NCBI RefSeq assembly: GCF_001536285.1
Contig: NZ_FAOZ01000001.1
Location: forward strand, 496,001-560,000
Origin: Parafrankia irregularis
Lineage (GTDB): Bacteria > Actinomycetota > Actinomycetes > Frankiales > Frankiaceae
Reading direction: 5' to 3'
Length of the DNA stretch: 64,000 bases
The notes beneath the pieces were generated by a model. It was given only the letters and a program-made list of their open reading frames with translations. It was not told where the DNA came from and ran no database searches. Positions 1 to 64,000 of the stretch are shown in pieces. Both the position numbers and the translations under genes were made by a program. Position 1 is the first letter of the stretch. Each line of letters starts with the position of its first letter.

Positions 1-381
1 CTCGCTGACCGCGCGGGACGCCCGCCGCGGCCGGGTGGCCGCGCGTCGCGCCGGCTTGGCTGGCGCCGCCTCCGGCACCGGGCCTGCGGTGTCCTCGGCT
101 GGCTGGGATGGTGCCGTCGGCGTCACCGCGGCATCGTCGGCCGGAACCGACACCACGGGCTCGGACGGCGAGATGGCCGCAGCGGCCTGGCCGGCAGGCG
201 CCGCTGCGCTGGACTCCCCGGAGCCGGTCGGGACTGTCTCCGGCTCGGCTGCGGGTACGGGCACGGCCGCTTCCGGTGGCGGCCCGGCGGGCCGGCCGGC
301 GGCACGCCGTCGACGTGTCGGCCGCACGGCTGCGGACTCGGACGCGGTCTGCTCTTCGGTGGTCTGGTCTTCGGCGGGCAC
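1..381 (-). CDS. N-terminus of probable ribonuclease E/G (partial)
   Basis: Minus-strand open frame that runs off the left edge. Read from a GTG at 381 it gives about 127 residues rich in Ala, Pro, Glu and short Arg clusters (TRRRRAAGR, RRAATRPRRAS), the kind of disordered arm that precedes the S1 and RNase E/G catalytic domains in actinobacteria. An in-frame TAA at 385-387 blocks any start further upstream, so the start lies at or below 381. The identity rests on context: in actinobacteria an RNase E/G gene commonly follows the radical SAM/DUF2344 pair found here. No catalytic residue is inside the window, so another protein with a low-complexity N-terminus cannot be excluded. Confidence 0.5.
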   Translation of the reverse strand, partial: MPAEDQTTEEQTASESAAVRPTRRRRAAGRPAGPPPEAAVPVPAAEPETVPTGSGESSAAAPAGQAAAAISPSEPVVSVPADDAAVTPTAPSQPAEDTAGPVPEAAPAKPARRAATRPRRASRAVSE

Positions 382-494
382 GGGTTATAAAGCCTTTCGG
401 GCTCCCGGGCGCGCTGCGTCAGCAGTCGCGACCGCGCAGAAGCCGCTGTCTCGGTCCGACGGTTCGCACCGCCGGCAATCCTGCGACACCCTCA

Positions 495-1220
495 TCACGC
501 TTCGAGTCGACCTGCCGGCCGGGCAGCCTCATCGCGGTCCGGCGCCAGCGGGTCCGCCAGCGTTCCATCCTCGCGCAATCGGCCCTGTTCGAGCCGTGTC
601 GGCTCGGGTGGCACCGGAACGCTGAGAACAGCGACCGCGGAAAGGGCGGTCAGCACATCGTCGGGTCGAACGGCGGGCGTCGTGTGCCGTACGACCACGT
701 CCAGTATCGCACAGGTGTCGTTCTCTGCACGGCAAACGGCCCAGACCACGGCCCCGCGCACATCAACTTCACGCTTGCCGTCCTTGGTCGCCCGCTCGAC
801 GACCAGCGATTCCCGCGCCAGGAGCGCAGGAACGGCCACGCCCAGTTCCGCCGGAGCCACCCCAGGTAGCCGAAGCTGCCAGCGTGAGGCGTCGACGCGG
901 TCGGGAAGCGCCCGCCCCTGCGCCTCGACACAACAGACCACATCGAGACCGGGCGGAAGTGCCGCGTCCAGCGCTTCGTGCACCCACCTCGGAGTGACCG
1001 GCGCGGAGAAGGCGATCTCGACGTACTCCGCCTCGCTGGCCGCACCGGTGGGCGCGGCACCAACCCAGGAGAGCCGGGGATGGGGGCTGAAGCCGGCGGA
1101 GAGCGCGACCGGCAGCCGCGCCCTGCGCAGGCCACGCTCGAAGGCCCGGGCGATGTCGCGATGCGAGAGGAAGCGCAGCCTTCCCCGCTTGGCGAAGCGC
1201 ACCCGGATGCGTGCCACCAC
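495..1220 (-). CDS. DUF2344 (TIGR03936-type) radical SAM-associated protein
   Basis: About 241 residues from the first of two adjacent GTG codons, 19 bases after the radical SAM stop; the open frame extends further upstream, but that part overlaps the neighbour and has only shadow composition. The core begins with ARIRVRFAKRGRLRFLSHRD and continues with a SAGFSPHPRLSW segment, both typical of the DUF2344 family. That family occurs as a separate gene or as a fusion downstream of a B12-binding radical SAM enzyme, and its biochemical role is not established. The tail after about residue 220 is rich in Asp, Glu, Pro and Arg. The stop codon at 495-497 abuts the RNase E/G-like reading frame; the genes read as one operon. 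Confidence 0.8.
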   Translation of the reverse strand: MVARIRVRFAKRGRLRFLSHRDIARAFERGLRRARLPVALSAGFSPHPRLSWVGAAPTGAASEAEYVEIAFSAPVTPRWVHEALDAALPPGLDVVCCVEAQGRALPDRVDASRWQLRLPGVAPAELGVAVPALLARESLVVERATKDGKREVDVRGAVVWAVCRAENDTCAILDVVVRHTTPAVRPDDVLTALSAVAVLSVPVPPEPTRLEQGRLREDGTLADPLAPDRDEAARPAGRLEA

Positions 1221-1239
1221 CGGGGGCGGCGGTGGGCCC

Positions 1240-3291
1240 TCAGGTTGACGAGGCACGGGCCGGCACCATGCTCGAAGGGGAGGCAACCGAAGGGGAAGCG
1301 TCCGAGGAGGAAGCGTCCGAAGGTGAGACAGCCGAGGCTGTTGCGGAGGCGGCCGGGGCAGGGGTGCTCGCCACCGAGACCACCGGGAGCAACGTGCGCC
1401 CGGTGGGGCCGATCTCGTTCGCGGTGCCCATCGTCGGGCAGACACCGCAGTCGTAGCAGGGAGTCCACCGGCAGTCGTCGAGCTCCGCCTCGCGCTGCGC
1501 GTCCTGCCAGTCGGCCCACAACCAGTCCCGGTCGAGACCGGAGTCGAGATGGTCCCACGGCAGGACCTCGCGCTCGTCGCGCTCCCGGGTGGTGAACCAG
1601 TCCAGCGAGACGCCCAGCGGGCCCAGCTCCGCCTCGCAGGCGGCCTCCCAGCGCGCGAACGAGAAGTACTCGCTCCAGCCGTCGAAGCGGCCCCCCTCGC
1701 GCCACACCCGCTCGATCACCCGGCCGACCCGGCGGTCGCCGCGGGCCAGCAGGCCCTCGATGATGCCCGGGCGCCCGTCGTGGTAGCGGAACCCGATCGC
1801 CCGCCCGACCTCACGATCGGCACGCACGGTGTCCCGCAGCAGCTTGAGGCGGTGGTCGGTCACCTCGTACGAGGCCTGACCGGCCCACTGGAACGGAGTA
1901 TGTGATTTGGGGACGAATCCCCCGATCGACACGGTGCAGCGGATGTCACGGTGACCGCTGGCCTTCCGGCCCGCCCGGATGACCTCGCGGGCGAGGTCCG
2001 CGATCTCCAGCACGTCCTCGTCGGTCTCGGTGGGCAGACCACACATGAAGTACAGCTTCACCTGGCGCCAGCCGTGCGCGTAGGCCGTGCTCACGGTGCG
2101 GATGAGGTCCTCGGCGCTGACCATCTTGTTGATGACCTTGCGCAGGCGCTCCGAGCCGCCCTCCGGGGCGAAGGTGAGGCCGCTGCGCCGACCGTTGCGG
2201 GAGAACTCGTTGGCCAGGGTCACGTTGAAGGCGTCCACCCGGGTCGAGGGCAGGCTCAGCGACGTGTTCGTGCCCTCGTAGCGGTCGGCCAGCGCCTTGG
2301 CGATCTCGCCTATCTCACTGTGGTCCGCGCTGGACAGTGACAGCAGACCGACCTCGGAGAAGCCCGAGGCAGCGAGCCCCGCGTCAACCATCGCCCCGAC
2401 CGTCGCGATGTTGCGCTCCCGAACCGGCCGGGTGATCATGCCCGCCTGACAGAAGCGACATCCACGGGTGCAACCGCGGAAGATCTCCACGCTCATCCGC
2501 TCGTGCACGGACTCCGCGAGCGGCACCAGCGGGGACTTCGGATACGGCCAGGAGTCGAGATCCGTCAGCGTGTGCTTGGACGGGCGGGCCGGGATGTCGT
2601 CACGGGTGGGTGTCACCGCGGCGATCCTGCCGTCCGGCCGATAGCTCACGTCGAAGAAGGCCGGCACGTAGACCAGGCCGAGGCGGGCCAGCCGGAGCAG
2701 CAGCTCACCACGCCCGCCGGGCGAGCCCTCGGCCTTCCACGCCCGGGTGACGTCGGTGATCCGCAGGACGGCCTGCTCACCGTCGCCGAGCACCACGGCG
2801 TCGACGAAGTCCGCGATCGTCTCGGGGTTGAACGCCGCGTGGCCACCGGCCACGACCACCGGCGAGGTGTCGCCCCGGTCGGCGGCGTGCAGCGGGATCC
2901 CGGCCAGGTCCAGCGCCGTGAGCAGGTTCGTGTAGCCGAGCTCGGTGGAGAAGCTGACCCCGAACAGGTCGAAGTCACCGACGGGGCGGTGCGCGTCCAC
3001 CGTGAACTGTGCGATGCCGTGCTCACGCATGAGCGCCTCAAGGTCCGGCCAGACCGAGTACGTACGCTCGGCCAGGACGTCCGGCTGCTCGTTCAGGATC
3101 TCGTAGAGGATCTGCACACCCTGGTTCGGAATGCCGACCTCGTAGGCGTCCGGGTACATCAGGCACCAGCGGACGGTGGTGTCGTCCCAAGGTTTGACGA
3201 CCGAGTTCCCCTCACCACCCACGTACTGGACCGGTTTCCGGACCCGTGGGAGCAGTGGCTCCAAGAGAGGGAACAGCGACTGTCCGGGCAT
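1240..3291 (-). CDS. B12-binding-type radical SAM protein (TIGR03960 family)
   Basis: 683 residues, the usual length for this family. Residues about 25-200 form the cobalamin-binding-like N-terminal domain (MYPDAYEVGIPNQG, VVAGGHAAFNPE). The radical SAM cluster motif CxxxCxxC is seen at C274, C278 and C281 in RGCTRGCRFCQAG, followed by a conserved SLPSTRVDAF and FAPEGGSERLRKVINK core. The C-terminal part holds CYDCGVC. The enzyme is expected to cleave S-adenosylmethionine with a [4Fe-4S] cluster; its substrate is unknown, and links to RNA or methylthiolation chemistry are only inferred from relatives. It is followed by its usual partner DUF2344. The last about 35 residues are a Ser/Ala/Pro-rich tail. 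Confidence 0.9.
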   Translation of the reverse strand: MPGQSLFPLLEPLLPRVRKPVQYVGGEGNSVVKPWDDTTVRWCLMYPDAYEVGIPNQGVQILYEILNEQPDVLAERTYSVWPDLEALMREHGIAQFTVDAHRPVGDFDLFGVSFSTELGYTNLLTALDLAGIPLHAADRGDTSPVVVAGGHAAFNPETIADFVDAVVLGDGEQAVLRITDVTRAWKAEGSPGGRGELLLRLARLGLVYVPAFFDVSYRPDGRIAAVTPTRDDIPARPSKHTLTDLDSWPYPKSPLVPLAESVHERMSVEIFRGCTRGCRFCQAGMITRPVRERNIATVGAMVDAGLAASGFSEVGLLSLSSADHSEIGEIAKALADRYEGTNTSLSLPSTRVDAFNVTLANEFSRNGRRSGLTFAPEGGSERLRKVINKMVSAEDLIRTVSTAYAHGWRQVKLYFMCGLPTETDEDVLEIADLAREVIRAGRKASGHRDIRCTVSIGGFVPKSHTPFQWAGQASYEVTDHRLKLLRDTVRADREVGRAIGFRYHDGRPGIIEGLLARGDRRVGRVIERVWREGGRFDGWSEYFSFARWEAACEAELGPLGVSLDWFTTRERDEREVLPWDHLDSGLDRDWLWADWQDAQREAELDDCRWTPCYDCGVCPTMGTANEIGPTGRTLLPVVSVASTPAPAASATASAVSPSDASSSDASPSVASPSSMVPARASST

Positions 3292-3390
3292 GTCCGCGAG
3301 CCTACGGCACCACGCCGAGGCTCGGCCGGGCCCCGGCGACGCACCTTGTCGCGGCCCGCAGGCCTGCCCGGGAGATGACCCGGGACACCC

Positions 3391-4626
3391 TCAGAGCGCG
3401 TACGGGTCCGACCTGGAACGTAGACGGACATTCTGGAGCAAACCAACCGCGACCATGTTCGCGAACATCGACGAGCCACCGTAGGACAGGAACGTCAGCG
3501 GTAGCCCGGTCACCGGCATCACGCCCAGACACATACCGATATTGACGAAGATCTGGAAGGTGAACCAACAGACCACACCGGTGGCGATCAGCGCTCCGAA
3601 CGAGTCCTGGGACTGGAACCCGATCGTGAGCGCTCGCCAGAGCACCACGCCCAGCAGCACGATCACGCCGCCGGCGCCGAGGTACCCGAGCTCCTCCCCC
3701 GCCACGCTGAAGACGAAGTCGGTCTGCTGCTCGGGCACGAACTGGCCCTGGGTCTGCTGGCCCTCGAACAGCCCCCGGCCCGTGACGCCCCCGTTGGCGA
3801 TCGCGGTCATCGCCTGGTCGACGTTGTAGCCGCTGGACGACGTCGCCTTGTTCTCCGAGACGAACGAGGTGAGCCGAGCCTCCTGGTAGGGCTTGAGCAG
3901 GTGGAACTGCAGGATCGCGCCACCGAACAGCACCCCGCACAGGACCAGCCCGAGAACCCAGCGCCGCGGCGCGCCGCTCACCGCCAGCATCCCGAGAGTC
4001 ACGAACACCAGCACCATGACCGTCCCGAAGTCCGGCTGAAGCATGATCAGCCCCATCGGGATGACGGCGAGGCCCAGCACGAGCAGGACATCACCATGCC
4101 CCGGCTCGCCGCGGCGGATGCCGGTGTGCCGGTCCTCGTGCTTCTCGCCGAGGATCATGGCCACGCCGACGACGAGCGCGACCTTCGCGAACTCCGACGG
4201 CTGCAGCTGGAACCCGGCTGGCAGCACGATCCACGAGTGCGCGCCGTTCACCGTGGTGCCGACGAGCAGCACGGCCACCAGCCCGACGAGCGAGCCCAGG
4301 TAGACGAACGGCGCGTACGCCCGCAGGATCCGGTAGTCGACCACTGTCGCGGCGGCGCCGAGCACCAGGCCGATCGCGAGGTTCAGCAGGTGGCGTTTGA
4401 GGAAGGTCTGCGGGTCGCTGCCCGCTTCCTCCATCCGCTGCCGGGTTGCCGACCAGACCAGCAGCGCACCGATCAGGGCGAGCGCGACCACGCTGATCTG
4501 GAGCGGCCAGTCGAGGCGCCGCAATGGCGAGTGCCGCCCGGAGGCCCGATCCCGCAGCTGCCCGATCCGCCCCCGGACGAGGACCGGGGACGACCGCAGC
4601 GCGGTGGGGCCGGGGTCCTGCGTCAT
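3391..4626 (-). CDS. rodA: RodA, SEDS peptidoglycan glycosyltransferase of the elongasome
   Basis: 411 residues starting MTQDPGPTALRSS. A cytoplasmic N-terminus is followed by about ten membrane segments (for example ISVVALALIGALLVW and LLNLAIGLVLGAAATVV) and the SEDS signatures PDFGTVMVLVFVTLGML and LTFLSYGGSSMFANM near the C-terminus. SEDS proteins polymerise lipid II together with a class B PBP; the PBP2 gene lies immediately upstream. The ATG at 4626 was chosen because upstream in-frame sequence is only the shadow of the PBP2 gene. The 115 bases between the two genes contain GC-rich palindromes but no gene. Confidence 0.93.
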   Translation of the reverse strand: MTQDPGPTALRSSPVLVRGRIGQLRDRASGRHSPLRRLDWPLQISVVALALIGALLVWSATRQRMEEAGSDPQTFLKRHLLNLAIGLVLGAAATVVDYRILRAYAPFVYLGSLVGLVAVLLVGTTVNGAHSWIVLPAGFQLQPSEFAKVALVVGVAMILGEKHEDRHTGIRRGEPGHGDVLLVLGLAVIPMGLIMLQPDFGTVMVLVFVTLGMLAVSGAPRRWVLGLVLCGVLFGGAILQFHLLKPYQEARLTSFVSENKATSSSGYNVDQAMTAIANGGVTGRGLFEGQQTQGQFVPEQQTDFVFSVAGEELGYLGAGGVIVLLGVVLWRALTIGFQSQDSFGALIATGVVCWFTFQIFVNIGMCLGVMPVTGLPLTFLSYGGSSMFANMVAVGLLQNVRLRSRSDPYAL

Positions 4627-4741
4627 CGCCCCTCCCCTGGGTGGCAGTCGACGTCGGCGGGTTGTTCGTGCTGGTGGCGATGATCGGCGTGGGTGCGTGC
4701 ACGCACGCGTGCACAGGCGGCTGGCGCGCGAGCGCCCACGG

Positions 4742-7048
4742 TCACGGCGGGGAACGGCCCGCGCCGCCCGCGGCGGACGTCGCTGCGGCCGGCCCGGTTC
4801 CGCTGTGGGCGGCCGGCCCCGAGGCAGGCCACAGCGCGGGCAGCACCGCGCCGGGCGCGGCCGCCTCGGGGCCTGCCACACCCGGTGCCACCGCACCCTG
4901 GACCACCGCACCCTGAACCACCGTGCCCTGCCCAGCCGCGCCCTGCGCCGACGGGGCCGGGCCGGCGGTCGTGCCCGCACCACCGCCGAAGCTTCCGTCC
5001 CGGCCCAGCTCAGGCAGGTCGGCGGGCGGCACGCCGCCGGGCAGTGCCGCTGGCTGGCCGACGCCGTAGAGCGCCTTGTAGATCTCCTTGGCGACCGGCG
5101 CCGCGTACTCCGCACCGGTCCCGGATTCCGGAATGCTCACCACGACCACGAACTGGGGATCGTTCGCCGGGGCGAACGAGGCGAACCAGGAGGTGTCGCC
5201 CTTGCCCTCGACCTCGGCGGTACCGGTCTTGCCCCCGACCGGTACGAGATCGCTGGGCCAGTCCGCGAACACACCCGACGCCGTGCCACCGGCCTCGGTG
5301 GTCACACCCTGCAGACCGCCCCGGATATAGGCGAGGATCTCCGGCGAGACGGGCAGATGGCCGGTGACGGTGGGCTCGATGAGCTTCGTCCGCTTGCCGT
5401 CCGGGGAGATGGTCGCCTTCGCGAGCGTGGGCTGGTAGATCGTCCCACCGTTTGCGATGGCCGCGTAGGCGGTGGCTAGCTGCAGGGGGCTGACGGAGAG
5501 GTACTGGCCCTGGCCGATGGAGAACTGCACGGCCGCACCGGCGTTGTAGAGGTAGCCGTCGACGCAGGCCTCGGCCGCGTACTTGCGGTACCGCTCCGCC
5601 TTGACCGGGTCCGGTTCCTCCGGATAGCCGTTCTGCGCCCGCCGGCAGTACGACTCCTTCAGCTCCTCCCAGATCTTCTTCGCGTCCGCCCGGTCGACGA
5701 CGGCGCCCGAGGTCTCCCCGGGCAGGTCGATCCCGGTGCGGCTGCCGAACCCCATGGCCTCGGCCATGTGGACGAAGTACTCCTTCGGTTCCGGGTAGGG
5801 GCCGCGGCCGTTGCGCAGACCGCCGTCGGCGACCCAGGCGTCGTAGGCGAACTTGTCGAAGATGACGTCGCAGGAGATGACCAGCGACTGGTGCAGCGTG
5901 ATCGGGCCGGCCGACGACCCGTCGAAGTTGTGGAAGATCTGGTCACCGACCTGCAGCGTCGGCGCGCAGTCGAACTTCTCGTCGCCCTTGGCGCCCATCT
6001 GCTGCATCGCGACCGCGGTGGAGACGACCTTGAACGTCGAGCCCGCCGCGGCCGAGCCCTGGTAGGCACGCGACAGCAGCGGTGTGCCGTTCGCCGGGTC
6101 GGACAGCGCGGAGTAGTCCTTCTGGGAGATGCCGCCGACGAACACCGACGGGTTGTAGGTCGGCAGGCTGGCGAGCGCGACCACGCCGCCGGTACGCACG
6201 TTCAGGACGACGGCCGACGCCGCCCTGGCGCCACCGCCGAGCGACTCCAGCGTCTTCCCGAGCGCCTGCTCGGCGGCCCGCTGCACGTCGAGGTCCAGGT
6301 TGAGCACCAGGTGGTCGCCACTGACCGGGTCCGTCGTGGAGGCGGTGCCGGCGACCCGCCCGAACCGGTCCACCTCCAGGCGCTCCACGCCGTCCGCCCC
6401 GCGCAGCGCGTCGTCGTAGGTGTACTCCAGCCCGGAGACACCGATCAGGCTGTTGAGGTGGTAGCCCTTCTCACCGCCCTGGTCGTCGAGCTGGTCCTGG
6501 GAGACGGGCGCGAGGTAGCCCAGCTCGTGGGCCGCGAGCGAACCGTTCGGGTACTCGCGGACGGCCTGCAGATCCGCCGACACCCCGGGGAAGCGGTCCG
6601 GATGCTCGATCACCGCGAGCGCCTGCGCCGAGGAGACGTCCTTCGCCACCGGAACCGGCTGGTAGGGGGAGCCGTTCCAGCACGGCGCCTTCACCGTGGC
6701 CGAGCAGAATCGGATGCGCTGCTCGATGTCGGCCCGCGGCGTGCCGATCACGGTGGCGAGTCGGTCCAGGACGGCCCGGCCCTTGTCGGACTGCCGGTCG
6801 ATGGTCGACCGGTTCACCGAGATGACCAGGGACGTGCGGTTCCGGACCAGCGGCTGCCCCTGGTCATCGACGATCATTCCCCTGGTCGCCGGGGTGACGA
6901 CCTCCCGGACCCGGTTCGTCTCGGCGACCCTGCGGTACCGCTCACCGTCGAGGATCTGCAGCACCCACAGCCGGGCACCCAGCGTCACCAGCAGAGAGAG
7001 AACGAGCACTCGCAGGATGAGCAGCCGGATCCGCATCCGGTCGTTCAC
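4742..7048 (-). CDS. mrdA: Penicillin-binding protein 2, elongasome transpeptidase
   Basis: 768 residues from a GTG whose last bases overlap the mreD stop (GTGA), indicating translational coupling. One N-terminal membrane anchor lies at about residues 9-30, then a dimerisation domain with VREVVTPATRGMIVDDQG, then the transpeptidase domain with the catalytic STFK at 337-340, SCD at 392-394 and KTGTAE at 607-612. The protein cross-links peptidoglycan outside the membrane in partnership with RodA. The C-terminal 90 or so residues are a low-complexity Ala/Gly/Pro tail containing short QG-VVQGAV repeats. Transpeptidase identity is certain; assignment to PBP2 rather than another class B PBP rests on the mre neighbourhood. 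Confidence 0.93.
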   Translation of the reverse strand: MNDRMRIRLLILRVLVLSLLVTLGARLWVLQILDGERYRRVAETNRVREVVTPATRGMIVDDQGQPLVRNRTSLVISVNRSTIDRQSDKGRAVLDRLATVIGTPRADIEQRIRFCSATVKAPCWNGSPYQPVPVAKDVSSAQALAVIEHPDRFPGVSADLQAVREYPNGSLAAHELGYLAPVSQDQLDDQGGEKGYHLNSLIGVSGLEYTYDDALRGADGVERLEVDRFGRVAGTASTTDPVSGDHLVLNLDLDVQRAAEQALGKTLESLGGGARAASAVVLNVRTGGVVALASLPTYNPSVFVGGISQKDYSALSDPANGTPLLSRAYQGSAAAGSTFKVVSTAVAMQQMGAKGDEKFDCAPTLQVGDQIFHNFDGSSAGPITLHQSLVISCDVIFDKFAYDAWVADGGLRNGRGPYPEPKEYFVHMAEAMGFGSRTGIDLPGETSGAVVDRADAKKIWEELKESYCRRAQNGYPEEPDPVKAERYRKYAAEACVDGYLYNAGAAVQFSIGQGQYLSVSPLQLATAYAAIANGGTIYQPTLAKATISPDGKRTKLIEPTVTGHLPVSPEILAYIRGGLQGVTTEAGGTASGVFADWPSDLVPVGGKTGTAEVEGKGDTSWFASFAPANDPQFVVVVSIPESGTGAEYAAPVAKEIYKALYGVGQPAALPGGVPPADLPELGRDGSFGGGAGTTAGPAPSAQGAAGQGTVVQGAVVQGAVAPGVAGPEAAAPGAVLPALWPASGPAAHSGTGPAAATSAAGGAGRSPP

Positions 7049-7581
7049 AGCCGCCCCCGATCCCGGTGCAGGCGGCGGGAGGCTGCCGTGGCGATCGGGA
7101 ACAGGAACGGGGTCACCAGCAGCGCGTAGAGACCGGCGGCGGCGGCCCGCTCGAGGGCCTGGGCTCCGGTGAGCGCCGCGTCGCCCAGGATCGCGGTCGC
7201 CGCCGCGTTCCCGAGGGTGCCGAACACCGCCGCGGCTCCCACGGTGGCGAGCGGAACGGTGATCGAACGCTCCGCCGCGTTCATCACCAGGCCGGCGAGA
7301 TACCCGACCAGGCACAGCACGAGGGCCGTCTGCCCGAGCACATGGGTGGACATCAGATCGGCCAGCAGCCCGATGACGAAGCCGAGCACCGCGCCGAGCA
7401 GCGGGCCCTCGATCAGCGCGATGATCGCCAGCAGCACGATCACCAGATCGGGGCGGCCAAGCGGGGCGCCGAGCCGGGCCACCACCGACACCTGCAGGAC
7501 GACGGCGACGGCCAGCAGCGCAACCGCGGCCGCGAAGGCACGCGGATGCAGCCGTTCCTCGGAGAACCCGCCATCCCACAC
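7045..7581 (-). CDS. mreD: Rod shape-determining protein MreD
   Basis: 178 residues from a GTG (VWDGGFSEERLH) eight bases after the mreC stop; the end of mreC (GGGGTGA) supplies purine-rich sequence for ribosome binding. Five or so membrane segments are visible (AFAAAVALLAVAVVLQVSVV, LVIVLLAIIALIEG, LVLCLVGYLAGLVM and others), with the polar motif LGFVIGLLADLMS typical of MreD. It is an integral membrane part of the elongasome that bridges MreC and the synthetic enzymes. The open frame upstream of 7581 lies inside mreC and is not used. It overlaps the PBP2 start by four bases. Confidence 0.9.
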   Translation of the reverse strand: MWDGGFSEERLHPRAFAAAVALLAVAVVLQVSVVARLGAPLGRPDLVIVLLAIIALIEGPLLGAVLGFVIGLLADLMSTHVLGQTALVLCLVGYLAGLVMNAAERSITVPLATVGAAAVFGTLGNAAATAILGDAALTGAQALERAAAAGLYALLVTPFLFPIATAASRRLHRDRGRL

Positions 7582-7588
7582 CGCCGCG

Positions 7589-8581
7589 TCACCCCGCGCC
7601 CTGGGCCGCCGGGGCTCCCCCACCGGCCGGGGCCTGCCCGGCCGGCGTCTCACCGCTCTGCGCCTGGCCGGCGGGCGCCTGCCCACTCGGCGCCTGGCTG
7701 TCGGTGGAGCCGGCCGCGCCGGAGTCCGGCACCGCGCGGGGCGGGAGCACCCGGTCACCCGGGTCGGTGGCGGGGCCACCGACGATCACGCCGACCAGGT
7801 CGAGCGTGCCGATTGAGACGAAGGGGCGGACCTCGGCGGTACGAGAGAGGCCACCGACATCCACCACCTCGGTCACTTCGCCGATCGGCACTCCCGCCAC
7901 GTAATCGAGACTACCAAACGTAACCAATCGGTCACCCTTTTGCACCTGGTAGGAGGCGTCATAGAGGGTGAAGGTCAGAGTGGACGGACCCTGGCCACCG
8001 GCGACCGCGCCGAGCAGCTTGGTCTGCTCCAGACGCGCGCCGATGCGGCTGCTCGGATCGCAGATCAGCTTGACGACCGCGGTGCTGTCGGTGACCGACG
8101 TGACCGTCCCGACCAGGCCGGCCGCGTTCACGACCACCTTGTCCACGGCGAGGCCGTCGCGGCGGCCGGCATTGATCGTCACCGTCCAGTCCATCCCGGT
8201 GACGTCACCGACCGCGATGACCCGGGCCGGCACGATCGTGTACTGCCCCTTGTCGGCGAGCAGGCGCAGGTCCGAGAGCTCACCGGCCAACCGGTCGATC
8301 TCGGCGTCGTCGGAGATCTGCCGACGCAGCTGCGCGTTCTCCTCGGTGAGCCGGTCGGCGCGATCGTGGTAGCGGTTCGGGTGGGTCAGCGACGACACGG
8401 TTCGGCCGACCGGCCGGGTCACCGTGGTCACCGCGTTCTCGACCCCGCCCACGATCGAATGCAGCACCCCCCGGGCACCGGGCGCCGAGTCGCTGGTCCG
8501 GTAGTCGAGCGTGATCAGCGTGAACGCGAGGACGAGCAGGACGGCGATGACGAGACGGGAGCGCCTGGTGTCACGTCCCAC
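7589..8581 (-). CDS. mreC: Rod shape-determining protein MreC
   Basis: 330 residues. The GTG at 8581 was chosen because GGAGGA sits six bases before it; a longer reading from an ATG at 8635 lacks such a site. A single membrane anchor (residues about 10-25, LVIAVLLVLAFTLITL) is followed by a coiled coil (RLTEENAQLRRQISDDAEIDRLAGEL) and the beta-rich MreC core with VNAAGLVGTVTSVTDSTAVV and DRLVTFGSLDYVAGVP. The last 60 residues are repeats of the type GQAPAGQ. The protein scaffolds the elongasome outside the membrane. It lies between mreB and mreD as in most actinobacteria that keep the cluster. Confidence 0.93.
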   Translation of the reverse strand: MGRDTRRSRLVIAVLLVLAFTLITLDYRTSDSAPGARGVLHSIVGGVENAVTTVTRPVGRTVSSLTHPNRYHDRADRLTEENAQLRRQISDDAEIDRLAGELSDLRLLADKGQYTIVPARVIAVGDVTGMDWTVTINAGRRDGLAVDKVVVNAAGLVGTVTSVTDSTAVVKLICDPSSRIGARLEQTKLLGAVAGGQGPSTLTFTLYDASYQVQKGDRLVTFGSLDYVAGVPIGEVTEVVDVGGLSRTAEVRPFVSIGTLDLVGVIVGGPATDPGDRVLPPRAVPDSGAAGSTDSQAPSGQAPAGQAQSGETPAGQAPAGGGAPAAQGAG

Positions 8582-8693
8582 GTCGGTCCTCCATCGCCGC
8601 CTGCCACCGCCACACTCCTGCCACCGAACTCCCATGCCGCCGCACGCCGCCGAGGGCGCGGCCCGGTCCCCACCGGCCGCGCCGCGCGGGCCG

Positions 8694-9725
8694 TCAGCGC
8701 TTCGGCTCGGAGATGAGAACCTGCTGCAGCGCCTCGAACTCCTCGACGAACTTGCCCGACCCCATCGCCACCGAATGCAGCGGGTTCTCCGCGATGTGGA
8801 TCGGCATTCCGGTCTCGTGCCGCAGCCGCTCGTCCAGCCCGCGCAGCAGCGCACCGCCGCCGGTCAGGACGATGCCGCGGTCCATGATGTCGCCGGACAG
8901 CTCCGGCGGGCACCGGTCGAGGGTCACCTTGACCGCGTCGATGACCGCGTTCACGGGCTCCTCGGTGGCCTTGCGGATCTCCTCGGCGGTCACCACGATG
9001 GTCTTGGGCAGGCCCGTCACCAGGTCACGACCGCGGATCTCGGCGCTCGGCTCCTCCGGAACCTTGTATGCCGAGCCGATCGCCATCTTGATCTCCTCGG
9101 CGGTCCGCTCGCCGAGCATCAGCGAGTACTCCTTCTTCACGTAGGAGATGATCGCCGTGTCGAGCTCGTCGCCGGCGGTGCGGATCGACTGGCTGGTGAC
9201 GATGCCGCCCAGCGAGATGACCGCGACCTCGGTCGTGCCGCCACCGATGTCCACGACCATGTTGCCGGTCGGCTCGTGCACCGGGAGGCCGGCGCCGATC
9301 GCCGCCGCCATCGGCTCCTCGATGATGTAGACCTTCCGGGCTCCGGCCTGGTAGCCGGCGTCCTTCACCGCGCGCTGCTCCACACCGGTGATGCCGGACG
9401 GGACGCACACCACCAGCCGGGGCTTGGCGAAATGACGCCGCCGGTGCACCTTCTGGATGAAGTACCGCAGCATCCGCTCGGTGGTCTCGAAGTCGGCGAT
9501 GACGCCGTCCTTCAGTGGGCGGACCGCCACCACGTTGCCCGGAGTACGGCCGATCATTCTTTTCGCGTCGGTTCCGACGGCGAGGATTCCCGAGGTCGTG
9601 GTGTTGATCGCGACGACACTGGGCTCGTTGAGCACGATGCCCCGGCCACGGACGTAGACGAGCGTGTTGGCGGTACCGAGGTCGACGGCCATGTCACGAC
9701 CGAGGAACGACAGCGAACTGGACAT
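8694..9725 (-). CDS. mreB: Actin-like cell-shape protein MreB
   Basis: 343 residues beginning [20 protein letters not shown], with GGAAGG upstream of the ATG. Actin-fold nucleotide motifs are clear: [11 protein letters not shown] (phosphate 1), [13 protein letters not shown] (phosphate 2) and [13 protein letters not shown] (adenosine). It forms membrane-associated filaments that organise wall synthesis in rod bacteria; in sporulating actinobacteria it mainly serves spore wall assembly, so that role is plausible here. It heads the mreBCD-PBP2-rodA series, separated from mreC by about 110 bases. Confidence 0.97.
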
Positions 9726-10266
9726 CGTCGGGTGCCGGCCTTCCCGAGGGGCGCGAGGTGGGACGGATCCGGACGGCGCACGCGGACGACACCGACCGGC
9801 CTTCTCCGACCAACGCGCGAAACGCGTACAGAGTTCGTCGAACGGGCGGGACGGCCCGGATGCGCCTCGTGTGGACCCGTTCACCGTGACCGCCGGTACG
9901 GCGATTACGGCGAGCCACCGGGCACGCTCCGGGTAGGTGAAAGCGTAGACCGCCCCCGACGACGTCGCCGAGCCGACCGGGAAGCGTGTCACCCCACACG
10001 CACCGGGGCACGCGCGGCACGCCGCCCGGCTCCACATCATCCATGGACGGGTGGCAGGTCAGCGGCGGACCGCCGCCGATCGGGCACCCGGCAGGGACGA
10101 GACTTCCCCCGATCGGGGACGGAACACCCGAGGACACCGGGCCGACCACGGCGGCCGGCGGCCGGGTGAGCACCTCGACGAGGCCACGCCCGTCCGGCGG
10201 CTCACCCGCGCCGGTGGAACCCCGCCACCCACCAGGGGTGAGGACGAGGCACCCGGTGCCGGCAGG
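9726..10266. other. Gene-free stretch between ndk and mreB
   Basis: 541 bases, expected to carry the mreB promoter on the minus strand. Open frames here have no recognisable protein features and look like shadows of GC bias. I see no clear hairpin, repeat or operator. Confidence 0.5.
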
Positions 10267-10680
10267 TCAGCTCAGGCCGGGGAAGAACAGGTCGATCTCG
10301 CGCTTGGCCGACTCCGGCGAATCCGAGCCGTGCACGAGGTTCTGGCCGATCTCCAGCGCGAAGTCACCGCGCAGCGAACCGGGGACCGCCTTCACCGGGT
10401 CGGTGGCGCCGATGAGGCCACGCGCCGCCTCCGTCGCCCGCGGGCCCTCCGCCACCAGGGCGACCAGCGGGCCAGAGGTGATGAAGTCGACCAGCTCGCC
10501 GAAGAAGGGCTTGCTGGCGTGCTCGCCGTAGTGGGTCTCGGCGACCGAGCGCTCCAGCGTGCGCAGCTCCAGGGCGACGATCTTCAGCCCCTTGCGCTCG
10601 AGACGACCGATGACCTCACCGATGAGGCCACGGCTGACGCCGTCGGGCTTGACCAGGATGAGGGTGCGCTCGGAGGACAC
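10267..10680 (-). CDS. ndk: Nucleoside diphosphate kinase
   Basis: 137 residues, the normal length. The sequence runs [20 protein letters not shown] at the N-terminus and carries the catalytic phospho-histidine at H117 in [12 protein letters not shown]. It transfers the gamma phosphate from ATP to NDPs by a ping-pong mechanism in the cytoplasm. It sits between mreB and folC, as in Streptomyces. Confidence 0.97.
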
Positions 10681-10897
10681 GGGACTCCTTCAGACTCGTT
10701 TCGTCATCTTTGACGCGGGATGGCCGGACGGTCCGCGGCTACTGGCGCGACCGGTTGGCCCCTGGCAAACCTACAGGGTCCACGATCCGGACCGGCGCGC
10801 GCACTCCCCCGAGACCACCCGTCGGAGTGGCGCGACGGCGCGACGGCGCGGCGGTGCCACGGGCAGCGGCCGGTCAGCGGCCGATGGTCAGCGGCAG

Positions 10898-12247
10898 TCA
10901 GCGGCCGAGGAGACGGCGGGCCTCCCCCACCGTCACCAGTGAGCCGGTGACCAGCACTCCGGTGCCACCCAGCTCGCCTTCCTCCTCGGCCAGGCGCACC
11001 GCGGCGTCCAGCGCGTCGTCCAGACGCAGCGCCACCTCGACCCGGTCGGCGCCGAAGACATCCACCGCGACCGCCGCCAGATCGTCCGCCGGCATCGCCC
11101 GCGGCGAGGTGCTCTGCGTGATCACGACGTTGCTGAAGACCGGCTCCAACGCGGCGAGGATGCCATCCGCGTCCTTGTCGCCCAGGACGGCGACCACACC
11201 GACGAGGGACTCGAAGCCGAAGGCCTCGTCCACCGCGGCCGCGAGGGCCACGGCGCCGGCGACGTTGTGCGCGCCGTCCAGAACGATCGTCGGCGAACGC
11301 CGGACCACCTCAAGCCGGCCCGGCGAACTCGCCTGGGCGAACCCGGCGAGCACGGCGTCCGCGTCCAGCTGGTTCTGCCCACCGCCGAGGAAGGCCTCGA
11401 CTGCCGCCAGCGCCACCGCCGCGTTGTGCGCCTGATGCACGCCGTGCAGCGGCAGGAAGACCTCCTCGTAGGTCCCACCGAGGCCCCGCAGGGTCAGCAT
11501 CTGCCCGCCGACGGCGGCCCGCCGGCCGACGACACCGAACTCCAGGCCCTCCCGGGCGACCGTCGCGCCCAGCTCGGCGGCCCGGCGCAGCAGCACCTCC
11601 GCGGCGGGCAGCTGCTGCTGGGCCAGCACGAGCAGCGAGTCCGGCCGGATGATGCCGGCCTTCTCCGCCGCGACGGACTCGACCGTCGATCCGAGCTCCG
11701 GATGGTCCAGCGAGACCGGCGTGATCACCGCGACCGGGGCGTCGATGACGTTCGTCGCGTCCCAGGTGCCGCCCATCCCGACCTCGATCACGCCGACGTC
11801 CACCGGCGCGTCCGCGAAGGCGGAGAACGCCATCGCGGTGAGCAGCTCGAAGAAGGTGACCCGCTCGGCGTGTCGGGTGTCGACGAGCTCGGCGTACGGG
11901 ATCACGTCGTCGTAGGCGCGGGCGAACACCTCCGCGCTCGCGGGGGTGCCGTTGATGCTGATCCGCTCGGTGACCGTCTCCAGGTGCGGCGAGGTGTAGC
12001 GGCCGGGGCGCAGGCCGAACGCCTGCAGCAGGGCGTCGATCATCCGGGCCGTGGAGGTCTTGCCGTTCGTCCCGGTGATGTGGATCGACGGGAAGGACCG
12101 CTCGGGATGCCCCAGCAGGTCCACGAGATCCCGCATCCGCTCCAGATCGGGAAGCATCCGGTGCGGGAACCGCCCGGCGAGCGCCTTCTCCACCCTGGCG
12201 AGGCCGGCAGCGTCGTCCGGCGTGTTCCCCGTGCTCACGTCTGTCAC
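10898..12247 (-). CDS. folC: Folylpolyglutamate synthase / dihydrofolate synthase
   Basis: 449 residues. The Mur-ligase-type P-loop GTNGKTST is at 59-66, followed by YTSPHLETVTERI, the FFELLTAMAF segment, EVGMGGTWDATN and DGAHNVAGA in the C-terminal domain. It adds glutamate to dihydropteroate and folates in an ATP-dependent reaction. It starts with a GTG; an internal GTG four codons later is an alternative. In Streptomyces valS lies between clpX and folC; here only about 200 bases separate them and no valS is present. Confidence 0.96.
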   Translation of the reverse strand: MTDVSTGNTPDDAAGLARVEKALAGRFPHRMLPDLERMRDLVDLLGHPERSFPSIHITGTNGKTSTARMIDALLQAFGLRPGRYTSPHLETVTERISINGTPASAEVFARAYDDVIPYAELVDTRHAERVTFFELLTAMAFSAFADAPVDVGVIEVGMGGTWDATNVIDAPVAVITPVSLDHPELGSTVESVAAEKAGIIRPDSLLVLAQQQLPAAEVLLRRAAELGATVAREGLEFGVVGRRAAVGGQMLTLRGLGGTYEEVFLPLHGVHQAHNAAVALAAVEAFLGGGQNQLDADAVLAGFAQASSPGRLEVVRRSPTIVLDGAHNVAGAVALAAAVDEAFGFESLVGVVAVLGDKDADGILAALEPVFSNVVITQSTSPRAMPADDLAAVAVDVFGADRVEVALRLDDALDAAVRLAEEEGELGGTGVLVTGSLVTVGEARRLLGR

Positions 12248-12446
12248 GGTGCCGAGGTTATGGCATCACCGAAGCGGCCTCTTCCCCGCGGGAGACAGCC
12301 GCGCAGGTCGCCGGCCTCCGAACGCCGGCCGCCCCGGCGCGCCGCGGTCAGTTGCTCCGCGACTCGCCGGGGCGGATGTCCGCCGATCAGGCCGCCGGGT
12401 CAGACCACCGCCGCGTGGCGAGGCCCCGCCCGCACGGCCCCGCGGG

Positions 12447-13742
12447 TCAGGCCGACTTCTCCTGGCGGCCCGGGTTGCGCTTGGAGGCGGCGACGTCCCG
12501 TGGCACCAGGGTGGGGTTGACGTGCTCCAGCACGACCTCGCGGGTGATGACCGCGCGGGCGACGTCCTTGCGGCTCGGGATGTCGTACATCACCGAGAGC
12601 AGGACCTCCTCCATGATCGCGCGCAGGCCACGGGCACCGGTGCCCCGCAGGATCGCCTGGTCGGCGATGGCCTCCAGTGCGTCGGTCGTGAAGTCGAGGT
12701 CCACGCCGTCCAGTTCGAACAGCCGCTTGTACTGGCGGACCAGGGCGTTCTTCGGCTCGGTGAGGATGCGGATCAGCGCCTCGCGGTCGAGGTTGGAGAC
12801 GCTGGTGATGATCGGCAGCCGGCCGATGAACTCCGGGATCATTCCGTACTTGAGCAGGTCCTCCGGCATGATGTCGCCGAAGACGTCCGAGGAGTCCGGG
12901 TCGTCCTTGCCGTGGAGCACCGCGCGGAAGCCCAGGGACTTCTTGCCGATCCGGGATTCGATGATGCGGTCGAGCCCGGCGAAGGCACCCCCCACGATGA
13001 ACAGCACGTTCGTCGTGTCGATCTGGATGAACTCCTGGTGCGGATGCTTCCGACCACCCTGCGGCGGGACGCTCGCGGTCGTTCCCTCAAGAATCTTCAG
13101 CAGCGCCTGCTGCACACCTTCGCCGGAGACGTCCCGGGTGATACTGGGATTCTCCGACTTGCGGGCGATCTTATCGACCTCGTCGATGTAGATGATGCCC
13201 GTCTCGGCCTTCTTGACGTCATAGTCGGCGGCCTGGATGAGTTTGAGAAGAATGTTCTCGACATCCTCGCCCACATAGCCCGCCTCGGTCAGCGCGGTCG
13301 CGTCGGCGATGGCGAACGGGACGTTCAGCATGCGGGCCAGGGTCTGGGCTAGCAGGGTCTTGCCACAGCCCGTGGGGCCCAGCAGCAGGATGTTGCTCTT
13401 CGCGAGCTCGACCTCGCTCTTCGCCGCGTCACCGCTGGAGGAGCTGCCCGCCTGCACCCGCTTGTAGTGATTGTAGACGGCTACCGACAGCGTCTTCTTC
13501 GCGGCCTCCTGGCCGACGACGTAGCCGTCGAGGAACTCGTAGATCTCCCGGGGCTTGGGCAGTTCCTCCCACTTCAGCTCCGAGGACTCGGAGAGCTCCT
13601 CCTCGATGATCTCGTTGCAGAGGTCGATGCACTCATCGCAGATGTAGACGCCTGGGCCAGCGATGAGCTTCTTCACCTGCTTCTGCGACTTACCGCAGAA
13701 GGAGCACTTGAGCAGGTCACCGCCATCACCGATGCGTGCCAC
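12447..13742 (-). CDS. clpX: ClpX, ATPase subunit of the Clp protease
   Basis: 431 residues from GTG ([20 protein letters not shown]). The zinc-binding domain has C13, C16, C35 and C38. The Walker A motif GPTGCGKT is at 122-129, Walker B is [11 protein letters not shown], and the C-terminal domain carries the sensor-2 segment [13 protein letters not shown]. The pore loop region reads GYVGEDVEN. The SLGF motif in the place of the ClpP-docking IGF loop is common in actinobacteria. It unfolds tagged substrates and feeds them to ClpP, encoded just upstream. The open frame extends beyond 13742, but that part is unlike ClpX. Confidence 0.97.
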
Positions 13743-14132
13743 CGAGGACTCAGTCCCTTCGTCCAGACGATGGTGTCGCCTGCGTGTCGGGGGCGGTGCG
13801 CACCGCCCGGTCGTCGCGTGTCTGCCTGTATCCGTCCTCGTGGGGACGGTACCCCGCGGGGGCGTCCGGTGAGAGCCCAATCGCTGGGCTCATACCGGTC
13901 AGCCTACGGTCATCGGAGGCGTCCCCGCTCGTCCACACAGCCCGTTCGGCGTCACAGCACGATCGGGTGTCCGAATTGAGAGGTGGTGATGCCAATGCGT
14001 CGCACCTGGCCCGCCACCGAGGAGCCTGCCGGGTGAAACCGGCAGACCCACCGGAGACCACAGCCATGGCCTGCCCGACCCCCGCCGGGCCCGCGGGAAG
14101 GCAGGCCCGGCGACGCCGCACGCGACCCGGGT
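13743..14132. other. Gene-free stretch between clpP2-type gene and clpX
   Basis: 390 bases, likely holding the clpX promoter. It contains a small hairpin (GAGCCCA at 13873-13879 pairing with TGGGCTC at 13885-13891) about 130 bases before the clpX start. No gene is supported. Confidence 0.45.
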
Positions 14133-14777
14133 TCAGCGCGCTGCGGCGAGCCGCGAGGACTTCCGGGTCTTGATCACTTCGTCGATGAGGCCGTACTCCT
14201 TGGCCTCCTCGGAGCTGAGGATCTTGTCGCGCTCGATGTCCTTGCGGATGTCCTCTTCGTTACGACCGGTGTGCTCGGCGAGCATCCGCTCCAGCAGCGT
14301 GCGCATCCGCAGGATCTCGCGCGCCTGGATCTCGATGTCGCTCGACTGGCCCTCACCCTGCGCGGACGGCTGGTGGATGAGGATCCGGCTGTTCTGCAGC
14401 GCGAACCGCTTACCGGGCGTACCCGCCGCGAGCAGCACCGCCGCCGCCGACGCCGCCTGGCCCATGCAGATCGTCTGGATGTCAGGCCGGACGAACTGCA
14501 TCGTGTCGTAGATGGCGGTCAGCGAGGTGAACGAGCCACCCGGCGAGTTGATGTAGATCGAGATGTCGCGGTCCGGGTCCTCGGACTCCAGGAACAGCAG
14601 CTGCGCCATCACGTCGTTCGCCGACGTGTCGTCGATGGGGGCGCCGAGGAAGACGATCCGCTCCTTCAGGAGCTTCGAGTACGGATCCATGCCGTACTCG
14701 CCGCGGGACGTCTTCTCGATGATGTTGGGGAGGACGTACCGGCTCTGCGGCCCGTAGTAGCCCTGTGATCCGTACAT
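14133..14777 (-). CDS. clpP2: ATP-dependent Clp protease proteolytic subunit, ClpP2-like
   Basis: 214 residues with GGAGG seven bases before the ATG. The catalytic triad is visible as S110 ([14 protein letters not shown]), H135 (RILIHQPS) and D184 (IERDKILS). The sequence around the serine and the tail [19 protein letters not shown] match the actinobacterial ClpP2 type rather than ClpP1. Actinobacterial ClpP1 and ClpP2 form a mixed tetradecamer gated by ClpX or ClpC. It follows the ClpP1-type gene by 73 bases and is likely co-transcribed. Confidence 0.95.
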
Positions 14778-14850
14778 GGTGACTGCCTCCGAGGAGAGCG
14801 GGTGACGAGGGTCGGGACTTCTCCGGCGGCTTGCGGCCGTTGGGGGTACG

Positions 14851-15618
14851 TCAGCTCACCGGGCCTTCGCTGGGAACCTGGCGGGCCCGCTGGACGACGT
14901 GGTCCACGAAGCCGTAGTCCTTCGCTTCATCGGCGGTGAACCACCGGTCGCGGTCGGAGTCACGCTCGATCTGCTCGACCGGCTGACCCGTGTGGAACGC
15001 GATGCGCTCCTGCATCATCCGCTTCGTGTACAGCATCTGCTCAGCCTGGATCGCGATGTCGGAGGCCGTACCGCCGATGCCGCCGGAAGGCTGGTGCATC
15101 ATGATCCGCGCGTGCGGCAGCGAGTAACGCTTGCCCGGCGCACCCGCGCAGAGCAGGAACTGGCCCATCGACGCGGCAAGGCCCAGCGAGACCGTGGCGA
15201 CGTCGTTCTCCACGTACTGCATGGTGTCGTAGATCGCCATGCCGGCGCTCACCGATCCACCGGGCGAGTTGATGTAAAGGAAGATGTCCCGCTGCGGGTC
15301 CTCGGCGTTGAGCAGCAGCAGCTGCGCACAGATCGCGTTGGCGATCGAGTCCTCCACCACCGAACCAAGGAAGATGATCCGCTCGCGGAGCAGCCGGTTG
15401 AACACCTGCTCGTCGAAGCCGGGACCGCTCTGGCCGGGAGAGCGCAGACTCGGGCCCGGGACAGCCAGGCGAGGGGCGGCGATGTCACTCACAGTCGGAT
15501 CCTCGGCTTCCTTTGGCGGCATCTGATTGACCGGCTCGACACTATCTGTGACCCGAGCCGGTTCCGGTGCTTCTCCCTCGATGTTCGCGCTGGGCGTGAG
15601 GCTGGGCCAGTCCGGCAT
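14851..15618 (-). CDS. clpP1: ATP-dependent Clp protease proteolytic subunit, ClpP1-like
   Basis: 255 residues, longer than the usual about 200 because of an N-terminal extension of some 60 residues rich in Pro and Glu. The ATG at 15618 has GGAG seven bases upstream; the ATG at 15522 is an alternative that would shorten the extension. The catalytic serine is S150 ([11 protein letters not shown]) and the histidine H175 ([10 protein letters not shown]), with [20 protein letters not shown] near the end, typical of ClpP1. The extension may be a propeptide removed on maturation, as in other ClpPs. Confidence 0.94.
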
Positions 15619-15789
15619 CCCTGTGCTCCGAGCACCTACGGACCCGAGCCGGAGCCCACAGCGTGCCCTGCGGTGTCCACCTGTGGTTCCCGGACACGCG
15701 GACGGCCCCCGGCGCCCGGTCCATCAGGACCGAATTCCGGAGGCCGCCCCACAACGCCGCGTCAGGCCCGGAAACGCCCGGGCCCGCCA

Positions 15790-17268
15790 CTACTTCGAAT
15801 CGCCCGCGTCCGCCTCGGCGTCGCCCGCATCGCTCTGAGCGTCGGAGTCGGCGTCAGCGGCCGCGGCCACCGGGCCCGCCGCGCCCGTCGGAAGCTCCTC
15901 GGCGTCAAGCTCGTCGGAGATGTCCACGACGTCGTCACCCTCGTCAGCCGACGGCCGACGCGGCAGGTGCAACTCCACCGGGTTTCCCTCGGAGTCGACG
16001 ACCTTCACGTTCTCCAACAGCAGGAACAGCGCCTTCGTCCGGAGCACGTCCGCCATCAGGGCGGTCAGGCCCTCACCCTGCGCCAGGTGCTGGGCGTACT
16101 GATCCGGCTGCACACCGGCCCGCTGCGCCCGCATCAGGATCTGCTCCATCAGCTCGCCCTGGTCCAGCCCGATCGACTCCGCGTCGATCACCGCGTCCAG
16201 GATGAACTGCGACCGGATCGCCTTACCGGCCGAGTCACGCACCTCGGAGTCGAACTCCTCCGCGGACTGCCCCAGGGTCTCCAGGTAGGCCGCCCGGTCC
16301 GTCCCCATGTGCTCCAGCTCGTGCGACAGGCGGTGCTCACGCGCCTCCAGCTCGCCCGCCAGCACCGACTCCGGAACCGGCACCTCGACCAGCTCGACCA
16401 GCTTGTCGAGCAGCTTCTCGCGGGCCTCGCCCAGCTGCTCCTGCTTCCGGACGGTCTCCAGCCGGGTCCGAACATCCGCACGCAGCTCGTCCAGAGTGTC
16501 GAACTCGCTGGCCGTCGTGGCGAAATCGTCGTCGAACTCCGGGAGCTCCTTCTCCTTCACCCCACGGACAACCGCCGTGACCTGGGCCGTCCGCCCGGCG
16601 TACTCGCCGGCGAGCAGCTCGGTGTCGAAGGTGCGCTCGTCGCCGTCCGAAGCACCGGTGATCGCCTCATCGATGCCGTCGATCAGGTTCCCGCTGCCCA
16701 CCTCGTACGACATCCCGGTGGCCGTGGCGTCCTCGATGGCCTCGCCGTCCACCGACGCGGACAGGTCCAGCGACACGAAGTCGCCCTCCTGCACCGCACG
16801 CTCCACCGGCTTCAGGACCGCGAACCGGTCGCGCAGAGTACCGAGGTACTCCTCGACCTTCTCGTCCGACACGACCGCCGGCTCGACAACCAGCTCCAGG
16901 TCGCCGAACTCCGGCAGCGTCACATCCGGACGGACATCCACCTCGGCGGTGAACACCAGCTGAGCGCCGTCGGCGAACTCGGTGATGTCCACCTCCGGCC
17001 GCGACAGGACGTCGACCTCCTCGGCCTGGACAGCCTCCGAGTACAGGCGCGGCAGCGCCTCCTGGATCGCCTCGTCAAGGATCACACCCCGCCCGAGGCG
17101 CTGGTCGAGGATGCGCGGCGGAACCTTGCCCGGGCGGAACCCGCTGACACGCACCTGACGCGCCAGCTTGCGGTAGGTGGCATCGACGGACGGCTTGAGC
17201 TCGTCGAAGGGCACCTCGACGGTCAGCTTGACCCGGGTAGGACTGAGGGTCTCCTTGGTGGCCTTCAC
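15790..17268 (-). CDS. tig: Trigger factor, ribosome-associated chaperone and prolyl isomerase
   Basis: 492 residues from a GTG (VKATKETLSPTRVKLTVEVP) with AGGAG 11 bases upstream. The N-terminal ribosome-binding domain carries the signature GFRPGKVPPRIL. The FKBP-type isomerase domain begins near EGDFVSLDLSASVDGE, and the C-terminal helical chaperone domain is followed by an acidic Asp/Ala-rich tail of about 50 residues. It binds nascent chains at the exit tunnel. It lies directly upstream of clpP1-clpP2-clpX, the usual actinobacterial arrangement. Confidence 0.95.
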   Translation of the reverse strand: MKATKETLSPTRVKLTVEVPFDELKPSVDATYRKLARQVRVSGFRPGKVPPRILDQRLGRGVILDEAIQEALPRLYSEAVQAEEVDVLSRPEVDITEFADGAQLVFTAEVDVRPDVTLPEFGDLELVVEPAVVSDEKVEEYLGTLRDRFAVLKPVERAVQEGDFVSLDLSASVDGEAIEDATATGMSYEVGSGNLIDGIDEAITGASDGDERTFDTELLAGEYAGRTAQVTAVVRGVKEKELPEFDDDFATTASEFDTLDELRADVRTRLETVRKQEQLGEAREKLLDKLVELVEVPVPESVLAGELEAREHRLSHELEHMGTDRAAYLETLGQSAEEFDSEVRDSAGKAIRSQFILDAVIDAESIGLDQGELMEQILMRAQRAGVQPDQYAQHLAQGEGLTALMADVLRTKALFLLLENVKVVDSEGNPVELHLPRRPSADEGDDVVDISDELDAEELPTGAAGPVAAAADADSDAQSDAGDAEADAGDSK

Positions 17269-17323
17269 GGCGCGGCGGTCTCCTGGTACGACGTCGGACG
17301 GGGTGATGCGCCGAGAGTATCGG

Positions 17324-17396
17324 TCGGGGCGGGGAGACTCGAACTCCCGATCTCCTGCACCCAAAGCAGGCGCGCTAGCCACTACGCTACGCCCCG
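17324..17396 (-). tRNA. tRNA-Pro (anticodon TGG)
   Basis: The minus strand folds into a full cloverleaf: a 7-bp acceptor stem CGGGGCG/CGCCCCG, a D arm with TAGTGGCTA, an anticodon stem CCTGC/GCAGG with loop TTTGGGT, and a T arm GGGAG-TTCGAGT-CTCCC. CCA is not encoded. It lies just upstream of tig. Confidence 0.95.
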
Positions 17397-17444
17397 AGGC
17401 GTTGCATCCCCATCCTACGGGGTAAGCTCGTCCTCATCACCAAC

Positions 17445-17515
17445 GCGGGTGTAGCTCAATGGCAGAGCCCCAGCCTTCCAAGCTGGCCATGCCGGTTCGA
17501 TCCCGGTCACCCGCT
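17445..17515 (+). tRNA. tRNA-Gly (anticodon TCC)
   Basis: Cloverleaf on the plus strand: acceptor stem GCGGGTG/CACCCGC, D arm GCTC-AATGGCA-GAGC, anticodon stem CCAGC/GCTGG with loop CTTCCAA, and T loop TTCGATC. CCA is not encoded. It diverges from tRNA-Pro, 48 bases away. Confidence 0.95.
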
Positions 17516-17533
17516 CGAGCTGGGATTCCTATG

Positions 17534-17554
17534 CCCAAAGCCTTTGGCTTTGGG
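17534..17554 (+). terminator. Hairpin downstream of tRNA-Gly
   Basis: Perfect 9-bp stem CCCAAAGCC / GGCTTTGGG with a TTT loop, 18 bases after the tRNA. No long T run follows, but the position suits termination or 3' processing of the tRNA transcript. Confidence 0.6.
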
Positions 17555-17574
17555 CCTTTGGCCGTTATTTCGTC

Positions 17575-17905
17575 GGGGGGCGTTGCCCCCCGGAGCCCCC
17601 CTGCCGCTGGCGGGGTGGGGGGCCCGGGCGGTTGGAGTGTGGTGGGTGTGCTGGGGTTTCGGGGGCGAGGCCCCCGGACCCCCCAAACTGCCTGAGCCGC
17701 TGGGGTTTCGGGGCGGTGCCCCGGACCCCCAAACCCCCTGGCCCGCCGGGGTTTCGGGGCGGTGCCCCGGACCCCCCAAACCCTCTGGCCCGCTGGGGTT
17801 TCGGGGCGGTGCCCCGGACCCCCCGAACCGCCTGAGCCGCTGGGGTTTCGGGGCGGTGTCCCGGGGCCCCGAACCCTTGGGGCGCTGGGGTTTTTCGGGG
17901 TGGTG
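17575..17905. repeat. Tandem 47-bp hairpin repeats
   Basis: Five and a half units begin with TGGGGTTTCGGGG at 17652, 17701, 17747, 17794, 17841 and 17886 (spacing 49, 46, 47, 47, 45). Most units hold GGGGCGGTGCCCC, a 5-bp stem with a 3-base loop, then GGACCCCC and a variable CTGGCCCGC or CTGAGCCGC segment. A related hairpin, GGGGGGC-GTT-GCCCCCC, precedes the array at 17575-17591. Open frames through the array on both strands are Pro/Gly/Arg-rich artefacts of the repeat. The rest of the interval up to about 18615 shows no gene. Confidence 0.85.
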
Positions 17906-18615
17906 ACCTTGGATCTCCGTTGGCCGTTGAGGTGGCGGGGTCTTGGGGTGAAGGTCCTGAGCTGGTGGGTTTCGGCGTGTGGGTCGTGCCGGTGAAGCCG
18001 GTTCGGGGGTGGGGCGGCTTGCGTTGGACCGCCTTACCCGAAGCCTCTTTCCTGAGCTGGTCTTGTGCCCTGAGCTGAATGTTCGGGCCGGTCGTCGTAT
18101 CGGGGGCGGCGGAGCCGGGCTTCTCGGCGTTGGAGAGCGTCCAGACGGATCGGTTCGGCACTCTCCGAGATCTGTCGGGTGCGGAACGTTGCCAGGATCC
18201 AGGCGGCCGGAATCGCCCCGGAACGGCCGGGTGGTGGCGAACCTCCCGACTCGGGGGCTCCCCGCCAGATGGCCGGGTGCGCAGGGCCGCCGACTCGGTG
18301 GCGGACCACTGGAGTGACCGACCATCCCATGGCGGATGGTTGTGCGTTGATTGTCGCCAGTTTTGCACATGTTGGGGGTTCCCGGCGGCACCCCTGGGGC
18401 GAAGTCGACACTTTCCGTGGTCGATCGCATCACCTTTGTGATCCCGGGGGCCCCGGGGCGACTCCGGCCGTCCGGGCGCTTCGGGGTGCTTCGGGTCGCT
18501 TCGCCTGTACGGGGCGATCTGGGAGTTTTCGGCGGCCGGGCAGGTCAGGGGGCCGCACGGGACCCTGGTGGGTGGCGTGTGTGCAGGTCCTGGTGGGGGC
18601 CATGGCGGCCGTAGG
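17906..18615. other. Gene-free stretch after the tandem repeats
   Basis: About 710 bases with no convincing coding signal. Open frames on both strands are rich in Arg, Pro and Gly without domains. It probably carries the promoter of the methyltransferase gene that follows. I see no clear motif. Confidence 0.4.
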
Positions 18616-20616
18616 GTGCGCGGTGTTGCTCTCGTTGCCCTCGCCCCGGGAGGCGTCATCAGCGAAGGAACACGCACCCTCCGCGCGTGGCTGCCGATCG
18701 CCGCCTGTGCCGGAATCGGCCTCAACAGCGTGCGGCTGCGTGCGCGGGTGCGCGCGCTGGCGGTGATTCCGCCGGCCGGTCAGGCCGTGCATCCCTCGCA
18801 CCGGTTCCTGGTCGCCGACGGCGTCCGGCTCGACGAGGCGCAGCGGCGGGCGGCGAGTGCGTACGCGCTCCGGGAGGGCCTGTCCGTCCTGGATCTGGTG
18901 CCTGCCGAGATGGCCGCCCATGAGGTGCTCGACCTGGCGCGGATGGTCGATCCGGGGGCCGGCCGGCCAGGCCTGCTCACGTCGGGGCGCGGTGCCTTCC
19001 AGGCCCTGCTCGTCGAACAGGACGTATGGGAACGCGCCGGACTGGATCTGCCGACGCCGACCCGTGTCGATCTCGTCGCGGCCACCGCGACGCTGCGGCT
19101 TCATGCGTCGACCGCGACGGGGCTGGCGCTTCTGCCGGGGCTCTCGGCGGGTGCGGGGTCCGCGACGCAGCGACTGGAGATCGAGTTCGCCGCCTACCCG
19201 TGGGCTCCCGGTATGCCGTTCATGCCACTCGCCCGTGACCTGGCGGTGGTCGCCGGCATGGCCGCAGCGCCAGCCTGGGCGCTCGGTGCCGCACTGCTCG
19301 GATGGGTGCAGCCCCTGGTGGTGAGTGCGGGGCGGATTCGGCTCACGGCGGGTGAGCTGGCCCGCAGCCCGCTCACCCGCCGGCTGCCGATGCTGCGGTT
19401 TCTCGCCTCACCGGTCGTCGCGAGGCGGACCGCACCGGCAACCACCGCTGGTACGGCCGTGACCGCCACTGCCACCACTGCCACCACTGCGACCGCCACC
19501 ACCGCCACCATTCCCACTCCCACTACCGCTGCTGCCACCGCCACCGCACGGACGCCTCGGCCGGGGCCACCGGTGCCGGAGCCCGCGGTGCTGGCGGCGA
19601 AGAGGCGCCAGTACGCGGCCGACCTCGCCGCCGGCGTCGACAGGTTCCTGGAACCCCCGTTCACGGCCTGCCCCTGGTGCGGCGGAGCCGAGCTGGCACT
19701 CGAACTGCTCGGCGTCGACTGCTTCCAGGCGAAGCCCGGCGTGTTCCGGTACGACCGGTGCCGCGACTGCGGCCACGTCTTCCAGAACCCACGGCTGACC
19801 CTGGACGGGCTCGAGTTCTACTACCGGGACTTCTACTCCGGTCTCGGCGCCCGTCTGGTCGAGGAGCTCTTCAGCCGCAACTCCGCCACCTACCTGGACC
19901 GGGCCCGCATCGACATCCCCGCGCCGCGGCGCTGGCTCGACGTCGGCGGAGGCTTCGGCCACTTCTGCGCGACCGCTCGGGAGGTCTGGCCGACGACGTC
20001 CTTCGACGGCCTGGACATCGGCGAGAGCATCGGCCAGGCCGAACGCCGGGGCTGGATCGAGCATGCCTACCGGGGCCGGCTGCCCGACCTGGCGGGCACC
20101 CTGCGCGACCGTTACGACGTGGTCAGCATGTTCCACTACCTGGAGCACACCCGAGACCCCCGGGAGGAGCTGCGGGCCGCCGCGCAGGTCCTCGCCCCGG
20201 GCGGGCACCTGATCGTCGAGCTGCCGAATCCGCACTGCCCCGCCGGCCGTTGGTTCGGCACGTACTGGCCCGGCTGGCTGGTCCCCCAGCATCAGCACCT
20301 CCTCCCGGCCGACAACCTGACCGCCGCTCTGGACGACCTCGGGCTGAAGGTTCTCGACGTGCGGTTCGGTCCAGCCCACCAGGGCGGGGACGCCCCGATC
20401 GCGCTGTGGGGGGCCTGGCAGCGGGCCGCGCCGCCACCGAGCAGCCCGTGGCTGGACGTCGCGAGCCCCGCGGCGGCGCGGGTGCGGCGGGTCCTGCTCG
20501 GCGCGGTGACGGCGGCGGCGATGCCGGCGGCGATCGCCTGGGATGTGGCGAGCCGCCGCTATCTCACCGCCGGCCGGCGTTCGAACGCATACCGGGTGCT
20601 GGCCGCGCGGAGGTGA
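18616..20616 (+). CDS. Two-domain protein with C-terminal zinc-ribbon SAM methyltransferase
   Basis: About 666 residues if the GTG at 18616 is used; the start is uncertain (GTGs at 18568 and 18577 are also in frame, and the proximal sequence is poorly conserved in appearance). The first about 270 residues match no family I recognise; they contain two hydrophobic stretches near LAVVAGMAAAPAWALGAALLG. A linker of nearly pure Thr and Ala (about 45 residues, nt 19430-19560) follows. The C-terminal half has a zinc ribbon (CPWCGG and CRDCGH) and a class I methyltransferase core with WLDVGGGFGHFC, FDGLDIGES and a conserved MFHYLEHTRDP. Such zinc-ribbon methyltransferases often act on sugars or secondary metabolites; the substrate here is unknown. 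Confidence 0.75.
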   Translation: MRGVALVALAPGGVISEGTRTLRAWLPIAACAGIGLNSVRLRARVRALAVIPPAGQAVHPSHRFLVADGVRLDEAQRRAASAYALREGLSVLDLVPAEMAAHEVLDLARMVDPGAGRPGLLTSGRGAFQALLVEQDVWERAGLDLPTPTRVDLVAATATLRLHASTATGLALLPGLSAGAGSATQRLEIEFAAYPWAPGMPFMPLARDLAVVAGMAAAPAWALGAALLGWVQPLVVSAGRIRLTAGELARSPLTRRLPMLRFLASPVVARRTAPATTAGTAVTATATTATTATATTATIPTPTTAAATATARTPRPGPPVPEPAVLAAKRRQYAADLAAGVDRFLEPPFTACPWCGGAELALELLGVDCFQAKPGVFRYDRCRDCGHVFQNPRLTLDGLEFYYRDFYSGLGARLVEELFSRNSATYLDRARIDIPAPRRWLDVGGGFGHFCATAREVWPTTSFDGLDIGESIGQAERRGWIEHAYRGRLPDLAGTLRDRYDVVSMFHYLEHTRDPREELRAAAQVLAPGGHLIVELPNPHCPAGRWFGTYWPGWLVPQHQHLLPADNLTAALDDLGLKVLDVRFGPAHQGGDAPIALWGAWQRAAPPPSSPWLDVASPAAARVRRVLLGAVTAAAMPAAIAWDVASRRYLTAGRRSNAYRVLAARR

Positions 20617-20695
20617 CGGATCGGAGTCGCCACGCGACAACGCGGCTTCCCATGATCCCGTGACCGGCGAACTACCCTCTGCTGGCGAAGCGGCC

Positions 20696-21574
20696 GTGTC
20701 GGTGAGGACCGGCGCGTCGCGCGTCTCGGGGGGGTGGCACGGAGCCGTGGCTGGACGGGGTGTCGCTCGGGTGCTGGGGGTACTGGCCGCGGCAGTGAGC
20801 ATGTTCGCGCTCGCCGGCTGCGGCGGGCAGGTCACCGGCGAGGCCCGCGGGCCATGGCCCGTTGCCCGGCCGGGGCCGAGCATCGTCCCGCCTGATGCGG
20901 GGCGCGGCGGCGACGAACCGGGCCACGCCGACGATCCGCGGCCGGCCGACGCCACGATCCTGGCCCTGCCCGCAGGCTGGGCCTGGGTCGCCTATGCCAC
21001 GGTGCCCCGTCTGGAGATCTTCGCGGATCGCGGCGGCGGCGAGCCACGCTGGACCCTGGACAATCCCAATCCACGTGGCGTCGCCCTGGTGCTCGGCGTG
21101 GAGGAGAGGCAGCGCGACTGGCTTCGGGTCCGGGTGCCCGTCCGGCCGAACAACAGCATCGGCTGGGTGCGGGCAGCCGACGTCCGTCTCACGACGACGC
21201 CCTACGAGCTGCTGGTCGACCGCCGGGCGCACCGGCTGACCGTCTTCCGTGACGGGGCGGTCGCCGCGAAGCTCCCGGTCGGCATCGGCACTGGTTCGAC
21301 ACCGACGCCACGCGGCGTGTTCTACCTGACCGAACTGCTGCGCCCGGCGGACCCGAACGGCCCCTGGGGACCGTTCGCCTTCGGGCTCTCCGGCTTCTCG
21401 GACGTCATCACCCAGTTCAACGGGGCCGACGGCATCATCGGACTGCACGGCACCAACCGCCCGGACCTTGTCGGCTCGGACGTCAGCATGGGATGTATCA
21501 GGCTGCGCAACGATGACCTGCTGCGCCTGGTGGGTCTCGTCCCACTCGGGACGCCGGTCACGATCGTGGGCTGA
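20696..21574 (+). CDS. L,D-transpeptidase (YkuD family), lipoprotein
   Basis: 292 residues from the GTG at 20696; GTGs at 20660 and 20702 are alternatives and none has a strong ribosome site. The N-terminus carries a lipoprotein signal (ARVLGVLAAAVSMFALAGC) with lipobox LAGC, so it should be anchored on the outer face of the membrane. An SH3-like segment (about 90-160, RPNNSIGWVRAADVRL) precedes the YkuD domain, which has the catalytic signature HGTNRPDL...SDVSMGCIRLRN with His and Cys present. The enzyme forms 3-3 cross-links or anchors proteins to peptidoglycan. It lies 80 bases after the methyltransferase gene and converges on the M56 gene. Confidence 0.9.
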   Translation: MSVRTGASRVSGGWHGAVAGRGVARVLGVLAAAVSMFALAGCGGQVTGEARGPWPVARPGPSIVPPDAGRGGDEPGHADDPRPADATILALPAGWAWVAYATVPRLEIFADRGGGEPRWTLDNPNPRGVALVLGVEERQRDWLRVRVPVRPNNSIGWVRAADVRLTTTPYELLVDRRAHRLTVFRDGAVAAKLPVGIGTGSTPTPRGVFYLTELLRPADPNGPWGPFAFGLSGFSDVITQFNGADGIIGLHGTNRPDLVGSDVSMGCIRLRNDDLLRLVGLVPLGTPVTIVG

Positions 21575-21602
21575 GCGCGCTGCGCCAACCACCCGCGGGC
21601 GT

Positions 21603-22631
21603 TCAGGGCTCGACGTAGTCGAACACCCGCCGGTAGGGCAGATCCAGCAGCGCCTCGATCGAGACTCCGCAGGAGGCGAGCGCGAGCGCTGCGGGCAGGG
21701 CGGCGAGCAGGAGCCGGTTGCGCCGCTGCGGGGCTGCGAGCAGCGCGGCGACCCGACGCGGAACAGGGCCGGGTCGTGGGCCTCCACCGGCCGCGACCGC
21801 CCGCAGCTTGGCGGTGCGCGGCTCGCGGAGGCGACCGGGGAACAGCCGCCGGCCGGTCCGCCTTTCGGCCGCGCCGACGACAGCGGACTGTTCAACCGCG
21901 GCCTGTTCGACGACAGCCTGCTCGGTGGCGGCCAGCGCGGCCGTGCCGACGACGTGCGCTACCGAGCGGCGATCACCCACCACGCTCGCCGCCTGCTCGT
22001 CGGCCCACCGTTCGATCGCGTAGTCGATCACGGTGACCATCGGCCACAGGGGCGGTAACGCGGCCGCCGCGAGGCGTGCGCCGAAGGAGAACCGGTGGTG
22101 CCGACCGGCCAGATGCGCCCGCTCGTGCGCGAACAGCGCCTGGTGCCGGCCCGCGCCGACCGCGGTGAGCATGCCCTCGGTGACGACGATGCGCCCCGGG
22201 ACGCCGGGAAGGGCGAAGGCGTCCGCGCGACCATCGGGGATCACCACGATCTCGCCGGTTCCCGGCAGCGCGGCAGCCTCAGCTCGGGCGGCGCGCACGG
22301 ACCTGAACTGACTCCGCCCGGTCACCAGCACCGAGATCATCGCGACCGTGACCAGCAGCAGGCATGCCCAGGACGCCCACAGCGGCATCTCGCCGGACTG
22401 CCAGGACATCACCACCGGTTGGTGCGCCGGCGACAGCCCGGCGACCCGCGCCACCGCCGGCATGCCGAACGCGACCAGGCTCAGTGTGCTCGCGGCGGCG
22501 AACAGGCCCGCGGCGGCCGTGTAGCCGAAGGCAACGGCGCGCGGCGGCAGCAGGTCGACCAGGATGCGCCCGGCGACCACACCCGCGGCCGGAGCGAGAA
22601 CGACCGAGACAAGCAGTTGATCGACGGCCAC
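21603..22631 (-). CDS. M56 (BlaR1-type) membrane metallopeptidase
   Basis: 342 residues. Three to four membrane segments flank a zinc-peptidase motif HERAH at 169-173 (ALFAHERAHLAGRHHRFS), with the downstream Glu in YAIERWADEQAA. These features match the M56 family, which includes the BlaR1 and MecR1 sensors. No penicillin-binding sensor domain is present, as in most actinobacterial members. The C-terminal part ends with another hydrophobic segment. Its GTG start follows the BlaI-type gene by eight bases, so both are co-transcribed; the peptidase probably controls the repressor by cleavage. Confidence 0.9.
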   Translation of the reverse strand: MAVDQLLVSVVLAPAAGVVAGRILVDLLPPRAVAFGYTAAAGLFAAASTLSLVAFGMPAVARVAGLSPAHQPVVMSWQSGEMPLWASWACLLLVTVAMISVLVTGRSQFRSVRAARAEAAALPGTGEIVVIPDGRADAFALPGVPGRIVVTEGMLTAVGAGRHQALFAHERAHLAGRHHRFSFGARLAAAALPPLWPMVTVIDYAIERWADEQAASVVGDRRSVAHVVGTAALAATEQAVVEQAAVEQSAVVGAAERRTGRRLFPGRLREPRTAKLRAVAAGGGPRPGPVPRRVAALLAAPQRRNRLLLAALPAALALASCGVSIEALLDLPYRRVFDYVEP

Positions 22632-22639
22632 GGCTCGCC

Positions 22640-23185
22640 CTATCGGCTGGGCTCGGAGCCAGGCGCCGTGCCGGCCCCGCCACCGTGGGCCTGCAGGTCG
22701 CCGCCGGCCAGGGGCACACCACCCGGCTGGGCGGGGGCGGAGGCCAGCAGGTCGCGAACCAGCGCCTCGTCCGTGGGAGAGAGCGCCGCGATGAAGTGGG
22801 TGAGCGCGCGTCTGTGGTCGGCCTGGCCGGCGAGCAGCCGGTTCATCCGCCAGGCGACGAGCGTGGCCGGATCGCCGGGCGCCGAGTACAGGTAGGCCCG
22901 CCCATGGCGCCGACGAGTGACCACGCCCTTGGCATGAAGCCGGGTGAGCGTGGTGACCACCGCGCTGTAGGAGAGCCTCCCGGAGTCCGGAAGGAGGTCG
23001 CGTACCTCACCGGGAGAGAGTTCCCCGGAGCTGTGCAGCACGCCAAGCACCTCCTCCTCCAGCGAACCAGGTGGCCGACGCCGCGCGGCCGGCACAGCCT
23101 CGGGCAGCACCGCCTCGGGCATCACTGCCTCGTGCGGCGCCGCATCGGGCGGCAGCGCGTCGGTCGACGATGTCGCGTCATCCAT
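22640..23185 (-). CDS. BlaI/MecI-family transcriptional repressor
   Basis: 181 residues starting MDDATSSTDALPP, with GGGGAG eight bases before the ATG. After a 45-residue acidic, Ala/Pro-rich arm comes the winged-helix domain (GSLEEEVLGVLHSSGELSPGE ... LSYSAVVTTLTRLHAKGVV), the fold of BlaI/MecI, and a helical dimerisation segment. It probably represses its own operon with the downstream M56 peptidase. I could not find the TACA-TGTA dyad used by firmicute BlaI. The tail after about residue 145 is low complexity. Confidence 0.88.
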   Translation of the reverse strand: MDDATSSTDALPPDAAPHEAVMPEAVLPEAVPAARRRPPGSLEEEVLGVLHSSGELSPGEVRDLLPDSGRLSYSAVVTTLTRLHAKGVVTRRRHGRAYLYSAPGDPATLVAWRMNRLLAGQADHRRALTHFIAALSPTDEALVRDLLASAPAQPGGVPLAGGDLQAHGGGAGTAPGSEPSR

Positions 23186-23357
23186 CAGAACGGCTCCCCA
23201 GCGGTACTCGGGGAGCCGAAACGATGCGTCGCCCGGGCGGCACCCCCATGCAGCGCATTTCCCCTCCGCCTCACATCGCACCACGATACGAGCGGTTGGG
23301 CGAAACTCCCACGAACGGGCCGGGTGGGACACCCGCGGCCCACGACCACCACACCGC
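23186..23357. promoter_or_regulatory. Upstream region of the blaI-type operon
   Basis: 172 bases between the repressor start and the end of a possible hypothetical gene. It must contain the operon promoter, but no clear dyad is visible. Confidence 0.35.
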
Positions 23358-24008
23358 TCAACCAACGGACTCCCCGGTGCTCCCTGTCTTCCCGGCATCC
23401 GCGGGAACAAAGACGGCACGGCCGGTACGCAGATCAAGACACAGGTCACCGCCCGGACCACACGCCGAAGGCCCCGTTCGGTCGACTCCCCCGCGGTGAT
23501 CGTCCCTGCCGACGAGATCGACACCGCGAGCACACCCAGGCTCCGGGCCACGGCCCGCCCTCCAGGGACGCAGACCGAAACGGACTCGGCAGGTACTGGT
23601 CACCGGCGGTGGGAACGTCGCCCGGCACCGGCTCCCGGCCACCTCGACCGCGGCGCAGGCGACCGGGAGGCCCGCCAACCCGTCGTCGACCGGCGCACCG
23701 GGCCGGTAGAAGCACATGAACAGCGGCTGGGCCGGTGAGACGGCCAGCGCCCGCCCTGATGACGCTGCCGCCCCCGGTGACGCTGCCGGCCCTGGTGACG
23801 CTGCCGCCCCTGCGCACGGCCGTAGCACGAAGAAGAGCGTCAGGGCCGCGCCGTCGAGCCGAACTCCTCGTGCGACGACCCCGGCTCCCGGCACCAGTTC
23901 GCCGAGATCGAGGTCGAACCGGTAGTCCAGGTCCTGCGGCTCCGGCACTCCCCCGGCCCGGACGGACCCCTCATCCGCGCTGGTTGCGGGCACGCCGACG
24001 CCGGGCAC
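23358..24008 (-). CDS. Hypothetical protein, weak coding evidence
   Basis: An open frame of about 216 residues from a GTG at 24008; the frame continues upstream, so the start is a guess. The middle part alternates charged and hydrophobic residues in a protein-like way (DLDYRFDLDLGELVPGAG, GVRLDGAALTLFFVLRPCAG, PLFMCFYRPGAPVDDGL), suggesting a beta-rich fold. I recognise no family. It could be a real uncharacterised gene or a chance frame in GC-rich DNA. The flanking 24009-24325 shows no other gene. Confidence 0.35.
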   Translation of the reverse strand: MPGVGVPATSADEGSVRAGGVPEPQDLDYRFDLDLGELVPGAGVVARGVRLDGAALTLFFVLRPCAGAAASPGPAASPGAAASSGRALAVSPAQPLFMCFYRPGAPVDDGLAGLPVACAAVEVAGSRCRATFPPPVTSTCRVRFGLRPWRAGRGPEPGCARGVDLVGRDDHRGGVDRTGPSACGPGGDLCLDLRTGRAVFVPADAGKTGSTGESVG

Positions 24009-24325
24009 GCCGACGCGGGACGCGGCGCGTGCGGTCAGCGGGTCGACGGGACCAACCGGGCCCCGCCGGCGGGAACGGCGGCAGGCCACCATTCGATGAA
24101 AACACCGTCCGGGCCGACGTTCGCGGCGAACCCGCGTCCGGCCACCTTCGGGCACCCCGGAGCTGGTTTCTCCGGGCAGCTCCCGGTGGGCCGGCCAACC
24201 AGCCGCGCCCCGCATGACATCAACCAGGCCGAACACAGCGTGAGGCGTGGTCCGGGCGGACGCGTCGACGTGTCAGGCCGGCTCGCGGAATCGCAGGGGA
24301 TGTTGCGGGCGGATATGGTGCCGGC
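24009..24325. other. Gene-free stretch before the HTH/TOBE gene
   Basis: 317 bases. It may include the N-terminus of the weakly supported minus-strand gene and the promoter of the regulator at 24326. No clear ribosome site precedes that ATG, so a leaderless transcript is possible. Confidence 0.35.
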
Positions 24326-24733
24326 ATGTCGACCTTCAGGATCAGCGAGGTCGCCGGCCTGCTCGGCGTGAGCGACGACACAGTGCGTCGCTGGGCGGAC
24401 GGCGGACGGCTGCCCACCGTTCGAGACGGCGCGGGCAGGCAGGCGGTCGAAGGCGCGGTGCTCGCGCAGTTCGCCATCGACATGGCCGGTGAGCTCCCGC
24501 TGAGTTCGCCCTCCATCGTCGGCGCCTCGGCCCGCAACCGGTTTCCCGGCATCGTGACCAGGGTGCGCCGCGATGAGGTGATGGCCCAGGTCGAGATCCA
24601 GTCCGGCCGGCACCGGGTGGTGTCGCTGATGAGCCGCGAGGCCGCCGACGAGCTCGGGCTGGAACCAGGCGTCCTCGCCGTCGGCACGGTGAAGGCGACC
24701 AACGTGGTCATCGAGCTGCCCGAGCGGCACTGA
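24326..24733 (+). CDS. MerR-type HTH plus TOBE domain molybdate-binding protein
   Basis: 135 residues. The N-terminus (FRISEVAGLLGVSDDTVRRW) is a MerR/excisionase-like helix-turn-helix; the C-terminal half (FPGIVTRVRRDEVMAQVEIQ ... VVSLMSREAADELGL ... VKATNVVIE) is a TOBE/Mop domain that binds molybdate or tungstate in related proteins. Such fusions are widespread in actinobacteria and are thought to sense molybdate. No molybdate transporter genes adjoin it here, so its target is unknown. It converges with the dihydroorotate dehydrogenase-like gene. Confidence 0.88.
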   Translation: MSTFRISEVAGLLGVSDDTVRRWADGGRLPTVRDGAGRQAVEGAVLAQFAIDMAGELPLSSPSIVGASARNRFPGIVTRVRRDEVMAQVEIQSGRHRVVSLMSREAADELGLEPGVLAVGTVKATNVVIELPERH

Positions 24734-24814
24734 CGGAGGTCGTCCGGCACCGGCGCAGTCCGCCGGATGGCCGCTACCGGACGGGCTCCGACCGGTTCCC
24801 TCAGCGAGGTCCCG

Positions 24815-25831
24815 TCAGCCGGCCGCGGCCTGGGCTGCCGCGAGCTCCTTCGTGTCGATCCAGTCGCTGAGGATGTCACCGAACACGGTCGGGTCCTCGC
24901 CCCTGTTCCAGAAGGCCGTCGCGCTCTGCACCACCCGTGCGCCCGCGGCCAGGTAGTCGACGACGTCACGGCCGTTCTGGACGCCCGCCACACCGATGAT
25001 GTCCATCCGCTCGGGCAGGAGCCGGCGGAGCTGTCGCACCTGGCCGAGCCCGACCGGCTTCAGCGCCGCACCGCTCAGCCCGGCGAGCCCGACGTCGAGG
25101 ACGGGACGCAGCCGATCGTCGAGGACCAGCGCGTTCGGGAAGGTGTTGATCGCCGTGACGAACCTCGGCCCACCCGAGACTCCGGATCGGCGGGCGAGCA
25201 GCCCCGCCAGCTCGCCCAGTGCCTCCGGGTCGGAGAACGGCGAGAGCTTGACCCCGTAGGGCGGCGCCGGGCGTGACGCCGCGGCGAGAGCCGCCTCGAC
25301 GGCCGCGCAGATCGCCTCGGTCTGCCCCGGGTCGAAACACGCGATCCGCTTCTGTTGCCCGCCATCCCAGACGTTGGGGCAGGCGAGGTTGAGTTCGATC
25401 AGGTCCGCTCCCGCGTCGGCGGCGACGCGGGCCAGGTCCGCGTATTCGTCGGCGGCGAAACCCGCCACGCTGACCACCAGTGGCTTGGCGTGGTTGTGCG
25501 CGGCGTCGACCATCGCCGGAAGCTGCTCGCGGTAGTAGGAGATACCGCGATTCGGCAGCCCGAGGGCGTTGAGGGATCCACCGGGACCCGACCAGTAGAC
25601 CTCGCCGCTGTTGCCAGCCCGAGCGTCCCGGGTGATCGATCCCACCACGACGGCGGAGGCCGCGCTGCGGGCGAGCGCCGTGACGTCCGCCAGCGTCTTG
25701 CAGGTGCCGGCCGCGTTCATGATCGGATGCTCGAAGGCCACCCCCGCGACCACGAACTCGGCGGCCACCGGAGCCGCCGCCGGCTGTGTGTCCTGGCCCG
25801 CGGACGCGACGTCCCTGTCGTTTTCACCCAT
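24815..25831 (-). CDS. Dihydroorotate dehydrogenase-like protein (class 1 type)
   Basis: 338 residues with an N-terminal arm of about 25 residues, then a TIM-barrel FMN enzyme: FEHPIMNAAGTCK, the GSITRDARAGNSGEVYW loop, NALGLPNRG, and the active-site segment LNLACPNV, which keeps the Asn, Cys and Asn that contact orotate in Lactococcus PyrDA while the usual Ser is Ala. IIGVAGVQNGRDVVDYLAAGA is the C-terminal phosphate-binding part. Most actinobacteria make pyrimidines with a class 2 enzyme, so this may be a paralogue with another substrate. It is separated from the MFS gene by about 40 bases but could be independent of it. Confidence 0.8.
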   Translation of the reverse strand: MGENDRDVASAGQDTQPAAAPVAAEFVVAGVAFEHPIMNAAGTCKTLADVTALARSAASAVVVGSITRDARAGNSGEVYWSGPGGSLNALGLPNRGISYYREQLPAMVDAAHNHAKPLVVSVAGFAADEYADLARVAADAGADLIELNLACPNVWDGGQQKRIACFDPGQTEAICAAVEAALAAASRPAPPYGVKLSPFSDPEALGELAGLLARRSGVSGGPRFVTAINTFPNALVLDDRLRPVLDVGLAGLSGAALKPVGLGQVRQLRRLLPERMDIIGVAGVQNGRDVVDYLAAGARVVQSATAFWNRGEDPTVFGDILSDWIDTKELAAAQAAAG

Positions 25832-25871
25832 CTGACCAGCGTAACGACCCGCCAGGACGGCGCTGGCGAGC

Positions 25872-27281
25872 TCAGGTCACCCGCCGGTGCCCCACGCCCA
25901 CCGGCACGGCCCCCACGACGGAGCCCGTCCCCACCACATCTGCCGCCCCCAGCGCGGGCCCCGCCGCGACAACCTCGTCGGGAGCCGACACGACGCCCCG
26001 GACCTGTCGCCACAGCAGCGGCAGCACGACCGCGACCGCGACCGCCGCGACGGCGGTGAGCAGGAACGGAAGGTGCACGTTCGCCGAGTACAGGGCGCCG
26101 GAGGTCAGGGCGGCGAACGCCGTGGCGGCGGTCTGCGTCGTGGTGAACAGGCCCTGCGCCCGCCCGGTACCCACGCGCCCGGCCTCCTGGGCCAGCAGCG
26201 ACTGGGCGGCCGGGAAGCTGACCGCCAGGGCGATCGCCTCGACGCAGCACACCAGCATGATCAACCAGAAGGAGTCGATGAACGAGTAGCTGGCGACGGT
26301 GCAGGCCATCGCCAGCGTCGCGCCTGTCACGAGCCACCGGCGGTCACTGTGGTCCGCGAGCCAGCCCGCGGGCAGCGCGCACACGATGTACGGCAGCGAG
26401 AAGAGGGTGAAACTCAGCCCGATCATCTCTGTCGAGACGTCGCGGTCAGCCAGCAGGAGGCTCCAGCAGGTCTCGTAGGTTCCTACCGACAGCCCGTTCA
26501 CCGCCGCCACCAGCAGCAGCCCGCCCACTCCGGCCCCGATCAGAGCGCGGAGTGACCCCGAGCGCGGCCCCGCCGCGGCAGCCGCGGCGGGGCTCGCGGG
26601 ATTCGCGTGGCCCACGGGGGTCAGAGCGTCGCCGCCGGCGGAGGCTCTCCCGTCCGGGCGGAGCAGGAGGAGGACCGGCACGGCCGCGACCGCAGCGGCG
26701 ACCGCCGCGCCGAGGAAGAGCAGGTCCATCTGCCGCTCACCGGCGAGGCCGCCGAGCATCGGGCCGATCGCGGTACCGGCGATCTGGCCCGTGTAGACCG
26801 CGCTGACGGCACGCCCGGTCAGGTCTGCCGGAACAGTCGCCGCGACCGCGGTGAGAACGGCGACCTCGAACGCGCCGGCGCCGGCGCCCTGCAGCGCACG
26901 CACCACCGCGTCGCAGCCGAGGCCCGGGGAGACGATCAGACCGACGCTGCCCACCGCATACAGGACAAGGCCCCCCAGCAGCACCGGGCGATGCCCTCGG
27001 CTGGCCGTGAGCACTCCCGCCGGGTACTGCGACAGGAGCGAGCCGACGAAGAACGCCGCCATCACGACGCCGACGCCGCTGACGGAGACGTCGCGCTCCT
27101 CCAGGTAGAGCGGGAGCAGTGGCGCGATCGCGAAGGCTCCCAGCCACTGCAGCATCGTGGCGGTGGCCAGCGCCACGACCAGACGTCCCACGGACCCGTG
27201 GGTCAACGAGGCCTGGCCGGCCCCGTCGTCGGCTACCAGGCCGGCCGGCATGCCGACCCGGCCGTCCCTCAATCTGCTCAT
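25872..27281 (-). CDS. Major facilitator superfamily transporter
   Basis: 469 residues with about twelve membrane segments in two halves separated by a loop rich in Ala and Pro (near DALTPVGHANPASPAAAAA). Typical MFS features are LQWLGAFAIAPLLPLYLEER in segment 1, the loop after segment 2 (SQYPAGVLTASRGHRPVLL) and the signature LSVGTYETCWSLLLADRDVS at segment 7. It resembles drug or metabolite efflux proteins. It diverges from a TetR regulator at 27478 with a palindrome between them, so induction by a transported compound is likely. Confidence 0.88.
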   Translation of the reverse strand: MSRLRDGRVGMPAGLVADDGAGQASLTHGSVGRLVVALATATMLQWLGAFAIAPLLPLYLEERDVSVSGVGVVMAAFFVGSLLSQYPAGVLTASRGHRPVLLGGLVLYAVGSVGLIVSPGLGCDAVVRALQGAGAGAFEVAVLTAVAATVPADLTGRAVSAVYTGQIAGTAIGPMLGGLAGERQMDLLFLGAAVAAAVAAVPVLLLLRPDGRASAGGDALTPVGHANPASPAAAAAAGPRSGSLRALIGAGVGGLLLVAAVNGLSVGTYETCWSLLLADRDVSTEMIGLSFTLFSLPYIVCALPAGWLADHSDRRWLVTGATLAMACTVASYSFIDSFWLIMLVCCVEAIALAVSFPAAQSLLAQEAGRVGTGRAQGLFTTTQTAATAFAALTSGALYSANVHLPFLLTAVAAVAVAVVLPLLWRQVRGVVSAPDEVVAAGPALGAADVVGTGSVVGAVPVGVGHRRVT

Positions 27282-27392
27282 AGCTCGCCGTCCCCCGCCG
27301 GCCCGACACCCACGCCAGGCCCGGTGGACTCGGGCACCGGCCCGGACCTGGCGGGTGCCCGGGTCCCCGCCCGGCTCACCCCCACGACTACT

Positions 27393-27414
27393 ACCGTCCG
27401 TCCGGACGGTCGGT
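27393..27414. promoter_or_regulatory. Candidate TetR operator
   Basis: Imperfect 22-bp palindrome ACCGTCCGTCCGGACGGTCGGT; the inner 12 bp (CCGTCCGGACGG) are perfect and one symmetric pair mismatches further out. It lies in the 196-bp divergent promoter region, 63 bases before tetR and 111 before the MFS gene. Confidence 0.6.
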
Positions 27415-27477
27415 CAACCCGCCGGGATCGTGATGAACACGCACGTCAAAGCGTCTTTGCTTGGTCGGTGGTGCACA

Positions 27478-28083
27478 ATGGCGGTCGTGCCAGCCTCGGA
27501 CCCGGCCGCCACTCGGCAGCGCCTGCTCGACGCGGCCTGGCGGGTGCTCACCCGCCACGGCGATCAGCCGCTGAGCCTCGACGCGGTGGCCCGCGAGGCC
27601 GAGGTCTCCAAGGGAGGCCTGCTCCACCACTTCCCCACCCGTGCGTCACTCATCGACGCCCTCTACGACCGGTGGAACGACGAGTTCGACGCGGAGGTGA
27701 CCGGCCGCGCCGTTGTCGACGACCGGCCGGGGAGCTGGGTACGCGCCTATCTGGACGTCAGCACCGAAGGCAACGGCCAGCCGGGAGAGGCAGCCGCGGA
27801 GGTCGGCGTCCTCGCCGCGCTGATCGCCGACCCGAATCGCCTGCGCCAGTTCCGCGAACGCTACGACACCTGGCAGAGCCGGATCGTCGAGGACCGCATC
27901 GACCCGGCCCTGGCCACGCTGGTCCGCATGGCCGCCGACGGGATGTGGCTCGCCGACCTGTTGGGGCTGGCACCGCCCACCGGCGATCTGCGCGGCCAGT
28001 TACTCAGGATGCTGCGCGAACTCACGGTGCCGCCCGGCCAGCCGTCCGCGACACCTCCGGTCTCCGAGGCTACCGGCGGCTGA
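27478..28083 (+). CDS. TetR/AcrR-family transcriptional regulator
   Basis: 201 residues from an ATG (MAVVPASDPAATRQRLLDAA). The helix-turn-helix is LSLDAVAREAEVSKGGLLHHFPTR, residues about 35-58, the classic TetR pattern. The C-terminal ligand domain (about 80-195) resembles TetR_C subtypes with DRIDPALATLVRMAADGMWLADL. It most likely represses the divergent MFS gene and itself. The frame stays open further upstream, but that part has no protein character. Confidence 0.92.
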   Translation: MAVVPASDPAATRQRLLDAAWRVLTRHGDQPLSLDAVAREAEVSKGGLLHHFPTRASLIDALYDRWNDEFDAEVTGRAVVDDRPGSWVRAYLDVSTEGNGQPGEAAAEVGVLAALIADPNRLRQFRERYDTWQSRIVEDRIDPALATLVRMAADGMWLADLLGLAPPTGDLRGQLLRMLRELTVPPGQPSATPPVSEATGG

Positions 28084-28126
28084 GACGACTGGCGGCTGGC
28101 AGCCGACGCCGCCCACGCACAGGACT

Positions 28127-28157
28127 GCCCGTGGCTGAGATCGCCTCAGCCACGGGC
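28127..28157. terminator. Bidirectional terminator hairpin
   Basis: Perfect 13-bp stem GCCCGTGGCTGAG / CTCAGCCACGGGC with loop ATCGC, lying between the convergent tetR and FHA-ABC genes. Confidence 0.75.
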
Positions 28158-28205
28158 GGTCTCAGCCACGGCCGACCCGTAGCCGCGGCATCGGTGCCTG
28201 TCGGA

Positions 28206-31082
28206 TCAGGCCGCTCCCCCGCTGCCCCACGGCCCCACCGGCGGCCCCGCCGGGGGCATGGCCGGTGGCCCCGCCGGGGGCATGGCCGGTGGCCCCGCCG
28301 GGGGCATGGCCGGTGGCCCCGCCGGCCGCGGGGCGGCTGCAGGTGCCTGCGCCGTGGGGCGGGTCACCTTGGGGTCGATACGGCGCAGGGTCGACGACGT
28401 CGCGGCCAGCGCGGCGGCGGCGAGCAGCACACCGATGGTGAGGTCGAGCAGCCAGATCCCCGCGCTGTGCTCCCACAGCGCATCGGCCGGGTCGGACCGC
28501 AGCACCTCGTTGCCCAGCTTGGAGACCTCGTTCAGGTCATCCGTGGACGCGAGCGCCGCGAAGCCCCACCGGGCGGGTACGAACCAGGAGATCTGCTCCA
28601 GGCCCGCCCGGCCGGAGACCGAGACGAGGCCGCCGGACAGGACGAGCTGCCCCATGGTCACCAGAACCAGGACGGGCATCGTCTTGTCGGCGTTGTCGAC
28701 GAGGGTCGACACCAGCAGACCGATCATCATCGACGCCACCGCGGCCACGATCACCGCGATCAGGCACTCCGCCAGCGGCGCCCCCAGCAGGGCTGCCTGC
28801 GCCGGAGCCCGCCCGAGCAGACCGATCAACGTGAAGATCACACACTGCAGGGTGGTGATCACCGTCAGAACGATGATCTTCGAACCGAGATAGGCGGTCC
28901 GGGACAGCCCGATCGTCCGTTCTCGCCGGTAGATGTCGCGTTCCTTGACGATCTCGCGGACCGAGTTCGCCATCCCCATGAAGCAGGCACACAGCACCAG
29001 GACGACGAGCACCTTCATCGCGTCCGAATTGGGCCTGTCCGGCAGTGGATCGAGTCCGTCCGGCGCTGGAATGACCCGCGGGATGATCCCGAGCAGGAAG
29101 GGGAAGGCGAAGATCAGGCGCAGGTAGGAGCGGTCCGCCAGCACGACCTTCAGGTATCTGCGGGTCAGCGTCGCGAGCTGCGCGGACACCGGCTGCTGGC
29201 GCACGCTCGGCAGTGCCGTGGGCGCCTTGCGCACGGCCGGCGCGACGATCGCCGAGGGCACGAAGTACTCGGAGCTGCGGAAGCGGGCCGCCATCTCGGC
29301 GCCGGGCGTGCGCTCCAGCTCCCGGAACACCGCCGCGAAGTCGCGGAAGTCCTCCTTGCCGAAGAAGCGCAGCGCCCCGTCGGCCGGGCCGAAGTAGGCG
29401 ACGTGCCCACCCGGGGCCAGCACCAGGATGTAGTCGCAGAGATCCAGGAACAGCACGCTGTGCGTGACGACGATGACCGTGCGCCCGCCCTCGTCGGACG
29501 AGCCCGCGCCGCCGCCCTTGGCGAGGCCCTTCAGCGTCTCCATCACCGACTGGTCGTTCGCCGGGTCCAGACCCGAGGTGGGCTCGTCCAGGAACAGCAG
29601 CGACGGGCGGGTGAGCAGCTCCAGCGCCACCGACGTCCGCTTCTTCTGCCCGCCGGAGAGCCGGCTGACCGGGGTGTTCGCGTGCGCGGTGAGCCCGAGC
29701 TCGCCGATCACCTCCCCGACCCGCGTCCGGCGCTCCTCGGCGGTCGTGTCCGCCGGGAAGCGCAGCTCCGCGCCGTACTCGAGCGCCTCCCGCACCGTCA
29801 GCTGGGCATGCAGCGGGTCGGCCTGCGGGACGTACCCGATGCGCCGGCGCAGCTCGTCGTACTCGGCGTACAGGTCACGCCCGGCGTAGCGGACCGAGCC
29901 GACGTCCGCCGGGCGGAAGCCGGTGAGGGCGTTGAGCAGGGTCGACTTGCCCGCACCGCTGGGGCCGACCACACCCAGCAGCGAACGGCCCGGCAGCCGG
30001 AACGTCATGTCGTGCATGAGCTGCTTCGCCCCGGCGAACACCGAGACGCCCTGCACCTCGAACGCGACGTCACCGGAGTCGACGTACTCGACCAGCGAGT
30101 CGCCTTCGAGCTGGTACAGGTGGTGGCCGATGGCGATCACGTCGCGCTGGCCGACCGGCGCCCGCATCACCCGCTGGCCGTTGACGAAGGTGCCGTTGGC
30201 CGAGGCGAGATCGACGATCTCGACGCCGGCGGGACCGACCCGCAGCTCGGCATGGTTGCGCGAGGCGAGCAGGTCCGCCACGGCCACGTCGTTGCCACGG
30301 GAGCGCCCGAGCCGGATCGTGCCGGGCCGCAGCGGATGCACCCGCCGCGGCGCATGCACGATCGCGCTCTGCGACGTCGACGGATCCACCGGGAGCGACC
30401 CCGTGCGCGGGCCGGGAACCGGGATCCCTCCGGTTCCCGGCCCAGCGCCGGGAACCGGTGAGGGTCCGGAAGCCGGCGAGGCCCCGCGGGCGGAGGCTGA
30501 CCAGCCAGGAGGCGCCGCGGGCGGAAGCTGCGGGCCCGCGGGGGCGGGCGGCAGGCCACCCGCCGCCGCGGCCTGGCCGGGGTACGGAACAGGTGCTGGG
30601 ACCGGCCCCGGGCCCGAGGGCGGCGCCGGACGATAGGCCGGCCCGGCGCCCGGCCAGGCGGGGTTCACCGGCCCGGGCTGAGCCGCACCGGGTGAGCCCG
30701 GCGAACCGGCGGGAGCAACCGGAGCCACCGGGCCCGCGGAGGCCTGCTGACCGGGCGTCACGGGACCCGGCTGACCCGGCGTCGCGGCGGCCGGAACCAA
30801 CACGATCTCGGGCCCGTCGGCCGCTCCGAGCCTGATCCGCACCTCATGCGCGCTCACGAAGAGATCGGCCGCGCGGCGGCCGTCCTGCCACAGGCCGTTG
30901 ACGCTCAGATCCTGCACCCGCCAGCCGCCGGCGACCGGTTCGAGCATGAGATGACGGCGGGAGACCCGACCGTCGTTCACGACGATGTCCGAGGTACGAC
31001 CACGACCCACCACGCACGGCGCGTCGCCCGCCAGCATCGTCCGACCTGCCGGGGTGATCACGCTCAGCGTGGTCCGGTCCAC
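28206..31082 (-). CDS. FHA-FHA-ABC transporter, ATPase-permease fusion
   Basis: 958 residues. Order of parts: FHA domain 1 (about 10-90, VVGRGRTSDIVVNDGRVSRRH), a Pro/Ala/Gly linker of some 150 residues, FHA domain 2 (about 250-330, IRLGRSRGNDVAVADLLASR), an ABCG-type ATPase with Walker A GPSGAGKS, signature LSGGQ and Walker B LLFLDEPTSGLDP, then an ABC2 membrane domain with about six segments. FHA domains bind phosphothreonine, so export is probably tuned by a Ser/Thr kinase of the cell. The C-terminus is a PPAGPPAM repeat. The substrate is unknown; related mycobacterial fusions have been linked to cell-envelope functions. It converges with tetR. Confidence 0.92.
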   Translation of the reverse strand: MDRTTLSVITPAGRTMLAGDAPCVVGRGRTSDIVVNDGRVSRRHLMLEPVAGGWRVQDLSVNGLWQDGRRAADLFVSAHEVRIRLGAADGPEIVLVPAAATPGQPGPVTPGQQASAGPVAPVAPAGSPGSPGAAQPGPVNPAWPGAGPAYRPAPPSGPGPVPAPVPYPGQAAAAGGLPPAPAGPQLPPAAPPGWSASARGASPASGPSPVPGAGPGTGGIPVPGPRTGSLPVDPSTSQSAIVHAPRRVHPLRPGTIRLGRSRGNDVAVADLLASRNHAELRVGPAGVEIVDLASANGTFVNGQRVMRAPVGQRDVIAIGHHLYQLEGDSLVEYVDSGDVAFEVQGVSVFAGAKQLMHDMTFRLPGRSLLGVVGPSGAGKSTLLNALTGFRPADVGSVRYAGRDLYAEYDELRRRIGYVPQADPLHAQLTVREALEYGAELRFPADTTAEERRTRVGEVIGELGLTAHANTPVSRLSGGQKKRTSVALELLTRPSLLFLDEPTSGLDPANDQSVMETLKGLAKGGGAGSSDEGGRTVIVVTHSVLFLDLCDYILVLAPGGHVAYFGPADGALRFFGKEDFRDFAAVFRELERTPGAEMAARFRSSEYFVPSAIVAPAVRKAPTALPSVRQQPVSAQLATLTRRYLKVVLADRSYLRLIFAFPFLLGIIPRVIPAPDGLDPLPDRPNSDAMKVLVVLVLCACFMGMANSVREIVKERDIYRRERTIGLSRTAYLGSKIIVLTVITTLQCVIFTLIGLLGRAPAQAALLGAPLAECLIAVIVAAVASMMIGLLVSTLVDNADKTMPVLVLVTMGQLVLSGGLVSVSGRAGLEQISWFVPARWGFAALASTDDLNEVSKLGNEVLRSDPADALWEHSAGIWLLDLTIGVLLAAAALAATSSTLRRIDPKVTRPTAQAPAAAPRPAGPPAMPPAGPPAMPPAGPPAMPPAGPPVGPWGSGGAA
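28243..28323 (-). repeat. 24-bp tandem repeat in the exporter C-terminus
   Basis: Three exact copies of a 24-bp unit starting GGCCCCGCCGGGGGCATGG, plus a partial fourth. In frame it encodes repeated MPPAGPPA octapeptides, so copy number changes would alter length without a frameshift. Confidence 0.9.
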
Positions 31083-31274
31083 CGGTTGCTCCCTTGCCCG
31101 CCACGAATGTTCCGCCTACTTGATCACACCGATTCTCTACCCAACCCCGACTTGTCTGGAAGGTGACCGGGCACGAAGCCCACCACCGGAACCAGGGCCC
31201 ACCACCGGAACCAGGGCGGTCGGCCGGCTCGACTGCCACATCTCGCCGAGGTCCGCCGAACACGAAGAAGGATG

Positions 31275-32132
31275 TCAGAGTCTGCGGTAACGGGCCTCGA
31301 TGAACGAGTAGGCGCCGAACAGGGCAAGCCCCGCCGCGCAGCAGGCGAGCAGCACCTGGCCATAGGCCTGGTCGGCGATCGACCGGAGTGTGCCGTCGAA
31401 GCCCTTGGCCTCGTCGGGGTCGAAATCGACGGCGGCCTTCACCACGAACACTCCGGCGAGCCCGAAAACGACGCCGCGCGCGAGGTAGCCGACCTGCCCG
31501 ATGCGCCGGGCGGCGCGCAGCAGCGCGGGCCGCATCCGCGCTCGTTCCAGCTTCTCCTCGAACCCGGTGGTCACTCCTTTGGCGAGCATGCCGACGCCGA
31601 CGCCGACGACCACGAGGCCGATGGCTCCCACCAGCCATCGCCCGCCGCTGTGCGCCATGACCCGTGCCGTGTAGGGGGCGGGCTCCCCGGAGCTGGAGCT
31701 GGCCCCGTCCGAAGCGAGAAACGTGATGGTGCTCCCGGTGATGACCAGATAGATCGCGCCCCTGATGACGGACGCTGCCCGCTTCACGGCCCGCTTCTTC
31801 GTGTCGGCCTCCTCTCGGTGCCCGACCGCACCCTCCAGCAGGCGCCACAGCGCGTAGCCGGCGAATCCCACCGCGATCAGGACGAGCAGACCGGTTCCGA
31901 AGGGCTTGTCCGCTATCTCGCGCAGCGCCCCCTGCCGGTTCGCCTGCTCATCGGGGTTCCCGCGGGCGATCTGGATCGCGAGAACCCCGATGAGCAGGTA
32001 GACCACACCGCGGGCCGCGAAGCCCAGCCGAGCGGTGAGGTCCGTCGCCCGGCTGTGTCGCGTGCGGCGCGCCGCACTCTCGCCCGCGGACACCACCTGG
32101 CGCCCCGCGTGCGTGACGCTGTGTACGGACAC
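31275..32132 (-). CDS. DUF1206 membrane protein
   Basis: 285 residues from the GTG at 32132, which has GGGAGG five bases upstream; the longer frame from 32204 lacks such a site. Six membrane segments fall in three repeats of two (LGFAARGVVYLLIGVLAIQI, ASVIRGAIYLVITGSTITFL and IGQVGYLARGVVFGLAGVFV), each with the conserved arginine-glycine pair of DUF1206. The family is common in actinobacteria and has no established function. About 190 bases separate it from the FHA-ABC start downstream. Confidence 0.9.
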   Translation of the reverse strand: MSVHSVTHAGRQVVSAGESAARRTRHSRATDLTARLGFAARGVVYLLIGVLAIQIARGNPDEQANRQGALREIADKPFGTGLLVLIAVGFAGYALWRLLEGAVGHREEADTKKRAVKRAASVIRGAIYLVITGSTITFLASDGASSSSGEPAPYTARVMAHSGGRWLVGAIGLVVVGVGVGMLAKGVTTGFEEKLERARMRPALLRAARRIGQVGYLARGVVFGLAGVFVVKAAVDFDPDEAKGFDGTLRSIADQAYGQVLLACCAAGLALFGAYSFIEARYRRL

Positions 32133-32355
32133 GATCGCCTCCCGACGGTACGGTTCGGTTCCGGGCACAACGCCCGTACGCCGCATGCCCGGCGGGAAGG
32201 CCACAAAACAGCAACAGGACCATGGCGATCACCTCATGGTGACAGTCACGACGTCCGAGCCGCGGAACTGCAGGCGGGGACGAGCGCCGCGGTCAGCCGG
32301 CGCGCGGGCCCGGCACGGAACCGGCACGCGGCACCGAGCACGCAGGAACGGGCGC

Positions 32356-33084
32356 TCAGCCCTTCGACGTCAGATAGCGCAGGAGGACGACGTCACCGAG
32401 CTGGCTGACCTCGGCGAGCTGAAGCCGGTGCGCCGCGTCGAACGGAAAGCTGCCCGGGCCGACGAACGTCGGGGCGCCCGCCTCGCCGACGAAGAACGGT
32501 GCCACCACCAGGTGCAGCTCGTCCACCAGGCCAGCGGTGAGAAACGCGGTGTGGATCGTGGTGCCCCCCTCGACCAGCAGCCGCCGAACCCCGCGGCCGG
32601 TCAGGTCCCGCAGGAGGCTCGCCAGCGGAGGCTCAGGGAGATCGACCACCGTCGCCACCGCTGCCAGGGGTGAGGCCGCGGCGCAGCCGGACGCAGCGGC
32701 CTCACCGGACGCGCCGGCGGTCGCCCGGTAGACGACCCTGTCCGCACCGTCACGGAAGATGCGGGCCGCCGGGTCGAGGTCGCCTTCGTGGGTCAGGACA
32801 GCCCGCAGTGGCGTCGGGGGACGCCCCGCCGCCGTCCGCGCGTCGCGCCGGCGCTGCGAACGGACGGCGAGCCCGGGATCGTCGCGCCGCACGGTGCCGG
32901 CGCCGACCAGGATCGCGTCGCATCCGGCCCGGACCTCGTCCACCCGGTCGAGATCCGCGGGGCTCGACAGGATCAGCCGGCTCGGCGAGCAGTCGTCGAT
33001 CCGGCCGTCCAGCGACATCGCGCAGCTCAGCACCACGTAGGGACGAGCCGGAACGCCCAGGGCGCTAGTCGTCCCCACGGTCAT
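32356..33084 (-). CDS. RibD C-terminal-type pyrimidine reductase
   Basis: 242 residues from an ATG (MTVGTTSALGVPARPYVVLS). The reductase fold shows VVLSCAMSLDGRI at the start, AILVGAGTVRRDDPGL, and VRRLLVEGGTTIHTAFLTAG, the NADPH- and substrate-binding motifs shared by RibD-C and bacterial dihydrofolate-reductase-like proteins. No deaminase domain is present. It probably reduces the ribosylaminopyrimidine of riboflavin synthesis or a related compound. Its start overlaps the end of the lipoprotein gene by 20 bases. Confidence 0.85.
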   Translation of the reverse strand: MTVGTTSALGVPARPYVVLSCAMSLDGRIDDCSPSRLILSSPADLDRVDEVRAGCDAILVGAGTVRRDDPGLAVRSQRRRDARTAAGRPPTPLRAVLTHEGDLDPAARIFRDGADRVVYRATAGASGEAAASGCAAASPLAAVATVVDLPEPPLASLLRDLTGRGVRRLLVEGGTTIHTAFLTAGLVDELHLVVAPFFVGEAGAPTFVGPGSFPFDAAHRLQLAEVSQLGDVVLLRYLTSKG

Positions 33085-33502
33085 CGCCGACCGGATCGTC
33101 GCCGTCGCCCGACGTGCCGCCGCCGGTGCCCGCACCGCCTCCGGTACCCGTGCCGCCGACCGCACCGCCGCAGCGGTCGGCGACCCAGTCCGCGAGCTGG
33201 GCGCGCGGGCTGAGCACGGTGGGATCGTCCGCGACGCGGCCGGCGAGGCTGCGGATGTTCTCCTCGGGCGCGAGATCCCGGACGACGAGTGCGACGAGGC
33301 GCGCCGCGTCCGGGTTCTGCTCGATCTCGCTGGGCTCGACCCTGATCTGGGAGCACAGCACGGTGGCCCCGGCCGCCCTGGTCTCCTCCGAGACCTGGTC
33401 GCAGCCGACGAGCCCGGCCGCGCCGGCGGCGACCGCGATGGCCACGCCCAGACCCGACCTGCCCGGGAGCAGACTCCTGTGAGGAGCCGAAATCCGCATC
33501 AT
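33065..33502 (-). CDS. Putative lipoprotein
   Basis: 145 residues. The N-terminal signal (GRSGLGVAIAVAAGAAGLVGC) ends with a lipobox LVGC, so the protein should be lipid-anchored outside the membrane. The mature part (EETRAAGATVLCSQIRVEPSE ... RVADDPTVLSPRAQLADWVA) looks folded and mostly helical, with two further cysteines that could form a disulfide. The C-terminal 35 residues are a Gly/Thr/Asp tail. I recognise no family. It overlaps the downstream reductase, suggesting translational coupling. Confidence 0.75.
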   Translation of the reverse strand: MMRISAPHRSLLPGRSGLGVAIAVAAGAAGLVGCDQVSEETRAAGATVLCSQIRVEPSEIEQNPDAARLVALVVRDLAPEENIRSLAGRVADDPTVLSPRAQLADWVADRCGGAVGGTGTGGGAGTGGGTSGDGDDPVGDDRGDD

Positions 33503-33570
33503 GACGTCGAGGATGTCACGATGCGGTCCAGGCGTGGATCTGTCGCCGGTGAGGACTACCGTCTGACAGT

Positions 33571-34461
33571 GTGCGGATCGCGACCTGGAACATCAACTCG
33601 GCCAAGGCCCGGCAGTCCCGCCTGATCGAATGGCTCGACCGTGCGAGTCCCGACGTGGTGTGCCTGCAGGAGACCAAGCTCGCGGACGACGCCTTCCTGG
33701 AGCTGTTCGACGAGGATCTCTTCCGCCGTGGCTATCGGGTGGCCCACCACGGCGACGGGCGTTGGAACGGGGTGGCGATCCTGTCCCGGGCGGGGCTGGA
33801 CGACGTTCAGCGCGGGCTCCCGGGCGATCCGGGCTTCCCGAAGCCCGAGCCCCGGGCGATCGCCGCGACCTGCGGAGGCATCCGGGTCTGGTCGCTGTAC
33901 GTGCCGAACGGCCGCACCGTCGACGACCCCCACTACGCCTACAAGCTGGCCTGGCTGGCCGCGCTGCGCGACGTGGTCGGTGAGCTCGCTCCGGCGGGTC
34001 CGGTGATGACACTGGGCGACTTCAACATCGCGCCGACCGATGCCGACGTTTGGGACATCGCCGCCTTCGAGGGCGCGACGCATGTCACCGAGGCCGAGCG
34101 TGCCGCGCTCGGCGAGCTGCACGGCGCCGGCCTGGTCGATCTGATGCGCGCGAGATGGCCAGCGGAGACGGTCTACACGTACTGGGACTACCGCCAGCTC
34201 TGCTTCCCCAAGAACTACGGGATGCGCATCGACCTGGCGCTGGCGACGGCGGATGTGGCCGGCCGCACCCGCGCGGTGTGGGTCGACCGGGCGGCTCGCA
34301 AGGGCACCGGCACCAGCGACCACGCCCCGGTCGTCGTCGACCTGGACGAGGCGCCCGACGGGGACGTCGGGCCGATGGTCCCGCCGCCCTCGGCACGCGG
34401 GTCGTCCTCTCGCGGCTCGTCATCCCGCGCGGGAGGCAGCCGACGCCCGGGTGCGTCCTGA
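33571..34461 (+). CDS. xth: Exodeoxyribonuclease III (AP endonuclease family)
   Basis: 296 residues starting with GTG. Endonuclease/exonuclease/phosphatase motifs are all present: MRIATWNINSAKARQ, CLQETKLADD (metal-binding Glu), GVAILSR, MTLGDFNIAPTDADVW, YTYWDYR and the catalytic GTGTSDHAPVVVDL near the end. It repairs abasic sites and damaged 3' ends in DNA. A 40-residue Ser/Arg/Gly-rich tail follows the domain. It diverges from the lipoprotein gene. Confidence 0.93.
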   Translation: MRIATWNINSAKARQSRLIEWLDRASPDVVCLQETKLADDAFLELFDEDLFRRGYRVAHHGDGRWNGVAILSRAGLDDVQRGLPGDPGFPKPEPRAIAATCGGIRVWSLYVPNGRTVDDPHYAYKLAWLAALRDVVGELAPAGPVMTLGDFNIAPTDADVWDIAAFEGATHVTEAERAALGELHGAGLVDLMRARWPAETVYTYWDYRQLCFPKNYGMRIDLALATADVAGRTRAVWVDRAARKGTGTSDHAPVVVDLDEAPDGDVGPMVPPPSARGSSSRGSSSRAGGSRRPGAS

Positions 34462-34515
34462 CCGGCCGCGCAACCACCTGACCTGACACCACCACGTCGA
34501 AGCACTACAACGTGA

Positions 34516-34545
34516 CATCCTCCCTGGCCCGAAGGCCAGGGATTC
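34516..34545 (-). mobile_element. Isolated IS200/IS605-type end (TnpB-associated) without transposase
   Basis: Read on the minus strand, GAATCCCTGGCC-TTCG-GGCCAGGGAGGATGTC is the hairpin sequence typical of the right end of IS605/IS1341-type elements, where it also forms the 3' end of the omega RNA. The stem (CCCTGGCC/GGCCAGGG) is perfect with a four-base loop. No tnpA or tnpB lies nearby, so it is a stranded end or a small derivative element. Confidence 0.6.
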
Positions 34546-34551
34546 CTACCC

Positions 34552-34567
34552 TCGCGGGCGAGTTTTC
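34552..34567 (+). terminator. Possible terminator after exonuclease III
   Basis: CTCG-CGGG-CGAG hairpin followed by TTTT, about 90 bases after the xth stop. The short stem makes it a weak candidate. Confidence 0.4.
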
Positions 34568-34665
34568 CCGCTTCATCAGCTGCCGCCACGCGCGGCACCT
34601 CGCACGGCGGCGCGTGGCCCCGGCCGGCCGGGGCCACCGGCCGACCGGGCACGCTCGCGGATCGG

Positions 34666-35238
34666 TCAGGAAGCGGCGTGCTCGTCGCCGTGCGCGGCCT
34701 CGGCGCCCGCTCCAGCGTCGTCCCGCACGGTCGGGAGCGCCCCGACAACCGCCGCCGCGGCCACCGGGATCCGGGTGCTACGCGGCGCGGCCGCCGCGCC
34801 GGCGAGCCGGACGGTCAGCACACCGCGGTCGTAACGCGCGCTGATCGCCGTCGCGTCCACGTTCTCCGGCAGCGCGAACTCCCGACGGAACGAGCCGTGC
34901 CAGCGCTCCCGGTGGACCCGACCGTTCACGGTCTCCTCCTCCTCGGAGGAACGCTCACCGCGGACGACCAGCGCCCCGCGGTCGATCTCCACCATCACGT
35001 CCTTCTCGACGTCGACGCCCGGCAGCTCCAGGTTGATCAGAACATCGTCACCGTCAACCAGGACGTCGGCCGACGGCACGACGTTCTGCGGCCGGGCGAC
35101 GACGCCCTGCGGCCGGGGCACGGCGCGCAGCGGACGGACAGCACGGTCCCGCGAGCCCCAGGAGCGCCGGACGATCTCGTTGAACTCACGGTCCATGCGC
35201 TCGAACGCGGCAAACGGGTCCCACAGGTAGGTGCTCAT
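34666..35238 (-). CDS. Hsp20 (alpha-crystallin) small heat-shock protein
   Basis: 190 residues starting MSTYLWDPFAAFERMDREFN, with AGGGGAG upstream. The alpha-crystallin domain spans about 55-140 (SADVLVDGDDVLINLELPGV, VRGERSS, ENVDATAISARYDRGVLTVRL). It is a holdase that prevents aggregation of unfolded proteins. An Ala/Gly-rich tail of about 40 residues follows. Its promoter region contains an inverted repeat resembling the HspR HAIR box, so heat induction is likely. Confidence 0.93.
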   Translation of the reverse strand: MSTYLWDPFAAFERMDREFNEIVRRSWGSRDRAVRPLRAVPRPQGVVARPQNVVPSADVLVDGDDVLINLELPGVDVEKDVMVEIDRGALVVRGERSSEEEETVNGRVHRERWHGSFRREFALPENVDATAISARYDRGVLTVRLAGAAAAPRSTRIPVAAAAVVGALPTVRDDAGAGAEAAHGDEHAAS

Positions 35239-35316
35239 TGTCGTGTGACTCCCCTCCGGGCGGGACCTCTGGTGAAGCCTCGCGTTGTCAGGCCCTCCGG
35301 CCCGCCCTGACACGTT

Positions 35317-35337
35317 CCTGAGTCTAGGTGGCTCAAC
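35317..35337. promoter_or_regulatory. Candidate HspR (HAIR) operator
   Basis: CCTGAGT-N7-GCTCAAC resembles the HAIR consensus CTTGAGT-N7-ACTCAAG (6 of 7 and 5 of 7 matches, correct spacing), about 80 bases upstream of the hsp20 start. Confidence 0.5.
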
Positions 35338-35683
35338 CTTACGAACGCAAGTGCGCTCAGGAACCTGCATACCGATGGTGACGGAAACCATCCCATCATT
35401 CGCTCTGTCCTGTCGAACGTTGGTCCTCCGACCGGAATCCCCGATCCGGGCGCAAACTTCGGGACCGCACCCGACCGGCACACCCACCCCCGCCCGCGCG
35501 CTGCGTCTGCGCGCCTGCGACAGCGCCGGTGTCACGGGAGCCCCGGCTTCCGTGACGCCGGAGCGGGCACACCGCGGTCAACGGCGTTACGGCGCGGACG
35601 AGCGGCAAACCTCACGGCACGGTGAGAAAAGCCACGTAGGGCCATCCGGCCGATCGCGGCGGGCACCGCCGCCGGGTACGCGA

Positions 35684-35724
35684 ACGGCCCCAGAACCCGT
35701 CATACGCTGGGGTTCTGGGGCCGT
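35684..35724. terminator. Strong hairpin terminator
   Basis: Perfect 15-bp stem ACGGCCCCAGAACCC / GGGTTCTGGGGCCGT with an 11-base loop, 53 bases after the end of the DUF4230 gene on the minus strand. There is no T run, as is usual in actinobacterial terminators. Confidence 0.75.
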
Positions 35725-35777
35725 CGACACCGTCTGGACGGGCTCCCGCCGGAGAAGTGGGCGCCGCCCCGAAGGTG

Positions 35778-36539
35778 CTAGCGCGGATCCGTCGCGTAGT
35801 TCACCGTGACGTCGGTGAAGCCGAGCGCGCCGAGCAGGCCACGCAACATGGCCGTCGTGTTCGTCTTCGCGAGCTCGATCACCTGACCGTCCGTCTGAGC
35901 CGCCTCACCGATCTTCGCCGAGGCGACCTTGTAGAGCTCCGAGTCGTTGCTCTGACCGCCGAAGAGGCCACCGACCCGGTCGAGCGCACCCCGCTGGCGG
36001 GCCACCACATAGCTCTTGTCGAGATCGAGGTGTGGCTCCGACAGTGTGGGCGCGGGCAGGCTGATGGTCACGGCCCGCCGGTCCGCGGAGACGACGACGG
36101 CGTCCTCACCGAGCGCGCCGAAGTCGACGACGGCGTCGACACTGCCGACTCCGACGAACAGGGTGCGTTCACCGCGCAGCGCCGACGGGATCCAGCGGCT
36201 GTCGTCCTCGAGGTCGACCACGACCTCCAGGTGGGCGCTCCCGGCGTGGTACTCGCTGAGGTCCTCGAGCGACCGCAGCACCGCCGGTGAGCTGCGGTCG
36301 ATGGTGCGCTCCGCGAACGGGTTGGGGATCGAGGGCCGCCAGCCGGTGACAGCGGCGGCTCCCGCCAGCACGAGCACGGCCAGCACGACGTAGGCGATCA
36401 GACGTACGGGGCTGAACCGGAACCGCGGCCGCCGTGGACCACGCAGGCGCCGCGTGGCTCCAGGTTCCTCCCGCGAGCCGGAACCACCCTCGTCGGGGGC
36501 GGCTGTTCCCTGCAGGAGGGAACCGGACTCATCAGTCAT
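35778..36539 (-). CDS. DUF4230 membrane-anchored protein
   Basis: 253 residues. A charged, Arg-rich cytoplasmic arm (about 1-45) precedes one membrane segment (LIAYVVLAVLVLAGAAAV) and an extracytoplasmic domain with FAERTIDRSSPAVLRSLEDL, VVVDLEDDSRWIPSALRGER and VVSADRRAVTISLPAPTLSE, typical of DUF4230. The family is widespread and uncharacterised. The gene stands alone between a terminator and a 169-base upstream region. Confidence 0.85.
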   Translation of the reverse strand: MTDESGSLLQGTAAPDEGGSGSREEPGATRRLRGPRRPRFRFSPVRLIAYVVLAVLVLAGAAAVTGWRPSIPNPFAERTIDRSSPAVLRSLEDLSEYHAGSAHLEVVVDLEDDSRWIPSALRGERTLFVGVGSVDAVVDFGALGEDAVVVSADRRAVTISLPAPTLSEPHLDLDKSYVVARQRGALDRVGGLFGGQSNDSELYKVASAKIGEAAQTDGQVIELAKTNTTAMLRGLLGALGFTDVTVNYATDPR

Positions 36540-36708
36540 GGTGGGACATGTACCCGGCGAAGATCTCGTAACGCCTCAACACCACGATCGCTCAACCGAC
36601 AGTGCGAAATGACCGTTATGCCCCACCTAGGTCCCCGTGACGCGAAGGCGGAGACGGCGGCGGAGGTTTGCGGTGCACCAGACCGTCCAGCCGCCGTCCC
36701 CGGCCGGC

Positions 36709-38622
36709 TCAGCGGGTGGTGCGGGCGATGACGATCGCTGTGCGGTCATCGCTCGGACGTCCCGGAGCATGCCTGCGCACGACCTCGAAGACGTCGTCCA
36801 ACAGCTCGGCCGGGCCGCGGTCCGCGAGCCGCACCAACTCGGCGACCAGCCTGTCCAGACCGAACTGGTGGTTCGCGCCGTCGCGGGCCTCCACCAGGCC
36901 GTCGGTGTAGACGAACAGGACGTCGCCGGGTTCCAGCCACAGGGTCTCGGTGCGCCAGGCGCCGCCCGAGGCGACCAGGCTCGACATCATGGGGCCGGTC
37001 GCACCAAGGCGGGTCACCTCGGCGCGGCTGCGGAGCTCCGGAAGGCGCTCCGTACCCATGCCCACACCGTCACCATCGGCCACCCCGCCTGCCGCGGGCG
37101 CCTTGGTGCCGGTCCCGACGGCCTGGGTGACCGGCGACAGGCCGCTCTTCTCTACGTCTTCGCCTGCCACTCTCACGGCGCCGCCGGCCGCGGGTACGGG
37201 TGCGGGTGCGGGTCTCTGATCGCCTCCGGTCGACCCGGTCTCGTTCCCGGGCCGCCGCTCCCCCGGCCGCGCGATGGGCCCCGACTCGAGCCCGGTCGCC
37301 GCTGTCCTCGGACCATCCGGGACTCTCGTCCGCCGCAGCAGCAGCGCGTCCGGATGGCCCGCGTTCGCGATCCGGACCTCCCCGGTCGCGGGGTCCACCA
37401 CCGCGACGATCGCGGTGGCGAACATCTCGTCGGTCTCCCCGAGGCTGTTCACGACCCATTCGATCGCCGGGCCGGGATCGGCGCCCCGGGCGAGCGCGGC
37501 GTCGAGCAGCTGCTTGAGACGCAACGCGAAGACACCGGCTACCGCACCATGGCCGGAGACGTCGCCGACGACGATCCCGAGCCGGCCGTCGGCGAGCTCG
37601 AAGGAGTCGTACCAGTCACCGGCGAGCTCGCCACGGGCGGGATCGACCCGCCCCCGCAGCAGCAGCCCGGGCGCGTGCAGAACAGACGGGGTGAGCGCGT
37701 CCCGCAGCGCGATCACCGCCGGGCCCTCCTGCGCCAGTGCCTCCCACGAACGCTCGTTCTGCCGCACCAGCTGGACGAGCTGCGCGCGCATGGCGTCGAT
37801 GTTGCCCGCGAGTTCCACGATCTCCGACGGCCCGACCTCCGGGATCCGCGTGTCGTAGCGGCCGGCGGCGACGGCGTTCACCGCCCGGCGCAGCGCGTCG
37901 ATGGGCCGCAGCAGCCACCTGCGCAGCACATTGAGCACGGTGAGGACGACGCCGAGAATGACGATCGCGGCGGTCCCCAGGGAGCTGAGAAGCAGTACGG
38001 CGGAGCTCTCCACCCGCCCGGACGCCGCCGTCTGCTCGGTGTCGATCGCCGTACCGAGGTTCGCCACGCTGGTCTGCAGCTCGCTGAACCGCACCCGGCC
38101 GCTGACCGTCTCGATCTCCCGAGCGCGCTGGAGGTCGCCCGCCTTCGTGGCGGCGACCTCGGGCTCGGCGACCTCGCTGCGCCAGGCCTGGTAGGCCGAC
38201 TCGACGGCGACGGTTCCCTCTATCAGGTCCGGAAAGTCCGCGAGCAGCAGCTGCAGGCGGTTCATCTGGCGGGGGATGGTGAGGTCGGCCCGGGTGTAAC
38301 GCTCGAGCAGGGACTCCTGCCCGGTGATCACGTACCCGCGGACCGCGCTCTCCTGGGCGACGAAGTCAGCGAGCAGAAGAGCGGTGGTCGTCGCCGCGGG
38401 GTCGAGGCGCTCCCCCCGCTCGGCCGCGGCGTCGCTGGCGCGCAGCGCGGCGAAGACCGCGAGTGAGAGCATGACGACGACGGCGACCGTGGAGATCACG
38501 ACGAGCACACGGATACCGCTCCGCAGACTCGCCGACCCAGCCACTCGTCTCCTTCCGGTCGCGCGCCCGCGCCTCACGGCGTTCGGTGGACGACCCATCG
38601 CCCCACGAACGAGGACCGTCAC
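36709..38622 (-). CDS. Membrane sensor with HAMP and SpoIIE/PP2C phosphatase domain
   Basis: 637 residues. An N-terminal membrane segment (about 36-60), an extracytoplasmic helical CHASE3-like domain (SAVRGYVITGQESLLERYTR is its hallmark), a second membrane segment (about 215-235) and a HAMP domain (LLRPIDALRRAVNAVAAGRY) lead to a SpoIIE-type phosphatase with GELAGDWYDSFEL, VVGDVSGHG and MFATAIVAVVDPATGEV. Such proteins dephosphorylate anti-sigma antagonists or similar targets in response to external signals. A low-complexity insertion lies inside the phosphatase domain between ALLLRR and the GDVLFVYTDGLVEARD motif. The start may be at an internal ATG eight codons in. Confidence 0.9.
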   Translation of the reverse strand: MTVLVRGAMGRPPNAVRRGRATGRRRVAGSASLRSGIRVLVVISTVAVVVMLSLAVFAALRASDAAAERGERLDPAATTTALLLADFVAQESAVRGYVITGQESLLERYTRADLTIPRQMNRLQLLLADFPDLIEGTVAVESAYQAWRSEVAEPEVAATKAGDLQRAREIETVSGRVRFSELQTSVANLGTAIDTEQTAASGRVESSAVLLLSSLGTAAIVILGVVLTVLNVLRRWLLRPIDALRRAVNAVAAGRYDTRIPEVGPSEIVELAGNIDAMRAQLVQLVRQNERSWEALAQEGPAVIALRDALTPSVLHAPGLLLRGRVDPARGELAGDWYDSFELADGRLGIVVGDVSGHGAVAGVFALRLKQLLDAALARGADPGPAIEWVVNSLGETDEMFATAIVAVVDPATGEVRIANAGHPDALLLRRTRVPDGPRTAATGLESGPIARPGERRPGNETGSTGGDQRPAPAPVPAAGGAVRVAGEDVEKSGLSPVTQAVGTGTKAPAAGGVADGDGVGMGTERLPELRSRAEVTRLGATGPMMSSLVASGGAWRTETLWLEPGDVLFVYTDGLVEARDGANHQFGLDRLVAELVRLADRGPAELLDDVFEVVRRHAPGRPSDDRTAIVIARTTR

Positions 38623-38755
38623 CCCGCAACCGCCGACAGGCGATCACGACGTATGCTCCTGGCGGGCACTGGGCGTCCAACGGACACGTGGCCCTCCCTG
38701 GGCATTGTCGTCCAGGTGCGATGGCGCCCATTCAGGGGCTGGGTGCGCGGCCCTC

Positions 38756-38806
38756 AGTCCGGCGGCGAGCTCAGTCCGGTGGCGAGCTCAGTCCGGCGGC
38801 GAGGCG
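38756..38806. repeat. Three 17-bp direct repeats
   Basis: CAGTCCGG(C/T)GGCGAGCT is repeated three times head to tail at the 3' end of the small membrane protein gene, whose stop codon lies inside the array. Confidence 0.85.
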
Positions 38807-39258
38807 GAAGCGGCCGGCGGCTGGGCGCGCGTGGCCGATGGCTGCGTGGCGGTGACCGATGGTCGCGTCGCAGCGGCCGGCGGTCGGGTGGCCGCTGCTG
38901 GTTGCCGGGCGAAAGTGGCCGACACCGGCTGTGGGGCGGCATCCCGGTGTTCTGACCACGGCCGTACCCGCGGAGGACGTGGACCGCTGCGGTAGGTGTG
39001 GAGCCGGAAACCCCATCCGATGAGGACGGCCAGCGCCGCACCGAGAACGGGCCCACCAAGCTCCCGCCGGATCGGATGCGCGGTAAGCCCACCGTCCCCC
39101 AGCAACGCCCGCCCCACCGCGGCCCCCACCAGCGCCCCGAGAATCCCGAGGACGGCCACGGTCCGCAGAGCAAGCGGCCGGGAGCCCGGGAGAACCGCGC
39201 GAGCCGCGACGGAGACCGGTAGCCCCACCGCGATCGAGGTCAACACGAACCAGAGCAT
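38788..39258 (-). CDS. GlsB/YeaQ/YmgE-like small membrane protein
   Basis: 156 residues from the ATG at 39258 (MLWFVLTSIAVGLPVSVAAR). Three short membrane segments with Gly-rich spacing (LRTVAVLGILGALVGAAVGR and GPVLGAALAVLIGWGF) resemble the transglycosylase-associated GlsB/YeaQ family, but the match is by pattern only. The C-terminal 65 residues form a repeat-like tail (AAATRPPAAATRPSVTATQP). Function is unknown; members are often stress-induced. Confidence 0.6.
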   Translation of the reverse strand: MLWFVLTSIAVGLPVSVAARAVLPGSRPLALRTVAVLGILGALVGAAVGRALLGDGGLTAHPIRRELGGPVLGAALAVLIGWGFRLHTYRSGPRPPRVRPWSEHRDAAPQPVSATFARQPAAATRPPAAATRPSVTATQPSATRAQPPAASASPPD

Positions 39259-39825
39259 CGACCGCCCCCCACCGACAAGAACTCCACTACGGAGCGTGAC
39301 CCATCGTGGGCCGAGGTCGCGCTGAGATACCCGGCGACGCTGCCCGAAAACCAGCCGCCGCGCAGCCGCCCGATGATGCACCGCCGATCCGGTGGTGCCG
39401 TCACGCGCCGACACCATGCCTGGCCGCCGGCAAACAATGCGCTGACGAAAAGTCACCGGAACCGATCCGTCGAAACCGATCGCCAAACCTGTTTTCCCAG
39501 GGTTTGACCGCCCGCTTCCCGCGACTATGTCCGGGTTCGCGCGGGAAATGACGTGACGCAGGTCAAACCCGTCACACGCTCAACAGGACACCGCCTGGAA
39601 CGTTCGGCTACCGTGCGTTCGTTCGACGATTCGAGAAAGGAAAGCAGCGCCCCACGTATTCGGTGGAAGGCGCCTTCGCGTTCCACCTTCCATCGGCCCG
39701 CAGTGCGGGCGCACCCCCACGCCCCGCCCGGGCACCTCGCGCATCGCGCGACGGCGTTACAAGCCCCCGGCGGCAGGCGCCATCCGACATCCACTTCCAG
39801 CCGCGCCAAGGAGGTCAGTCCGACG
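39259..39825. promoter_or_regulatory. Long upstream region of the ABC transporter operon
   Basis: 567 bases without a supported gene. It contains an inverted repeat TTCCCGCG (39516-39523) / CGCGGGAA (39540-39547) about 280 bases before the leader ORF; it could be an operator or mRNA structure. The perfect ribosome site AAGGAGGT lies at 39808-39815. Confidence 0.4.
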
Positions 39826-39855
39826 ATGCCGACCACCTCACCCGCAACGCCATGA
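39826..39855 (+). CDS. Nine-codon leader ORF before the ABC transporter
   Basis: ATG at 39826, 11 bases after the core of AAGGAGGT, encodes MPTTSPATP and stops at TGA overlapping the ATG of the transporter gene (ATGA). The transporter ATG has no ribosome site of its own within a normal distance, so translation would be coupled through this leader. Pro and Thr codons make ribosome stalling conceivable. The alternative is that the transporter starts elsewhere. Confidence 0.5.
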   Translation: MPTTSPATP

Positions 39856-41117
39856 CGCGAGACATGCCCGCGGAGCCGGTGTTGTACCGGCCCGTCACGC
39901 CTGGTCCGACGCCGGGCACCATCACGCCCGATGCGCCTGCCACACCCGGGGCGTCCGCAGCACGGAGGGTGCCTGCCGCACCCGGCATGCCTGCCGCACC
40001 GCGGATACCTGCCGGGATGCCTGCCGCGCCCGGCGTGCCTGCCGTGCCCGGCGTGCCTGCCGTGCCCGGGGTATCCAGTGCGTCCGACACTCGCGTCATG
40101 CCCGCCGACGCGGCGGTGTGGACCCGCGGCCTGACCAAGGAGTACGGGCCGCGGCGGGTCGTCGACCACCTCGACCTGTTCGTCCCGGCCGGCGCCCTGT
40201 CCGGATTCGTCGGGCCGAACGGCGCCGGCAAGTCGACGACGCTGCGCATGCTTCTGGGGCTGGTCCGCCCGAGCGCGGGCGAGGCCTTCGTCCTCGGCGA
40301 GCCGGTGACCTCGCCCGAGGGCTACCTCGACCGCACCGGCGCGATGATCGAGGGCCCGACGTTCCACCCTGGCCTGTCCGGCCGGCGCAACCTCGAGCAG
40401 CTCGCGCTGCTGCGCGGTGTCGGGCGCGGCAGCGGCCTCGGGCATCGGCGACGCGCCCGGCGCGAGCGGATCGACGAGGTGCTCGTACAGGTCGGGCTCG
40501 CCGGCCGGGCTGACGACCGCTTCGGCACCTACTCGCTGGGCATGAAACAGCGGCTCGGTATCGCCGCGGCCCTTCTCCCCCGCCCGAAGCTGTTGATTCT
40601 GGACGAACCGACAAACGGGCTGGACCCCGCCGGAATCCGGGAGATCCGCACCCTGCTGCGGGATCTCGCCGGCACCGGAATGACCATCTTCGTCTCGAGC
40701 CACCTGCTTTCCGAGGTCGAGCAGATCTGCGACCACCTGGTGATGATCCGCAGTGGTCGCATGCTCTTCCAGGGGCATGTCGCCGATCTGCTGGCAGCCG
40801 AGGACCCGCGCATCCTCATGGTGCCCGAACGTGACGATGACGCCGAGCGCCTCGCCGCGGTCCTGGGCTCCGCCGGTCTGCGCACCGAGATCGAGATGGC
40901 CGGCGAGGCCCGCTCCCTGCCGACGTTGGTCGAACGACATCCGGTGGTGGTGGCGCACGCGCCCGACGGTCTGGCCGCGGGCATCAACCGGCTGGCCATG
41001 CGCGCCGGGATCACGCTGCGCTCGATCCGGACGCATCGCCCGAACCTTGAGGAGACGTTCCTGCGGGCCACCGGCGACGTAGACGGAGATCTCACCATGC
41101 GAGGAGGCGCCACGTGA
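39852..41117 (+). CDS. ABC transporter ATP-binding protein
   Basis: 421 residues from the ATG at 39852. An N-terminal arm of about 85 residues is built of Pro/Ala/Gly repeats of the type VPAVPG and MPAAPG, unusual for this family. The ATPase begins at WTRGLTKEYGPRRVVDHLDL and carries Walker A GPNGAGKSTT, signature YSLGMKQR (LSGGQ variant), Walker B LLILDEPTNGLDP and the switch His in FVSSHLLSEVEQ. It resembles bacitracin/drug-export type ATPases. Its stop overlaps the start of the permease gene, so the two form one unit. It lacks the extra C-terminal regulatory domain of larger family members. Confidence 0.9.
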   Translation: MTRDMPAEPVLYRPVTPGPTPGTITPDAPATPGASAARRVPAAPGMPAAPRIPAGMPAAPGVPAVPGVPAVPGVSSASDTRVMPADAAVWTRGLTKEYGPRRVVDHLDLFVPAGALSGFVGPNGAGKSTTLRMLLGLVRPSAGEAFVLGEPVTSPEGYLDRTGAMIEGPTFHPGLSGRRNLEQLALLRGVGRGSGLGHRRRARRERIDEVLVQVGLAGRADDRFGTYSLGMKQRLGIAAALLPRPKLLILDEPTNGLDPAGIREIRTLLRDLAGTGMTIFVSSHLLSEVEQICDHLVMIRSGRMLFQGHVADLLAAEDPRILMVPERDDDAERLAAVLGSAGLRTEIEMAGEARSLPTLVERHPVVVAHAPDGLAAGINRLAMRAGITLRSIRTHRPNLEETFLRATGDVDGDLTMRGGAT

Positions 41118-41899
41118 TCAGTTCCTTTCGATCGGAATGGGTACCGCTGCTGCGTCCGCGCTTCCTGTTCGGCACGGTGAGCGCGGTGGCCGCCGTCGCC
41201 GCGCTGGGTGCGATGCTGACGATCTTCTCCGCGGGCAGCACCGACTTCGACGGCGATCCGGTGACGGTCGCGATGCTGGCCGCGCCGTCGGGGATCAGCG
41301 AGGGCCTGGAGGCGGTGACCATCCTGCTGGGGGTCGTCGCACTGTCGGTGACCGCTGCGACGCTCGCCGGCGAGTACTCCCGCGGCACGCTGCGCAACCA
41401 GCTCGTCGCACAGCCCCACCGGCTGCGCCTGCTCGCCGGCAAGGTGTTGGCGCTTGCCGTCTTCGTGGTGGGGGTGGTCCTCGCGGCGGCCGTCGTCGCG
41501 GTGGCGCTCTCGTTCGCGCTGGCGCCGGTGAAGGGCATCCCGACCGATCAGTGGGCGTCCCTGTCCGGTCTGGCCGCGCTGGGGAAGAGCCTGGTCAACG
41601 TGTCGCTCGGGTCGCTGGGGTATGCCGTCGTCGGTGCGCTGGCCGCGGTGGTGCTGCGCTCACCGGCCGCCGCGATCGCGGTCGGACTGGCCTACGCGCT
41701 GCCGGTGGAGATGCTGGTGTCACGGATCTACAGCCCGGCCGCGGGCTGGCTCCCGATGCACCTGATGGAGATCTTCTCCGTCGGCGGCACCGGCTACGCG
41801 ACGCCCTACCTGCAGGCCGGCGTTCGGGTCGGCGTCTTCTGCGCGGTGGCCGCGCTGCTCACGGCCCTGATGTTCCGCCGCCGCGACGTCACCGCCTAG
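41114..41899 (+). CDS. ABC-2 type permease
   Basis: 261 residues from a GTG overlapping the ATPase stop (GTGA). About six membrane segments (FLFGTVSAVAAVAALGAML, VTILLGVVALSVTAATLAG, VLALAVFVVGVVLAAAVVAV, GYAVVGALAAVVL and two more) with the motif AGEYSRGTLRNQLVAQPHR after segment 2, common in ABC-2 permeases that pair with drug-export type ATPases. The exported substrate is unknown. It converges with the Tat-dependent protein gene. Confidence 0.88.
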   Translation: MISSFRSEWVPLLRPRFLFGTVSAVAAVAALGAMLTIFSAGSTDFDGDPVTVAMLAAPSGISEGLEAVTILLGVVALSVTAATLAGEYSRGTLRNQLVAQPHRLRLLAGKVLALAVFVVGVVLAAAVVAVALSFALAPVKGIPTDQWASLSGLAALGKSLVNVSLGSLGYAVVGALAAVVLRSPAAAIAVGLAYALPVEMLVSRIYSPAAGWLPMHLMEIFSVGGTGYATPYLQAGVRVGVFCAVAALLTALMFRRRDVTA

Positions 41900-42016
41900 T
41901 CCCGTCGGAAGCCCGAGGGCCTGGCGCCTGGCACCGGCCTGACCTGGCCTGGGACCCGGATCGGCGCTGGCGGCCGGACCGGCCTGGGGTCCTGACGGCG
42001 GCGGCGTGCCCGCGGT

Positions 42017-44020
42017 TCAGCCTTCGAGCAGGAAGTCCAGGTTCAGGCCCAGCAGCCACTGGTCGAGCTTGAACGGCGGATAGGGCCAGCGGATGCCGTC
42101 GAGAACCATCTGGTTCACCGGCAGCCACAGCGTCCGCCGCTGTGCGTCGACCGCTCCGCGCCGCAGCCCGACGTAGCGGGTTGACGGGCCACGCAGCCGG
42201 TCGAGCCCCACATCGACGGGGTCGAGCGTGCGGAACGTCATGCGGCTTCCGCTGCCGGCGGGACGTACCGCCGTCACCAAACCGTCCAGCCCACCCAGCA
42301 GGACGGCTCCGGTGACCGGATCGATCGTCAGGCTGCGCACCAGGCCGCCGCGGTCGGTGCCGGAAACGAGGAAGTCGGCCGGATTGTCGCGGCCCCAGCT
42401 GTCCACCGGCCAGTTGCCGGTGGCCGGGGTCCGGCTGACCAGGCCGCGCTCCCGGCCGATCCTGGGGTAGACGGCGAGCTTGTCCGCGCGCAGCCCGTCG
42501 GCCTTCGTGCGGGCCACGTAGAGGGTGCCGTCCGCGCCGAACGCGGCGGTCTCCATCCGGGATCCGTCCTGCACGGCCCGCACGGCCGTGCTGCGGGGCG
42601 TGATCCGTCCGGTGGAGGCCTGGTAGGAGAACTCCTGGATCGGGAAGGGCTGCGTGCGGTGGTTCGTGTCCCGCACATCGCAGATCAGGACGAACCGCTC
42701 GTCATCGGGCTCACTGGTCGGATCGGCGGCGACCTCGCGCGGGTTGATCACCAGCTCCACCCCGAGCGGCCGGACCTGCGGGTACTGCCAGAACGCCCGG
42801 ACCCTGCCGTCCAGGTCGAGCACCAGCAGCGCGCCGTTGTCGGTGCCGCCCTTCCCGGTGCCCAGGTACTGGGCGACCACCAGGTGGCCGCTGCGAGGCA
42901 GCCGGGCGATGGATGTCATCCCGCGCGCCGAGCGCGGCTGCCCGTTCGCTCCGGCGGGGAAGGCGGTGGCCGCGACCCAGGGCTCCGTGCTGCCCGCCAG
43001 CGCGTCGCCGGTGCGGGACAGATCGGGCTCGTAGCCCCAGGCCCCGTCCGCGCCGCCGCGGCGCAGCTGCCCGAACGCGGGTAGCTGGCCGTAGGTGCGG
43101 ACATCCCAGAAGTAGTAGGGCATCAGTGAGACGAAGACGGCGCGCTCGCCCTGCTCGCCCGCCGGGGCGGGCACGACGACGACGTCCGAGACGTCACCGC
43201 CGCCGATACCGGAGAACAACGGGTCGGCGTGTGGCTCGGTCTGCCGCCCGGTGGATGACGGGATGACCATCCGCGTGAAGCGGCGCGTTCCCGGTTCGAA
43301 CAGGCCCAGCTCCATGCCGGTGCCGGTGAGCTTCGACTGGTCATCGGTGAACGGAGTGGTGCTGATCAGGACCGTCCCGTCGGCGGCCACCGCCGACATG
43401 AAGGCCGCCTGGCCCGGCCCGAAGCCCCAACCGGGAATCTCGACCACGCCGATCCGGGACGAGGCGTCCAGCCCGCCGAAACTTCCCGGCGCCCCGAAGA
43501 TCGTCAACATGCCCGGGGGAAGCTTCGACGCCGAGGTCGGCTCGGGCGTTGATCCGTCCGCGCCCGTGGGCAGATCCGGATCAGCCGGCCACCACTGCCC
43601 GCCGTCGGAACCGCCTCCGGTGAGCCGCCACGCGGCCGCTCCACCCGCGGCGAGCGCACCGAGCCCGGCCGCTCCCGTGAGCAGACCGCGCCGTGTGAGG
43701 GAGCGACTGCCAGACCCGTCAGAACCGGCGGGCTCGCCCGGCCCGGCCGGACCGTCCGAGGCTCCCGGCCCGCCATCCGCGCCTGAGCTGTCGGGCGCTC
43801 CGGAACCGCCAGGCCCGCCGGCATGACCGCGCGGCTCTGGCCGGCGGCCGCCGGAGCCCGCCGGGCGGCCGGTCTGATCCGGCGGCGGCCCACCCCAGGT
43901 CCGCGGTGGGCGATGGGACGCCGAACCCTGGTGAGCCCACGGCCGGGCGGGCGGGTGGGACGGACCGCCCGGGCCCAGGATCTTCGTCGCGTCCGGGTCG
44001 ATGTTCGCGGGGTCGGGCAT
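42017..44020 (-). CDS. Tat-dependent extracytoplasmic protein, beta-propeller-like
   Basis: 667 residues from the ATG at 44020. A long disordered Pro/Gly/Asp arm (1-105) precedes a twin-arginine signal (SLTRRGLLTGAAGLGALAAG, arginines at 110-111). The mature part repeatedly shows strand-turn patterns (GTVLISTTPFTDD, GALLVLDLDGRVRAFWQYP, GAVLLGGLDGLVTAVRPAG) like a propeller or quinoprotein-like fold, but no family is certain. The placement of the Tat motif so far from the N-terminus is unusual and raises the possibility that translation starts later. It converges with the ABC permease gene. Confidence 0.7.
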   Translation of the reverse strand: MPDPANIDPDATKILGPGGPSHPPARPWAHQGSASHRPPRTWGGPPPDQTGRPAGSGGRRPEPRGHAGGPGGSGAPDSSGADGGPGASDGPAGPGEPAGSDGSGSRSLTRRGLLTGAAGLGALAAGGAAAWRLTGGGSDGGQWWPADPDLPTGADGSTPEPTSASKLPPGMLTIFGAPGSFGGLDASSRIGVVEIPGWGFGPGQAAFMSAVAADGTVLISTTPFTDDQSKLTGTGMELGLFEPGTRRFTRMVIPSSTGRQTEPHADPLFSGIGGGDVSDVVVVPAPAGEQGERAVFVSLMPYYFWDVRTYGQLPAFGQLRRGGADGAWGYEPDLSRTGDALAGSTEPWVAATAFPAGANGQPRSARGMTSIARLPRSGHLVVAQYLGTGKGGTDNGALLVLDLDGRVRAFWQYPQVRPLGVELVINPREVAADPTSEPDDERFVLICDVRDTNHRTQPFPIQEFSYQASTGRITPRSTAVRAVQDGSRMETAAFGADGTLYVARTKADGLRADKLAVYPRIGRERGLVSRTPATGNWPVDSWGRDNPADFLVSGTDRGGLVRSLTIDPVTGAVLLGGLDGLVTAVRPAGSGSRMTFRTLDPVDVGLDRLRGPSTRYVGLRRGAVDAQRRTLWLPVNQMVLDGIRWPYPPFKLDQWLLGLNLDFLLEG

Positions 44021-44415
44021 CAGACCTGGCCCGTCACGGGCAGCTGGGCGCGGTCGGGCCCACGACTGGTCAAGGCCACATGCACTCCGTTCGGACGGCC
44101 CTCCACGGCAGCGCCGGGCCGCCATTCGGATCCGGCCGCGACCAGCAGGGAAGGTCGGTGCGAGGGTCGATCAGATCTGACTCTGGTACCGCGTGCCCAG
44201 TTACGCCGCGGATATTAATGAACAGGAAGGTCCGTCAGTAGACGTGCGGCATCGGAGCCGCGCAAGAGCCAGCGTTGGACCCGGTACGTCGCCTGCAGGC
44301 GCACCGCCAGCACGGACGTGGCAGGGCGCACGATGACTGCGCGGGGAGGCATCGGGGTACCGGGGCCGGTGAGCTGCGAACTTCAACTACGCGAACCAGC
44401 TTTCGCGTCGTTGGA
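44021..44415. other. Gene-free stretch
   Basis: 395 bases between the start of the Tat-protein gene and the terminator of the flippase gene. It holds the promoter of the Tat-protein gene. No other feature is seen. Confidence 0.4.
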
Positions 44416-44443
44416 ATCCTCCGCGTTCACTCACGCGGAGGAT
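44416..44443 (-). terminator. Terminator after the flippase gene
   Basis: Perfect 11-bp stem ATCCTCCGCGT / ACGCGGAGGAT with loop TCACTC, four bases beyond the stop of the flippase gene. Confidence 0.75.
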
Positions 44444-44447
44444 GACG

Positions 44448-45902
44448 TCAACAGGCACCGGCGGACCGTACCTCCCCAGCCCCGGGATCAGGCTGAATCC
44501 GACCCGATCCCGGGCCGAGCGAACGCTCCACCGCCGTGCCTGACAACCGGACCGGCGACACCCGACGGGATACGGATGCGGCCGCGGCGCGGGCATCGGC
44601 GCGGTGCACGAGGTGCACCAGCACGCCCGCCGCGAAGGCCGTGACGGCCTGACAGCCGAGCATCGCCAACGCGGTGCGCCTCGCGTCACCGTCCGCCACC
44701 CCGATCGCTCCCGCGGTGACGCCGGCGCAGACCCAGAGAACCAGGACCACCCGCCGCTGCGCGGACCCCAGCAGGTAGGTGGCGAACATCAGAGTCAGCG
44801 CGAGGAAGGTCATGCCGAGCGCGAGGATCGACAGCGAGGAGGCGCCCCCGGTGAGGTCCTCGCCGAACACGAGCGACAGCAGGGGCTTCGCCGCGACCGC
44901 GCCGATGGCGGCGAGCGCGAGGCCTGGTGCCACGACGAGCCCGCACGCCACGGTGAGCGCGGCGGTGGCGCCGCGGCCCTCGGCCCGGCGCCGGGCCGCC
45001 TCGGGCAGGAGGAAGTTCGCCACCGCGAGGCCGATGAACACTGGCACCTTGCAGGCGGTGGCGATCGCCGCGTAGGCGCCGGCGCCGTCGTGGTCCAGCC
45101 AGCCGACGATGACGACGTCCATGTTCTGCAGCAGGGCCAGCGGTACCAGCGCACCGAGCGCCACCCAGGTGCTGGCCAGCAGCCCCGGCCGCCGGAGGAT
45201 CTGAGCCTCCGGGATCGCGAGCGGGCCGGTGGCGGCGAGCGACGCCGACCGGGCGGCCCGCTGCGAGGCCGCCACCACGGCCCGTGGCACCTTCGCCAGG
45301 CCCTTGCGGGCATGGTCGGTGCCCAGCGCGACGCCCAGCACCAGCCCGAGCCCGGCCCCGTTCACCCCGAGGCCGGCGACGACGAACACGACGACCAGAC
45401 CGACCCGGGCCGCTGCCTCGGCAACGAAGTTGCCCGCGAGGCGGCGGTAGGCACCCCGCGCCTGGAGCACCCCGCGCTCCACGCACAGAAGCGTCCACAC
45501 CGCGGCCCCGATGACGGCCTCGGCGACGGCCAACGGATGCGCGTAGGACAACAGCAGGGCCGCCGGCCGGCAGATCAGCAGAGCCACCACCGTGGCGACG
45601 AAGACACCGAACAGGCACTGGCGGCGCAGGTCACGGATCCAGCCCCACTGATCGCGCCGGCTGTCACCGTAGGCGGCCGTCTCCTTCTGCACGACCGCGA
45701 TGAGAAGCGCGTTGCCGACCACCGAGAGCACCATGAAGATGCTCACCTGGACGACCACCGCACCATAGGCTGCCGGGTCGAGAACCCGCGCGAGCACCAG
45801 GTTCATCAGCAGGTTGATGCCGTTGGCGAACGCACCGGCGACCGCGAGGGCCGCGGGGCCGGCAATCAACCCGGCGATGGTCGCCCGAGCACGCGTCACC
45901 AT
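44448..45902 (-). CDS. Polysaccharide flippase-like membrane protein (MOP superfamily)
   Basis: 484 residues from an ATG with GGGAG eight bases upstream. Twelve or more membrane segments are visible, beginning ALAVAGAFANGINLLMNLVLARVLDP, the hallmark of the Wzx/MATE-like polysaccharide exporters, with YAAIATACKVPVFIGLAVANFLLP in the second half. It should move lipid-linked sugars across the membrane. A GT4 glycosyltransferase diverges from it, supporting an exopolysaccharide or glycolipid role. The C-terminal 50 residues are polar and variable. Confidence 0.85.
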   Translation of the reverse strand: MVTRARATIAGLIAGPAALAVAGAFANGINLLMNLVLARVLDPAAYGAVVVQVSIFMVLSVVGNALLIAVVQKETAAYGDSRRDQWGWIRDLRRQCLFGVFVATVVALLICRPAALLLSYAHPLAVAEAVIGAAVWTLLCVERGVLQARGAYRRLAGNFVAEAAARVGLVVVFVVAGLGVNGAGLGLVLGVALGTDHARKGLAKVPRAVVAASQRAARSASLAATGPLAIPEAQILRRPGLLASTWVALGALVPLALLQNMDVVIVGWLDHDGAGAYAAIATACKVPVFIGLAVANFLLPEAARRRAEGRGATAALTVACGLVVAPGLALAAIGAVAAKPLLSLVFGEDLTGGASSLSILALGMTFLALTLMFATYLLGSAQRRVVLVLWVCAGVTAGAIGVADGDARRTALAMLGCQAVTAFAAGVLVHLVHRADARAAAASVSRRVSPVRLSGTAVERSLGPGSGRIQPDPGAGEVRSAGAC

Positions 45903-46242
45903 GGGTCGCTCCCTGGTCCCGGTCGGCGTCGGCCGCCCGGCTCCCCTGCACCGGACGTGAGGCGGATCACTGGTCATGATGACAGGAAATGCCGCAATAG
46001 TACGGCCCTGACGCCACCAACGGTATAAAGCGGCACCTGGAAGCGGTATCAGCAGCCGGGCGGGAGGCGACCGCCGCGAACGTCGCCGGCCCGACCAGGG
46101 GGCCCGACCACCCGGTGCCGCCGCCACGGATGCGGCGCGCTGTGAGTAACTTCTCGGCCGAGGACGTACCGGACGCACCGGGCGTCCGGTACGTGCGGGC
46201 GTGCGGGCAGGGCGCGCCGGACAGGACGACGGGAGCGATCTG
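45903..46242. promoter_or_regulatory. Divergent promoter region of the flippase and glycosyltransferase
   Basis: 340 bases. A TATAAA stands at about 46023 and AT-richer sequence around 45975-46030 could hold promoters, but no -35/-10 pair is convincing and no operator is seen. Confidence 0.4.
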
Positions 46243-47979
46243 GTGACGACAGCTGCACCGCGGCCCACCCAGGCACTGGCAGGCCGGCACCTGGTCTTCC
46301 TCAACTGGCGGGACAGCGTGCACCCGCAGGCCGGCGGGGCCGAGCTGTTCTGCCACTCGATCGCCGAGCGGTTCGCCGCGGCCGGTGTCCGCGTCACCCT
46401 GCTCACGTCCCGCCCGCCGGGTGCCGCGGCGCACAGCATGGTCGACGGCGTCGCCGTGCGCCGAGGCGGTGGCACCTTCGGGGTGTACCCGTCGGTCCTG
46501 GCGCGGCTGGCGCGGATGGCCCACTCCGACGATGGCGTCGACGCCGTCGTCGACTGCCAGAACGGGATCCCCTTCTTCAGCCCCCTGGTGCTCCCCGCCC
46601 GCATCCCGGTGGTGCAGGTCCTGCACCACGTCCACCAGAAGCAGTTCCCGCTGTACTTTCCGGGCCCGGTCGCCCGGGTCGGACAGCTCCTGGAGGCCCC
46701 GGGCAGCCGGTGGGTCTACCGGCGCCGGCCGGTGGCCGTGGTCTCTCCGTCCACCCGGGACGAGGCCCGCGGCGTGCTGGCCCTGCCCGGCGCCCGGTTC
46801 CTCGTCCCCAACGGCGTCACCGTGCCGGGCGGCGTCACCGGCGCTGACGGCGCTGACGGCGCTGACGGCGCTGACGGCGTGACCCGTGCTGACGGCGTCA
46901 CCGGCGCTGACAGTCTGACCGGACCCGAGCACGCGGATGATCTCGCCCGGCGGGCGGCCGGGCCGACCATCGTGTGCGTCGGGCGGCTCGTCCCGCACAA
47001 GCGCCTGCACCTGCTGATCGAGGCTCTCCCCGCGCTGCTGCGCACCCACCCGGACCTGTCCGTGCACATCGTCGGCGACGGGCCGGACCGCGCCCGCCTC
47101 GCCGACCTCGCGGCCCGACTGATGATCACTCAGGGCGACGGCGCCTCGGACGCGACCCTGCGCTGGCACGGATTCGCCCCCGCCGAGGTGCGCGACGCCG
47201 TGCTCGCCTCCGCCTGGCTGACGGTGAACCCGTCCCACGGCGAGGGCTGGGGCCTGTCGGTGCTGGAGGCGAACGGACTGGGCGTGCCCGCCGTCGCCTT
47301 CCGGGTCCCGGGGCTGCGCGACTCCGTCCGCGACGGGGTCACCGGCTGGCTGGTGGACGAACCGGCGCGGCTCGGCGAAACCATCTCGGCCGCGCTGACC
47401 CGTCTCGCCGACCCCGCGCAGGCGAGGACCGTGCGCGCCGCGGCCCGCGCCTGGGCGGACGGCTTCAGCTGGGACACCAGCGCCGACCTGCTGGCCGGGA
47501 TCATCGCCTCCGAGCTCGACCGCCTCGGCAACGCCAGGTCGGCGGCGCCCGCCGGGCCGGGCGAGCCGCCCACCAGGACCCGCGGCCGGCGGCTCACCGG
47601 CGGGCCGCGCCCAGCCCACCGGGCGCCGGGCATCGGGCACCGGCCCGCCCGCGACCGGCGGCGCCCCGACGACCAGCTGACCCTGGTCGAGTTCGACCTG
47701 GCAGCCAGCGCCGACCTGCCCGTGCTGCGACGGACCGACCTGCTGTTCGAGCTGACCCCGCGGAGCGAGCCCGGCAGCGACACCGCAACCGGCACAGCGA
47801 CCGAAACGGCAACCGACGACGGGCGGACGCGACGTTTCGCCGCGCTCTTCTACGGTGCCGACAACACCGGCGCCCGGACGGCGCTGGCCCGCCGCGGGCT
47901 GCGCCCGGCCAGCCGCCCGCGCCCGGCCACCGGCGAGGATCTCCTGGTCGCGGCCGCGCACCCCTACACACGCGACTGA
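46243..47979 (+). CDS. GT4-family glycosyltransferase
   Basis: 578 residues from a GTG with GGGAG seven bases upstream. The N-terminal domain has HLVFLNWRDSVHPQAGGAE, the donor domain has TIVCVGRLVPHKRLHLLIEA and HGEGWGLSVLEANGLGVPAV with the ExxxxxxxE retaining motif. A Gly/Ala/Asp repeat (GADGADGADG) lies between the domains. The C-terminal 150 residues (after about 435) are Arg/Pro-rich followed by a small folded segment (LTLVEFDLAASADLPVLRRT). It transfers sugars from nucleotide donors, probably for a polysaccharide handled by the divergent flippase. Confidence 0.88.
   Translation: MTTAAPRPTQALAGRHLVFLNWRDSVHPQAGGAELFCHSIAERFAAAGVRVTLLTSRPPGAAAHSMVDGVAVRRGGGTFGVYPSVLARLARMAHSDDGVDAVVDCQNGIPFFSPLVLPARIPVVQVLHHVHQKQFPLYFPGPVARVGQLLEAPGSRWVYRRRPVAVVSPSTRDEARGVLALPGARFLVPNGVTVPGGVTGADGADGADGADGVTRADGVTGADSLTGPEHADDLARRAAGPTIVCVGRLVPHKRLHLLIEALPALLRTHPDLSVHIVGDGPDRARLADLAARLMITQGDGASDATLRWHGFAPAEVRDAVLASAWLTVNPSHGEGWGLSVLEANGLGVPAVAFRVPGLRDSVRDGVTGWLVDEPARLGETISAALTRLADPAQARTVRAAARAWADGFSWDTSADLLAGIIASELDRLGNARSAAPAGPGEPPTRTRGRRLTGGPRPAHRAPGIGHRPARDRRRPDDQLTLVEFDLAASADLPVLRRTDLLFELTPRSEPGSDTATGTATETATDDGRTRRFAALFYGADNTGARTALARRGLRPASRPRPATGEDLLVAAAHPYTRD
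46841..46878 (+). repeat. 9-bp tandem repeat inside the glycosyltransferase
   Basis: GCGCTGACG is repeated four times (46841, 46850, 46859, 46868) and encodes Gly-Ala-Asp units in the interdomain loop. Copy-number changes would keep the reading frame. Confidence 0.9.
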
Positions 47980-47996
47980 CCGCGGACCCGGTCGAG

Positions 47997-48515
47997 GTGG
48001 CCACGCCGGAGGTCAGAAGCACGCTGGAGCGCAACGAGTGCGTGCGGCGCTACACCGCGTCCATGCCCAACGACGCGTTCACCCGACTGGTCGACAGGGT
48101 CGCCGGGAACGCCAGGTCAGGTGCCTCCTGGGCGGAGGGGCTGCTCTACCACTGGCTGGACGCGGAACGCTCCGACACCAAGCGGACCGTGCTGCTCCAG
48201 GAAATGGTCCGCAGCTCCTTCCTCGGCTGCCCGTTCGAATGCCTCACCCGGCTGGCCGCCGTCCGTGAGACCAACGTGAGCTCCCGCTCCGCCGAGCTGC
48301 TCGTCATGGCCGGCCCGGCCGGAGAACAGGCACTCATCCGCGCCCTTCCGGGGATTCGCGGTGCACCAGCGCCGCGGCGCACGCATTGTCGCCTGATCTC
48401 AGAGCACCGAAACCCACCGTTTCGGTCTCGGATGAGACACCTGCCGGCCGGGTGGAAAGCACCCGGCGGAGGGTGCTTTGTCCTACTCTTGGCCGGTGGA
48501 CCTGTGGTCGGTTGA
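47997..48515 (+). CDS. Hypothetical protein
   Basis: 172 residues from a GTG 18 bases after the glycosyltransferase stop; an ATG at 48063 is an alternative. The first 120 residues look like a soluble helical protein (DAFTRLVDRVAGNARSGASW, GLLYHWLDAERSDTKRTVLL, CLTRLAAVRETNVSSRSAEL). The last 45 residues run across two hairpins and into the next gene and look non-native, so the gene may be frameshifted or end earlier. I recognise no family. Confidence 0.5.
   Translation: MATPEVRSTLERNECVRRYTASMPNDAFTRLVDRVAGNARSGASWAEGLLYHWLDAERSDTKRTVLLQEMVRSSFLGCPFECLTRLAAVRETNVSSRSAELLVMAGPAGEQALIRALPGIRGAPAPRRTHCRLISEHRNPPFRSRMRHLPAGWKAPGGGCFVLLLAGGPVVG
48456..48479 (+). terminator. Hairpin overlapping a possible ribosome site
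   Basis: Perfect 9-bp stem AAAGCACCC / GGGTGCTTT with loop GGCGGA. A second hairpin, CCGAAAC-CCACC-GTTTCGG, lies 30 bases upstream (about 48408-48426). They may end the upstream transcript; the first also enfolds GGAGG before a TTG. Confidence 0.6.
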
Positions 48516-48882
48516 CTCCACCGCCTCGCCGGAAGATCAGAAGTGGCTGGTCGGCCTGGCGACCGTCAACCTGGTCTTCGGGCCGGCCGTCACCGGCCTC
48601 GTCCGGCGCCGCTACGGCGACGCTGTGGCGGAGAAGTACCAAACCGTGGCCAGGCGGCTCCTGTTCCTGATGTACCTCGCCTGGATCACCTTGTTCTGGG
48701 GCGCCCTGTTCGGGGCCGCCTTCGTCGCCCTCGGGCTCGTCACCGAGGCGTGGATACGCCTGCGGGGCCGTCGACAGAACCACCAGGCGCAGCGGGCGGC
48801 GTCATCCTCTTCCTCTTCGGCCGACCTGCCACCCGAAGGTCCCCCGAGGGCTGTGGGGCAACTTGACCCACAGCAGCGATAG
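48496..48882 (+). CDS. Small membrane protein of unknown function
   Basis: 128 residues from the GTG at 48496 (VDLWSVDSTASPEDQ), or 134 from a TTG at 48478 that sits five bases after GGAGG. Two membrane segments are clear (WLVGLATVNLVFGPAVTGLV and LLFLMYLAWITLFWGALFGAAF), followed by a basic and then Ser-rich tail. No family is recognised. The hairpin over the TTG region could regulate its start. Confidence 0.6.
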   Translation: MDLWSVDSTASPEDQKWLVGLATVNLVFGPAVTGLVRRRYGDAVAEKYQTVARRLLFLMYLAWITLFWGALFGAAFVALGLVTEAWIRLRGRRQNHQAQRAASSSSSSADLPPEGPPRAVGQLDPQQR

Positions 48883-49043
48883 CGAGTCACCCGCGCATGC
48901 GGTGCAGTCAGCTCCGACGTGAACCCGCGCCGATCGCCTGGCGCTTCCGTCAGTGGGGAGGTCGGCATGAAAGAGCCGGATCGCGACGATGTTGATCGCC
49001 GCGCCATTTCCGCCTGCTCCCGACCGCAGCCTTCGGTCGAACG

Positions 49044-49313
49044 ATGAGGCCCCGCGAAAGAGAGAAGCTGCCAGCGTTGGGCCGGAAGCTGGGCACTGCC
49101 GCGGACCGGGTCCTGATGATCGTGGCGACAGTGATCTTTGTCGCTCTCGAGCCGTTCGGCGCGATCATCGAGGGCATCGCAATGGCAGCGGTGGCGATAT
49201 CGGAGAGGAAGCCGGCCGCCACCGTCGGCGACGAACCGGTCGCAGGTCCAGAAGGCATCAGTGGTGCATCAATATCAATAAAAAGGCCGGCGGAGCCGCT
49301 CGACAATTCGTAA
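49044..49313 (+). CDS. Small hypothetical membrane protein
   Basis: 89 residues. A basic N-terminus (MRPREREKLPALGRKLG) is followed by one hydrophobic segment (VLMIVATVIFVALEPFGAII) and a polar tail. No good ribosome site and no recognised family. The surrounding 48.9-49.6 kb is visibly less GC-rich than the rest of the window, which hints at foreign origin. It may not be a gene. Confidence 0.4.
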   Translation: MRPREREKLPALGRKLGTAADRVLMIVATVIFVALEPFGAIIEGIAMAAVAISERKPAATVGDEPVAGPEGISGASISIKRPAEPLDNS

Positions 49314-49519
49314 GAAGTTAGGGTTTCGGTTACCGCAGAGCCTGCTGCAGAATCCTGAGATTCGGTGGATCCTCGCCACCAGCATGGGCTTGGCGGAACC
49401 GCGCCAACGAAATGCGAACACGACCCGCACAGCCATCCATCGAGGGCCCCGCGTCGCCACACAGCACGAGCATTTCACCTCAAGCACGACAAAATGGGCA
49501 GAGATTCACCTGGCAACCC

Positions 49520-49573
49520 GCAAGAAGTAAGGATTTTGGTCGTTGGAACGACCAAAATCGTTCATTCTTGCGA
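49520..49573. repeat. 54-bp imperfect palindrome
   Basis: Two 26-base arms around a GG centre match at 23 of 26 positions; the inner 13 pairs (GATTTTGGTCGTT/AACGACCAAAATC) are perfect. A sequence like the left arm (CGTAAGAAGTTAGGG) occurs once more near 49307. It lies 15 bases beyond the stop of the TetR gene, so it could act as its terminator or be part of a mobile element end. Confidence 0.8.
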
Positions 49574-49587
49574 CTCGCCAAACAAGG

Positions 49588-50313
49588 CTACCGGGCGCCG
49601 TCCAGAAAGGCGCGGACGAGCGCCGCGGGCATCGGGTCACCCAGGGGCAGGTGCCGGACCAGGAGCCGGAAGTAGAGCGGGCCGAACAGCTGGTCCAGGG
49701 CGATCTGGATGTCGAGGTCGGGCCGTAGCTCGCCGCGGTCGACCGCGCCCTGGATCAGGATGGTGCCGGCATCCCGGCGGGGCTTGATCCACAGCGCGCG
49801 CAGCTGGTCCGCGAGCACCGCGTCGGTCTGGGCCGCACCGATCAGCTCGGCCATGATCGCACCGGCGCGGCCACGGAAGGCGTCCACCATCAGGGTGATC
49901 TGCGCGGTCAGGTCGCGGGCGAGATCACCGGAGTCGAACATGCCCATCTCTGGCCGGTAGCGGTGGAAGTAGGCGTCCACCGCCACGGCACCCCGGCTGG
50001 GCCACCACTTGTAGATCGTTACCTTGCTGACCCCGGCGCGGGCCGCGATCGCCTCCATCGTCGCCGCAGCGAGGCCGCCCTCGATCAGCAGATCCGCGGC
50101 GGCGTCGAGAATCGCCAGCCGGGCCCGTTCACTGCGCGGCCGGCCGGGCCCAGACCGACCAGGCCCAGACCGCCCCGCCCCGGTCTGGTCCAACCCGGGA
50201 CGGCCCGACCCGGGACCGACGGGTACCACCGGGTCACCCTGAGGCGCAGGTGTACCGCGCGCTGAGGCTGACCCGTCGCCCGCCGGGCGGGCGACGGACA
50301 GATCGTCGGTCAC
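49588..50313 (-). CDS. TetR/AcrR-family transcriptional regulator
   Basis: 241 residues from GTG. A 65-residue Pro/Gly/Ser arm with GPGRS repeats precedes the helix-turn-helix (ATMEAIAARAGVSKVTIYKW, about 83-102). The ligand domain continues to LGDPMPAALVRAFLDGAR and fits the TetR_C family found in efflux regulators. A later start would trim the arm, which is probably not folded. It diverges from an MFS gene, with two similar operator-like sequences in between, and likely represses it. Confidence 0.9.
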   Translation of the reverse strand: MTDDLSVARPAGDGSASARGTPAPQGDPVVPVGPGSGRPGLDQTGAGRSGPGRSGPGRPRSERARLAILDAAADLLIEGGLAAATMEAIAARAGVSKVTIYKWWPSRGAVAVDAYFHRYRPEMGMFDSGDLARDLTAQITLMVDAFRGRAGAIMAELIGAAQTDAVLADQLRALWIKPRRDAGTILIQGAVDRGELRPDLDIQIALDQLFGPLYFRLLVRHLPLGDPMPAALVRAFLDGAR

Positions 50314-50325
50314 ATCCGCAGCCTA

Positions 50326-50374
50326 TTTCATGTACGCGGCGTTCAGCTATAAGCTTTCATGAACACAGCGTTCA
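50326..50374. promoter_or_regulatory. Paired operator-like repeats
   Basis: Two 20-bp direct repeats (TTTCATGTACGCGGCGTTCA and TTTCATGAACACAGCGTTCA, 17 of 20 identical) lie 29 bases apart. Each ends in a dyad; the second is TGAAC-N5-GTTCA. The pair fills the divergent tetR/MFS promoter region. Confidence 0.65.
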
Positions 50375-50390
50375 CTATCAAAGGTTGATC

Positions 50391-51605
50391 ATGGTCGAGT
50401 CGACCGCGTCCTTCCACGAGGTCCGCGCGGACCCCCAGCGCCTACGCGTCGTGGCACTGTTCCTGGCCATGGCCTGCGGGCTGACCGTCGCGAACATCTA
50501 CTACTCGCAGCCGATCCTCGCCGAACTGGCTGGCGCGTTCGATGCCAGCCAGGGCACCACCGCACTCATCGTGACGATCACCCAGATCGGCTACGCGCTG
50601 GGTCTGCTGCTGATCGTCCCGCTCGGCGACCTGCTGGCGAACCGGCGCCTCGCCGTCTGCCTGGTCAGTGGCACCGCGGTCGCACTGGTGGCGGCGGCCG
50701 CGGCCCCGTCGCTGCCCGTCTTCATGGCGGCGGCGCTGGTGATCGGGTCGACGTCCACGGTCGCGCAGGTGCTGGTGCCGTTCGCGGCCCATCTGGCCCC
50801 TGCGGGCCGGGAAGGCAGGGTCGTCGGTCAGGTCATGAGCGGGCTGCTGCTCGGGATCCTGCTGGCCCGGACCACCTCAAGCCTGATCGCCGCCGCACTG
50901 TCCTGGCGGTGGGTCTACGGAATCTCCGCGGCGCTGATGGTGGCGGTGGCCGTCACCGCGCTACGGGTGCTGCCGGAGCGCCGGCCCGCGCCCGGCCCGC
51001 GGTACCCGGCGCTCATCGCCTCACTGGTCGAGCTGGTGCGCCACGAGCCCGTCCTGCGCCGGCGGGCCTTCTACCAGACGCTGATGTTCGGCGCGTTCAG
51101 CGCCTTCTGGACGTCCATCGCCTACGACCTGCACGAGCGCCACGGCTTGGGCCAGGTCGCGATCGGTGTTTTCGCCCTCGTCGGGGCCGGCGGCGCGGCC
51201 GCGGCACCGATCGCGGGGCGGCTGGGCGACCTCGGCCGGACCCGGCTGGGAACCGGCGCCGGCCTGCTGCTCGCCGCCGGCGCGATGCTGCTCGCCCTGG
51301 TCGCCGAGAGCTCGGTGATCGCGCTGGCCGCGGCCGGCCTCCTGCTCGACTTCGGCGTGCAGGCGACGCAGGTCCTCGGGCAGCGCGAGATCTACACGAC
51401 CCGGCCCGAGTCCCGCGCCCGGATGAACGCGGTGTACCTGGCCACGATGTTCGCGGGCGGGGCGATCGGCTCCGCGCTGTCCGGTGCGATCTACGACACG
51501 CACGGCTGGTCCGGAGTGGCGATCTTCGCCGGGATTCTGCCGCTTATCGGGTTCGCCCACTGGCTTCGTACGCCCACCGGCCGCGTGGCAACGATCGCAG
51601 CGTAG
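50391..51605 (+). CDS. Major facilitator superfamily transporter (YnfM-like)
   Basis: 404 residues from an ATG preceded by AAAGG. Twelve membrane segments; ALFLAMACGLTVANIYYSQPIL in segment 1 and YALGLLLIVPLGDLLANRRL after segment 2 are characteristic of the YgaY/YnfM-type drug-proton exchangers. The second half has YQTLMFGAFSAFWTSIAYDL. It is probably an efflux protein controlled by the divergent TetR protein. Confidence 0.9.
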   Translation: MVESTASFHEVRADPQRLRVVALFLAMACGLTVANIYYSQPILAELAGAFDASQGTTALIVTITQIGYALGLLLIVPLGDLLANRRLAVCLVSGTAVALVAAAAAPSLPVFMAAALVIGSTSTVAQVLVPFAAHLAPAGREGRVVGQVMSGLLLGILLARTTSSLIAAALSWRWVYGISAALMVAVAVTALRVLPERRPAPGPRYPALIASLVELVRHEPVLRRRAFYQTLMFGAFSAFWTSIAYDLHERHGLGQVAIGVFALVGAGGAAAAPIAGRLGDLGRTRLGTGAGLLLAAGAMLLALVAESSVIALAAAGLLLDFGVQATQVLGQREIYTTRPESRARMNAVYLATMFAGGAIGSALSGAIYDTHGWSGVAIFAGILPLIGFAHWLRTPTGRVATIAA

Positions 51606-51706
51606 ACGGAGCGCCGCCGGGAGGCGAAGATGATCCGCCGGGCGTTCACCGGTGACGACGGAGCCGGAGCGATCAGGCCGCACACCCTGCGGCGACGGCG
51701 GACTCC

Positions 51707-52102
51707 TCAGTAGTGGATGACCGGCTCGCGGCCCAGCAGCTCGTCGTAGCCGTGGGGAAGCTGCCCGGCGACGTCCTCGAACTCGTTGGGGCTGATCGAC
51801 GTCTTCAGCGCCGCGACCACGGCACGGGCATGCTGGCGGGCATGCGCCTTGTCGCAACCGCCGCCTTCCCGCTCGGCGACGCGGCGGTAGAACTCGTCGA
51901 GCCCGAAGCGCTCGCCACGGCCGGATGGCGGCAACGCCGCGGCGAACGCGGGCGGTAGCTGGGAGGCGAGATCCTTGGTCTCGCCGCCGGACAGCCGCTC
52001 GCCGAGCACCCCCAGCGTGGCCCGGATGGCGGTCTCGGCGTGCTCGACGCTGTCCATCCGGCCGGTCTCACGGACCGTCGAGACGAGTTCATCGCGCTTC
52101 AT
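51707..52102 (-). CDS. DUF2267 protein
   Basis: 131 residues from the ATG at 52102 (MKRDELVSTVRETGRMDSVE) with GAGGGGCG upstream. The two-repeat DUF2267 pattern is clear: AIRATLGVLGERLSGGETKDL and ASQLPPAFAAALPPSG, then ARAVVAALKTSISPNEFEDV and AGQLPHGYDELLG. The family is small, soluble and of unknown role, often linked to stress. It converges with the MFS gene. Confidence 0.9.
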   Translation of the reverse strand: MKRDELVSTVRETGRMDSVEHAETAIRATLGVLGERLSGGETKDLASQLPPAFAAALPPSGRGERFGLDEFYRRVAEREGGGCDKAHARQHARAVVAALKTSISPNEFEDVAGQLPHGYDELLGREPVIHY

Positions 52103-52339
52103 CAGCTTCGCCCCTCTTCGTGCGCTCTTCGCCGCTTCGCCGCTTCCCGCCCGCCCGCTCCCCTGGTCGCCCCGCGAACCGACCATGGGAGGCAGACCGG
52201 CGGACCGTGGGCGACATCGCCCACGTCGACAGCTTGCCCACTACGGGAAGAATCACGCGGAACGCTTAACGTGACCGCAGATGATCAGAGGAGAAGATCC
52301 GTCGAGGGTCGGAGATCCCTCCCCGCGGTAACTCCCGTT

Positions 52340-53101
52340 TCAGTCGTCGGACCGCCCCCGCGCGTATCGGAAGAGGATGTTGTTGACGAATTTCGCTCCC
52401 GACCCGTCGATCACGGCCCGCAGATAACCGTGTTCCGCCTGCCCGCTCATCGCCTTCTGATGCCCGAGCAGATCGAACTCCGCGAGCGGAATCCAACGGC
52501 CGTTCACCAGCACCAGGCCCTTGTAGCCGAGGTCGTGGAGGTACTCGAGGGTGGGGGCGGCGGGAGATCGAGCTTCTTCGATCTCGACGAGCAGGTTCGG
52601 GCGCCATTTCCGGATGATGCCCTCGGCGCCGCGCAGCGCGGCGAGCTCATGACCCTCGACGTCGATCTTGACAAGCCCGACGTCGTCGAGCTCGAGGCTG
52701 TCGAGGCGGAAGGTCTCGACAGTGATGGAACGCCCGCCCGGGAGGGGACCGAGGGACGCCCGCCCCTCGGTGCCACGCCCTCCCTCAGGCAGGGACAGCT
52801 TTGCCGTACCTGCCTCGTCGGAGGCCGCCTTGGCGATCACGGTGACATTGGGGGAGGCCACGCGGGCGATGAACGCCGCGAGTTCCGGGTTGGGTTCGAC
52901 GGTCACCACGGTCTGCGCGATGCGTGAGAGCCAGAAGGTCCACGGGCCGTACCATCCACCGACGTCCACCACCGTCTGACCCGGCGCGACCAGGGACCGG
53001 ACCTGGCCGAGTACCGGCTCGAACCTGCGGTGAGCCAATGCGATGGCGTCTCCGAAGGCGCGATCGGGAATCAACCCGGCGACGACGCTCGCGACATTCA
53101 T
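52340..53101 (-). CDS. FkbM-family methyltransferase
   Basis: 253 residues. The SAM-binding motif is QTVVDVGGWYGPWTFWLSRI followed by VVTVEPNPELAAFI; the FkbM signature LVKIDVEGHELAALRGAEGI and LLVEIEEARS complete the fold. Such enzymes O-methylate sugars or natural products. The end (AEHGYLRAVIDGSGAKFVNN) is unusual but intact. No partner gene adjoins it; the previous glycosyltransferase/flippase pair is 4-8 kb away, so a shared polysaccharide substrate is only a guess. Confidence 0.9.
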   Translation of the reverse strand: MNVASVVAGLIPDRAFGDAIALAHRRFEPVLGQVRSLVAPGQTVVDVGGWYGPWTFWLSRIAQTVVTVEPNPELAAFIARVASPNVTVIAKAASDEAGTAKLSLPEGGRGTEGRASLGPLPGGRSITVETFRLDSLELDDVGLVKIDVEGHELAALRGAEGIIRKWRPNLLVEIEEARSPAAPTLEYLHDLGYKGLVLVNGRWIPLAEFDLLGHQKAMSGQAEHGYLRAVIDGSGAKFVNNILFRYARGRSDD

Positions 53102-53326
53102 CTGAGTCGTACCTCTCTGTCATGCCGCCCAGGGAAATCCGGCCACCCACTCGCGCAACGGCCGAGTATCAAGTGACTACCGACCACCGCGACAGCTCGG
53201 CGGGATGTTACACCCGGCCACCTCGCCGGCCGGAGGGCCAGGGTATCTGTCGGGCTCTGCCGATGATGACGATCCGCAATGTGGCGACGGTTTTACGGGT
53301 GGCTCAGCGTGGCCACCCGAGCCGCT

Positions 53327-54247
53327 TCAATCACCCGCGGGCGGGCGGCGTATCGCCGGGTAGAGGACCTCAGCCGGGCCCCGGCGGTAGAGCGCGGCGG
53401 GCCGGCCTCCGTCGCGGGTGGTCGAGCGGCCCACGGGTTCCAGGAAGCCGCGGGTTCCGGTCACCTTGCGATGGAAGTTGCGCGGGTCGAGCGGGGCACC
53501 CCAGACGATCTCGTAGACCCGGCGCAGCTCGGCCACGGTGAACTCGACCGGGCAGAACGCGGTGGCCAGGGTCGTGTACTCCAGCTTCGACCGCGCCCGT
53601 TCCAGCCCGTCGGCGAGGATCGCCCCATGATCGAAGGCCAGGCCGGCGCCGTCCACCTCGCCCTCGCCGACCCCGCCCTCGCCGACCCCGCCGCGGGTCA
53701 CCCGCTCCGCGCCGGCGACGGCGGCCACGGGGACGAACTCCGCCGCCGCCGCATCCGTTCCGGATCGCGGCTCGGGTAGATCGGGCGCGAGGGCGAGGAA
53801 GGCGATCGTGACGACTCTCGCCCGCGGGTCACGGTCGACAGCGCCGTAGGCGGCGAGCTGTTCCAGGTGCGCGCCCGGCCACCCGGCCGAACCGACACCC
53901 ACCACGGCCGGCGCGGACGTGGCCCGAGCGGTGCCGGCGCCCCGTTCGGCCTGCGCGAAACCCCGTTCGGCTGGTGCCGGCTCGTCAAGCCGCAACCCGG
54001 TCTCCTCCGCGAGTTCCCGGCGGGCGGCCGCCCCGAGCGTCTCGTCCGGGCGGACGAAGCCACCGGGCAGTGCGAGCGCCCCCGCGAAGGGTTCCAGCGC
54101 ACGGCGGACGAGCAGCACGCAGAGCTGATCGGCCCGGATCGTGAGGATCACCAGGTCGGCGGTGACCCCGTAGGGGGCGTAGCCGTCCACGGTCAGCTGG
54201 TTACCCGCGGGCGGGCTGCAAGGCGTCCCACGCCTGTCCTCGGTCAC
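53327..54247 (-). CDS. Nudix hydrolase / NrtR-type regulator
   Basis: 306 residues from the GTG at 54247. The N-terminal Nudix domain has a complete catalytic box, [24 protein letters not shown] (GX5EX7REUXEEXGU), unlike many NrtR repressors in which it is degenerate. After two low-complexity inserts comes a winged-helix domain ([36 protein letters not shown]) characteristic of NrtR. NrtR proteins bind ADP-ribose and control NAD genes. Here it faces an SPFH/NAD kinase-like operon across two 15-bp palindromes, so it probably senses an NAD-derived signal and represses that operon and itself. Confidence 0.9.
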
Positions 54248-54269
54248 GCAGCTGACTGTACCGGCAATC

Positions 54270-54284
54270 TCGTCATATTGACGA
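54270..54284. promoter_or_regulatory. Candidate NrtR operator 1
   Basis: TCGTCA-TAT-TGACGA, perfect 6-bp arms, 22 bases upstream of the regulator start. Confidence 0.65.
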
Positions 54285-54303
54285 GAACTGGTCTGCCTCG
54301 TTA

Positions 54304-54318
54304 TCGTCACTTCGACGA
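54304..54318. promoter_or_regulatory. Candidate NrtR operator 2
   Basis: TCGTC-ACTTC-GACGA, the same half-sites as operator 1 with 5-bp arms, centred 34 bases (about three helical turns) from it and 81 bases before the SPFH gene. Confidence 0.6.
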
Positions 54319-54399
54319 GATCGAGCGGCACTCGGGCTGGCCAGCAGCGACACAGACGGCCAGGCCGGCCACGAGCACCGCGAAGACAAGGAGATCCCC

Positions 54400-55464
54400 A
54401 TGGCGGACATCAGCCGCGCCCTGTTCCTGCGTCACCTGCGGGGCACCCCGACCGCCTACGTCCGTCACCTGCGCGGCGGGCGGGCCCGGCACGAAGGGGT
54501 CGGCCTCACCTTCTGGTACCAGCCGCGCACCGCCGTGATCAGCGAGGTTCCGGTGGACGACCGGGAGCTCCCGCTGCTCTTCCACGCCCGCACGGCCGAC
54601 TTCCAGGACGTCGCCGTGCAGGCCACCGTCACCTACCGGGTGGCGGAGCCCACGCTGGCCGTCCTCCGCCTCGACTTCGGCATCGACCCGGAGACCGGCG
54701 CCTGGCGCACGAACCCGCTGGAGCAGCTCGGCGGCCTGATCGTCGAGACCGCCCAGCAGCACGCCTTCGAACTGCTGGCCCGCACCACGCTGACGAACGC
54801 GCTGGTCGACGGAGTGCCGGCCGTCCGGGAACGCATCGCGACCGGGCTCGAGGGCGACCAGCGGCTGGCCGAGACCGGGGTCGCGGTCGTCGGGGTCCGC
54901 GTCATCGCGATCCGCCCCGAACCGGAGCTGGAGAAGGCGCTGCGCACGCCCACCCGGGAGCAGGTGCAGACCGAGGCCGACCGGGCGACCTACGGCCGGC
55001 GCGCCCGGGCCGTCGAGCAGGAGCGCCGCATCGCCGAGAACGAGATGCAGAACCAGATCGAGCTCGCCCGCCGGGAGGAGGAACTGGTCGCCCAGCGCGG
55101 CACCAACGACCGGCGGACCGCGACGGAGAAGGCGGCGGCGGCTCGGATCGCGGTGGAGGCCCAGGCCGAGAACGCCCGCCTCACCGCGGCCGGCGCCGCC
55201 GAGGCGACCAGGCTGGCCGCCGCCGCCCGCGCCGAGGAGATCGAGCGGGTCGGAGCCGCGGAGGGCGCCGCGGAACGGGCCCGGGTCGAAGCCCTGCGCG
55301 ACCTGGACAACCGGGCGGCGATGACGCTGGCCGTGCGTGACCTGGCCGGCAGTCTCCCCGACATCCAGGCACTGACCATCACTCCGGACGTCCTGAGCGA
55401 GCTGCTGACCCGGCTCGCCGGTGCGGCCCGGACGGGCGGCGCGACCCACACCGGCGGTGCCTGA
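54400..55464 (+). CDS. SPFH (band 7) domain protein
   Basis: 354 residues from an ATG with AAGGAG seven bases upstream. The SPFH domain spans about 40-190 ([60 protein letters not shown]). A long coiled coil (about 200-310) rich in Ala, Glu and Arg follows, then a short tail. No membrane segment is visible, unlike stomatin or flotillin relatives, so any membrane contact would be peripheral. Band 7 proteins form large ring assemblies and scaffolds. Its stop overlaps the start of the NAD kinase-like gene, and it lies opposite the NrtR-type gene. Confidence 0.9.
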
Positions 55465-56399
55465 TGGCCGCGCTCGCCCCGCGGGTCGTCCTGGTCCATC
55501 GGCGCACCGAGTACGCCGAGCTGCTAGATCGGCACGGTACCGCCGGGCAGGCCGCGTTCTTCCTGGCCAGCCGGGGGCGGGACCTCGCCGAGGTGCGGGC
55601 ACGTGACGCCGCGGTGACGGCGGCCCGCCGGGCGGCGATCGCCGCCGTCCCCGCCGACTGGCGCCACGGTGAGGTGGAACGCTCCGATCTCGACCGCTTC
55701 CTGTTCGCCCCCGACGACCTGATCGTCTGCGTCGGCCAGGACGGGCTGGTCGCCAACGTGGCCAAGTACCTCGACGGGCAACCGGTCATCGGCATCGACC
55801 CGGAACCCGGGCGCAACCCCGGGGTGCTGGCCCGGCACTCGGTCGGCCAGCTCGCGGCCCTGCTCCAGACCACTGCGGCAGGCACGTCAGGCGGGGCTCC
55901 GGCCCAGGCCCGGACCCCGTCGGCCCGGACGGTGACCATGGTCGAGGCCAGGTCCGACGACGGCCAGCGGCTGCTCGCCCTCAACGAGATCTATGTCGGC
56001 CACGCCTCCCACCAGACCGCCCGCTACGAGCTCGCCGCCCCCGACCACACCGGAGCCGTCCGCTTCGAGCGGCAGGCGTCATCCGGGCTGCTGGTCGGGA
56101 CGGGAACAGGCTGCGGCGGCTGGTGCCAGTCGGTGTGGCGCCAGCGCGGCAGCCAGCTGGCCCTGCCGCACCCCGAATTCCCCGGTCTGGTCTGGTTCGT
56201 GCGGGAAGCCTGGCCGTCACCGACCACCGGCGCCACCATGGTCGAAGGCCTGCTCCCCGCATCGGCCAACATCGAGCTACGCGCCGAGTCCGAACGCCTG
56301 GTCGTCTTCGGCGACGGCATCGAATCCGACACGATCACCCTCACCTGGGGCCAGCGGCTGTCGGTCGGCGTCGCCGAGCACCGGCTCCGCCTCCTGTAA
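55464..56399 (+). CDS. Divergent NAD kinase-like protein
   Basis: 311 residues, ATG overlapping the SPFH stop (TGATG), so translationally coupled. NAD kinase landmarks are present but altered: GGDG reads GQDG at 91-94 (Asp kept), followed by VIGIDPEPGRNPG; the adenine-binding Asn-Glu pair is at 174-175 (LALNEIYVGHASHQTARYEL); the DGxxxxTPTGS loop reads SGLLVGTGTG at 207-216. It probably binds NAD or a related ligand; whether it phosphorylates it is uncertain because of these changes. Housekeeping NAD kinase is expected elsewhere in the genome. A C-terminal beta domain (SERLVVFGDGIESDTITLTW) matches the NAD kinase second domain. Confidence 0.82.
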   Translation: MAALAPRVVLVHRRTEYAELLDRHGTAGQAAFFLASRGRDLAEVRARDAAVTAARRAAIAAVPADWRHGEVERSDLDRFLFAPDDLIVCVGQDGLVANVAKYLDGQPVIGIDPEPGRNPGVLARHSVGQLAALLQTTAAGTSGGAPAQARTPSARTVTMVEARSDDGQRLLALNEIYVGHASHQTARYELAAPDHTGAVRFERQASSGLLVGTGTGCGGWCQSVWRQRGSQLALPHPEFPGLVWFVREAWPSPTTGATMVEGLLPASANIELRAESERLVVFGDGIESDTITLTWGQRLSVGVAEHRLRLL

Positions 56400-56419
56400 C
56401 ACCGGCCTGAGGATCGGGC

Positions 56420-56762
56420 TGACGTCGGCCCCCTCGGTCCCGTCGGCCCCTGAGCCGACCTGGTGAGGCACGGCGACCGCGTCAGCCTCCCGGAGCGTGA
56501 GATCCAGCGCCTGGCGCAGGCTGGCGTTCTCCTCCCGCAGCCGGCGCAGCTCCGTGAGATCCACATGGTCCCGGCGGGGGTCCTGGCTGCGTACCAGCTC
56601 GGCCTGGCGCACCCAGCCACGTAACGTCTCCGCGCTCACCCCCAGCTCCGCGGCAACGATCTTGATCGCCTGCCAGCCGGATCGCTGGCCCGGCCGAATG
56701 CGGGCGACCCTGGCAACGGCGAGGGCGCGAATTTGCGGTGAATATCTGGTCGGGCGGGCCAT
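56420..56762 (-). pseudogene. IS3-family orfA remnant
   Basis: The ATG at 56762 opens MARPTRYSPQIRALAVARVA, a transposase orfA helix-turn-helix (about 10-60, IKIVAAELGVSAETLRGWVR), then a leucine-zipper-like segment (LTELRRLREENASLRQALDL). Similarity ends near residue 95; the frame then runs antisense into the NAD kinase-like gene to 56277 and no orfB exists. Upstream, ACCCGGGTTTGCGGACGTCC on the minus strand resembles an IS3 end. It is a decayed element or possibly a domesticated small DNA-binding protein. Confidence 0.65.
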
Positions 56763-57522
56763 GGTCAGGTGGCTCCTACGGCAGATAAAGAAGGACGTCC
56801 GCAAACCCGGGTACAGCCCCCCGAGAAATTGGCTGCAGCCTTCGGAACAGCCGGAACAATCACCGGACATTCCTTGGGCATCGGCGGTGCGGGTACACCT
56901 GCGCCCGGCCGCCTCGACCACCGCTCGCGCGCCGGCGGGCGAACCGTGGAAGAACCAACAATGCAAGCCACCCCACGCTGGACGCACTTGCCAAACAAAA
57001 GCTCCGGTCAAGGACTATGACAGACTTCACGCCTGCTGTCAGCAAGTCGCTTCGAATTCATCGCCTCCCCCGGACACCCGAGCCCCGCATGACGAAAACC
57101 CGCAGGTCAGCTGCCACCGCCCCGGGCCAGATCTCACCTGGCGGGAGAGTCGGAAACATCCGCGCCCTGGTCCGAGGAGGGCCAGGGGGCGACAAACCGC
57201 TGCCTACGCTAGGGTTCGCCGACAGCCTCCGCCTCGCCCGAGTCGCCGGACACCTCAATGTTTCCACCAGGTAACAGGTCTTTGTGTGTCCCACCTCACA
57301 GCGCTTCCGCAGTGTGATCCGAGAGCCGGCCACGCCGGGAAGCAATGCTACGAAGGCCGTGAGCAGCGCCGATCCAGGCCCGGTTTAGACCCAAGCAGCC
57401 ATCACCTTGGGTGACCAAAATCGACCACGGGCCACCACTCCCCTGACGTTCCGTCACGATCCCCGGAAGCAGGGTTTCTTGAGTGAGTTGCGCAGATCGT
57501 TTTCGGGCGTCATTTTTCAGTG
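56763..57522. other. Gene-free stretch before the RHS gene
   Basis: 760 bases. The left 60 bases may be the end of the IS3 remnant. Several small open frames exist on both strands, but none has a good start or a recognisable sequence. The promoter of the RHS gene should lie near the right side. Confidence 0.4.
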
Positions 57523-57562
57523 ATCGCCGTGGCCTCCGTTCCCCTCCGGAGGCCACGGCGAT
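57523..57562 (+). promoter_or_regulatory. Long hairpin directly upstream of the RHS gene
   Basis: Perfect 16-bp stem ATCGCCGTGGCCTCCG / CGGAGGCCACGGCGAT with an 8-base loop, ending 33 bases before the GTG chosen for the RHS gene. It could be an attenuator, a terminator or a protective 5' structure. Confidence 0.65.
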
Positions 57563-57595
57563 GTCATGCCCGAAAACCTGCGGATCGGAGTTCAC

Positions 57596-60500
57596 GTGCT
57601 AAGGGCCTCTCCACCACACCGGCGTAAACCACTCCTACATGTCCTCTGCGTATTGCTGGTCGCCGTTCTCGCGTCCACGGTCACCCAGTTCCTGCCCGCG
57701 CTGCGCGCGAGCGCGTCGGCCGCGCCCACGGAGCCCGCGCAGGCCACGCCGACCGGGCCGGCCGAGCGGCCGGACCTCATCTCGGCGCAGCTCGCCGCTC
57801 GCGCGGAGAAGCGGCGGATCGAGATCACGAACGACCGGACGGAGACGACGTCCACGTTCGTGAACCCGGACGGCACCATCACCGTCGAGTCCTTCTCCGG
57901 CGTGCACCGCATCCGCCGGGGTGACGGCTGGGTCCTGGTCGACACCACCCTCGCCCTCGTCGACGGCAAGGTCACGCCGAAGGCGGCGAAGGCCGACGTC
58001 GTGCTCTCCGCGGGTGGCGGCAAGGCCGGCGGCGATGTCGCCCGGCTCGCCGACGCCGGTCGGGAGGTCGCGTTCGCCTGGCCGACCGCGCTGCCCGCAC
58101 CCGAACTGAAGGGCAACGTCGCCACCTACAAGGCGGTCGCGAAGGACACCGACCTGCAGGTGGAGGTCACCCCGACCGGGTTCGACGTCCAGATCGTCGC
58201 GCACACCCCGGCCGCGGCGCAGGCGGCGCTGAACCTGCCGATGCGGCTCAAGGGCGTGACCGCGGAGCGGACCGCCGGCGGTGAGCTGCGGCTGTCCGGC
58301 GGCGGGAAACTCGCCGCGCGCTCCCCGACCCCGCTGATGTGGGACGCCCACGTCGACGAGAAGACAGGCCTGCCCGACCGTACCCGCACCGTCGACTCGG
58401 CCCTGTCCGGTGGCGGCACGGCGACCCCGACCCTGGCCCTGCGGCCGGACAAGAAGTGGCTGACCGACCCGGCACGGCAGTACCCGGTCACCATCGACCC
58501 CGCCGCGGTCCTGCCCGACAACTTCGACGCCGACGTCGCGAGCGCCTACCCGACGACCAACTACGACACCTACCAGTACCTGCGGGTCGGCGCCTACCTC
58601 GGCTCGGTGCAGCGGTCGTTCCTCAAGTTCGACACCACCGCCATCGAAGGCCGCCACGTCACCGCCGCCACCCTGAACCTCTGGCAGGCCGGGTCCACGA
58701 CCTGTGACGACCAGCCGACGATCGTGCAGGGCTCCGCGGGCCTGTCCTCCGGCGCGACGTGGAACACCCAGCCCGCCTCCGACGGCACCACCTGGGGATC
58801 GGCGAGCTTCAACGAGGGCGCCGACAACAGCTGCGGCGCCGGCCCGGCCAACATCGACATCACCAGCCTGGTCCAGGCCTGGTCCTCCAACGGCCAGCCC
58901 TCCCCCGAGACCCTGACACTGCGCGCCGCGAACGAGACCCTCGACGCCCAGTTCAAGTCGTTCTACTCCGGCGACACCCTGCTCCCCCCGCAGATCTCCA
59001 CCACCTACAACTCCTACCCGGGCACGGTCGCGAACCGGTCCACCTCCCCCTGCTCCGCGCAGTGCGGCGGCAGCCCCGCCACCGTGCTGACGAACAGCAC
59101 GCGACCGGTGCTTTCGGGTGCCTCGACCGACGCGGACGGCGCACCGCTGCGGCTGGACTTCGAGGTGTGGAACTCCGCCGGCACCACCAAGATCACCGAC
59201 GGTTCGGTCTCCGACGTCTCCCCGAACGCCACCGCGTCCTGGACCGTCCCCGCGAGCGTGCTGACGAACGGCACGAGCTACCAGTGGCGCTCTCGCGCCT
59301 ACGACGGCGTCGACTACTCCCAGGCCTGGTCAGGCTGGATCCCGTTCACCGTCGACACCACCGCCCCGTCGGCACCCACCTCGCTGACCTCGGCGGCGTG
59401 GACGTCGGGTGGCTGGTCCACCACCACGTCGGGCACGATCTCGTGGACGTCGCCCGGTGGTGACACCGCGAGCTTCCTCTACGGCCTCGACGAGCCCTCC
59501 CCCAGCACCGAGACCACCGGCACCACCACCCCGACCCTGACCCCGGGCGCCGGACTGCACACCCTCTACGTCCGTACCAAGGACAAGTCGGGCAACCTCT
59601 CCCCCGTCGCCTCGTTCGGCTTCGGGATCGGCACCGGCGCGCTGGCGAGCCCGGCGGAGAACGCCCGGGTGCAGCGCTTCGTCATCCTCGAGGGGCAGGC
59701 GCCCAGCACCCAGGTGTCGGTGACCTACCAGTACCACCTGGGCACCAGCAGCAGCGCGACCTGGTTGGACGTCCCCGTCGCCGACACGGTGATCGACGGC
59801 ACGTCGACGCATCCGACCTGGCCGGCGGCGCGTAACGGTTCCGGGGTGTTCGACCGGCAGAACTGGAACCTGCCCGGCACCCTCGGCGGCGGCTCCGACG
59901 GCCCCGTACAGCTGCGGGCCTGTTTCCGTACCTCGGCCAACGTCGTGTCCTGCACCGCCGCGCGGACGATCGAGTTCACCCGCAACGCCTTCGGTGACTC
60001 CAACGTGAACAGCCAGGTCGGCCCCGGCACGCTGGCACTGCTGACCGGCGACTACTCGCTGTCGGCAACCGACGTGTCGATGCCCACCTACACCGGTTCT
60101 CTCGCCGTCGGGCGGTCGACGACCACGCTGACCCCGCCCTCGGCGACCAGCGACCCATCCGGCGTCTTCGGCCCGGGCTGGACGTCAGACCTGCAGGGCC
60201 CGGAGACCGGCGCTGCCGGCAGCACCCTCACCGACACCACCTCGACCACGAACACGGTGTCACTGACCTCGAGTGAGGGCACGCCGTCCGCCTACAGCCG
60301 CACCGGCTCGGGCTCGTACCCGTACAGCTATGTCGGTGTCGGTGACACGGCCACGGACGGGTCGAAGCTGGTCAAGGACTCCGCCACCCAGTTCACCCAC
60401 ACCGGTGCCGATGGCACGAAGACCGTGTTCGTCTCCAAGACCGTCGGCTCCGCCACCATCTGGGTGACCGACCGCGTCGAGGAGCCCGGCTCCGCGACCA

Positions 60501-63500
60501 CCTCCACCTACACCACCGACAGCGCGGGCCGCGTCACCCGCATCCTCGGCCCGGTACCCGACGGGGTCACCTGCACCACGCTGGTCGCCGGCTGCCGCGC
60601 GCTGACCTTCACCTACGCCACCTCCACCACCGCCACCGGCACCACCCCCGCCACCTGGGGTGACTACACCGGCCGGCTCGCCTCGATCTCCATGTCGCTG
60701 AACGGGGCGTCGGCGGTCGTCGTGGCGCAGTACCGGTACGACAACACCGGCCACCTGCGCGAGCAGTACGACCCGCGCCTGGACAGCGGCGGCACCCACC
60801 TGTCCACCACCTACGCCTACAACGCCGCCGGCCAGGTCAGCTCCTACACCCCACCCGGGCAGGAGACCTGGACCTTCGGCTACGACACCTACAACCGGAT
60901 CACCACCGTCTCCCGCGCCCGGCCCGCCGGTGCCGGCACCGCCACCCAGACCATCGTCTACGGCCTGGCCCTCACCGGATCAGGCGCGCCGATCGACATG
61001 GCCGCGGGCGTCGTCGACGACTGGGGACAGCGCGACCTGCCCTCCTGGGCCACCGCCGTCTTCCCCGCCAGCCGCGTCCCGTCGAACCCGCCCGTCGCCG
61101 CCGACTGGCCCTACGCCGACATCACCTACCTCAACGTCGACGGCCGGGAGGTGAACTCCGCCTCCTACGGCAACGGTGCCTGGCAGATCACCACCACCGA
61201 ACACGATTCGAACGGAAACGTCATCCGCGAACTCGGCGCGGAGAACCGCAACCAGGCAGTCACCTCGACCGCCGACACCGACCCCACCGTCACCGCGCTC
61301 ACCGACTCCGCCGCCCGCGCCCAACTCCTCGACACCGACACCGTCTACTCGACCGACGGCGTCTCGGTCACCGACACGTTCGGCCCGACCCACCGCATCG
61401 TCGACGACACCGGCGCCCAGTACTCCGCCCGCCAGCACGTCCACACCGACTACGACGAGGGCGCCCCGTCCTCGACCGACCCCTACCGGCTGCCGACCAC
61501 CGTCACCACCACCATCCGCCTCGCGAACGGCTCGGACACCGAACCCCGCAAGACCATCAACGGGTACGAGGCCAAGAGCGGCGCGGCGGCTGACACGTCC
61601 GGCTGGACCCTGCGCACGCCCACGACCATCGCCACCTGGATGGGCGGCGGATCCACCCCCAACATCGTCCGCGCCACTTACTACAACAACGCCGGAAACC
61701 CCGTCGAAACCCGGCAGCCCGCGGCCAACGCCGCCGGCACAGACGCCTACACCAGCGTCGTTTCCTACTACACCGCCACCGGGTCCGGTAGCTGCGTCAA
61801 CGCATCCTGGACCGGCCTGACCTGCACCACCGGCCCCGCAGCCCAACCCACCAGCGGAAACCCGCTACCCGTCACCAGCTACACCTACAACAACCTCAAC
61901 CAGCCCCTGACCAAGGTCGACACCGTCACCTCCGGCAGCACAACCACCCGCACCACCACCTACACCTACGACACCGCCGGCCGCCCAGCCTCCGAGGCCA
62001 TCGCGGCCAGCCCCGCCGCGAACGGTGGCACCGCCGTGCCCACCGCCACCTACGGCTACAGCACCACCACCGGCCTGCTCACGACGACGACCGCGTCGTC
62101 GATCACGCTGACCACCGGCTACGACACCTGGGGCCAGGCCACCTCCCAGACCGACGCCGACAGCAACACAGGAACCGCCACCTACGACATCGACGGCCAG
62201 GTCGCCACCCTCAACGACGGCAAGGGCACCTACACCTACGTCTACGACACCGCCACCGAACACCGCGGCCTCGTCACCAGCCTCGGCGTCGGTGCCGGAA
62301 GCGCCCCATCCACCTTCAGCGCCACCTACGACGGCGAAGGACGCCTTGCCGTATACACCTATCCAAACGGGCTCACGAACACGACCCGCTATAACAACAG
62401 CGGAGAGCCGACGAGCCTCGTCTACGCCAAGTCGGGCACACCGTGGCTGACCTTCTCCCAGGCAAGTTCCATCAGCGGAGAGATACGTAGCGACACCACA
62501 GCGGCGGCAGGGAAATCCATCGGGTACGACCTCGCCGGCCGGCTCACCAGCGTCGTCGACGCCGTCAGCTACGGCGGACCCAGAAGCTGCACCACCCGCG
62601 TATACACCTACGACGCGGACTACAACCGCACCGCGGTGAACAGCTATCCCGACGCCGGGGGCCAGCCCGACACCGGGAACTGCTCCACCACGACCACCCC
62701 GATGATCCTGTCCAACGCCTATGACCAGGCCGACCGGATCACCGACACCGGCTACACCTACGACCTGTTCGGCCGCACCACCGCGGTACCCGCCGCCGAT
62801 GCAGGTGGAACCGCGCTCACCGTCGGCTACTACGTCAATGACCTCGTCGAATCCCAGACCTCGGGCTCGGCAACCCGCACCTATGCCCTCGACCCGGCTC
62901 GCCGTATCCGCTCCTGGACTGACGGCTCGACCACCTCGACCAACCACTACACCACCGCCAGCGGCGACAGCCCCGCCTGGATCGGTGTCACCGGCGGAAC
63001 CTGGACGAGAAATATTCTCGGTATCGGTGGCGATCTGGCAGCGGTTCAGAACAGCGCCGGCGCTGTCACCCTTCAGCTCGCCAACCTGCACGGCGATGTC
63101 GTCGCCACCGTCGACGACAGCACCGGCGCCACCGCCATCGCCAGCTACGCCGAATCCGACGAATTCGGCCACGCTTACTTCGCGAGCACCGCTTACGCCC
63201 GCTACGGCTGGCTCGGCACCCAACAGCGGTCCCGTGACAGCCTGGGTGGACTTGTCATCATGGGGGTCCGCCTGTACAACCCCGTCACAGGCCGGTTCCT
63301 TTCCAAGGACCCCGTCGTCGGCGGCTCCGCGAATCCATACGACTACGTGAATCAGGACCCGTACAATTCGTTCGACTTCTCCGGGACCCAGCCGACCGAT
63401 TACAAGCAGTGCCCACTCGGACTCCAGTGCTCCGTATCCCGTGTAATATTCTGGTATAACCCCTGGCCATCGAACTGGCGCAGGGACTGGGTAGGGTCGA

Positions 63501-63739
63501 TAATCTGGAGATTTGCCAGCAAGGGCTTCGTCAAGAGTCGCGAGTTCCAGGAGCGCAGGGTAACAAACACGTTCAGGAGGTACTTCTACTTCAATCGCCG
63601 TTCCCAGGACGTCAGGCTCTACTACGTCGAGGGACGCGCCAGAGTGCGGCTCGGAGTCCCCATCATTCCCTGGTCCTACCCCGCGCCGGCCTTCTCGTCC
63701 GCCTGGAAACTGACGGGATACTGGACCGCATGGGTCTAG
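57596..63739 (+). CDS. Secreted RHS-repeat protein with variable C-terminal tip
   Basis: 2047 residues from the GTG at 57596 (CGGAG five bases upstream; an ATG at 57566 has none). A signal peptide (LLHVLCVLLVAVLASTVTQF) comes first, then a DNRLRE-type domain (nt about 58510-59000, AYPTTNYDTYQYLRVG), a fibronectin-III-like part (SYQWRSRAYDGVDYSQAWSG), and from nt about 60500 RHS/YD repeats such as YDTWGQATSQTDADSNTGTA and YDGEGRLAVYTYPNGLTNTT. The RHS core ends with LYNPVTGRFLSKDPVVGGSA and NPYDYVNQDPYNSFDFSG near nt 63390. The remaining about 115 residues are rich in Trp, Tyr, Phe and Arg and match no toxin family I know. RHS proteins encapsulate and deliver such tips; antagonism between bacteria is the usual role. 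Confidence 0.9.
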   Translation: MLRASPPHRRKPLLHVLCVLLVAVLASTVTQFLPALRASASAAPTEPAQATPTGPAERPDLISAQLAARAEKRRIEITNDRTETTSTFVNPDGTITVESFSGVHRIRRGDGWVLVDTTLALVDGKVTPKAAKADVVLSAGGGKAGGDVARLADAGREVAFAWPTALPAPELKGNVATYKAVAKDTDLQVEVTPTGFDVQIVAHTPAAAQAALNLPMRLKGVTAERTAGGELRLSGGGKLAARSPTPLMWDAHVDEKTGLPDRTRTVDSALSGGGTATPTLALRPDKKWLTDPARQYPVTIDPAAVLPDNFDADVASAYPTTNYDTYQYLRVGAYLGSVQRSFLKFDTTAIEGRHVTAATLNLWQAGSTTCDDQPTIVQGSAGLSSGATWNTQPASDGTTWGSASFNEGADNSCGAGPANIDITSLVQAWSSNGQPSPETLTLRAANETLDAQFKSFYSGDTLLPPQISTTYNSYPGTVANRSTSPCSAQCGGSPATVLTNSTRPVLSGASTDADGAPLRLDFEVWNSAGTTKITDGSVSDVSPNATASWTVPASVLTNGTSYQWRSRAYDGVDYSQAWSGWIPFTVDTTAPSAPTSLTSAAWTSGGWSTTTSGTISWTSPGGDTASFLYGLDEPSPSTETTGTTTPTLTPGAGLHTLYVRTKDKSGNLSPVASFGFGIGTGALASPAENARVQRFVILEGQAPSTQVSVTYQYHLGTSSSATWLDVPVADTVIDGTSTHPTWPAARNGSGVFDRQNWNLPGTLGGGSDGPVQLRACFRTSANVVSCTAARTIEFTRNAFGDSNVNSQVGPGTLALLTGDYSLSATDVSMPTYTGSLAVGRSTTTLTPPSATSDPSGVFGPGWTSDLQGPETGAAGSTLTDTTSTTNTVSLTSSEGTPSAYSRTGSGSYPYSYVGVGDTATDGSKLVKDSATQFTHTGADGTKTVFVSKTVGSATIWVTDRVEEPGSATTSTYTTDSAGRVTRILGPVPDGVTCTTLVAGCRALTFTYATSTTATGTTPATWGDYTGRLASISMSLNGASAVVVAQYRYDNTGHLREQYDPRLDSGGTHLSTTYAYNAAGQVSSYTPPGQETWTFGYDTYNRITTVSRARPAGAGTATQTIVYGLALTGSGAPIDMAAGVVDDWGQRDLPSWATAVFPASRVPSNPPVAADWPYADITYLNVDGREVNSASYGNGAWQITTTEHDSNGNVIRELGAENRNQAVTSTADTDPTVTALTDSAARAQLLDTDTVYSTDGVSVTDTFGPTHRIVDDTGAQYSARQHVHTDYDEGAPSSTDPYRLPTTVTTTIRLANGSDTEPRKTINGYEAKSGAAADTSGWTLRTPTTIATWMGGGSTPNIVRATYYNNAGNPVETRQPAANAAGTDAYTSVVSYYTATGSGSCVNASWTGLTCTTGPAAQPTSGNPLPVTSYTYNNLNQPLTKVDTVTSGSTTTRTTTYTYDTAGRPASEAIAASPAANGGTAVPTATYGYSTTTGLLTTTTASSITLTTGYDTWGQATSQTDADSNTGTATYDIDGQVATLNDGKGTYTYVYDTATEHRGLVTSLGVGAGSAPSTFSATYDGEGRLAVYTYPNGLTNTTRYNNSGEPTSLVYAKSGTPWLTFSQASSISGEIRSDTTAAAGKSIGYDLAGRLTSVVDAVSYGGPRSCTTRVYTYDADYNRTAVNSYPDAGGQPDTGNCSTTTTPMILSNAYDQADRITDTGYTYDLFGRTTAVPAADAGGTALTVGYYVNDLVESQTSGSATRTYALDPARRIRSWTDGSTTSTNHYTTASGDSPAWIGVTGGTWTRNILGIGGDLAAVQNSAGAVTLQLANLHGDVVATVDDSTGATAIASYAESDEFGHAYFASTAYARYGWLGTQQRSRDSLGGLVIMGVRLYNPVTGRFLSKDPVVGGSANPYDYVNQDPYNSFDFSGTQPTDYKQCPLGLQCSVSRVIFWYNPWPSNWRRDWVGSIIWRFASKGFVKSREFQERRVTNTFRRYFYFNRRSQDVRLYYVEGRARVRLGVPIIPWSYPAPAFSSAWKLTGYWTAWV

Positions 63740-63905
63740 AAAACCCAACGTCCGCAGACCCTCCACCAACTCCATGAGACCTGCCGGTTTCCGATGATCC
63801 TCGCGGTACCAGCAGTCCACGGAAATCCTCGGACCGACTCGGCCCACGTCAGGCGTCATCGGGCGAGCCGGCCTCGGGAATCACGCATCCGCTGAGCGCT
63901 GGAAG

Positions 63906-63944
63906 CCGCACTGGCATCGCGAAGGACCTGCGATGCCAGTGCGG
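63906..63944 (+). terminator. Terminator after the RHS gene
   Basis: Perfect 15-bp stem CCGCACTGGCATCGC / GCGATGCCAGTGCGG with a 9-base loop, 166 bases after the RHS stop and 37 before the next start. Confidence 0.75.
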
Positions 63945-63980
63945 TTCCGTCTGACGGGACTGCCGCCCTGGAGGGAGGCC

Positions 63981-64000
63981 ATGACGAGCGGCGGAGCCGA
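63981..64000 (+). CDS. Start of a further gene (partial)
   Basis: ATG at 63981 preceded by GGAGGGAGGCC, an excellent ribosome site, begins MTSGGA and runs off the window edge. Nothing can be said about the product. Its strand and position make it worth testing as an immunity gene for the RHS tip, although a strong hairpin separates the two. Confidence 0.5.

What the first reader, a model, noticed from the sequence alone, without database searches (positions are those of the whole stretch)
53327..56399. Nudix/NrtR regulator facing a coupled SPFH + NAD kinase-like pair: candidate undescribed NAD-linked module
Seen: an NrtR-type protein with an intact Nudix box, two 15-bp palindromes, then an SPFH coiled-coil protein whose stop overlaps the start of a divergent NAD kinase-like protein (GQDG instead of GGDG, NE pair kept, TPTGS loop altered). 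Known: NrtR proteins sense ADP-ribose and control NAD genes; SPFH proteins scaffold large assemblies; Nudix enzymes hydrolyse NAD-like molecules. Inference: the three genes form a functional unit that senses or modifies an NAD derivative on a scaffold, possibly for NAD homeostasis or for defence based on NAD depletion. I know of no described system with this composition.
Basis: partly seen in the sequence, partly recalled or inferred. Interest (0 to 1): 0.75.

Follow-up and report, generated by a model that had tools for sequence, protein, structure and literature searches.

The report
Conserved SPFH–NAD-kinase-like gene module
Three neighbouring bacterial genes (an NAD-metabolite-sensing repressor, a ring-forming scaffold protein and an altered NAD-kinase-like enzyme) form a real unit found in hundreds of species from at least three phyla, and nobody seems to have described it or knows what it does.

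Summary
The window (Frankiaceae-like genome) has an NrtR-type Nudix repressor facing an SPFH gene translationally coupled to a divergent NAD-kinase-like gene. SPFH and the kinase-like gene are adjacent in every locus that could be read (100 of 100). They occur in the same 36 of 146 related genomes, and each of 13 genomes checked has a canonical NAD kinase elsewhere. The kinase-like protein has the human NADK2 fold (Z 24). GQDG, where NAD kinases have GGDG, is its signature (Q in 99 of 101), while the catalytic Asp and Asn-Glu are invariant. The promoter carries two 21-bp operators, mostly 33-34 bp apart, covering the predicted -35 and -10. Genome-wide, near-perfect copies lie almost only here and, in Streptomyces, at a relocated nrtR. 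The trio also occurs in Pseudomonadota, and SPFH plus kinase-like gene with an NrtR nearby in Treponema. Defence is not supported. Most likely it is an NrtR-switched SPFH assembly that carries a NADK2-type enzyme with an altered donor site and acts on NAD or a derivative. Activity, substrate, ligand and complex formation are untested. I found no published description in the open-access library searched.

The parts
53327..54247 (-). nrtR-type regulator: Nudix domain with intact Nudix box plus NrtR winged helix; ORF extends to a GTG at 54331 but the likely start is the GTG at 54247, beyond the operators
54267..54287 (.). operator 1 (ATCTCGTCATATTGACGAGAA), overlapping the predicted -35 (TTGACG, 54278-54283)
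54301..54321 (.). operator 2 (TTATCGTCACTTCGACGAGAT), 34 bp from operator 1, overlapping the predicted -10 (TATCGT, 54302-54307; 18-bp spacer)
54400..55464 (+). SPFH/Band-7 protein, 354 aa, no predicted membrane span, SPFH domain followed by a roughly 115-residue helix
55464..56399 (+). NADK2-like protein, 311 aa; start codon overlaps the SPFH stop (TGATG)
55734..55745 (+). G-Q-D-G (residues 91-94) in place of G-G-D-G; D93 is the predicted catalytic base
55983..55988 (+). N174-E175, the NE/D motif
56079..56123 (+). residues 206-220, SSG...TGTG..W, NADK2-type conserved region II

Best explanation
It is a self-contained two-gene operon with a dedicated repressor. SHOWN by comparison: SPFH and the NADK2-like gene are always adjacent and mostly translationally coupled, and they share a promoter covered by two palindromic sites tied to the divergent nrtR. 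INFERRED: NrtR dimers hold the promoter shut by covering -35 and -10. A rise in an NAD-derived ligand, probably ADP-ribose as in characterised NrtR proteins, releases NrtR. SPFH is then made as a ring or cage-like oligomer without a membrane-spanning anchor and carries the NADK2-like enzyme. That enzyme keeps the acceptor side and catalytic base of NAD kinases but has a rebuilt phosphate-donor loop (GQDGL instead of GGDGT/S/N). It therefore most likely 2'-phosphorylates NAD(H) or a close derivative from an unusual donor or under unusual control, acting as an on-demand NAD(P) unit when NAD turnover is high.
For: SPFH adjacent in 100 of 100 loci with readable flank (about 97 after duplicates), start overlapping the stop by 4 nt in 79 and by 1 nt in 7. 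Same 36 of 146 genomes hold both; one more holds only SPFH, cut off at a contig end. No other conserved neighbour. Operator pair; almost no other near-perfect genomic sites. In six Streptomyces the nrtR outside the module has the same operator and forms one clade placed with the module regulators. NADK2 fold Z 24.1, rmsd 2.7 over 276 residues; profile match to NADK2 5e-14. D93, N174, E175 101 of 101; GQDGLVAN unchanged in Pseudomonadota and Treponema. The equivalent Asp, Asn and Glu are needed for activity in Mtb NAD kinase, and the residue after GGDG tracks donor type (PMC8553519). MsNrtR binds ADP-ribose (PMC6800001).
Against: No activity, ligand or interaction data. The GGDG motif described as conserved in all NAD kinases is GQDG here, which might abolish ATP use. 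The window's own copy lacks the region II Thr (Gly218; Thr in 91 of 101). Pseudomonadota regulators have a degenerate Nudix box, so a Nudix reaction cannot be essential. The SPFH model is weak overall (pTM 0.42), so ring or cage formation rests on family resemblance.
Confidence: 0.5

Rival explanations
1. The NADK2-like protein is a pseudo-kinase: it binds NAD(H), NADP(H) or a derivative without phosphorylating it and acts as a nucleotide-sensing adaptor or gate for the SPFH ring.
For: The GGDG donor loop is replaced by GQDGL in nearly every member and across phyla, while acceptor-side residues are kept.
Against: D93, the counterpart of the catalytic base of NAD kinases, is invariant in 101 of 101 plus all distant members; sensing alone would not obviously require it.
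Confidence: 0.22
2. It is an active kinase for another substrate (ADP-ribose, another dinucleotide, a sugar or a lipid); diacylglycerol kinases and phosphofructokinase share the GGDG-type active site.
For: Plasmid copies are annotated 'sugar kinase' or 'ATP-NAD kinase PpnK-type'; donor loop and C-terminal VRExxPS motif are family-specific.
Against: The closest homology by far is NADK2, the NE/D acceptor motif is kept, and the regulator is of a class tied to NAD.
Confidence: 0.2
3. It is an anti-phage system acting on NAD pools.
For: Patchy distribution, occurrence on plasmids, NAD theme of several defence systems (own knowledge).
Against: No NAD-degrading effector, no meaningful PADLOC match, no further conserved partner, no phage copies, and a dedicated repressor conserved within the unit.
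Confidence: 0.06

Closest known systems
Human mitochondrial NAD kinase 2 (NADK2; PDB 7r4j-m, 7n29)
   Same: Whole fold (Z 24), N-terminal region, TGTG..W region II
   Different: GQDGL instead of GGDGT; bacterial; obligatory SPFH partner
Canonical bacterial NAD kinase (PpnK/NadK, PF01513)
   Same: Fold, catalytic Asp, NE/D motif
   Different: Below the Pfam cut-off (12.7 against 25.5 bits); a canonical copy exists separately in all 13 genomes checked
NrtR, ADP-ribose-responsive repressor of NAD genes (MsNrtR, PMC6800001)
   Same: Nudix plus winged helix, divergent layout with predicted autoregulation, palindromic operators
   Different: Operator TTnTCGTC-N5-GACGAnAA instead of GTTTTCGA-N7-TCGAAAAC; target is the SPFH operon, not nadABC. 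The window genome has two further NrtR paralogues, one beside what looks like pncB by eye
SPFH proteins with a partner: HflK/C-FtsH, QmcA-YbbJ, major vault protein
   Same: SPFH domain and long helix; rows of these families lead the fold search. NAD+ is reported bound inside human vaults with vPARP (PMC13347060)
   Different: No membrane span predicted; partner is a NADK2-like protein

Membership tests
NAD kinase | NADK fold | tested here: met
   Z 24.1 to NADK2, 18.6-21 to bacterial NAD kinases
NAD kinase | GGDG motif | tested here: not met
   GQDG in 99 and GPDG in 2 of 101
NAD kinase | NE/D motif | tested here: met
   NE in 101 of 101; ND in most distant members
NAD kinase | NAD phosphorylation | not testable with these tools
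   needs an assay
NrtR regulators | Nudix domain plus NrtR winged helix | tested here: met
   Pfam PF00293 and PF21906 over cut-off
NrtR regulators | palindromic operators at its own divergent promoter | tested here: met
NrtR regulators | controls NAD biosynthesis or salvage genes | tested here: inconclusive
   Near-perfect operators lie almost only at the module and nrtR (up to 1 mismatch, six genomes); weaker sites were not examined
NrtR regulators | responds to ADP-ribose | not testable with these tools
   needs binding assay
SPFH/Band-7 | SPFH domain | tested here: met
   PF01145 46.9 bits against 23.6; stomatin SPFH Z 12.6, rmsd 2.5 over 111 residues
SPFH/Band-7 | membrane anchor | tested here: inconclusive
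   No strong hydrophobic stretch (19-residue Kyte-Doolittle maximum 1.5 in actinobacteria, 1.8 in distant members); lipid attachment not excluded
Known anti-phage system | match to a described defence family | tested here: not met
   Only a weak generic Nudix match, PDC-S07 E 3e-4, and REase_II E 0.03

The most novel reading that the evidence does not exclude
A bacterial SPFH cage without membrane anchor that encloses or displays a NADK2-type enzyme with a new phosphate donor or new nucleotide product, switched on by NAD breakdown: a vault-like NAD-processing compartment.
Probability: 0.15. Interest if true: 0.9.

Novelty: new variant of a known kind. Interest (0 to 1): 0.7.

Why it matters
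A tightly linked, widely spread pair with its own regulator marks a process that selection has kept together, yet it carries generic or misleading names ('SPFH domain-containing protein', 'sugar kinase', 'hypothetical protein'). It would add a second, conditional NAD-kinase-type enzyme to bacterial physiology, give SPFH proteins a small-molecule enzyme as partner, and offer a bacterial relative of human NADK2. The GQDG signature makes the family easy to recognise and its chemistry directly testable.

Tried and rejected
Plain housekeeping NAD kinase: rejected, canonical copies exist elsewhere. Chance neighbours: rejected. Global NAD regulator acting in passing: unlikely, operators nearly confined to the module. 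Defence system: no support. One viral contig carries SPFH and the kinase-like gene (L239); not followed up. No DNA match to the Proteus module in 5,426 E. coli genomes. Literature searches for the combination gave no description; the library is open-access only. The nadK1/nadK2 duplication reported in Actinobacteria (PMC6675116) was called from orthologues of E. coli nadK and is probably a different pair; not tested. Spread outside Actinomycetota was seen mainly in plasmid records, because the genome tools would not centre there.

Full report
What is in the window. The three genes are as described. The window is part of a 9.5 Mb genome whose family includes a contig of the same length as one of Frankia torreyi, so it is Frankiaceae-like. 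The nrtR ORF runs from a GTG at 54331 through both operators; relatives and the operator positions suggest that translation starts at the GTG at 54247. The SPFH stop and the next start overlap as TGATG.

Is it a unit? Homologues of the kinase-like protein were found in 36 of 146 related genomes and those of SPFH in 37; these are the same 36, plus one in which SPFH sits at a contig end. In all 79 with enough upstream DNA the SPFH gene lies directly before it. Together with the other loci this makes 100 of 100 (some loci are duplicates, about 97 distinct). The start overlaps the stop by 4 nt in 79 and by 1 nt in 7. NrtR faces the pair in 36 of the 80 named loci and 16 of 20 others; it is missing from the neighbourhood mainly in Streptomyces. 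No fourth gene is conserved. Distances of the two proteins correlate at 0.66 within actinobacteria and 0.96 over all.

The switch. Upstream of SPFH lie two sites with consensus TTnTCGTC-N5-GACGAnAA, 33 or 34 bp apart in 85 of 97 distinct regions. The right half of site 1 contains TTGAC and the left half of site 2 TAnnnT in almost all, so the sites cover a predicted -35 and -10 with an 18-bp spacer in the window. Paired scores are 36-42 in 92 of 97 and at most 30 in shuffles. In six genomes the consensus with up to one mismatch hits the module and, in Streptomyces, a distant nrtR, with few other places. Six such Streptomyces regulators outside the module, roughly 90-150 kb away where both lie on one contig, carry the operator upstream and form one clade (98/97) placed with the module regulators. 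That placement has moderate support and also draws in three long-branched rows without the operator. The window genome has two more NrtR paralogues, one next to a gene that looks like pncB (read by eye).

The kinase-like protein. AlphaFold gives a good model (pLDDT 88, pTM 0.84). It matches NADK2 best (Z 24.1) and then bacterial NAD kinases, and the profile match to NADK2 runs from the N-terminus through region II. In 101 sequences D93, G94, L95, V96, A97, N98, N174, E175, S206, S207, G208, T215, G216 and W220 never vary, and position 92 is Gln in 99 and Pro in 2. In Mtb NAD kinase Asp-85, Asn-159 and Glu-160 are needed for activity, and the residue after GGDG separates ATP/poly(P) enzymes (T, S) from ATP enzymes (N) (PMC8553519). 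Leu at this place, with Gln inside the motif, does not appear in that scheme. From this I infer an altered donor site with a kept acceptor site.

The SPFH protein. The SPFH domain is clear (stomatin domain rmsd 2.5 over 111 residues) and a long helix follows. No membrane span is predicted. Global alignments to HflK/C, erlin, prohibitin and vault protein have rmsd over 10 A, probably because the long helix is placed differently, so they show family only.

Beyond actinobacteria. Plasmid records carry 31-48% identical proteins in Rhizobium, Cupriavidus, Methylomonas, Providencia, Proteus, Moraxella, Acinetobacter, Roseomonas and Treponema. An NrtR-type gene faces SPFH and the kinase-like gene in those where flanks were read, except Roseomonas (none found) and Treponema (about 4 kb away); Acinetobacter's SPFH reading frame appears broken. 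A plasmid search with the Rhizobium SPFH returned 58 records, nearly the same list as for the kinase-like protein. GQDGLVAN is unchanged there. Regulators read in Pseudomonadota have lost the Nudix catalytic glutamates, those of actinobacteria keep the full box in 57 of 57 readable cases, so the common role is probably sensing. Roseomonas is closer to the actinobacterial type (48%) than to Rhizobium (39%), which suggests transfer between phyla.

Mechanism and limits. The order 'ligand, release of NrtR, SPFH-enzyme assembly, nucleotide modification' is an inference; only the genetic unit, the operator pattern and the fold are supported by data here. No activity, partner binding or ligand has been tested, and prevalence outside Actinomycetota was seen mainly through plasmids.

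Noticed in passing
window 56277-57011 (-): IS3-type transposase fragment (HTH_Tnp_1, E 2e-10) directly after the module.
   Followed up: no
L233, L232, L236 and plasmid hits H181-H190: tet(H)/tet(J) units in Moraxella, Acinetobacter, Proteus and a small plasmid sit right beside the kinase-like gene, and Pasteurellaceae and other plasmids hold C-terminal scraps of it, as if the tet unit had been mobilised from next to this module.
   Followed up: partly
G051:C1:439069 and 445508 (L183, L189): Two perfect extra copies of the operator in one Streptomyces genome, far from the module; target genes not identified.
   Followed up: partly
L239: A contig in the viral collection (257 kb) encodes SPFH plus kinase-like gene, 40% identical; whether it is truly viral was not checked.
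   Followed up: partly
L226:6992-8179: The Roseomonas kinase-like ORF has a C-terminal extension with a hydrophobic stretch, unlike the others.
   Followed up: no
L230:9133-10197: Methylomonas plasmid has a second NUDIX hydrolase gene just downstream of the module.
   Followed up: no
window 57566-63739 (+): 2057-aa RHS/YD-repeat-like secreted protein downstream, recognised by eye only.
   Followed up: no
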